32,179 nucleotides of DNA from Candidatus Binatota bacterium (lineage in GTDB: Bacteria; Desulfobacterota; Binatia; UBA1149; CAITLU01). The DNA lies in the NCBI GenBank assembly GCA_024276575.1, contig JAJRWY010000049.1, positions 1 to 32,179 on the forward strand. The letters run 5' to 3'. The translations under genes and the position numbers were made by a program. The notes beneath the pieces were generated by a model. The model made no database searches. It was not told where the DNA came from and was given only the letters and a program-made list of their open reading frames with translations. Shown piece by piece: positions 1-32,179 of the stretch (its first letter is position 1; each line of letters opens with the position of its first letter).

Positions 1-863
1 AGCCAATGCTTACCGACCAGCAGCCGGGCCAAGCGCGGGCGCAACTCAGCCCCGCTAGGCGATGATATCTGAACGCTGATCACGCCGCCGTCGTCGCGGC
101 CCAGCACTTCGACATCCTCTACTCCCGGGCAGGAGCGCAGCGCGGCCAGCAATTCGGCCTCTGGGGCGGTGGCCCGCAAGAGCGACTCGCCACGGCCGGC
201 GGTCTTTTCGCTCAGGCCCTCGGCACTGTCCTGGGCGATGACGCGGCCTTTATCGAGGATCAGGACTCGCCGGCAGGTAAGGCTTACTTCGGGAAGAATG
301 TGCGTAGACAGCAATACCGTGGCCAGCCCCGAGAGCTTCGATATCAGGCTTCGTATCTCCACGATCTGGCGCGGGTCGAGACCAACCGTGGGCTCGTCGA
401 GGATCAGCACTGCGGGCTGGTGGATAATAGCCTGGGCAATGCCGACTCGCTGCCGGTAGCCCTTGGAGAGGTTTCCGATACGGCGTTTACCCATATCGGC
501 GAGGCCGCACACTTCCATGGCCTCGTCCACGTAGGTGCTGACCCGCCCACTGACATCACGAACCTTGGCCGTAAAGGCGAGCAGGCTCTTGACCGTCATG
601 TCCGGGTACAAGGCAACCCGCTCGGGAAGATAACCGATCTTCTTGTGCGCTTCCCGCGGATCATTCCTGACGTCGATACCGGCAATGCTGCAACTGCCCA
701 CCGTGGGAGCAAAAAAGCCGGTCAGCATACGCATGATCGTGGTCTTGCCGGAACCGTTAGGACCGAGCAGGCCAACGATCTCACCCGCTTCGATGGTGAA
801 GGAAACATCGTCGACCGCGCGAAACAGTCCGTAATCTTTGGTCAAGCCCCGAGCTTCGATCAA
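1..863 (-). CDS. ABC transporter ATP-binding protein (GldA/NatA-like), C-terminus off the window
   Basis: This is the nucleotide-binding subunit of an ABC exporter, which would power a membrane partner lying beyond the left edge. Translating the minus strand gives a Walker A loop, GPNGSGKTT, at residues 34-42. It is followed by a signature of the LSKGYRQR type (instead of LSGGQ), typical of the GldA/NatA branch, then the Walker B LILDEPTVGLDP and the switch histidine in LLSTHILPEV. After the ATPase core the frame continues into a GldA-like C-terminal extension and leaves the window with no stop, so the gene is partial. I chose the TTG at 863 because it gives the usual IEARGLTKDYG opening and has a GGGGG tract just upstream. 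An in-frame GTG at 890 would add nine residues and is also possible. A hairpin terminator separates it from the RND gene upstream. Confidence 0.9.
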   Translation of the reverse strand, partial: MIEARGLTKDYGLFRAVDDVSFTIEAGEIVGLLGPNGSGKTTIMRMLTGFFAPTVGSCSIAGIDVRNDPREAHKKIGYLPERVALYPDMTVKSLLAFTAKVRDVSGRVSTYVDEAMEVCGLADMGKRRIGNLSKGYRQRVGIAQAIIHQPAVLILDEPTVGLDPRQIVEIRSLISKLSGLATVLLSTHILPEVSLTCRRVLILDKGRVIAQDSAEGLSEKTAGRGESLLRATAPEAELLAALRSCPGVEDVEVLGRDDGGVISVQISSPSGAELRPRLARLLVGKHW

Positions 864-955
864 TCTGTCACCCCCCGCGAGCGCCGGCACCCGGAGGGCG
901 CCTCACTTGCGGACAACTCCGCTATAATTCCAGTGGGGGCTCCCCGCAACAAATG

Positions 956-989
956 AAAAGGCCGAACTGAGCGAACAGTCCGGCCTTTT
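956..989 (-). terminator. Rho-independent terminator after the RND gene
   Basis: A nearly perfect inverted repeat has 14-bp arms (956-969 and 976-989, one G-U pair) and a six-base loop. It sits about 70 bp downstream of the RND stop codon. The arms end in A/T runs on both sides, so it could act in either orientation. It lies between the RND gene and the ABC ATPase gene and should limit read-through. Confidence 0.75.
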
Positions 990-1059
990 TTATGCCCGCA
1001 GTCTCCGTCTGCAGTCCTTGGGGATGCAAACGGCAGCGGCGGACCGTTCAGTCCGAAGG

Positions 1060-3375
1060 CTAGGCGTCGATCGCGGGACGCCTCTGAACGAACTTGGGCT
1101 TGACCACTGCGATAACTACCGGCAGCAGTGTCAGAGAAGCCGACCAAGAGATAGTCATCCACAGGGCCAGCAGCAGTCCCATCTCTGCGTTGAAACGGAT
1201 CTCCGACATTAACCAGAACAGAGTCGAGAAGATCAGCGTCGCCGAGACAAAAGTCACGGCCTTACCAGCCGTACAAATCGCACGATGAACCGCCGCTTCG
1301 ACACGTTTACCGGTCTCGGACTCGTCATACTCGCCCTCAAGTTCAAAGAAGACTTCGATGGTTCGCGAGACGATATAGAGACCGTAGTCGATACCGAAAC
1401 CGACCCCCACGGTGACGACCGGCAGGGTATTGATGTTGATACCCATGTTCTGCCAGCCCATGTAGGCGTTGATCGTAAAGTTCGACGCCAGCAAAGGCAG
1501 CAGCATTATCATGCCCGCCACGAAGGAGCGGTAAGTAAACATCAAGACCACGTAGATGGTTCCGAAGCCAAGTAAGTTCAACATCACGTCGTTTTTCAAC
1601 AACTCTTCGTTGGCCGCTGCCAGCACGCCGATCAAACCGCCCGCCAGACGGAAGGTCGCCTTGTCCATCGGATTTTCCGCGATGAACTGCTTGCAACGCG
1701 TGATGATGCGCTTGACGTTGTCGCCCTTGTGATCGCGGCAGAAGAAAGTTACGTGCGCCGTTCGATAGTCGGTCGACACGTACTTGGCGGTCTCTGTCGG
1801 CGGCGAGCCTGAGAAGAAAATGAAGAACAGGCCGCCCACGTCCACCCAGTTATTGGGTATGACACCCCACTTCGGTTCCAATTCGTGGAAGACGCTGTTT
1901 ACCGCCCTCAGGATATCGGCAAGCGAAAAGCTGTATCCCACTCCCGAGTCACGCTCCAGGAAGCGCTGAAAACTCTCCATGGTGTCGAGCGTCTGCGGAT
2001 ACTTCATCGCGTTTTTATCGTAGCCTTCCGCGACCACGATAAGCGGCTCGACACCGCCGAACTTCCCTTGAATCTTGGTGTGGGAGGCGTTGTAGGGCGA
2101 ATCGATGAACAGCAAGGGCGAAGCCGCACTCGGATCGCCAATAATCAGCTTCGTCCACTGAGTTGCACAGACGACTGAAACCCCGAGCCAGAATACGATG
2201 GTTATGGTCCGGCCGCGTGGACTCAGTACCATATCGGCAAAGGCGTTGATTGCCCGAAGGAAAGGGCCATCGTGACGCTTCTCGATAACCTCATCCTCGG
2301 GAGGATTGAGGAAGTCGTAGACTATCGGGTTGAGCAGCAACTCCGAGATGGTGATAGCGAGGATCCAAAAAGACGAGGTCACCGCGAGTTTCTGCAACAT
2401 CACGATCGGAACCAGCATAATCACCAACAGCCCCAAGGCGTCAGTGATGATTCCGGACAAAGTAGGCACAAACATTTCCGCGAATGAGGCCACGATGGCA
2501 TCGTGCTTGCGCTTATCACCGCTGGCCTTGTGCTTGTGGTACTCCTCGTAATAGCGGTCGTGCATCTGCACCGAATGGCTCACCGCCCGAGCGGTAATGA
2601 AAAACGGGATGACCAGCACCAGCGGATCAAGCGCGAAACCGATGATATCGATGAAACCCAGACCCCAGATGGCCGAGATCACGCCGGTGATGGTGGGACG
2701 CAACGCGCCACGCCAATCGTGGAAGTAGAAGTAGAGCAGCACCCAGACGAACAGGGTGACCGCTATGAAGATCTGGAAAATCTCCGCAGAGTGCTTATAG
2801 ACCCATCCATAAAGCCGCGGCTCACCGGCAGCCCAGATGTTGATGTCCGAGCCGGTTCCCGTGATCGTGGCAGTCCCGGCTTCTTTATGACGCACGTAGT
2901 CTACCGTGACGGACTCGGCTTTGTCTCGCGCCTGCGCCACTGCCGCGCTGATCTCCCAAGAGCGAGATACGTCCTTGCCATTGACACGAATTATGACGTC
3001 GCCACGCTTCAGTCCGCCGGCTTCAGCCGCACTGCCTTCGAAAAGGCGCTTTACCAGCACCCCCTTTCCTTTCTCGACGCCCATGGCCTCGGCCCGGTCG
3101 GGGTCGACATCCTCGAGGTGCGCTCCGATCCAACCATCAGTGAACGGCACGATTACCCGCTCGTTCATCTCGTTGAAGATACGGCGGTAATCCAAACGCC
3201 CTTCAATGAAGTTGGCGCGGATCAAAGCCGCACGATCGTCGAGTGACACTAGAATACCGTAGACGTTCTCTGACTCATGGACGATGCGCCGGATATCGGT
3301 TGCATCGTCCGCAGTACGCGGCATTCCGATCATTATGGGTTCGGAGCGTAAAGTGCCGGCCGCGGCCACGGCCAA
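1060..3375 (-). CDS. RND/MMPL-family transporter with inserted PDZ domain (main fragment after an in-frame TAG)
   Basis: This is the larger part of an inner-membrane RND-superfamily exporter (HAE3/MMPL type). A PDZ-like domain spans about residues 73-172 of this fragment, with GVLVKRLFEGSAAEAGGLKR and GDVIIRVNGKD as its core. It is followed by membrane segments and the two RND half-motifs: ARAVSHSVQMHDRYYEE in the first half and VGVGFGIDYGLYIVSR in the second. The frame is continuous with the upstream fragment starting at 3741, and only one TAG codon (3447-3445) separates them. Read through, the protein would be 893 codons, normal for the family, and the residues on both sides (LSQIYLVT, then AADRVYGVNHNQ) continue the same domain. 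The start given is the first possible start codon (TTG) after the stop and need not be real. The gene follows the BNR lipoprotein gene, and such pairs are common. It is either a recent pseudogene or a sequencing error; a functional shortened protein is unlikely because the first membrane helix is lost. Confidence 0.85.
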   Translation of the reverse strand: MAVAAAGTLRSEPIMIGMPRTADDATDIRRIVHESENVYGILVSLDDRAALIRANFIEGRLDYRRIFNEMNERVIVPFTDGWIGAHLEDVDPDRAEAMGVEKGKGVLVKRLFEGSAAEAGGLKRGDVIIRVNGKDVSRSWEISAAVAQARDKAESVTVDYVRHKEAGTATITGTGSDINIWAAGEPRLYGWVYKHSAEIFQIFIAVTLFVWVLLYFYFHDWRGALRPTITGVISAIWGLGFIDIIGFALDPLVLVIPFFITARAVSHSVQMHDRYYEEYHKHKASGDKRKHDAIVASFAEMFVPTLSGIITDALGLLVIMLVPIVMLQKLAVTSSFWILAITISELLLNPIVYDFLNPPEDEVIEKRHDGPFLRAINAFADMVLSPRGRTITIVFWLGVSVVCATQWTKLIIGDPSAASPLLFIDSPYNASHTKIQGKFGGVEPLIVVAEGYDKNAMKYPQTLDTMESFQRFLERDSGVGYSFSLADILRAVNSVFHELEPKWGVIPNNWVDVGGLFFIFFSGSPPTETAKYVSTDYRTAHVTFFCRDHKGDNVKRIITRCKQFIAENPMDKATFRLAGGLIGVLAAANEELLKNDVMLNLLGFGTIYVVLMFTYRSFVAGMIMLLPLLASNFTINAYMGWQNMGININTLPVVTVGVGFGIDYGLYIVSRTIEVFFELEGEYDESETGKRVEAAVHRAICTAGKAVTFVSATLIFSTLFWLMSEIRFNAEMGLLLALWMTISWSASLTLLPVVIAVVKPKFVQRRPAIDA

Positions 3376-3444
3376 ATGCCGTGTGGTGCGGTGGCCGATA
3401 GAATCGATCTGGTTGTGGTTTACGCCGTAGACGCGGTCCGCGGC

Positions 3445-3741
3445 CTAGGTGACTAGATAGATCTGGCTGAGCGTCTCAACGTCGAAGATATTTCCTTCTT
3501 CGACTTCTACCATCATGGTGATGTTGTTGGCACCACCGAAATCCTTGGCGTATTCCTCGTGAACCTCGATAAACGGATGTCCCTTGGGCAGCAGCTCGCT
3601 AAAGCTGGTGATCATCTCCAGGTGCGAGGCCCTCCACCCGAAGAAAGCGGTGACAACCACTACCAATATAGTTACCGGAGTCCGGGCCCGGATCAGCCGC
3701 TCGCCGAGTAGGTAAAGTGCTTCCTTATTTTCCCTAGCCAT
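3445..3741 (-). pseudogene. N-terminal fragment of the RND/MMPL transporter, ended by a premature TAG
   Basis: The fragment has 98 codons. It carries the expected first transmembrane helix (RTPVTILVVVVTAFFGW, about residues 19-35) and the start of the first periplasmic loop, including FSELLPKGHPF, a pattern usual in MMPL/RND proteins. The ATG at 3741 is supported by a GGAG ribosome binding site and lies 12 bp after the lipoprotein gene's stop, so the two would be co-transcribed. The stop falls in the middle of the loop domain and the same frame continues for almost 800 codons. The sequence around the TAG needs only one base change to encode Gln, Lys or Glu. Confidence 0.8.
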
Positions 3742-3753
3742 GTTCTCCGCTCC

Positions 3754-4872
3754 CTAGCCTATCCGCCTGAACCAGGTCTTGCCGCCATCGTTGGTGTTCA
3801 TGATGAAGCCGAAACCACCAACCACCCAGCCGTTGTCGTTGTCGTAGAATTCGACTTCCCTGATCCAGTTGTTGACCTGAGTGCCGAGACTTCCCTGTTT
3901 GAAGTTCCTCCCGTCCGGCGCGATCACGACCTGTCCGCCGGCACCGACCGTCCACACCGACCCATTGGGAAGTATATCGCTGGAATAAAACGGCGAGGTG
4001 TATTCGTGAACATTGTGGTGGCGCCAAGCCCAGGTTTCGCCACCGTCAGTGGTCATGGCGATGCGTGCCTCGAGCCCGCATACGTAGCCCACCTCCCGGT
4101 TCAAGAACTCAACGTCGAAAAAAGTCGGTAGGTCGAGCACGTCGAAGTATTCTTTGCCGACCAAAGATGCCTGTTTCTCTACCCAGGTCTTGCCGCCGTC
4201 ACGGGTTCGAAAGATTTTCCCAAACTCTCCGACCACAAAACCGTTGTCGCCGTCGAAAAACTGAATGTCGTAGAGTACCGGGTCTTCAAAAGCCAGCAGG
4301 GAGTTGAGGTCCATCTGATCAAGACCTTCCGGCTTCATGGTATAGACGTTCCAGGTCTTGCCACCATCGTCGGTACGCGCGACCGTAGAGCGATCGCCGA
4401 TCGCAATCGCCGTTTTCGCATCGACTACGCTAAGAGAGAAAAGCGGCGCCAGGTTGCAATTGTCACCTTCCCCCTTTGACTCACGGCAGTCATCGCCCAT
4501 GTAGGCGCCTGCATCCTGTGCCTGCCAGGTCTCGCCGCCGTCCTTGGTATGCAAAACAGTCCCGGCCTGTCCAACGATCCAACCGATCTTGTCGTCGGCA
4601 AACCCGATACTAAACAGCGGCTGCTTGGTACCGCTGTCGACCGCCGTCCAGGTCACGCCTGCATCGGTGGTGTTCAGTATCTTCCCTTTGTACCCGACCA
4701 CGATGGCATGCTTGGGTCCAAGCAGTGCGATATCGTAGAACCGATCTGAAACATAGATCTTCTGTTCGGCCAAAGGCTCGAGTTCGCCCGAATCATGACA
4801 GGCGCCCAGTGTAAGCACGACCAAACACAGTGCTAAGGCGCGGCACAGACCACGAAGGCCAGTGAGATTCAT
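3754..4872 (-). CDS. YCF48/BNR-repeat beta-propeller lipoprotein
   Basis: The predicted exported protein has 372 residues. It begins with a lipoprotein signal peptide ending in the lipobox LTLGAC, so it is probably anchored to a membrane on the periplasmic side. The rest consists of BNR/YCF48-type propeller repeats: the motif DGG(K/E)TW recurs at least five times, interspersed with GxVVGxxG-type strands. The ATG at 4872 is favoured because AAGGAG lies at good distance and the signal peptide begins there; the frame is open further upstream but encodes nothing recognisable. In cyanobacteria and plastids YCF48 helps photosystem II assembly. In heterotrophs the family is widespread and usually neighbours RND/MMPL exporters, as it does here with 12 bp between the genes. 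I infer an accessory role in that exporter, not photosynthesis. Confidence 0.85.
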   Translation of the reverse strand: MNLTGLRGLCRALALCLVVLTLGACHDSGELEPLAEQKIYVSDRFYDIALLGPKHAIVVGYKGKILNTTDAGVTWTAVDSGTKQPLFSIGFADDKIGWIVGQAGTVLHTKDGGETWQAQDAGAYMGDDCRESKGEGDNCNLAPLFSLSVVDAKTAIAIGDRSTVARTDDGGKTWNVYTMKPEGLDQMDLNSLLAFEDPVLYDIQFFDGDNGFVVGEFGKIFRTRDGGKTWVEKQASLVGKEYFDVLDLPTFFDVEFLNREVGYVCGLEARIAMTTDGGETWAWRHHNVHEYTSPFYSSDILPNGSVWTVGAGGQVVIAPDGRNFKQGSLGTQVNNWIREVEFYDNDNGWVVGGFGFIMNTNDGGKTWFRRIG

Positions 4873-4980
4873 ACTTTTCTCCTTAAACTCGCTGAAGACT
4901 GGCGAGACGCTTCTACCCAAACGCTGACTATCTCGAACGACCCGAACCCATGATCTATCTTGGGGAAATGGGCAACACCA

Positions 4981-5007
4981 TTTATCGGCGCGCATAGGGC
5001 ATGTCAA
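4981..5007 (-). promoter_or_regulatory. Candidate promoter for the lipoprotein-RND operon
   Basis: On the minus strand a perfect TTGACA (5007-5002) is followed 15-17 bp later by an AT-rich GATAAATG that could act as a poor -10. It lies about 110 bp upstream of the lipoprotein start, in the largest gap on this side. The -10 match is weak, so this is only a candidate. Confidence 0.3.
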
Positions 5008-5069
5008 GATGGCGCGGGCTCGCCCCGCCATTCCCTTGCCCGGCAAAAGTCTCCGATTTTTCGCCGCTT

Positions 5070-5531
5070 TCAGCCCTCGGGGAAGAACTCAGCCCGATCG
5101 GCACCTTCGACGAGAGTCTGCTGGTCGATCCTCCACGCCCCATCCTCGTCTATTAGCTCATAAAGCTCGTACTCGTCCAGGCCAAGTTGGTTCAAAAACT
5201 TGTCCTGAGATTTTAGCAGATTCGGTACCCGCGCCTTGCCGTCGGCCCCAATTCGGGCTTCCCCAACGTCGAAACCGAAGATTTTCACTTCCCCCATTTC
5301 GACTATGTACTGCTGCTCTTTGGCCCATTCGCCGCGGGCCTTGCCCGCCCTGAGCGTAGTGGAAACGTAATCGTAAGCCTCGTCGAAGCGATGGGCCTGA
5401 ATGGCGGCAAGGTATGCTTTGACGGTTTCGGCGGGTCCCAACCTTTCGGCTCGCACCGAAGGCGGCAAAAAAACCGCTACGGCAAGAGAAAACGCCATCG
5501 CAAATGTGCCGAGTCGCAGAACTTGTTTCAT
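5070..5531 (-). CDS. Small exported protein, possibly NTF2-like fold
   Basis: The protein has 153 residues and an evident signal peptide (basic MKQVLR, hydrophobic stretch, probable cleavage after VRA around residue 28). The mature part begins GPAETVKAYLAAIQAHRFDE, resembling the first helix of NTF2-like/SnoaL or DUF4878-type domains, and later has an alternating strand pattern ending in DGAWRIDQQTLVEG, also typical of that fold. I cannot name a function. The gene starts 38 bp after the glycosyltransferase stop on the same strand, with no clear Shine-Dalgarno sequence, so it may be expressed with that gene. The fold assignment is an inference from pattern alone. Confidence 0.7.
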   Translation of the reverse strand: MKQVLRLGTFAMAFSLAVAVFLPPSVRAERLGPAETVKAYLAAIQAHRFDEAYDYVSTTLRAGKARGEWAKEQQYIVEMGEVKIFGFDVGEARIGADGKARVPNLLKSQDKFLNQLGLDEYELYELIDEDGAWRIDQQTLVEGADRAEFFPEG

Positions 5532-5569
5532 GGCGCCATCGTAGCAACCGCAACTCGGAAGGCAACCGC

Positions 5570-7306
5570 CTACTGAATATGCGGCAGCGCGTCATCCGCC
5601 ACCGCGGCCGCATCCGGCCTCTCGGAGGGCGCAGACGACGGCGCTTGCGGCTCCGGCTCCCGCGTTTTCGGTGCCGTAGACTCCGGGACGAGCAGCACAT
5701 GGCGGCCGGTGCGAGCCAACTCGCGAAAACCGGGGTCGCCAACCAGTTGGGAAAAAACCGGCAAACGCTTGTCCTTGGTCAACACCAGCGCTCCGGGCTC
5801 ATCGAACAGTGCAGCTCGGTAAAATGCGGCATCGCGGGCCCGCTCGGCCGCCTGCGAATAAACTACCTTGGGACCCCAATAAAACAGAAACGAGTAGGGC
5901 CGTACCCCGAAAGTCACGATCGACGCAGCTTGCGGCTGCCTCTTGGCTACACGCGCGAGTTCCGCATCGGACAGGTGCGAACTCAGAGGAGCTGCCGTGA
6001 CGAGGAAAAAGCACAGAAACGTAATGATAGTACCCGCACACAGCGTGCACTGAGCCGGCAGGGTCGCACAGGCACGGCCTCGGGCACTCCCAAGCACCCA
6101 GGCCGCCGTCAAAGCGGCTGGCATGAAAACCAGTGCATGCTGCAAGCCGATACGGTACTCGGTCGATATCGCCACCGCAGCTCCGACCGGAAGCAGCAAC
6201 AACACGGCTGCCTCCAAGGACACCAGTGTTCGAGCGGCACGAGGCTCAGAGTAGCGTTTTTCGATCAGAAAACGTGCGACTAAGAGCGCCAAAATCGGGG
6301 CACAGGGCAGAATGTAGGTGGCGAGTTTGCCGACAGATACGGAGAAAAACACGAATACCCAGATCACATAGACCGCAAGAACGCGGTCCGACCCCCCAGA
6401 GCCCCCGCGGCGCAATGCGCTGCGTAGCGCTTCCCACGAAAGGAAGGACCACGGCAAGAAGCCACCGAGCAAGACCGGGATGAAGAAGTACAGGGGTTTG
6501 CTGTGAAAGGCCCGGTCGCCGGAGGTGTAACGCCGAATATTGTGATCCCAGATAAAGTCGCGCAGGTAGTCAGGGTGGGAATAGGCGACGGGAAGCGTCC
6601 ATAGCCCGATAATCAACAGCGCCAGAATACTGCCACGAATGACGTTGAGTTCCGACCAAGCCACATCACGGCGAAATAACGCAAACAAGACCGGCACCGC
6701 CGCCAAAACTATCGCCACAGGCCCCTTGATGAGCACACCGAGAGCAATCAGCGCATAGAACGTATAGCCTAGCCTCCGCTCACGGCCACCTCCGGCCCAG
6801 GCAGCCCAATAGAGCATCGCTCCCGCAACCAGGGCAGACAAAGCCGCATCGAAGTTGACAAAGCGGCCCACGAACACGAATAGCGCCGTCGAGGCCAGTA
6901 ACAGCGCGCTCAACAGTCCACAGGCAAGCCCTTCCGGGTCATCGCCGCGCCGCGCCGAATACCAGTAAAGGGCCAGCAGGATCAGGCACGAAGCAGTCGA
7001 CGGCAGCACCCGGGCTGCGAATTCATTGACACCGAACACCCGGTACGACGCAGCCACCAGCACATAGAGAAAGGAGGGCTTGTCATGGTATGGTTCAAAA
7101 TTGATGCTGGGCTCGAGACCGGTCGATCCGATCATCATTTCGCGAGCAATCTCGGCATGCTTGGATTCGTCGGGATCCCAGAGTTCGTAGCCACCGAGGT
7201 TAGATCCAAACAAAGCGGCCGCCGCCAGCGCCAACATCAGCAATACACCCCAGCGTGCAAGACCGTAGCCGCCCGGAGGGTTTCCCTGTCGTTTGCCGCT
7301 AATCAC
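5570..7306 (-). CDS. PMT/ArnT-type (GT-C) membrane glycosyltransferase
   Basis: This integral membrane glycosyltransferase of about 578 residues belongs to the dolichyl/undecaprenyl-phosphate-sugar-using PMT/ArnT superfamily. Near the N-terminus, after the first helix, comes ELWDPDESKHAEIAREMM. Its Asp-Glu pair (residues 46-47) matches the acidic motif of the first periplasmic loop, and FEPYHDKPSFLYV matches the family's Y..KPP.L motif. About ten further hydrophobic segments follow, then a soluble C-terminal region and a Pro/Ala/Glu-rich tail. The substrate cannot be told; lipid A or protein glycosylation are family possibilities. I chose the GTG at 7306 because longer versions would run antisense into the divergent SCP2 gene and add residues unlike the family. 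Its ribosome binding site is poor. Confidence 0.85.
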   Translation of the reverse strand: MISGKRQGNPPGGYGLARWGVLLMLALAAAALFGSNLGGYELWDPDESKHAEIAREMMIGSTGLEPSINFEPYHDKPSFLYVLVAASYRVFGVNEFAARVLPSTASCLILLALYWYSARRGDDPEGLACGLLSALLLASTALFVFVGRFVNFDAALSALVAGAMLYWAAWAGGGRERRLGYTFYALIALGVLIKGPVAIVLAAVPVLFALFRRDVAWSELNVIRGSILALLIIGLWTLPVAYSHPDYLRDFIWDHNIRRYTSGDRAFHSKPLYFFIPVLLGGFLPWSFLSWEALRSALRRGGSGGSDRVLAVYVIWVFVFFSVSVGKLATYILPCAPILALLVARFLIEKRYSEPRAARTLVSLEAAVLLLLPVGAAVAISTEYRIGLQHALVFMPAALTAAWVLGSARGRACATLPAQCTLCAGTIITFLCFFLVTAAPLSSHLSDAELARVAKRQPQAASIVTFGVRPYSFLFYWGPKVVYSQAAERARDAAFYRAALFDEPGALVLTKDKRLPVFSQLVGDPGFRELARTGRHVLLVPESTAPKTREPEPQAPSSAPSERPDAAAVADDALPHIQ

Positions 7307-7327
7307 CGAAAGTTCTAAACAGGCCTC

Positions 7328-7696
7328 ATGACCAATGAAACAGACCAAGTCGAGATGCTCGATCACGCTGCCCGGCTGCAACAAGTAGTTGACGCCTTCG
7401 TGGCCCACGGCGCCCCGGGAGCGAGCGGCACGACCACATACTTGTTCGCATTGAGCGGACAAGAAAGCGGCAACTACCTGCTCACGCTGTCTCCCGAAGG
7501 TGCAAAGTGGGAGGCCGGCTACGAAGGCGACGCAGACGTCAGTATACGCCTCAGCACCGACGACTTTCTAGCCATCGCCGACGGGAAACTCGACGGAAGA
7601 CTGGCGATCGCGGGAGAACGGATCGAGATCAGCGGAGACCTCGCCGCCGCCGCCGCCATGATTTCTCAACTTTCGCCCCCCGAAGATCTCGACTAG
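7328..7696 (+). CDS. SCP2 sterol-carrier-domain protein
   Basis: The cytoplasmic protein has 122 residues and is essentially one SCP2-type lipid-binding domain. Visible family features are the central strands YLLTLSPEGAKWEAGYEGDA, the ADVSIRLSTDDFLAIADGKL segment and the closing AGERIEISGDL followed by an Ala-rich helix. SCP2 domains bind hydrophobic ligands such as sterols, fatty acids or acyl-CoAs; the ligand here is unknown. The gene is divergent from the glycosyltransferase with only 21 bp between the chosen start codons, so their promoters must overlap the coding regions or one start is misassigned. It is convergent with the receiver gene downstream. Confidence 0.8.
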   Translation: MTNETDQVEMLDHAARLQQVVDAFVAHGAPGASGTTTYLFALSGQESGNYLLTLSPEGAKWEAGYEGDADVSIRLSTDDFLAIADGKLDGRLAIAGERIEISGDLAAAAAMISQLSPPEDLD

Positions 7697-7799
7697 CCTT
7701 GGCCTCTAGCGGACCCCGAAGCCGCGTCGTCGAAGTATGCAGCACTGCGAGGCTCAGCAAGGGACTGGGCGGCACGGGGAGGCACCGCGGCGCAGGCGT

Positions 7800-7823
7800 C
7801 CGGCTTGCTCGCAGCGGAGCCGG
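7800..7823 (-). terminator. GC-rich hairpin at a convergent junction
   Basis: CCGGCT at 7800-7805 pairs with AGCCGG at 7818-7823, with a further GCT/AGC pairing inside. It directly abuts the stop codon of the receiver gene. There is no T tract, so intrinsic termination is doubtful; it could be a transcript-end hairpin. Confidence 0.3.
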
Positions 7824-8237
7824 TCAAGGGCGTTGCAGACTCCACACGTCACCGGCAAACACGTCACGGATGATTCCCAGCATGACTTCGTCGTCGAACG
7901 GTTTCGATAGATAGCGGTCCGCACCCACACGTAGCGCCTCGATCTCGTCGGCCTTTTGGCCCTTGGCCGTCAAGATCACGACAAAGACCCCCCGCAGGGC
8001 CGGGTCCGACTTTATGGCACTGCAGACCGCGTACCCGTCCATACGCGGCATCATGACGTCGAGCATCACGACCTTAGGACGCAAGCGCTGGACGGCCGCA
8101 AGTCCGTCCTCGCCGTCGACTGCGGTCTCGACCTCGATCCCCTCTGCGTCGAGGATAAAGGCTACCGTCTCCCGAATATTCGGCTCGTCGTCGACCAGGA
8201 CCACGCAATCACGCAGCTCTCCGCTTGGCGACGTCAC
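7824..8237 (-). CDS. Stand-alone response regulator receiver domain protein
   Basis: This 137-residue single-domain receiver has all key residues: the acidic pair D16-D17 in VLVDDEP, phospho-acceptor D60 in VVMLDVMMPRMDG, T90 in VVILTAKG and K112 in YLSKPF. There is no output domain, so it probably works by protein-protein contact or in a phosphorelay, as in CheY and Spo0F. The GTG start overlaps the TGA of the upstream exported-protein gene by four bases (GTGA), implying translational coupling. No histidine kinase gene is present in the window; a partner must be encoded elsewhere. It is the last gene of the apparent korA-led unit. Confidence 0.92.
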   Translation of the reverse strand: MTSPSGELRDCVVLVDDEPNIRETVAFILDAEGIEVETAVDGEDGLAAVQRLRPKVVMLDVMMPRMDGYAVCSAIKSDPALRGVFVVILTAKGQKADEIEALRVGADRYLSKPFDDEVMLGIIRDVFAGDVWSLQRP

Positions 8238-9043
8238 TGCTCGCCTAGGCCTCCTGATGGACCGCTGCCGACTGCACCTACAGCGGCACTGCCACTGCTC
8301 CCAACGACGCCGGAACCCGCATCCGCCGCGGCACTGCCGCTTGCTGCATCCCCGGCGCCGGGTGCTTGCCGGGAAGACGAGTGGCGCAAACTGGCCAACG
8401 AACCGTAGAGATGATCGAAGTAGATTTGGGTCGGAACGTCAGCTTCCTGCGAACTCAGATGCAACACCAAGTATTCGCTTTTATCCGCCGCCAGATTAAC
8501 CCAAAACACCTCCGTCAGCTGCTTTTCCTGGTCTTGTCCACTAGACGCCAGCGTATTCTTGCTGATGATGCTGAAAGCGTAGATATCCGCTTCGCCAGGG
8601 ACTCTACGAACCGGTGAATACCCGATCAACCGATCGCGCCGCTTCTCCAATTGCTGGCGCAGGCTCACCTGAGCCAGTGACTCAGCGTCGCTAACCAAGC
8701 CAGGATCGGAAACCGGAAATGCCCGGATGGTCACATAGCAGCGGGTGTTGATCGAATCCGGCGGGACTTGTTCCGCATAGACCAACTCGAGACTTTCCGG
8801 GCCCAGACCCACTTGCCGCCATCCGTCCAACAGCGGCGCTTCATAATAAAACCCACCCAGTTGGTAGCTAGCCGCCAGCGGCAGCAACATCAGCGGCGAC
8901 TGGGTCGTCGCCCGCGATACCGTCCACGTGCCCAGGACCAGCATGCATAGCAATGCCATCCCGGCGGCGCGCCGTAACGGCCACCCCCTGGAGTTGCAAG
9001 GACGAACAGATGCCTCACAGCACCCTTGATGAGCAGTATTCAT
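8234..9043 (-). CDS. Exported protein of unknown function with Gly/Ala/Ser-rich tail
   Basis: This is a 269-residue protein I do not recognise. The N-terminus has a basic stretch and a hydrophobic helix (MALLCMLVLGTWTVS, about residues 28-42), consistent with a signal peptide or membrane anchor. The central part (about 60-220) looks like a folded mixed domain, beginning with GGFYYEAPLLDGWRQVGLG. The last 45 residues are low-complexity Gly/Ala/Ser. The ATG at 9043 is preceded by AAGGTG at good spacing; a GTG nine codons upstream is less likely. It starts 38 bp after the coiled-coil pseudo-receiver gene and overlaps the receiver gene by four bases, so its role is probably linked to that signalling pair, perhaps as an envelope component. 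Confidence 0.75.
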   Translation of the reverse strand: MNTAHQGCCEASVRPCNSRGWPLRRAAGMALLCMLVLGTWTVSRATTQSPLMLLPLAASYQLGGFYYEAPLLDGWRQVGLGPESLELVYAEQVPPDSINTRCYVTIRAFPVSDPGLVSDAESLAQVSLRQQLEKRRDRLIGYSPVRRVPGEADIYAFSIISKNTLASSGQDQEKQLTEVFWVNLAADKSEYLVLHLSSQEADVPTQIYFDHLYGSLASLRHSSSRQAPGAGDAASGSAAADAGSGVVGSSGSAAVGAVGSGPSGGLGEQ

Positions 9044-9081
9044 ACGCGAATCACCTTCCGGATTGGCCACGTGGGCCGGTA

Positions 9082-10059
9082 TTACTCAATAATTCGTTTG
9101 CGGTATTCAGTCATGCGTAGCAAAGCCGACAGCAGCGCGAGCGTGTCGCTCTCGGCGGGCAGATACTCGCGTGCGCCCCACTTATCCACTAAAGCCCGCA
9201 TGTCCGATTCGCTCAAACCGCCAGGGCGCTGTCCGTAGATGAGGCAAGGCGTATCAAGACCTCGAACCGCATCATCAGCGGGCCTCATCGCCTCGCATAG
9301 CCGGGCGATTTCCCCGGGCGGCAGGGATGCTTGCAAAAGCGCGGCATCCACATGTCGCCGCTCGAGACGGCGAAGTGCGCTAGCAGCATCGCATGCGGCG
9401 AGCACATGGAAACCGGTACGAGACAAGTCGAGACTCAAAGCACCGCGAGGCCGCGGACGTGCATCGACTACCATGACCACCGAGCGGCTATGCTCAGTCG
9501 TACCACGTGATTGTTCCAGCACTCTAATGCGAGCGGAAAGCTCGTCTATACGTTCCTGCAAACCGTTGGAATCGGCAGCTTCTGCAGAGTTGGCCATCTC
9601 CTGCGGCGGGGCAAAAGAGCCCACCTCGATGAGTAAGGACTCCAAACGCTCGAGCCTCTCGCTACAAGCGCCAAGCTCGGCGTCGAAACCGGCATCCGCG
9701 TCCGGGTCTCCGAGTTGCTGCTCTATCGTTTCCAAGCGTTCGGTTTGAGCTTCGAGAACATCGGTAAATTCAGCCAGGAGTTCGCCGGCGGCCTCTACCT
9801 TGCGGCCCAACGCCCCTATTTCCACATCCAGGCCTGAATCCCCGGCATCCCCGGGTCGCTCTGCACGCTCATGGGCGCCCGCAGGACCGGCATCCGTAGA
9901 TTGCGAAGCGCCCTGCCCGCATCCACCCTCTTCATCCTGTATCCTACCGATGAGCCTTTCGACTTCGACACGCAAGGTTTCCAAGCTATCGGCCACTTTG
10001 AGCTTGTCTACAGCGGCCGCTAGAACGCTCCCGCTATCGTCGCTTTGCCCCTCGCTCAT
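9082..10059 (-). CDS. Coiled-coil protein with C-terminal degenerate receiver domain
   Basis: The 325-residue cytoplasmic protein has an N-terminal half rich in Glu/Leu heptads (for example LEAQTERLETIEQQLGD and ERIDELSARIRVLEQS), broken by a Gly/Ala/Asp-rich stretch, and predicted to form coiled coil. From about residue 190 it resembles a receiver domain: the first strand VVMVVDARPRPRG, a helix, FHVLAACDAASALRRLERR, then DAALLQASLPPGE. The site that should hold the phospho-acceptor Asp carries Gln, and the first acidic pair is reduced to one Asp. It is therefore probably a pseudo-receiver that cannot be phosphorylated in the usual way. The gene lies 32 bp after the CBS gene and 38 bp before the exported-protein gene. 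A scaffold or partner for the intact receiver is possible, but that is inference. Confidence 0.75.
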   Translation of the reverse strand: MSEGQSDDSGSVLAAAVDKLKVADSLETLRVEVERLIGRIQDEEGGCGQGASQSTDAGPAGAHERAERPGDAGDSGLDVEIGALGRKVEAAGELLAEFTDVLEAQTERLETIEQQLGDPDADAGFDAELGACSERLERLESLLIEVGSFAPPQEMANSAEAADSNGLQERIDELSARIRVLEQSRGTTEHSRSVVMVVDARPRPRGALSLDLSRTGFHVLAACDAASALRRLERRHVDAALLQASLPPGEIARLCEAMRPADDAVRGLDTPCLIYGQRPGGLSESDMRALVDKWGAREYLPAESDTLALLSALLRMTEYRKRIIE

Positions 10060-10091
10060 CGCTACTTAGCCGCAAGCGCCTCGCTGCAAAC

Positions 10092-10640
10092 CTATGCTCC
10101 TTCTCTTTCGCGCGTGTAATTTCCGCGTGGAAGAGTCGGCAGGTTCAAAATGCTTTGAGGGAAAAATCGAACCAGGTAGTTCACTATGTCACGCATCGAC
10201 ACCGCACCTATCGGAGCCGCCGAGTTATCGATCAGCGGAATATGACGATAGCCGCCAATGCTCATCAAGTTCAAGGCGTAAGCAATCGAGTCGCTCTCGC
10301 GAAGGCTCTCGGGATTGGCGGTCATCACCTGGCGCACCGGCACTTTCACCGCATCCTGGCCTTTCGCGATGATACGCAACAGCACATCTCTTTCCGTGAA
10401 AATGCCTTTGAGCTTGCCCGTACCGGCAACCAGTACGCAACCGACCTTGGCGTCTTCCATCCTCTTGACCGCTTCGAGCACCGAGGTGTGAGGCTCCACC
10501 ACCACCGGAGCGCTCAATTCCAACAAAGACAGTGGGTTGCGCAGCATGTTCTCGTCGAACACTCGCGACTGTTCTCCCGCCTCGAGTATGGTGATAGACT
10601 CCTCTACGTACTCACCGACTTCTTCTCTTTCGTTTGCCAT
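10092..10640 (-). CDS. CBS-domain-pair protein
   Basis: The protein has 182 residues. After about 45 N-terminal residues it consists of two CBS motifs: the first with VVVEPHTSVLEAVKRMEDAK and LKGIFTERDVLLRI (ending near 90), the second with VMTANPESLRESDSIAYALN, RHIPLID and SMRDIVNYL (about 105-157). CBS pairs bind adenine nucleotides (AMP, ATP, sometimes SAM or NADH) and commonly act as energy-state sensors. The ATG lies seven bases after the korB stop, with GGAG from the korB end as a likely ribosome binding site, so it is almost certainly co-expressed with korAB. A role in reporting energy or redox state to the oxidoreductase or the downstream receiver proteins is plausible but not shown. 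Confidence 0.9.
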   Translation of the reverse strand: MANEREEVGEYVEESITILEAGEQSRVFDENMLRNPLSLLELSAPVVVEPHTSVLEAVKRMEDAKVGCVLVAGTGKLKGIFTERDVLLRIIAKGQDAVKVPVRQVMTANPESLRESDSIAYALNLMSIGGYRHIPLIDNSAAPIGAVSMRDIVNYLVRFFPQSILNLPTLPRGNYTREREGA

Positions 10641-10646
10641 CCGCGT

Positions 10647-11669
10647 TTACTCCACTTGCCAAGTATCGCCACTTCTATAAAGAGCGTCGAAATCGCCAGG
10701 CCCCTTACTTTCCCGGGCCTCGTGAATCTGCCGGTGGACTCCCTCTTCATACACAGGGTAGCCCTCCCCCTCGACCGCACGCAAGACGCCCATCGGAACC
10801 GGAAACTGCGATCCTTCCATATGGCTCATAAGGTGGGCCATGAAGGGGTTGGTCTCATCGTGAACAGCAATCTCGGAGGGCTTCACATCTTTTACGGCCA
10901 CCACTTCGGGCGTGGCGTCCGCGCGCAAACGGATTCCCCACTCCGAATCGCGGCCGAAGAGCATGGGCTTGCCTTGTTCGAGCAGCAACTGCCGCTCAGC
11001 CTTCGTGCCCCTGTCGCTCACGTCGGCGAACGCCCCGTCGTTGAAAACTACGCAGTTTTGCAGAATCTCGACGAACGAGGTGCCCTTGTGGGCCGCCGCC
11101 CGATGGAGCATCGACTGCAGGTGTTGGGTCTCTACATCCACCGTCCTGGCGATGAAAGTGGCGCCGGCACCCAAAGCAAGCGCAGCCGGCGAGAACGGAG
11201 AATCCAGGCTGCCCATCGGACTGGTCTTGGTTTTATGGCCCCTTTTCGAGGTCGGCGAGTACTGTCCTTTGGTCAGGCCGTATATCTCGTTGTTGAACAA
11301 AAGGATGTTGACGTCGAGGTTTCTCCGCAAGATATGCACGAAGTGATTGCCTCCGATGCTCAGCGCATCGCCGTCGCCGGTTATGATCCACACCGAAAGC
11401 TCCGGCCGCGCCACCTTGATACCGCTGGCCAGCGCCGGGGCACGCCCGTGAATACTGTGGAAACCGTAGGTGTTCATGTAGTAGGGGAACCGGCTCGAAC
11501 AACCGATCCCGGATACGAACACGGCGTTTTCTCGTGCGATACCGAGTTCGGCCATGACCTTCTGTACTTGTGCAAGAATCGCATAATCTCCGCAGCCCGG
11601 ACACCAGCGAACATCCTGGTCACTAACGAAATCTTTACGGCTGAGTGCCGAAGAAGCCGCAATACTCAT
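10647..11669 (-). CDS. korB: 2-oxoacid:ferredoxin oxidoreductase, beta subunit
   Basis: This is the thiamine-pyrophosphate-binding beta subunit (340 residues) of a 2-oxoacid:ferredoxin oxidoreductase, which interconverts a 2-oxoacid (probably 2-oxoglutarate) plus CoA with the acyl-CoA, CO2 and reduced ferredoxin. Visible features are WCPGCGD with C23 and C26, C57 in SGIGCSSRFP and C206 in EILQNCVVF as probable [4Fe-4S] ligands. The TPP/Mg motif GDGDALSIGGNH begins at 98, followed by NNEIYGLTKGQYSPT. The ATG overlaps the korA TGA by four bases. The length and the absence of separate gamma and delta genes fit the two-subunit KorAB type. The substrate is assigned by family resemblance and could be another 2-oxoacid. 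Confidence 0.93.
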   Translation of the reverse strand: MSIAASSALSRKDFVSDQDVRWCPGCGDYAILAQVQKVMAELGIARENAVFVSGIGCSSRFPYYMNTYGFHSIHGRAPALASGIKVARPELSVWIITGDGDALSIGGNHFVHILRRNLDVNILLFNNEIYGLTKGQYSPTSKRGHKTKTSPMGSLDSPFSPAALALGAGATFIARTVDVETQHLQSMLHRAAAHKGTSFVEILQNCVVFNDGAFADVSDRGTKAERQLLLEQGKPMLFGRDSEWGIRLRADATPEVVAVKDVKPSEIAVHDETNPFMAHLMSHMEGSQFPVPMGVLRAVEGEGYPVYEEGVHRQIHEARESKGPGDFDALYRSGDTWQVE

Positions 11670-13528
11670 TTGTTTTCCTCGACTATACCGCGCAGGCGGT
11701 CACAGAGTTCGGAGACTCCGAAAGGTTGCCCTTGAATCTTGGTCAGCGGTATCGCATCCACCAGATACTGGTCGCGCACTACGCGAACCAACTGACCCAT
11801 GTTCATTTCCGGTACTATGACCTTATCGAATCGACGCAGAATCTCGCCCAAATCGCGCGGCAGCGGATTGAGCCAGCGTGGATGGACATGGGCAAAACTG
11901 TATCCTTGGGAATTGAGCGCGCGCACGGCTTCCGAGATGGCACCGTAGGTGGACCCCCAACCAACCACCAACACCTCCGCCGACTGTAAACCCTCGATCT
12001 CGCAAGGCGCAAAATCTGCGGAGATGCCTTCGATCTTACTCGCGCGCACATGAACCATACGTTCGTGATTCAAGGGATCATAGCTGATATCGCCGCTGTT
12101 GTAGTCCTTCTCGATGCCACCGACGCGATGGGTAAGGTTGGGAGTTCCGGGGCTCACCCAGGGACGCGCCAGCGTATCCTCATCGCGCAGGTAGGGCTGG
12201 AACGCCACTTGCTGCTTCCAAGGCTTGGCTTCGATGTCGGGCAGTTCCGAGAACTTCGGCAGCTTCCAGGGCTGCGCCCCGTTGGCAAGATAGCCGTCAC
12301 TGAGCAATATCACCGGCGTCATATATTTGGTCGCGACTCTCACCGCCTCTATGGCGGCATCGAAACAGTCAGCAGGCGTGCGCGGCGCGATGATTGCTAC
12401 CGGGGATTCTCCGTTGCGCCCGTACAAGGCTTGCAACAGATCAGCCTGCTCGGTCTTGGTCGGCAAGCCGGTGCTCGGCCCACCGCGTTGAACGTTGACC
12501 ACCACCAATGGCAGTTCCACCATCACCGCCAACCCGATGGTCTCGGCCTTGAGCGCGACCCCCGGCCCACTAGAAGTGGTAACCCCAATGGCACCGGCGA
12601 AAGAGGCTCCCAGGGCACTGCCGACGCCGGCGATCTCATCCTCTGCCTGCACGGTGATCACCCCGAACTCTTTCATCGCCGCGAGATCCTGGAGTATCTC
12701 AGTCGCCGGCGTAATCGGGTATGAGCCCAGGAACAGTTGCCGCCCGGCTTTGGCAGCACCGGTGGCCAAGCCCCAAGCCAAAGCCTTGTTGCCGGTGATA
12801 CTGCTATAGAGTCCGGGCTCGATCTTGGCTTTCTCGACCGTGTAGCAATTGGCAAAAGCGTCGGTGGTCTCTCCGTAGTTCCAGCCGGCTTTGAACACCC
12901 GCGTGTTGGCTTCCACCAACTGCGGCGACTTCGCGAACTTCGAAGCAATCCACGCCAGGGTTTGCTCGGTAGGACGGCTGAACATCCAAGAGCATAGCCC
13001 CAGGGCAAAGAAATTCTTGCACCTGACCACGCTCTTCTTGGGAAGGTCCATATCGGCCAACGCCCGAGCCGTCATCTTAGTCATCGCTAGGTCGAAAACC
13101 GTATAGCCATCCAACTCGCCCGACTCCGAAGGATGCTGCGCGTAGCCAGCCTTGCGAAGGTTGCCCTTGGTGAACGCGTCGGCGTCCATGATGAGGGTAC
13201 CGCCCTCGCGCAAGTGTGGAAGGTTTACCTTCAGTGCCGCCGGATTCATCACCACCAGAACATCGGGCCGCTCTCCCGGCGTCAGTAGCGAGGTACTGGA
13301 AAAGTTGAGTTGAAACCCGCTGACCCCTGCGAGGGTCCCGGCAGGGGCCCTTATCTCGGCAGGATAATCGGGAAGCGTAGCGATGTCGTTACCGGCCAGA
13401 GCCGACTCGTTGGAGAACTGCGTGCCGGTCAACTGCATCCCATCGCCGGAGTCGCCGGCAAAGCGGATGACGACTTTCTCCAAGACCTCGACGGGTTTGT
13501 TGCTGGCAAGAGGGAAAGCCTCACCCAT
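11666..13528 (-). CDS. korA: 2-oxoacid:ferredoxin oxidoreductase, fused gamma-alpha subunit
   Basis: The large subunit (620 residues) of a two-subunit 2-oxoacid:ferredoxin oxidoreductase acts with the beta subunit encoded next. The first ~190 residues are the gamma domain (RFAGDSGDGMQLTGTQFSNE, then GVSGFQLNFSS), and the alpha domain follows from about 240 with the YPITPATEIL motif at 270-279 and QRGGPSTGLPTKTEQADLLQ. This gamma-alpha fusion is the KorA arrangement found in many aerobes and facultative bacteria as well as anaerobes. The ATG is preceded by AGGAGG, but at 11 bases, longer than ideal. It is the first gene of a compact minus-strand unit; the 140-bp gap to the acyltransferase gene upstream should hold its promoter, though I could not pick a convincing -35/-10 pair. 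Confidence 0.93.
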   Translation of the reverse strand: MGEAFPLASNKPVEVLEKVVIRFAGDSGDGMQLTGTQFSNESALAGNDIATLPDYPAEIRAPAGTLAGVSGFQLNFSSTSLLTPGERPDVLVVMNPAALKVNLPHLREGGTLIMDADAFTKGNLRKAGYAQHPSESGELDGYTVFDLAMTKMTARALADMDLPKKSVVRCKNFFALGLCSWMFSRPTEQTLAWIASKFAKSPQLVEANTRVFKAGWNYGETTDAFANCYTVEKAKIEPGLYSSITGNKALAWGLATGAAKAGRQLFLGSYPITPATEILQDLAAMKEFGVITVQAEDEIAGVGSALGASFAGAIGVTTSSGPGVALKAETIGLAVMVELPLVVVNVQRGGPSTGLPTKTEQADLLQALYGRNGESPVAIIAPRTPADCFDAAIEAVRVATKYMTPVILLSDGYLANGAQPWKLPKFSELPDIEAKPWKQQVAFQPYLRDEDTLARPWVSPGTPNLTHRVGGIEKDYNSGDISYDPLNHERMVHVRASKIEGISADFAPCEIEGLQSAEVLVVGWGSTYGAISEAVRALNSQGYSFAHVHPRWLNPLPRDLGEILRRFDKVIVPEMNMGQLVRVVRDQYLVDAIPLTKIQGQPFGVSELCDRLRGIVEENK

Positions 13529-13669
13529 CTCTATAAGTTCCTCCTAATATCTAATGTAAGACCGATTCGGCAAAGGCCTTAGCTTTGGGTATCTTACGAT
13601 GACAAGCGCGAGGCTACACCCCTAACATAAACATTTCAAATGAGTTCCTGTACCGAACAAAAGTACTGC

Positions 13670-14647
13670 TTATTTGTCTTCCCTGCGTTTGGCGCTTTCC
13701 CCGCCAACGGCTGCGGCGCTCTCGTCGCGCGGGCGGGTCTTCCAGCGCCGGTGCGCCCAGTTCCACTGCTCCGGATGCCGGCGAACGGCGGCCTCTATTT
13801 CGGCCGTGTACTTGGCAGTAAGCGCCGCGATTCTCTCCTCGCGCGTCAACGCCACCGTCGCGCCGCCTGCGCTACCCTCGACGCAAGCGTATGGCTCGAT
13901 CAATTCACCGCATTCCGGAACCGTCTGTCCGTTACGCCACACGGCGAACACCGGCAACACCGGAGCTTTCGAAGCCAGGGAAAGCCGGGCCAGCAGCGTC
14001 GACGTAGAGGCTTCACGCCCGAAAGTTTCCACGAAAATCCCCGCTCCAGCCCTTTGGTTCTGGTCCAGGAGAACGGCCAGAACCCCACCCGCGTTCAGTT
14101 CGCGCAATGCCTCACGTAACACCATACCGCGGCCGATGCTGTTTACGTGCATTGCCCGGCGGCGGGAAAGCAGAAACTCGTCTATATAGGGATTCTCCAA
14201 GGTCCGGTGAAATACGCTGACGCTGCCGCCTGTATTGCCCCACAACCTAGCCATCACCTCGTAATTACCGAGATGTGCCGTGAGGACGAGCAAGCCCTTG
14301 CCGCCGGCAAGATGCCCCTGCACGAGTGCCGACAGCTCTTTCCAAGGCCGGCTGTCGGCACGCTGCGCTACTTCTTCAACATGCAGCAACTCGGCAACCA
14401 AACGGCCCCAGTTGCGAAAGGTCGTGCGCATGACCGCGTCGCGGCGTTCCGCTCCCCACTCGGGAAAGGCCAGTGCGAGATTGTCGGCCACGATTTGCCG
14501 GTGGCGGGCGTCGAAACGCATCACCAGTTCTGCAGCGCCCTCTAGAAAGGCTCGCGTACGATCCAGCGAGGCTAGGCTCAGCAGCGCCCATAGCGCGCGG
14601 AAAGCCAGATAAACCGAATAGTCGAACAGCTTGCGCACCCGCCACAC
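13670..14647 (-). CDS. LpxL/HtrB-family lipid A biosynthesis acyltransferase
   Basis: The 325-residue protein belongs to the LpxL/HtrB/MsbB lysophospholipid-acyltransferase family, which adds secondary acyl chains to lipid A at the cytoplasmic face of the inner membrane. The N-terminus has a membrane-anchoring hydrophobic segment (VYLAFRALWALLSLASL). The catalytic HX4E motif is visible as H125-E130 in LTAHLGNYE. The family's ending WNWAHRRWKTRP is present, followed by a short charged tail. The length is normal. It starts divergently from the acyl-CoA mutase gene (91 bp between starts). Its presence supports a Gram-negative envelope with lipid A. Confidence 0.9.
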   Translation of the reverse strand: MWRVRKLFDYSVYLAFRALWALLSLASLDRTRAFLEGAAELVMRFDARHRQIVADNLALAFPEWGAERRDAVMRTTFRNWGRLVAELLHVEEVAQRADSRPWKELSALVQGHLAGGKGLLVLTAHLGNYEVMARLWGNTGGSVSVFHRTLENPYIDEFLLSRRRAMHVNSIGRGMVLREALRELNAGGVLAVLLDQNQRAGAGIFVETFGREASTSTLLARLSLASKAPVLPVFAVWRNGQTVPECGELIEPYACVEGSAGGATVALTREERIAALTAKYTAEIEAAVRRHPEQWNWAHRRWKTRPRDESAAAVGGESAKRREDK

Positions 14648-14738
14648 TTAACCTGCATTACCCGCAAAAGCTCGCCGCCGGGGCCGGTAGGTGAATGTTG
14701 AGCATCCGGGTCTCGCCTGATAGCTTCCCTTCCCTGCT

Positions 14739-16709
14739 ATGGAAACAACTCGAGACCGTCCCTGGATCATCCGTACTTATTCCGGCCACAGCTCTGCGGC
14801 AGCCTCCAATGAGCTTTATCGTAACAATCTTGCGAAAGGCCAAACCGGGCTCAGCGTCGCTTTCGATCTGACCACGCAGACCGGCTACGACTCCGACCAC
14901 CCCCTGGCCTTGGGCGAAGTCGGCAAAGTTGGCGTGCCGGTGGACAGCATCGCCGACATGGAGACGCTGTTTCGCGATATTCCGCTGGAGCGGATGAACA
15001 CCTCTATGACCATCAACGCCACGGCGCCGTGGCTGCTCGCGCTCTACATTGCAGTAGGCGAGAGCCAGGGCGCCGACACCTCGGCGCTACAAGGCACCAT
15101 TCAAAACGACATCATCAAAGAGTACTTATCGCGCGGCACCTACGTTTTCCCACCGCAACCCTCGCTCAGACTAACGGGGGATATCGTCGAGTACACCGTA
15201 AACAAGATGCCGAAGTGGAATCCCATCAACATTTGCAGCTACCACCTGCAGGAAGCCGGGGCCACGCCGGTAGAAGAGTTGGCCTTCACTTTATGCAATG
15301 CGCAGGCGGTGCTCGACGAGGTGCGCGCACGCGAAGGCATGACCGAGGAGCAATTTGCACGAGTCTTCGGCCGTATTTCCTTCTTCGTAAACGCGAGCAT
15401 CCGTTTCATCGAAGAGAACTGTAAGATGCGCGCCTTCACGCGCATGTGGGACGAGTTGGGAGCACAGCGCTACGGCGTTTCCGACCCCAAGATGCGGCGT
15501 TTTCGCTATGGTGTGCAGGTCAATTCCCTCGGACTTACCGAGCAGCAGCCGGAGAACAACGCGATCCGCATTGCACTGGAGATGCTCGGCGTAGTGCTGT
15601 CGAAAAGCGCGCGTGCGCGCGCCGTGCAGTTGCCGGCATGGAACGAGGCCCTGGGGCTGCCGCGGCCCTGGGATCAGCAGTGGTCACTGAGAACCCAGCA
15701 GATAATGGCTTACGAGACCGACCTGCTGGAGTATGCCGACATCTTCGACGGGTCCGCAGTAATCGAGCAGCGTGTCCAAGAAATGATTGTGGCGGCTCGC
15801 GAAGAAATGAGCCGTGTCGACGAACTCGGCGGCGCGGTCGGCGCAGTGGAATCCAGTTACATGAAACAGCGCTTGGTCGAATCCAATGCCAAGCGCTTGC
15901 AGCGTATCGAGGCCGGAGAGCAGAAAGTCATAGGGGTAAACTGCTTCCAGGAAAGCGAGCCTTCTCCGCTTACGCAAGATATCGACAACGCCATCATAAA
16001 AGTCGATCCGGCTGCCGAGCGAGAGCAAATAGAGAGGCTCAACGCCCATCGCAGCACCCGCAGTCAAGAATCCGTAGACCAGGCTCTGCGCGCTCTCAAA
16101 GACGCCGCGCAGGGCGCTAGCAATATGGTTAGCGCCTCGATCGAATGCGCGCGCGCCGGTGTAACTACCGGGGAGTGGTCGCAAGCCCTGCGCGATGTGT
16201 TTGGCGAGTACCGGGCGCCCACGGGCGTGGGTGGGCAGACCGCGTCCAACGCGGAAGACGTCGTCGCGCTAAGATCCAGGGTGGCCGAGCTCGGCAAGCG
16301 CCTGGGACGCTCCCCACGCCTACTGGTCGGCAAGCCCGGCCTGGACGGCCACAGCAACGGCGCCGAGCAGATCGCCGTGCGCGCCAGAGACGCGGGTATG
16401 GAAGTCATCTATCAGGGCATCCGCCTCACCACCGCCGAGATCATCGCCACCGCCCAAGAAGAGGACGTGGACGCAGTAGGTTTGAGCATCTTATCGGGCT
16501 CTCACATGACCTTGGTGCCGGAGGTGCTCAAGGGCTTGTCGGAAGCGGGGATGAGCGACGTACCGCTCATCGTCGGTGGCATCATCCCTGAAGACGATGC
16601 CAGGGAGTTACAGAAGGCAGGCGTGGCGGGCGTTTATACTCCGCGTAATTTTGAACTCTCTTCGATCATGTCCGACGTCGTCAAGATGATCGAAGCACGG
16701 CGCTGCTAA
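14739..16709 (+). CDS. meaA: Fused coenzyme-B12-dependent acyl-CoA mutase, ethylmalonyl-CoA mutase/MeaA-like
   Basis: This 656-residue enzyme carries the substrate-binding barrel and the B12 domain on one chain. The barrel opens with RTYSGHSSAAASNELYRNNL and KGQTGLSVAFDLTTQTGYDS. The C-terminal B12 domain has the DxHxxG motif at D536-H538-G541, then LSILSGSHM and VGGIIPEDD. The chain is about 60-70 residues shorter than typical MutB methylmalonyl-CoA mutases, and segments such as NEALGLPRPWDQQWS and GVYTPRNFEL match the ethylmalonyl-CoA mutase (Ecm/MeaA) branch, which works in the ethylmalonyl-CoA pathway. No crotonyl-CoA carboxylase/reductase or mutase chaperone gene is present nearby, so pathway membership rests on sequence type alone. 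The ATG has no obvious Shine-Dalgarno sequence. Assignment as a B12 acyl-CoA mutase is firm; the exact substrate is less certain. Confidence 0.9.
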   Translation: METTRDRPWIIRTYSGHSSAAASNELYRNNLAKGQTGLSVAFDLTTQTGYDSDHPLALGEVGKVGVPVDSIADMETLFRDIPLERMNTSMTINATAPWLLALYIAVGESQGADTSALQGTIQNDIIKEYLSRGTYVFPPQPSLRLTGDIVEYTVNKMPKWNPINICSYHLQEAGATPVEELAFTLCNAQAVLDEVRAREGMTEEQFARVFGRISFFVNASIRFIEENCKMRAFTRMWDELGAQRYGVSDPKMRRFRYGVQVNSLGLTEQQPENNAIRIALEMLGVVLSKSARARAVQLPAWNEALGLPRPWDQQWSLRTQQIMAYETDLLEYADIFDGSAVIEQRVQEMIVAAREEMSRVDELGGAVGAVESSYMKQRLVESNAKRLQRIEAGEQKVIGVNCFQESEPSPLTQDIDNAIIKVDPAAEREQIERLNAHRSTRSQESVDQALRALKDAAQGASNMVSASIECARAGVTTGEWSQALRDVFGEYRAPTGVGGQTASNAEDVVALRSRVAELGKRLGRSPRLLVGKPGLDGHSNGAEQIAVRARDAGMEVIYQGIRLTTAEIIATAQEEDVDAVGLSILSGSHMTLVPEVLKGLSEAGMSDVPLIVGGIIPEDDARELQKAGVAGVYTPRNFELSSIMSDVVKMIEARRC

Positions 16710-16720
16710 CCTCGATCGGA

Positions 16721-16760
16721 TTATCGTAGGGCCGGACTAGTTATCGTAGGGCCGAACTAG
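16721..16760. repeat. 20-bp tandem duplication at the convergent mutase/beta-helix junction
   Basis: Two adjacent 20-bp copies (16721-16740 and 16741-16760) differ at one base; each reads TTATCGTAGGGCCG followed by G/A-ACTAG. The right-hand copy supplies the stop codon and last codons of the beta-helix gene, and the left-hand copy lies in the spacer after the mutase stop. Confidence 0.85.
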
Positions 16761-17868
16761 GAGCCTGCTGCGAAGCCGAGGCTTCCGGGCTCAGCACCCT
16801 GCGGATTACCCGCGCCTCCTTGCCGATGATTTCGAACTCGCCGTGGTGGTTTCCCGACAGTTCAACCTCGCGCAGTTCTATGGATGCGTGCTCGGAAGCG
16901 GAAACTCCCCGTCCTTTATTGCCGCTAATGCTGCCGCCGCTAAGGATCACGCGAGACGACCCGAGAGCGACCACGCCGTTGTCGCCATTGTCGGCGATCA
17001 CGGTATCTTGCAAGAACACCGAAGAGTCGAGCCCGGCACGCAATCCGTCGCGATTGGGCGGGGCGACACCGCCCGAGGCCACGTCTCCCGCAATGGCCCC
17101 TACCGCCGCTTCAGCGGCTCCGGATCGCCCGTTGCCGACTATGCGGTTGCCGTAGCCTTCTATCCAGCCGCTCGAAGCCCCCACGCCCTTATCATAGTTG
17201 TAGAGGACCAAGTTGTTCTCCATGCGCAGCCGGGCCAGGCGGCTGACCGTCACACCGTCGCGATTGGCACTGATCAAATTGTTTCGCAGGACTGCCTGAG
17301 CACCGTCAAATACCAACACGCCTTTGCCCTTCTTGCGAAAACCGTTGCCGTTGAGCACACAGCCCGACACCAGCACGTTGGTCGCATGGTCGGAGATTCC
17401 GATGCCATCGTCGCGGTTGTAGAAGCACTCACAATCTCTTATGACCACGTCGCGCGCACCTGGGCCCCGCACTGAGATCCCATCGAGGAGAAAGTCCTCG
17501 ACCCGTATCCTCTGCACGAGGACGGAGGCAGCCAACACCACCAAGCCGTCGCAACCCAAACGTCCGTCCGGCCGCCTGCAAAGCGGGCTGCCGTGCAACA
17601 CCATCCCCTTGCCGTCCAGGTGAGTTCCCGCCTTTCTAAAGGCGGGCAAGGCCGACTCTATGGTCACCCTGCTGCCGGCCGGAAGCTTGGAGACGATACT
17701 CAGCGCTTGTTTCGATGAATTGGCTATACCGATAGCTTCGCGCAAAGTACCCGCCCCGTTGTCGGCCTTGGATGTGACGTAGACGGTACTGCGAGCCGCT
17801 ACGCTTCCCGGCGAAGACAGTATCAACGCGCAAAGGACGAGCAGTGCAGCTCTTGCAGAGCCTTTCAT
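16741..17868 (-). CDS. Secreted right-handed parallel beta-helix protein
   Basis: The 375-residue protein has a signal peptide (MKGSARAALLVLCALILSS, cleavage near VAA). After it comes TVYVTSKADNGAGTLREAI, the opening found in many secreted beta-helix proteins with CSLREA-like domains. The rest consists of NosD/pectate-lyase-like repeats, with strands such as NVLVSGCVLNGNG, NNLISANRDGVTVS and DTVIADNGDNGVVALGSS recurring about every 22-25 residues. Such folds bind or cleave polysaccharides or serve as surface adhesins; I see no catalytic motif I can name. ATG 17868 was chosen because the signal peptide begins there; the frame is open 17 codons further upstream. The gene has its own upstream spacer and its 3' end lies in a 20-bp tandem duplication. 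Confidence 0.8.
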   Translation of the reverse strand: MKGSARAALLVLCALILSSPGSVAARSTVYVTSKADNGAGTLREAIGIANSSKQALSIVSKLPAGSRVTIESALPAFRKAGTHLDGKGMVLHGSPLCRRPDGRLGCDGLVVLAASVLVQRIRVEDFLLDGISVRGPGARDVVIRDCECFYNRDDGIGISDHATNVLVSGCVLNGNGFRKKGKGVLVFDGAQAVLRNNLISANRDGVTVSRLARLRMENNLVLYNYDKGVGASSGWIEGYGNRIVGNGRSGAAEAAVGAIAGDVASGGVAPPNRDGLRAGLDSSVFLQDTVIADNGDNGVVALGSSRVILSGGSISGNKGRGVSASEHASIELREVELSGNHHGEFEIIGKEARVIRRVLSPEASASQQAPSSALR

Positions 17869-18126
17869 CCGTCGATCATAGCAGGAGCGAGCCACCAGAC
17901 GGAGTCTCGTCGCGGCCAAGCGCGTGCCCTGTACCCTTCATCTGCGCATCAACTGATCAACGAGCTAAACTCGTCAGAGTGCGGGCCGGCCTGCCGGGAG
18001 CAAGCAGTTGCCCCCACGTGCGCCCACGGAGAACGCAGCCGCTTCGACCAGCGTGCTTGCTAACGGATCTCGACCACCACGCGCATGGACGTGCCGCCCA
18101 CGAAGGTTCCACGCCTGAAGCCGCGA

Positions 18127-18963
18127 TCACTGTGACATGTGAATCCCACCGTTGGGAGACAGTGTCTGCCCGGTCACGAAACTGGCTTCGGGAGAAGCAA
18201 GGAACACCGCTGCTGCAGATATCTCCTCGACCCGGCCGAGCCTTCCCAACGGAGTTTGCATGGCAATGAGCTTGCGCTGCTGCTCGTTCATGGGATCGAG
18301 CAAAGGCGTATCGATGAAACCCGGCGATAACGAGTTGACCAACACGCCATACGAGGCCGCTTCACGGGCGGTGGCGCGGGTGAACGCCATGATGCCTCCC
18401 TTGGCCGCACAGTAGTCGGGGGCGCCGGCCAAACTGGCGCTACCCATTATCGACCCCATGTTGATTATGCGCCCGCCTTGGCCCTGGTCGCGCATGCGGC
18501 GCAGGGCTTCGCGCGTGCAATAGAACGTACCGTAAAGGTGGATCTTCAACATGCGGTCGAACATTTCATCGCTCAGCCGCGTTATGGTTTCCATGTGGGT
18601 GCTGATCGGACCACCGGCCATGGCCTCCATTACCTGCGCCTCCATACCCTTTTGCTGTATCGCGACATAGTCGGGATCGGTATGGATGATGCCGGCATTG
18701 TTCACGAGAATATCTAGACGTCCGAACTTCTCGTCGAAATCCGCAAAGGCCGCTGCCACCGATGCGGAGTCGGAGACATCGCAACGCAAACAGTCCGCGC
18801 CTGCTGTCACTGCCGCGCATTCCGCGGCAACTCGCGCCGCAGAGTCCCTGTCTATGTCGGTTACACAAACACTGGCACCTTCAGCGGCAAAAGCACGGCA
18901 TATTTCCGCACCCAAACCGGAGCCCCCTCCGGTCACGAACGCATTATTTCCCTCGAGTTTCAT
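18127..18963 (-). CDS. Short-chain dehydrogenase/reductase (SDR), with inserted loop
   Basis: This 278-residue NAD(P)-dependent oxidoreductase has the classical SDR layout: cofactor motif TGGGSGLG at 11-18, NNAG at 88-91 and catalytic S171, Y184 and K188 (YCAAK). An Asp at the end of the second strand (TDID) suggests preference for NAD(H). Between NNAG and the next helix there is an insertion of roughly 25 residues (including VMEAMAGGPISTHMETIT) compared with FabG-type proteins, and the usual Asn of the active-site helix is His (KIHLYG). The ATG at 18963 has AAGGA upstream and lies two bases after the stop of the PPOX-fold gene, so the two are co-transcribed. The substrate is unknown. Confidence 0.9.
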   Translation of the reverse strand: MKLEGNNAFVTGGGSGLGAEICRAFAAEGASVCVTDIDRDSAARVAAECAAVTAGADCLRCDVSDSASVAAAFADFDEKFGRLDILVNNAGIIHTDPDYVAIQQKGMEAQVMEAMAGGPISTHMETITRLSDEMFDRMLKIHLYGTFYCTREALRRMRDQGQGGRIINMGSIMGSASLAGAPDYCAAKGGIMAFTRATAREAASYGVLVNSLSPGFIDTPLLDPMNEQQRKLIAMQTPLGRLGRVEEISAAAVFLASPEASFVTGQTLSPNGGIHMSQ

Positions 18964-18965
18964 AA

Positions 18966-19388
18966 TCAAAAATCCTTCGAGTAATCCCAGCTATATACGC
19001 TGTCGATCGTCATCTCGATGAGAACGCTGCCCGCAGCCTCGGCTTGCGTGGCGGCCAGATACGCAGCGCCCATCTGTTCACCCAGGTAATGATGCGCCAT
19101 GCGGCGCCGCAACTCCTCGCGAGGCTCAGCGATGACCGCGTGCCCGCGCAAGACCACACCGCGGTAAGGCGCAACGCGAGTGTCCACGGTCAGTGAGACC
19201 TTGGGGTTGGTGCGTACGTTACGAGCCTTCTTGGAGCTTCCCCCAACATGGATGAGGATCTTGCCCTCCTCGTACATATACCAAATCGGCGAACCCTCGG
19301 GGGCGCCGTCGGCATCCACCGTAGACAACACAGCAATCTCCGCTGCGGCCAGCAAGCGGTCGATTTCATCGCGACTCATCTTTCCCAT
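18966..19388 (-). CDS. PPOX-class flavin/deazaflavin-binding split-barrel protein
   Basis: The 140-residue protein is of the pyridoxamine-5'-phosphate-oxidase-like fold (FMN- or F420-binding). Typical features are IAVLSTVDADGAPEGSPIWY near the start, then KILIHVGGSSKKARNVRTNP and VSLTVDTRVAPYRGVVLRGH. Members reduce or oxidise small molecules or merely bind flavin; F420-dependent relatives are similar enough that the cofactor cannot be decided here. The first ATG has GGAGG at ideal spacing. It leads a two-gene unit with the SDR downstream, suggesting a shared redox reaction on an unknown substrate. Confidence 0.85.
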   Translation of the reverse strand: MGKMSRDEIDRLLAAAEIAVLSTVDADGAPEGSPIWYMYEEGKILIHVGGSSKKARNVRTNPKVSLTVDTRVAPYRGVVLRGHAVIAEPREELRRRMAHHYLGEQMGAAYLAATQAEAAGSVLIEMTIDSVYSWDYSKDF

Positions 19389-19910
19389 TCCAATACCTCC
19401 GCAACCGGCAAAATAGGGACTGCCCTCAACCGAGACAAGCCCGGCTCAGCGCACACTCTCTACGGCAGCGTTCGACATCGCGGTCCCATGCCGTTTTGCA
19501 ACTCTGTTCTTAGCCGCATTGTTCATGAAACCCCTGCACGAGTCGCAAGCGCCCGTGAGACCGGCTAGGTGGGCCCACGCACAGGGTTGAGATGCGCAAT
19601 GGTAGTGGCACTACGTCGAGGGCCGTAAGCCCACGAGCCGGCGCAGCGGGCGAACTAGCACGGGCCGGGATTGCGGGCGATAGAGGCTCGTAGCAGGGGT
19701 TCAGGAAGAACGCAGGCCAACACTAGGCCGCGAGAGCCCAGAAGTGAGGATCCGCGAGCCATCGAGCAGCCAACGGGCCAGGATTGCGGACTGCAGATCG
19801 ATCGCGGTTTGCAACAGAGCTTCCAACCCAGGTACGAATCAGCGTTGCCTCGCGGTAGAACTCTGCTTATCGATCGCGGTTTGCAGCAGAGCTTCCACAG
19901 GCAATGTAGG
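19389..19910. other. 522-bp intergenic region with degenerate direct repeats
   Basis: This gap separates the protease gene's 3' end from the PPOX-fold gene's start (its GGAGG lies at the left end). I see no convincing gene on either strand. It contains two direct-repeat pairs: a 29-bp pair and a 17-bp pair (19660-19676 and 19773-19789, one mismatch). There is no intrinsic terminator after the protease gene. Confidence 0.6.
19797..19897. repeat. 29-bp direct repeat pair, 72-bp period
   Basis: Copies at 19797-19825 and 19869-19897 match at 28 of 29 positions; both contain ATCGATCGCGGTTTGCA and end in AGAGCTTCCA. The right copy overlaps an inverted repeat (CTCTGCT at 19861-19867 with AGCAGAG at 19885-19891). 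Confidence 0.85.
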
Positions 19911-21686
19911 TCAAGACGCCGGGCACCTCAGGTCCACGCTCTGACCCACGGCAGCTTTCAGCACCAAAAGCGCGTCGGTCACGCTTACGACTCCGTTGCC
20001 GTCGACGTCGCAACGGCGCGGATCGCAGCTCCCTGCACCTGCAACCGCTGCTTGAAGTGTCGCCAGTGCATCCGTAGAGCTTAGAAGTCCATCCGCATTG
20101 GCATCGCCGCAAAGCACCCCAAGTATCGTAGTGCTAGAGCTACTCGTAGTAGTAGTAGTAGTGCTGGGCGCCAGCGTCGTCGGCGGCAACAACAAGGCGG
20201 CCGCGTGCGCACAATCCAAGCGCGGGATCTCGTATCCGCCCTGCTCCCGGGCGATTCTGACCGGGGAGGCCTTCAAGGCCGACTCTATTTCGGCCGGGGA
20301 AGCCTGGGGGTCGATACTCCGCAACAAGGCAATGCAGGCGCTCACCACCCCGGCAGCCTGTGAGGTCCCCAGCATAGCGGCCACTCCACCGCCCAATCCG
20401 ACGGAATCGATGACCGCGCCCGGCGCAAGTATATCGGTAAAGGCGTTGGTGTCGCTGAACCAGGTAATCTCATCAACCACGGGTGACGAACGCGCCGAGC
20501 CGGACGAAAGGTTCAGGGTGCTCGAATCCCACACCGCCGCCACCGAGAGTACCTTCGACAAGCAAGCGGGGAACGATATCTTCGACTTGCTTCCCCCATT
20601 GCCACTGGCCGCAACCACCAGAATCCCCGCAGCTCTCAACTGAGCCACAGCGTCGCGAAACAGGCGCGCCGCCACTCCGGAGTTGTCACAAGGGCCGGAA
20701 GAGTCGCCGCCGCCAGTGCGTAAGCTCATATTGACTACGTCAACTTCAGGGTGTTGAGTCCGCACCCAATCCAATGCTGCTACAAGGAAGGCAGTAGAAA
20801 CAAATCTGCCGTTATCGTCGAGCACTTTCACCGCCACGATGCCGGCCTCGGGGGCAACACCGCGCGGTGCAACTATGCCGTCGGAAGTAACGATCCCGCT
20901 GATGTGGCTACCATGGCCGAAGCCATCCTTAGCGCTGCCCTCACCGCCCTGCTCTGTATCCCCGTTAGGACAGCACGGGCACTGCGCGCGGAAAGAGAAA
21001 GGACAGGTTGGAGTCCTGGTCCCCAAACAAAAGCAGTGCTCGTCGAGAAGGCCGCCGGCAAGATCAGGGTGTTGGCTGTCGTAGCCGCTGTCGAGCACCG
21101 CGACGGTGCCGGCAGCACCGCGGAATCCTTGGGCAAACAAGAGGTCGGCACCGATCAGCGGCACGGCTTCCCTGAGCAACGCGCGGCCGCCTGGATCCGT
21201 ACCGATCATCTTCACCCAGGGGTACGCCGCTATCGCGGCTGCAGCTTCGGCGCTCACACGAGCCGCCGCATACGGCAACGCCGCGAGATCCGGGCCTTCC
21301 AAAACTCCGCGCCCACGCAACGCAGTATTCAAGGTTGCTCTCAACTCGGAGAGCACAGAGCGCCTTGCGGGGCTCGCAAGGCGGGCGAAAACGCCGGCCC
21401 CCGCCACCGCGTCGGGGTCGAGTTCTATCAATACCCGGGTCATATGGCCCCGCTCGAGCCGTTCGAGCAAAGCGGGCTCGAGTTTCGCGGCAAGCGGTGC
21501 GAGTAATTCACTCCTCGCCTTCGCCACGGGATTCAGCACCGAAACGGCCGTTAGCGGATTCGCGAAGGCCGAACCCTGCGGCAGCAGTGCGGCGGCTGCC
21601 ATGGCCCCCACCGCTGTTGCTGCCATGGCAGCACACCGCCAGCCATCGAGGCCCACCGCCGGGCGCCGGCTTCGACAGTACACCAT
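19911..21686 (-). CDS. Secreted subtilisin-like serine protease with C-terminal dockerin-like module
   Basis: The 591-residue exported S8-family peptidase begins with a signal peptide (hydrophobic ATAVGAMAAAALLPQGSAFA). A propeptide-like region runs to about 170. The catalytic domain has D199 in VAVLDSGYDSQHPDL, H258 in GHGSHISGIV, oxyanion N363 in AASGNGG and S442 in LGTSQAAG, so it should be active. A Cys-rich insertion (CFCLGTRTPTC, then CPCCPNG) lies between the Asp and His motifs. After a Thr/Ser linker, the last ~66 residues hold two EF-hand-like repeats of dockerin type (CGDANADGLLSSTDAL, then CDVDGNGVVSVTDALLVLKA). ATG 21686 is preceded by GAAGGG and lies eight bases after the methyltransferase stop. 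No cohesin partner is visible. Confidence 0.92.
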   Translation of the reverse strand: MVYCRSRRPAVGLDGWRCAAMAATAVGAMAAAALLPQGSAFANPLTAVSVLNPVAKARSELLAPLAAKLEPALLERLERGHMTRVLIELDPDAVAGAGVFARLASPARRSVLSELRATLNTALRGRGVLEGPDLAALPYAAARVSAEAAAAIAAYPWVKMIGTDPGGRALLREAVPLIGADLLFAQGFRGAAGTVAVLDSGYDSQHPDLAGGLLDEHCFCLGTRTPTCPFSFRAQCPCCPNGDTEQGGEGSAKDGFGHGSHISGIVTSDGIVAPRGVAPEAGIVAVKVLDDNGRFVSTAFLVAALDWVRTQHPEVDVVNMSLRTGGGDSSGPCDNSGVAARLFRDAVAQLRAAGILVVAASGNGGSKSKISFPACLSKVLSVAAVWDSSTLNLSSGSARSSPVVDEITWFSDTNAFTDILAPGAVIDSVGLGGGVAAMLGTSQAAGVVSACIALLRSIDPQASPAEIESALKASPVRIAREQGGYEIPRLDCAHAAALLLPPTTLAPSTTTTTTSSSSTTILGVLCGDANADGLLSSTDALATLQAAVAGAGSCDPRRCDVDGNGVVSVTDALLVLKAAVGQSVDLRCPAS

Positions 21687-21694
21687 GCAACCCT

Positions 21695-22402
21695 TCACTG
21701 TTTCACCGTAAATACAAGAAAATATTGATACTTTAAGAAGTCATGTTGGACGGCCAAGCGGTAACCGGCATCGTTCATTTCGGAGATCACCTGTTGCGCG
21801 GACACTTTGTGCTTAGGGGAAGGCCCCTCCGGAAGCTCCCCCTGTTTCCAGTCTATGACGGCCAGCCTCCCCTTGGGTTTAAGCGTCGAGGCGGCAGAGC
21901 GAAAGTACTCGAGACGCGAATCTATATGGTGGAAGGTGTCGACTATGAACAAGAGATCCAATGAGGCCGGCGGCAGCCGCGGATTGTCCACCGACGCTAG
22001 TACCGGAATCAAATTGGCGCAGCCTTCTTTCTCGGCCCTCCCACGAAGATACTCGAGCAACTTTGCTTCGGTCTCCACCGAAAACAGCAGCCCACTGTTT
22101 CCCAAGGCCCTACATAGCCGTGAGCTAAAATAACCGGTGCCCGCGCCCAAGTCGGCCACCGTCATTCCAGGGGCGAGATCGAGCGCCGCGATCACTCGAT
22201 CGGGCTGTTGCCACGCCTCACGTTCGGGGTCGTCAAAAACCTTACGCCAATGCTCCACATCCTCGAAGGAATGATGCGTCGTCGCCCGGAAACGCTCTGC
22301 CGCCACTAACCCGGCGGGCATGAGCGCAAGCAGGAAGGCGCTACAGATGAGCGCAGCCACAGGCAGGAGCCGCCGACGGCGGCTTAGCGGGGAGGCAGCC
22401 AT
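21695..22402 (-). CDS. Exported class I SAM-dependent methyltransferase
   Basis: The 235-residue protein has an N-terminal signal peptide (SRRRRLLPVAALICSAFLLA, probable cleavage after LVAA near 35) followed by a Rossmann-fold methyltransferase: VADLGAGTGYFSSRL (82-96) as the SAM motif, LLFIVDTFHHI as the post-motif strand, and RLAVIDWKQGE. The mature start HSFEDVEHWRKVFDDPEREA is typical of a group of signal-peptide-bearing methyltransferases in Gram-negative genomes. Activity outside the cytoplasm would need SAM there, which is not generally available, so the methylation role is uncertain. It shares an operon with the protease eight bases downstream. The ATG has only a weak Shine-Dalgarno sequence. 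Confidence 0.85.
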   Translation of the reverse strand: MAASPLSRRRRLLPVAALICSAFLLALMPAGLVAAERFRATTHHSFEDVEHWRKVFDDPEREAWQQPDRVIAALDLAPGMTVADLGAGTGYFSSRLCRALGNSGLLFSVETEAKLLEYLRGRAEKEGCANLIPVLASVDNPRLPPASLDLLFIVDTFHHIDSRLEYFRSAASTLKPKGRLAVIDWKQGELPEGPSPKHKVSAQQVISEMNDAGYRLAVQHDFLKYQYFLVFTVKQ

Positions 22403-22643
22403 TCATCAATATTACGCGAATCCGGCGCCCAAATCACCGGCAGTAACGCGGCAAGGCCAAGATAGGCAGAGGCAGCGCGGAAGAACGCCGAGAAAAACGG
22501 CCCGCGGCGGCTTGCGACCCTTGCATGAGGGCTCCATGCTGACAACAATGCGCCCGCTTGCTCTTCACAGCTGCAACGCCCGAAAGGGGCGGGCTGTCAA
22601 GGGCCTACCCCGCCCGAGCCTGGAATCCCGAGGAGGAGACCCT

Positions 22644-24185
22644 ATGTATCCTGCAGTCCATGCCAAGAACTCGCCCGACAAAGCGGCCTACATATTTGCT
22701 GAAAGCGGGAAGGCCACGACTTACACACAACTCGACCAAGCGTCCAACCGCTGTGCCCAGCTTCTCTACGATGCCGGCCTGCGGCCCGGTGACTCCATCG
22801 CCTTGATGATGGAAAACCATCCGAGCTTTTTCGAAATATGCTGGGCAGCGCAAAGATCCGGTCTCTACTACACGGCCATCAGCACTCGGCTTACTTCCGG
22901 TGAAGCCGAATACATAGTCGAAGACTGCGGCGCCAAGGTACTTTTCAGTTCCGAGTACATGGCAGACATCGCCGAACACCTGGCCGGGCATGTGCCGGGG
23001 TTGAAGAGAAGGCTCGCTGTCGGAGCAACTCCGCGCGGATTCGAAAGCTACGAGGACGCGATCGCATCCTATCCTGCCGAACCCTTGGCTGAGGAACTCG
23101 AGGGTGCGGATATGCTCTACTCCTCAGGTACGACTGGAAGGCCCAAGGGCGTAAAAGCACCGCTGAGCGGAGAGCCGGCCGGTACTCCTCCGGCCTTGAT
23201 AATGCTGGTGACCGCACTTTACGGTGCCACACCGCAAAGCATCTACCTGTCGCCGGCGCCGCTGTACCACGCGGCGCCATTGCGTTTCAATCTGGCTTTT
23301 CAGCGCATGGGCTCCACCTGCATCGTCATGGAGAAGTTCGATCCTCTCTACGCTCTGGAATTAATCGAAAAGTATAAGGTCACACACAGCCAATGGGTGC
23401 CCACTATGCTATCTCGCATGCTCAAGCTTCCGGAGGCCGATCGTCGACGCTTCGACTTGTCGAGCCTGCAGGTCGCCATTCACGCTGCGGCTCCATGCCC
23501 GATTCCGGTCAAGGAAAAGATGATCGAGTGGTGGGGGCCGGTGCTGCACGAATACTATGGTGGCACCGAGGGCAACGGCTTCACCGCCATCAACAGCGAG
23601 GAATGGCTGCAGCACAAGGGCTCGGTCGGGCGCTCGCTGGCCGGCGACATACACATACTCGGCGACGACGGCGAGGAATTGCCTACCGGCGAAGCAGGCT
23701 CGATTTTTTTCTCCGGGGGCGGAACCTTCGAATACCACAACGACCCCGAGAAGACCGCATCAGCCCACAATGAGAAGGGTTGGAGCACCATGGGAGATGT
23801 CGGCTATGTCGACGAGGACGGCTTCCTCTATCTCACCGACCGCAAGGCCAACATGATAATCTCGGGAGGCGTCAACATTTACCCGCAGGAAGCGGAGAAC
23901 CTGCTCAGCACCCACGAAAAAGTATTCGATGTAGCGGTGTTCGGCGTACCCAATGAAGACTTCGGCGAGGAAGTAAAGGCCGTGGTGCAGCCCATGGACA
24001 TGAGCGAAGCCGGCCCCGAGCTGGAAGCCGAACTCATAGCTTTCTGCACTGAGCATCTAGCCAAGATAAAATGCCCGCGCAGTATCGACTTCGAAGCCGA
24101 ACTACCGCGCCATCCGACCGGCAAGCTATATAAACGGCTACTCAAGGACCGCTACTGGAAGGAGCACGAGAGCCGCATATTGTAG
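22644..24185 (+). CDS. AMP-dependent acyl-CoA synthetase
   Basis: This 513-residue ANL-superfamily ligase activates a carboxylic acid as acyl-AMP and transfers it to CoA. The phosphate-binding motif YSSGTTGRPKGVK begins at 159, the adenine motif YYGGTEG is at 304-310, MGDVG around 383-387 and TDRKANMIISGG from 398. The catalytic lysine is K494 in PTGKLYK. ATG 22644 is clear from AGGAGG seven bases upstream; the frame is open upstream but has no family residues. Substrate choice cannot be read; fatty or other lipophilic acids are likely given the general lipid-related surroundings. The gene is convergent with ilvD, with stops eight bases apart. Confidence 0.93.
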   Translation: MYPAVHAKNSPDKAAYIFAESGKATTYTQLDQASNRCAQLLYDAGLRPGDSIALMMENHPSFFEICWAAQRSGLYYTAISTRLTSGEAEYIVEDCGAKVLFSSEYMADIAEHLAGHVPGLKRRLAVGATPRGFESYEDAIASYPAEPLAEELEGADMLYSSGTTGRPKGVKAPLSGEPAGTPPALIMLVTALYGATPQSIYLSPAPLYHAAPLRFNLAFQRMGSTCIVMEKFDPLYALELIEKYKVTHSQWVPTMLSRMLKLPEADRRRFDLSSLQVAIHAAAPCPIPVKEKMIEWWGPVLHEYYGGTEGNGFTAINSEEWLQHKGSVGRSLAGDIHILGDDGEELPTGEAGSIFFSGGGTFEYHNDPEKTASAHNEKGWSTMGDVGYVDEDGFLYLTDRKANMIISGGVNIYPQEAENLLSTHEKVFDVAVFGVPNEDFGEEVKAVVQPMDMSEAGPELEAELIAFCTEHLAKIKCPRSIDFEAELPRHPTGKLYKRLLKDRYWKEHESRIL

Positions 24186-24193
24186 GCTCGGAT

Positions 24194-26071
24194 TCATTTA
24201 CGCTTTAGCTGCTCGAGGTCACGTACCGCGCCCTTGTCCGCACTGGTCGCCATCAGGGCGTAAGCTTCGAGAGCCTGCGATACCATGCGCGGACGCTTCC
24301 CGGCCGGCTGCCAAGCGCCGTCTCCAAGCCGCTCTTTGGCCGCGCGCCGCGAAGCGAGTTCCTCTTCAGATACCAACAACTCTATGCTTCGACCCTGTAT
24401 ATCTATGCGGATGCGATCACCTTCCTCTATCAATGCAATCGCCCCGCCCTGCGCAGCTTCCGGCGAGACGTGGCCAACGGACAAGCCTGATGTTCCGCCG
24501 CTGAAACGCCCGTCGGTCAGTAGTGCGCAAAGCGTCCCCAGTTTCTTCGCTTTCAGATAACTGGTCGGATAGAGCATTTCCTGCATACCGGGCCCGCCCT
24601 TGGGCCCCTCATAGCGAATGACAACGACGTCGCCGGCAACGATGCGGTCGCCGAGTATGGCCTCGCAGGCGTCTTCCTGTGACTCGAATATCCGTGCAGG
24701 GCCTTCGAAGGTCCAGATCGACTCATCCACGCCGGCCGTCTTAACTATGCATCCGTCGCGCGCAATGTTGCCTTCGAGTATGGCCAAGCCCCCATCTTCG
24801 CTGTAGGCGCTTTCCGCTTCGCGAATACAACCTCCAACGGTATCGGCATCGGCTTCGGCGAAATACGTATCCTGCGCTAAAGCCTCGATGGTGCGAACTC
24901 CACCGGGTGCCGCCAGAGCACGGCGTCGAGCCATGTCGGTAGCACTATCGCTACGGATATCGTTGGCTTTGATCAACTCGCCCATAGACAGGCCCGACAC
25001 CGTAGCGGCCGCGGAATTGATCTTACCGGCCCTCTCCAAAGCTCCGAGTATCGTGGCAATTCCGCCCGCGTGATTGACGTCTTCGACATGGTAGCTCGAC
25101 GAAGGGGCCACCTTGCACAGGCAGGGAGTGCGCCGGGAAATGCGGTCGATGTCGCGCATCGTGAATTCGACCCCGGCTTCGTGGGCAATTGCGAGCAAGT
25201 GAAGCACCGTATTGGTCGAACCACCCATCGCGGCGTCAAGCGTCATGGCGTTCTCGAAGGCCTCGAAAGTAGCGATGGAGCGCGGCAGCACACTGCCGTC
25301 CCCATGCTCGTAGTAGAGCCGGGCCATCTCGACGATGCGCACGGACGCCTCTTCAAACAGATCCCAGCGCAGGGCGTGGGTAGCCACCACCGTGCCGTTA
25401 CCGGGCAGGGCTATGCCCAAAGCCTCTGCCAAACAGTTCATGGAGTTGGCCGTAAACATCCCCGAACAGGAGCCGCAAGTGGGACAGGCCGACCTTTCGA
25501 TCACGCCGAGCGTATCGTCGTCTACATCGGGATTGCCCGCCTGAATCATCGCGTCGACCAGGTCGATCTTTTCGGGCAAAGCGTTGCCGTGGCGGTCACG
25601 GGTGCCGGCCGCCTTTCCCGCCTCCATCGGCCCGCCTGAGACAAAAATCGTGGGGACATTGAGGCGCATGGCCGCCATCATCATACCAGGCGTAATCTTG
25701 TCACAGTTGCTGATGCAGATCATGGCATCGGCGACATGGGCGTTGACCATGTACTCGACACTGTCGGCGATAAGATCGCGCGACGGAAGCGAATAGAGCA
25801 TGCCGTCGTGGCCCATCGCAATGCCATCGTCTATCGCTATGGTATTGAACTCGACGCCGACACCCCCGGCCTCGTCGATGACTTTCTTTACGCGCTGCCC
25901 GACGTCATGAAGATGAACGTGCCCGGGCACGAACTGCGTAAAACTGTTGACCACTGCGATTATCGGCTTGCCGAAATCGGCGTCGGTCATGCCGGTGGCA
26001 CGCCACAGCGCGCGCGCGCCGGCCATATTTCTTCCATGGGTGGTGGTACGGCTACGGTATCCTTCAGTCAT
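24194..26071 (-). CDS. ilvD: Dihydroxy-acid dehydratase
   Basis: The 625-residue iron-sulfur enzyme of valine, leucine and isoleucine synthesis dehydrates 2,3-dihydroxy-acids to 2-oxo acids. Family motifs are unmistakable: [19 protein letters not shown] at the start, [32 protein letters not shown] (cluster cysteines), [12 protein letters not shown], and [20 protein letters not shown] near the end, then [12 protein letters not shown]. It closely resembles the long (about 616-residue) enterobacterial type. I chose ATG 26071 because the family sequence begins there; the open frame runs 57 codons further upstream but only through the tandem repeats. The array in the 5' region may affect its expression. 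Confidence 0.97.
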
Positions 26072-26123
26072 GGGGCCAGAGTCTACACCCGGCCGGATAA
26101 CGGAGCCAAGCCATAGCGCAGCC

Positions 26124-26303
26124 AAAACCACGGCTCGGGGGAAAAGCCGGGCCGTCGCATCGCCAAAACCACGGCTTGGGAGAAAAGCCGGGCCGTCGCA
26201 TCGCCAAAACCACGGCTTGGGAGAAAAGCCGGGCCGTCGCATCGCTAGACCGAGGCTTGGGGAAAAAGCCGGGCCGTCGCATCGCTAGACTACGGCTTGG
26301 GGG
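26124..26303. repeat. 40/41-bp tandem repeat array upstream of ilvD
   Basis: Four full units (26124-26164, 26165-26205, 26206-26246 and the 40-bp 26247-26286) plus a partial fifth (26287-26303). Units 2 and 3 are identical except for the last base. Each holds a small hairpin, CGGCTT(G/C)GG-AAAAGCCG, followed by GGCCGTCGCATCGC. The array fills most of the gap between rnhA and ilvD. There are no spacers, so it is not a CRISPR. Confidence 0.92.
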
Positions 26304-26321
26304 TGGGGGTGGAGACAAGCT

Positions 26322-27131
26322 TCAGCCGTCTTGAACGTCCTTCGGAGAGTAGCCCCAGTCGCGCAAAATCTCTTGCTCTTCACCCGGGTTCAAGGCTTTT
26401 TTGAACCGTGCGCGCGAACGCCCACGGACGGCGCTTTCGCACTCATTCCAACTACGATGCCGCCTCACCACACCATCAACCACACTCAAGTAAGAATAGG
26501 CACGTGCGCGTGAGCGGCGCTTGGCGGTAGCCTTGTCCGCATTCATTGCGGCCTGCTGGCCCTGCTCAGCGCGCGTGCTGCGCCGGCTCGTACACCGAGC
26601 CGGCTCGGTCGATGGCTCCCAGTCGATCTCTACAGCGTAGGAACACTCCGGGCCGCAATACATGTCCACATCCTCGCCTTGGGCCAACGCCGACGCCAAG
26701 CTATCGGCACGTTCGTTGCCCGCTACCCCTGCGTGCCCCCGTACCTGCCGCCACACCACCGGCGCGCCATCCGCCCGCGCTTGCAGCAGTTCGTCGAGCG
26801 TTCTCCACAGGTCTTGGTTGGCGACGTCCCCCCCGTTGCTGCTACGCCACCCGCGCCGTTTCCAGGCTTCCAGCCAACGAGTTGCACCGTTGACTAGGTA
26901 GCTAGAATCCGTATGAATCACGACCGGCCCGGACTGCGGACCGAGCCGGTCGAGGGCCTTGATGGCGGCCTTCATTTCCATACGGTTGTTGGGGGTGTGG
27001 GCTTCGGCGCCTCCCAACTCTTCGATGCTGCCGTCAGGAAAACGTAGAATCGCAGCCCATCCCCCGGGGCCGGGATTTCCCTTGGCGGCACCGTCGGTAA
27101 AAACCACGGTATACGAGTTGCCTTGTTTCAT
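26322..27131 (-). CDS. rnhA: Ribonuclease HI with C-terminal viroplasmin/HBD-like domain
   Basis: The RNase HI domain occupies about residues 5-155. Catalytic residues are D13 (FTDGAAKGNPGPGG), E52 (NNRMEMKAA), D75 (IHTDSSYLVNG) and D143 (GNERADSLA), with H133 in VRGHAGVAGNE. It cleaves the RNA of RNA-DNA hybrids (primers, R-loops). A basic, low-complexity stretch follows. Residues of about 215-265 (YSYLSVVDGVVRRHRSWNEC, then RARFKKALNPGEEQEIL) resemble the hybrid-binding/viroplasmin domain that usually lies at the N-terminus of RNase H1, so the usual order is reversed. The total of 269 residues is longer than E. coli RNase HI (155). The ATG lies 11 bp after the MFS stop on the same strand. 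Confidence 0.92.
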   Translation of the reverse strand: MKQGNSYTVVFTDGAAKGNPGPGGWAAILRFPDGSIEELGGAEAHTPNNRMEMKAAIKALDRLGPQSGPVVIHTDSSYLVNGATRWLEAWKRRGWRSSNGGDVANQDLWRTLDELLQARADGAPVVWRQVRGHAGVAGNERADSLASALAQGEDVDMYCGPECSYAVEIDWEPSTEPARCTSRRSTRAEQGQQAAMNADKATAKRRSRARAYSYLSVVDGVVRRHRSWNECESAVRGRSRARFKKALNPGEEQEILRDWGYSPKDVQDG

Positions 27132-27142
27132 GCGTCTTCTCG

Positions 27143-28483
27143 TTACACTCCATCGGCGGCAGCAAGCAACGCCGCCTCGCGGCCCCGCTGCTCGTCTACC
27201 CCGTGCAACAGGCCCAAACCGGCTATGAAGAACACCACCGTCGAGAGCAAAGCCAGCCTGTGATTACCGCCGCTGCCATAACTCAGCAGGCCATAGGTCA
27301 TCGGACCCACTATAGCCGAAAGTTTTACGGCCAGACCCCACAGCCCGAAGAACTCGGCCGAACGCCCCGGCGGCGTGAACTGCCCGACCAGGCCGCGTCC
27401 GGCCGACTGGCTGGCACCCATGGCGATGCCGATCAGATTCCCCACTATCCAGATGTCGGACTTGTCTTCGGCAAACACACCGAAGCCAGAAGCCAGTATC
27501 CAAAGCAGCAGCGTGAATCCAAGGGTTGGTACCGAGCCGAAGCGATCTTGGGCATGGCCGAAAGCGAAAGCACCGACCGCCGCCGCAAGATTCAATACCA
27601 GGATCAAGGAAACGATTTCCGTAGAAGTCATGCCGATCACTTCCTGGGCATATATCGCCGCCAACACCACCACCGTATTGATCCCACACGTATAGACTGC
27701 GATGCACAGCAACAAACGAAACAGATCCTCGAAGCGGCGGGCTTCGACAAGCGTGTTGCGGACCCGCCTAAAAGCCTCGATCCACGAAGGACGGCCTGCC
27801 GCGTCGCCCGCAACCGCACGCTCACGATGCCACATGAAAGTCGGAATAGAACCCAAGGCGTAGGAGCCGGCTACTATCAACATACTTAGTGGGACGAACT
27901 GCTCAGGACCGGCCCCGGCGGCCTCGGCCGCGTGAATATATAACAGGCACAACGCGAGTACGCTCAGACCGCCGATGTAGCCTAGACTCCAGCCGTAGCC
28001 GGAGATTCTCCCCATGTGCTCGGGCGTACTGATCTCCGGTAGGAAGGCCGCGATCAAATCCTCGCCGGTTGCGAACAGAAAGCTCGAACAAACCAGGAAT
28101 ACGGCTGCGGCAAACAGGTCCCCCGGGCCCACCAAAGACAAAGCGGCGGTGGACAAGACACAACCGGCAGTAGACCAAAGCAGGAAGCGTTTCTTGCACG
28201 CAAGATGGTCGGCCAGCGCGCCGATGAAAGGGGCGCTGAGCAATACCAGAAAATTGGAAAGCGCCAATACCGTAGTCCAGGCCAAGGTCGCCGACCCGCG
28301 CGAGGAAGCAGCGTTCCCGCCCGCAATGACACCAACGAAGTAGGCATTGAAAACGGCCGTGAGTACCACCGTGGTGTAGCTGGAGTTGGCGAAATCGAAC
28401 ATCGCCCAGGAAAAGATTTCGCGTTTTCCGGCCGGGCCAAAGGCCTTTGTCCGGCCTGGGTCCGATTCTCGATGCTCGTGCAA
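27143..28483 (-). CDS. MFS transporter, UMF1/Atg22-like family
   Basis: The 446-residue inner-membrane transporter has about 12 hydrophobic segments. The N-terminal FSWAMFDFANSSYTTVVLTA and the strand following it are typical of the UMF1 (Atg22-like) branch of the major facilitator superfamily; PFIGALADHLACKKR corresponds to the loop motif between helices 2 and 3. The transported molecule is unknown. The TTG at 28483 is the only start that keeps the first helix and lies within a 14-bp tandem duplication, so the start is uncertain. It begins 33 bp after the stop of the large secreted protein and ends 11 bp before rnhA. Confidence 0.88.
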   Translation of the reverse strand: MHEHRESDPGRTKAFGPAGKREIFSWAMFDFANSSYTTVVLTAVFNAYFVGVIAGGNAASSRGSATLAWTTVLALSNFLVLLSAPFIGALADHLACKKRFLLWSTAGCVLSTAALSLVGPGDLFAAAVFLVCSSFLFATGEDLIAAFLPEISTPEHMGRISGYGWSLGYIGGLSVLALCLLYIHAAEAAGAGPEQFVPLSMLIVAGSYALGSIPTFMWHRERAVAGDAAGRPSWIEAFRRVRNTLVEARRFEDLFRLLLCIAVYTCGINTVVVLAAIYAQEVIGMTSTEIVSLILVLNLAAAVGAFAFGHAQDRFGSVPTLGFTLLLWILASGFGVFAEDKSDIWIVGNLIGIAMGASQSAGRGLVGQFTPPGRSAEFFGLWGLAVKLSAIVGPMTYGLLSYGSGGNHRLALLSTVVFFIAGLGLLHGVDEQRGREAALLAAADGV

Positions 28484-28502
28484 GGCTACTCGTGCAAGGC
28501 CA
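28475..28502. repeat. 14-bp tandem duplication at the MFS start
   Basis: CTCGTGCAAGGCTA and CTCGTGCAAGGCCA lie side by side (13 of 14 match). The MFS start codon is in the left copy, and gain or loss of a copy would change the leader and start region. Confidence 0.8.
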
Positions 28503-28516
28503 ATCGAACCGCTGCT

Positions 28517-30709
28517 TCAGCGTCCCTTCGGTTCCAGCGTAACGCTTGTCGTAGAAGAGGAAGTCGTGGAAGACACCGTCGTCGCAATCGACACCCACGC
28601 CGCAGCAGCAGCCGCCTGCGGACAGTTGAGCTGGCTGAGCTGGCCGACCGCAAACTGCAGAACTGCCAGCGCATCGCTCGCGAAGATCTTTCCGTTGCTG
28701 TCGACGTCGCAGCGCCGTGGATCACAGGGGGCACTCGATACCGCGGCCTGTAGGATCGCCAGCGCGTCGGTCGCAAGTACCGTCCCGTTGCCGTCCCAAT
28801 CGCCGCATATTATCCCGCCACCCGGCATCGTAGTGGTCGTGGCAAGCGGCAAGGTAGTCGTGGTGCTCGTGGTCGTAGTGGTGCTCGCCGTTTCTACCTG
28901 GCAATCGGCGGAGCAACCGTCACCCGGCACGGTGTTGCCGTCGTCACAGGTCTCGCCTTGGTCGACTTCCGCATTGCCACATACCGGGCAGCCCTGCAAC
29001 GTTTCGCTGAGCAGTAGCGTCGCGGGCGGAACCTCGACTCCCGCCCGCAGCGGCGGCTTGGCCTGATCACGGTAGATCAACAGGTTGTCACCCGTCGCGA
29101 CGTCGCTGCGAAGTTGGCTGCCGGCTTCAAGGCTCATGCTTTCGCGTGCGGTAAGCCGGTTCTCGCCGTCGACCGCAGCATTCATAAACAGGGCGCTCGC
29201 TTGCAAGACGATACGGCAGGCTTTCAACTCGAGTGTGGTCAGGTCCCCGTTACTGTTGAGTTGGCCCGAAACCGTTGCAGTCGATCCGCTCTCCAGCGAC
29301 ACGTCGCCGCCGCTTCCACCCTTCCGCGCCGTAGCATCGATACTGCCCGCAACCTGCAAATCTCCGGCACTCACGAGATCGAAGGTTCCCGCATCGGAAC
29401 TACCGCCGCTTACGCGAATGAGAGATGTCGGCGCCAGCGTCGCCGCGCCTCCGGCGAGGAAACTGACATCTCCGCCGGCCCCCTCGATTCCCAAGCCACG
29501 AGCGTCGATATCACCGGCCAGGATCAAATCGCCACCCGCCTCGAAACTGACCGCGCCGCCAAAGCCGTCGAGCTTGCCGTTCGACGAGACCGTCGCGAAT
29601 TCACCGAAATCGATGTTTCCGTCTACGGCAAACAGCAGTTCCCCACCGTCGCCGCCAAAGCCTCCCGCTTTGCTCCCGTCGAGGCCAAAGATGGTCCGGT
29701 TACCGGAACTCCCGCGCACAACAAGGTCACGGCCCGAATACACATCGATCGAGCCGCCGTAGCCTTCGCCAACTATGGCGTTGGCGGAGACCCTCTTGTT
29801 CACAATCACGTCACGGCCGGCGTCAATCTCGACGAAACCGCCATCACCGTCGCCACCGTTGGCGTTGATCTCGGCGTCCACTATTACATCCAGCAGCGCT
29901 CCCAGCGTCACAGTGCCGCCGAAGCCTTGCCCCCCGGAATCCGCCGAAACCTTCGCCGCCACCGTTACGGAGGCAGCCCCGGAATCTAGAGTTATATCAC
30001 CGCCGTCGGAATCCGGAGTGTTGCCACCGGCATCGATGGCAGCGGCGACCACGATATTGCCTGCAGCCGTCAGCTCTATAGTGGCCGGAGACTCTGCACG
30101 GCCGATGATCGGCGCAGCTATCGACAGTTCTCCGCTACCGCTCGAGCAACTGCCAAGACCGCAATCGGCATTTACCGAGCAGGAAAATGCCGTGTCGCGC
30201 GAACAGGCGCGGGGTCCGCTGCAGGTGCCCGGTGACGTACAGTGAGTGTTAATCAGGCAGCTCCGTGAAGGATCGTTGCTACAAACTTTCGTGCAGGAAC
30301 CGAGACTGCACGCGATGTCCTCTAGGCAGCGAATCGAGGAATCCCCCGAACAGCGTCGATAGGCTTGTAACGCCAGCGACGCTGAGGCAAAGCCCTGGGA
30401 CACAGCCGAAGCGCCTTGCCCCCCGAGGGTCAATTGCCCGCAACGTAAGGTAGCACTACCGGAAGTAACGGAAAGTTTTCCCGCACCGCTCACCTCCACA
30501 GCCCGCGTGCCAAAATCCAGCAGCGCGCCCGGCTGCATATCGACAATCTCAGAGATTACACAGGGATCGGCTGCGGCCGGGCATACGTCGGCGGCCGTAG
30601 TGGCGACGATCAAGGCCGCCGACGTAACGGGCAAGCACAGCAGCGCGAGGAAAGCGGCCGCTGCCGCCCGCACAAACACGAGCGCTACCCTGTTCGCCTT
30701 TGCGGCCAT
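28517..30709 (-). CDS. Secreted multi-module beta-solenoid protein with Cys-rich, Thr-linker and dockerin-like regions
   Basis: The exported protein is about 730 residues. After a signal peptide (FVRAAAAAFLALLCLPVTSA) comes a short beta-rich segment. Three tandem Cys-rich units of ~25 residues follow at about 118-190 (opening RRCSGDSSIRC, VCSNDPSRSC and RACSRDTAFSC). A long Gly-rich repetitive region (~191-560), with units such as GGDITLDSGAASV and GGFVEIDAGRDVIV, is probably a beta-solenoid as in filamentous adhesins. Then come a Myxococcus-type Cys-rich repeat (GETCDDGNTVPGDGCSADCQ), a Thr-rich linker, a dockerin-like pair (CGDWDGNGTVLATDAL, CDVDSNGKIFASDALAVL) and a Ser/Thr tail. No enzymatic motif is visible; a surface or matrix protein is likely. 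ATG 30709 is four bases after the ABM gene's stop; ATG 30727, inside that gene, is the alternative. Confidence 0.85.
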   Translation of the reverse strand: MAAKANRVALVFVRAAAAAFLALLCLPVTSAALIVATTAADVCPAAADPCVISEIVDMQPGALLDFGTRAVEVSGAGKLSVTSGSATLRCGQLTLGGQGASAVSQGFASASLALQAYRRCSGDSSIRCLEDIACSLGSCTKVCSNDPSRSCLINTHCTSPGTCSGPRACSRDTAFSCSVNADCGLGSCSSGSGELSIAAPIIGRAESPATIELTAAGNIVVAAAIDAGGNTPDSDGGDITLDSGAASVTVAAKVSADSGGQGFGGTVTLGALLDVIVDAEINANGGDGDGGFVEIDAGRDVIVNKRVSANAIVGEGYGGSIDVYSGRDLVVRGSSGNRTIFGLDGSKAGGFGGDGGELLFAVDGNIDFGEFATVSSNGKLDGFGGAVSFEAGGDLILAGDIDARGLGIEGAGGDVSFLAGGAATLAPTSLIRVSGGSSDAGTFDLVSAGDLQVAGSIDATARKGGSGGDVSLESGSTATVSGQLNSNGDLTTLELKACRIVLQASALFMNAAVDGENRLTARESMSLEAGSQLRSDVATGDNLLIYRDQAKPPLRAGVEVPPATLLLSETLQGCPVCGNAEVDQGETCDDGNTVPGDGCSADCQVETASTTTTTSTTTTLPLATTTTMPGGGIICGDWDGNGTVLATDALAILQAAVSSAPCDPRRCDVDSNGKIFASDALAVLQFAVGQLSQLNCPQAAAAAAWVSIATTVSSTTSSSTTSVTLEPKGR

Positions 30710-30713
30710 GATT

Positions 30714-31070
30714 CTAGTCGGCTCCATCGCGGCTATCGAAAACCACCTCGTGGATCTCCAGGATGTTAGCTCCGGCGAACATCTTCGGATTCGGTCGCTC
30801 GCTGTGGGCCTTGCGGAAACTCTCACTCGAGGTCCAATCCCAAAACGCCTGTTCCGACTCCCAATAGCTTTGAACCAAGTAATAGCCGGTTTGGTCGCTC
30901 TCTTTCCACCCCCCGGTGGCGGGATCGCGTCTGCGCGAAACCGGACGCAAGACGAAATTGCGGATAAAGCCCGGTTCCTGGTCTATGAGTTTCGCCCGTC
31001 TGCGAAAGCGCTCTTCGAATTCTTCTTCATACCCGGGAGTTACCGGAATACGGTTGGTGACAATAATCAT
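30714..31070 (-). CDS. ABM-fold (antibiotic biosynthesis/heme-degrading) monooxygenase-like protein
   Basis: This small cytoplasmic protein of 118 residues is a single dimeric alpha/beta barrel ABM domain. It opens with MIIVTNRIPVTPGYEEEFEE, has the EPGFIRNFVLRPVS strand and the central YYLVQSYWESEQAFWDWTSS segment, and closes with NILEIHEVVFD. Relatives range from quinone-forming monooxygenases to IsdG-like heme-degrading enzymes; nothing here decides which. The ATG at 31070 matches the domain's start; the frame is open upstream without family residues. It is the first gene of an apparent four-gene run with the large secreted protein, the MFS transporter and rnhA. Confidence 0.88.
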   Translation of the reverse strand: MIIVTNRIPVTPGYEEEFEERFRRRAKLIDQEPGFIRNFVLRPVSRRRDPATGGWKESDQTGYYLVQSYWESEQAFWDWTSSESFRKAHSERPNPKMFAGANILEIHEVVFDSRDGAD

Positions 31071-31489
31071 AGAATCGTCTCTCTTATCTGTTCGTTCCGG
31101 CGATCGTACAGGTCTCGCCAACACTAGGCTGCACAGGCTACACAGGGGCACAAGCTGCACAGGATAACTCTGCCACATTGTCCCACCCGGGCCGCAACGG
31201 CCTCATGTTGCCGTCCCGGGCCGTGGCTATCTCACCTTACTGCAAAGCCGCTACCGTAAAGCCCGGCGTGGCTCCGCAACAAGTCACGAGCCCGTCCTTC
31301 GTATCTCAGCTTACAGCAAAGCCCTTACCGTAAAGCCACGCAGGGCCGCACACTGACGCGCAGGGCCGTAGGTTGACCCAAAGACCGCACCCTGACGTAC
31401 AGGGCCTACGCTATAACACGGCGGGCAGTGCAGCGCCCCACACGAACGGCAGCACGGAAACATGGGGCCGGCTTCAAAACGAAATCAAT
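31071..31489. other. 419-bp intergenic region with direct repeats
   Basis: This gap lies between sufT and the ABM gene. No convincing gene is present on either strand. It holds the 36-bp repeat pair and a nearby pair of CGCAGGGCCG elements 20 bp apart (31339-31348 and 31359-31368). The promoter for the ABM-led run should lie in the left part, but no clear boxes are visible. Confidence 0.6.
31228..31337. repeat. 36-bp direct repeat pair, 74-bp period
   Basis: Copies at 31228-31263 and 31302-31337 agree at 32 of 36 positions; both begin TATCTCA and end TACCGTAAAGCC. Within each, AAAGCC occurs twice, suggesting a shorter ancestral unit. Confidence 0.8.
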
Positions 31490-32029
31490 TCAGGCGATCC
31501 CGAGTTTCTTGCGGCCTTCCTCGGAGATCATCTGGGGGCTCCAAGGAGGATCCCAAACGATATCCACGCGGGCGTCTGCAACACCTTCGATCTCGCGGAT
31601 CCGCTCCTCGGCATCAGCCGCAATGGAAGCGCCCATACCGCAGCCGACAGCGGTCAGGGTCATCTTCACGTTCACGCTGGCTCCACTGTCTGGATCTTCC
31701 GCCACGCGAGTATCGTAGACCAAGCCCAGATCTACGATGTTGACGGGAATTTCCGGATCATAGCAACTTTTGAGCGCGGCCTCGATCTTCTCCTCGAGAC
31801 TGTCGCCAGCATTGTCCACCGCTTTGATCTCTTCGGGAACCTCTTTTCCGATGGCGTCGGCGTCGCGGCCCGATATGCGGAACAAACCACCGTACAACGG
31901 TACCTGCACCGTAAACGACCCGCCCAACGCCTGGGTCATGTACAAGTCGGTTCCTTCGTCAAGGGTCATTTTCTCGCCGGACGGAATCTGAATAGCGACA
32001 ACGTCGCGACTCAGCGTAAGTTCTTCCAT
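31490..32029 (-). CDS. sufT: SufT-type Fe-S cluster maturation protein (MIP18/DUF59 family)
   Basis: The 179-residue protein has an N-terminal SufT-specific part (LSRDVVAIQIPSGEKMTLDE, then YMTQALGGSFTVQV and ISGRDADAIGKE, to about 75). The DUF59/MIP18 domain follows from about 85: ALKSCYDPEIPVNIVDLGLV, then MTLTAVGCGMGASIAADAEE with its conserved Cys, and VDIVWDPPWSPQMISEEGRK. SufT acts in maturation of Fe-S proteins as an auxiliary factor. ATG 32029 is supported by GGAG upstream and by the family's start. No other suf/isc gene is in the window; the upstream region runs off the right edge. Fe-S clients in this window would include KorAB and IlvD. Confidence 0.93.
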   Translation of the reverse strand: MEELTLSRDVVAIQIPSGEKMTLDEGTDLYMTQALGGSFTVQVPLYGGLFRISGRDADAIGKEVPEEIKAVDNAGDSLEEKIEAALKSCYDPEIPVNIVDLGLVYDTRVAEDPDSGASVNVKMTLTAVGCGMGASIAADAEERIREIEGVADARVDIVWDPPWSPQMISEEGRKKLGIA

Positions 32030-32179
32030 TACTCTCTCCTCGGATAGGGCCGGGCTCCATCCGCCCGGCCGGGGTAGCACATTATGCTAGTCCGGCTCCG
32101 CACAAGTCACAACACGCAGCCAACGCACGCAGCCAAGTACGCCTCCAACACACGCCGCGGGCAGGCACTTGCCGCGGGC

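Follow-up and report, generated by a model that had tools for sequence, protein, structure and literature searches.

A tailed CBS-pair protein as a candidate partner of KorAB-type oxidoreductases, beside a probably separate order-specific unit, in a Candidatus Binatota genome

In many uncultured phyla, KorAB-type enzymes serve as a low-potential way into and out of the TCA cycle; to our knowledge, little is known about how they are regulated. DarB, also named CbpB, is a stand-alone CBS-pair protein. According to the available part of PMC8822347, DarB of Bacillus subtilis is a small target of c-di-AMP that binds and stimulates pyruvate carboxylase in its ligand-free state. The KorAB of Mycobacterium tuberculosis (Rv2455c-Rv2454c) is active aerobically and, like the enzyme described below, has a fused gamma-alpha subunit and a beta subunit with the GxxGxG and CXGCG...GDG...C motifs, whereas its genes, unlike those described here, lie in a predicted operon with Rv2453c and Rv2452c; the available text of PMC2773412, from which these statements come, does not mention 'CBS'. 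We found no published link between a CBS domain and KorAB in full-text searches, which covered few subscription papers, and the main text of the Binatota genome paper (PMC8262859) contains none of the terms ferredoxin, oxoglutarate, ketoglutarate, TCA cycle and CBS domain.

The window analyzed here is a 32,179-nt stretch of a Candidatus Binatota assembly (4.36 Mb in 321 contigs, 94% complete). Between 7824 and 13528, six ORFs follow one another on the minus strand with short gaps, and their positions and gaps were confirmed as originally described: korA, korB, a tailed CBS-pair protein (CBS), a pseudo-receiver (PSR), an exported protein (EXP) and a receiver (RR). korA and korB overlap by 4 bp, korB and CBS are separated by 6 bp and CBS and PSR by 32 bp; the gap between PSR and EXP is 11 bp with a GTG start of EXP or 38 bp with the ATG start chosen earlier, and EXP and RR overlap by 4 bp. 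A lipid A acyltransferase-like gene (13670-14647) is located upstream of korA across a 141-base gap, and a convergent SCP2-domain gene (7328-7696, plus strand) is located downstream of RR. A sequence scan found no promoter-like minus-strand match inside the six-gene block and two weak terminator-like matches, both within coding sequence; matches were overall fewer than in shuffles (5 vs 7.6), and no promoter or terminator splitting the block was found in the scan of it. Because the gaps are short throughout, it is possible that all six genes are transcribed as one mRNA. The original prediction took them for a single module that links energy or redox status to a signaling output. Our preferred reading, to which we assign a probability of roughly 0.6, is that two units lie end to end, namely korA-korB-CBS, in which KorAB would be tuned by adenylates, and a KorAB-independent, order-specific PSR-EXP pair with RR nearby.

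The first two genes encode a KorAB-type 2-oxoacid:ferredoxin oxidoreductase, with the alpha and beta models both above their curated cut-offs and the cofactor motifs present. korA (11666-13528, minus strand) encodes a fused gamma-alpha subunit of 620 residues, which scores 656.3 bits against TIGR03710 (cut-off 482.75), carries the CoA motif GxxGxG at residue 25 and matches PDB 6n2n_A at E 6.9e-84. korB (10647-11669, minus strand) encodes the TPP and iron-sulphur subunit of 340 residues, which scores 264.6 bits against TIGR02177 (cut-off 261.9), carries CxGCG at residue 23, GDG...NN from residue 98 and four cysteines (23, 26, 57 and 206), and matches PDB 5b46_B at E 1e-59 and 6n2n_B at E 1.9e-55; the motifs were taken as GxxGxG and CXGCGXnGDGXnC from the available part of PMC2773412. 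The solved two-subunit enzymes (6n2n, 5b46) are homologous to KorA and to the first ~212 residues of KorB, whereas the C-terminal ~130 residues of KorB lie outside the matches.

The enzyme most likely oxidizes 2-oxoglutarate. SucA, the E1 subunit of 2-oxoglutarate dehydrogenase, was not found in G000. Six of the 13 genomes of the window's order encode SucA, and every one of the 13 has SucA or KorB when a korB piece at a contig edge in G002 is counted. Across 148 genomes of the class, SucA was found in 58 at E <= 1e-100, with 40 genomes having both KorB and SucA, 56 KorB only, 18 SucA only and 34 neither (p 0.48). The idea that KorAB is an obligate substitute for SucA fits the order, where one or both are always present, and was rejected class-wide on the genomes with both or neither.

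The third gene, CBS (10092-10640, minus strand), encodes a protein of 182 residues, which we propose as a regulator of KorAB. It scores 77.7 bits against PF00571 (cut-off 24) in two stretches and contains no other domain, as in a stand-alone CBS-pair protein. The two CBS repeats carry GIFTERD and GAVSMRD, and both keep the GhxS/TxxD motif, which we take to be an adenosine-binding motif; this part of the original prediction, an adenylate-sensing CBS protein, is consistent with the sequence. An alignment of 106 rows has glycine at position 79 in 105 rows and aspartate at position 85 in all of them, and identity among members of the order is 55-62%. Against the DarB/CbpB model NF041630, the protein reaches 21 bits, well below the cut-off of 125, and the profile search gave no name for the tailed family in Pfam or NCBIfam. 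The tail, recognized in the alignment across loci, comprises residues 159-182 (10095-10166, minus strand) and is shared across phyla as [NT][LV]PP, with EGA or DGG as the usual C-terminal end. Its core is present in at least one CBS copy in 83 of 88 examined loci and is absent from the first of two tandem copies in Poribacteria and from three untailed rows.

To place the locus among its relatives, we took the 43 full-length korB places found outside the window in 58 genomes and compared the neighborhoods of 40 of them. All ten loci of the order contain lpxL-korA-korB as well as PSR, EXP and RR, followed by the convergent SCP2 gene, and nine of them contain CBS. This comparison had been proposed with the original prediction, and the gene order from korA to RR is kept in the korAB-bearing relatives of the order, so the six-gene arrangement is not due to chance alone. 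A common position within the order carries little weight as evidence, because mcm (9/10, the tenth contig ending first), lpxL and SCP2 (both 10/10) are equally conserved in place. No role in the proposed module is evident for mcm, lpxL or SCP2. Since the order is wholly collinear from mcm to SCP2, all neighbors including CBS could be syntenic hitch-hikers without a functional link; G005, which has KorAB and lacks CBS, would also suit this explanation. Evidence from outside the order speaks against it. Of the 30 korB loci in other class families, six have CBS near korB and on the opposite strand. Among the best 80 of 290 CBS relatives, ranked by their similarity to a query that itself came from linked genes, korA or korB lies within 1.5 kb of CBS in 40 loci, six in the window's order and 34 outside it. 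The linked loci beyond the order belong to Methylomirabilota, Planctomycetota, Poribacteria, Neomarinimicrobiota, Omnitrophota and records titled Deltaproteobacteria, so that linkage in these best 80 extends beyond Binatia to no fewer than five further phyla, with differing gene orders. Among these 80, no locus from outside the order has another gene of the window within 1.5 kb of CBS. When 106 CBS proteins were arranged in a tree, without a short second copy of 26 aa (L131_1), CBS lay before korA in 37 cases, after korB in 22, on the opposite strand in six, with no linkage in 28 and at a contig edge in 13. Well-supported branches force at least two changes for the position before korA, at least three for that after korB and at least two for the opposite strand, and the program warned of long branches. 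Most Poribacteria loci have two CBS genes before korA. With this linkage in differing orders, with co-loss within families and with KorB encoded (E <= 1e-80) in 28 of 33 genomes whose CBS is unlinked or at a contig edge, the hitch-hiker explanation appears quite improbable. These 33 were drawn from 41 such loci, leaving out L074, L085, L100, L102, L104, L107, L110 and L111.

CBS and KorB also occur together in the class. Among the 148 genomes, many of them incomplete, CBS (E <= 1e-25) was found in 70 and KorB (E <= 1e-100) in 96; 66 have both, 30 KorB only, four CBS only and 48 neither (p 1.3e-13, uncorrected for kinship), with 34 genomes discordant. Stratification by the six families that vary in KorB gave a Mantel-Haenszel p of 2.9e-4, and, with kinship among the genomes and many incomplete assemblies, these p-values overstate the association. 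The four CBS-only genomes are G002, where korB is at a contig end, G013, where the match spans only residues 37-157, and G103 and G048, whose assemblies are split into about 1200 and 400 contigs. Twenty of the 30 KorB genomes without CBS fall in one family. CBS is therefore dispensable, since 30 of 96 KorB genomes lack it and G005 keeps KorAB without it. Co-loss is seen in G001 (97% complete), a genus mate of G005, whose locus reads mcm-lpxL-PSR-EXP-ech-RR-SCP2; korA, korB and CBS are gone from the locus, and korB and CBS were not found elsewhere in this genome at the thresholds used. In blastn at the deletion site, the end of lpxL and the stretch upstream of PSR are conserved with G005, and no strong match to the korA upstream region was detected.

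Based on this linkage and co-occurrence, CBS looks like an accessory of KorAB. It could instead regulate some other partner in KorAB-using organisms, for instance a ferredoxin or a transcription factor, with lifestyle producing the co-occurrence. Such a partner would account for the many Binatia and Planctomycetota in which CBS is unlinked to korAB; we consider it unlikely, given the repeated direct adjacency of CBS and korAB in differing orders and the control gene SucA, which has no association with KorB. The tail was also considered as a predictor of KorAB. In the 33 genomes with unlinked or edge CBS, KorB is encoded by 27 of 29 with a tailed CBS (the exceptions being those of L083 and L092) and by one of four with an untailed CBS. 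That one, L118, has a CBS that stops at its contig end, and dropping it leaves 27/29 against 0/3 (p 0.002). The three untailed loci, L130, L138 and L140, form one clade and count as a single event, so the tail was rejected as a predictor.

The downstream genes behave differently from CBS. PSR (9082-10059, minus strand) encodes a helical N-terminus followed by a degenerate receiver domain, which scores 18 bits against PF00072, below the cut-off of 30.2. The phosphoacceptor column contains Gln in the window, Asp in L036-L038 and Glu in L041, L043 and L044, so that the window protein lacks the phosphoacceptor Asp of a phosphorylatable receiver. Its model (mean pLDDT 69.8) has the helical N-terminus and a receiver fold, the receiver part reaching 81-92 in most blocks, and the best fold match has Z 18.2 with 118 aligned residues and rmsd 1.9. 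PSR is a receiver that decayed along the order. RR (7824-8237, minus strand), at 99 bits against the same model, is a single-domain receiver without an output domain, and its D16, D17, D60, T90 and K112 are invariant in 11 of 11 rows.

EXP (8234-9070 with the GTG start or 8234-9043 with the ATG start, minus strand) matches no Pfam or NCBIfam family. Its N-terminus resembles a signal sequence, and its core, about residues 61-230, has the PsbP/MOG1/DcrB-like fold, most blocks having pLDDT >90. Model residues 64-233 match CyanoP 2xb3 (Z 11.3, 144 aligned, rmsd 3.7), MOG1 5yfg (Z 11.2, 155 aligned, rmsd 4.6) and DcrB 6e8a (Z 10.4, 112 aligned, rmsd 2.6), a likeness of fold alone at 9 to 15% identity. 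Matches of the START and Bet v 1 type ranked below the PsbP/MOG1 group and were judged to be common-fold matches. One explanation makes EXP an LpqN-like periplasmic helper of an MMPL exporter in the neighborhood, controlled by PSR. The fold also matches LpqN 6e5d (Z 10.3, 143 aligned, rmsd 3.3), which is reported to interact with MmpL3 and MmpL11 (available part of PMC7458404), and an MMPL gene is located at 1060-3375, with relatives in 8 of 12 searched neighbor loci. PsbP, MOG1 and DcrB as well as immunity proteins, however, share this fold with tied Z, and the MMPL gene lies several kb from EXP behind other genes, leaving this role doubtful. The four loci without an MMPL match may have been fetched too short.

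With the chosen start codons, PSR and EXP overlap in all ten fetched loci of the order, which points to coupling of the two. EXP is present in all 13 genomes of the order and in none of the 135 other genomes of the class, and neither PSR nor EXP was found in the 30 korB loci of other class families. The result that the original prediction had named as refuting its link between korAB and the three downstream genes was obtained, and the separation runs both ways: korAB is found outside the order, accompanied by CBS or not, in the absence of EXP (0/135 genomes), and G001 keeps PSR, EXP and RR after the loss of korA, korB and CBS. The association of KorAB with CBS is supported by cross-phylum linkage, co-occurrence and co-loss, and that with the downstream genes is not. 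RR is a neighbor rather than a fixed partner, because other genes separate it from EXP. Judged from translations, L032 has carboxyltransferase, DUF1446-type and enoyl-CoA-hydratase genes between EXP and RR, and L035 and G001 have the hydratase gene there; L033 and L034 also have inserts, and in families f2-f4 a conserved opposite-strand gene intervenes in six of six examined loci. In G002, whose 4.8-kb contig holds CBS-PSR-EXP-RR and only the end of korB, EXP and RR adjoin as in the window. Membership of RR in the same operon was rejected, as it fits the window and L032 (4-bp overlap with the preceding gene) and fails in f2-f4. A single six-gene module, in which CBS senses the status of KorAB and relays it through PSR, EXP and RR, would agree with the tight gaps in the window and with the same gene order in korAB-bearing relatives of the order. 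It is nonetheless highly improbable, since each half is found alone, RR is split off by the opposite-strand gene in those three families, and unrelated neighbors are equally conserved in place. The six genes are probably not one system, and the locus illustrates that genes tightly spaced in a single assembly may belong to units that evolve separately.

For the preferred two-unit reading, the following mechanism can be proposed. Within the TCA cycle, KorAB would most likely catalyze the 2-oxoglutarate step in this organism, in whose assembly SucA was not found. CBS would act as a detachable accessory, most likely with an adenosine ligand in its cleft, and would dock on KorAB, perhaps via the conserved C-terminal tail; the ligand state would change this docking, and flux through KorAB would be raised or lowered with the energy state. 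The second unit, PSR with the exported PsbP/MOG1-fold protein and RR nearby, would be order-specific, would probably serve the cell envelope and would not need KorAB. More broadly, and only tentatively, tailed CBS-pair proteins may be a family, so far undescribed, whose members regulate 2-oxoglutarate:ferredoxin oxidoreductases in at least six phyla, being detachable and gated by adenylates; their conserved C-terminus would dock on KorAB or enter it, possibly with its acidic end as a mimic of the dicarboxylate substrate. Such a small, conserved protein with a recognizable tail would provide a direct handle, as a gene that can be deleted, as part of a complex that can be solved and as a marker of the same regulation in other genomes.

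It is probable that the locus combines a known enzyme and a new regulatory partner, besides a separate order-specific unit. The closest published mechanism that we found is that of DarB and pyruvate carboxylase, in which a small protein acts on an enzyme of central metabolism (available part of PMC8822347). By analogy with the action of DarB on pyruvate carboxylase, CBS would most likely adjust KorAB to the adenylate level. The two differ in that the ligand of DarB is c-di-AMP and in that the CBS protein of the window bears an additional C-terminal tail and accompanies KorAB.

Downstream of the six-gene block, the window carries a conserved run on the minus strand (1060-5531) that consists of a small ORF (5070-5531, minus strand), a gene for a Ycf48-like BNR protein and a gene for a PDZ-MMPL exporter. 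The Ycf48-like gene and the small ORF were present in 11 of the 12 neighbour loci searched, and the MMPL was matched in 8 of the 12. Elsewhere in the window, the minus strand encodes a 269-aa protein (26322-27131) in which an RNase H domain covers residues 7-149 only.

In comparison locus L032 (oriented 8456-12768), genes named by eye as acyl-CoA carboxyltransferase, DUF1446-type and enoyl-CoA hydratase separate the exported protein from the receiver. In L036, L037, L038, L041, L043 and L044, an opposite-strand gene for a conserved protein of 275-419 aa lies between the two, and this protein looks patatin-like when its sequence is judged by eye.

Within one order, the receiver domain of the pseudo-receiver (window 9082-10059, minus strand; L032-L044) decays. 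Across this set, the phosphoacceptor is Asp in L036-L038, Glu occupies its position in family f3, and it is lost in family f1.

In the Poribacteria loci L108, L114, L116, L131, L136, L141, L143-L148 and L151, two CBS genes stand in tandem upstream of korA, and only the korA-adjacent copy has the C-terminal tail (the first copy of L131 is too short to judge).
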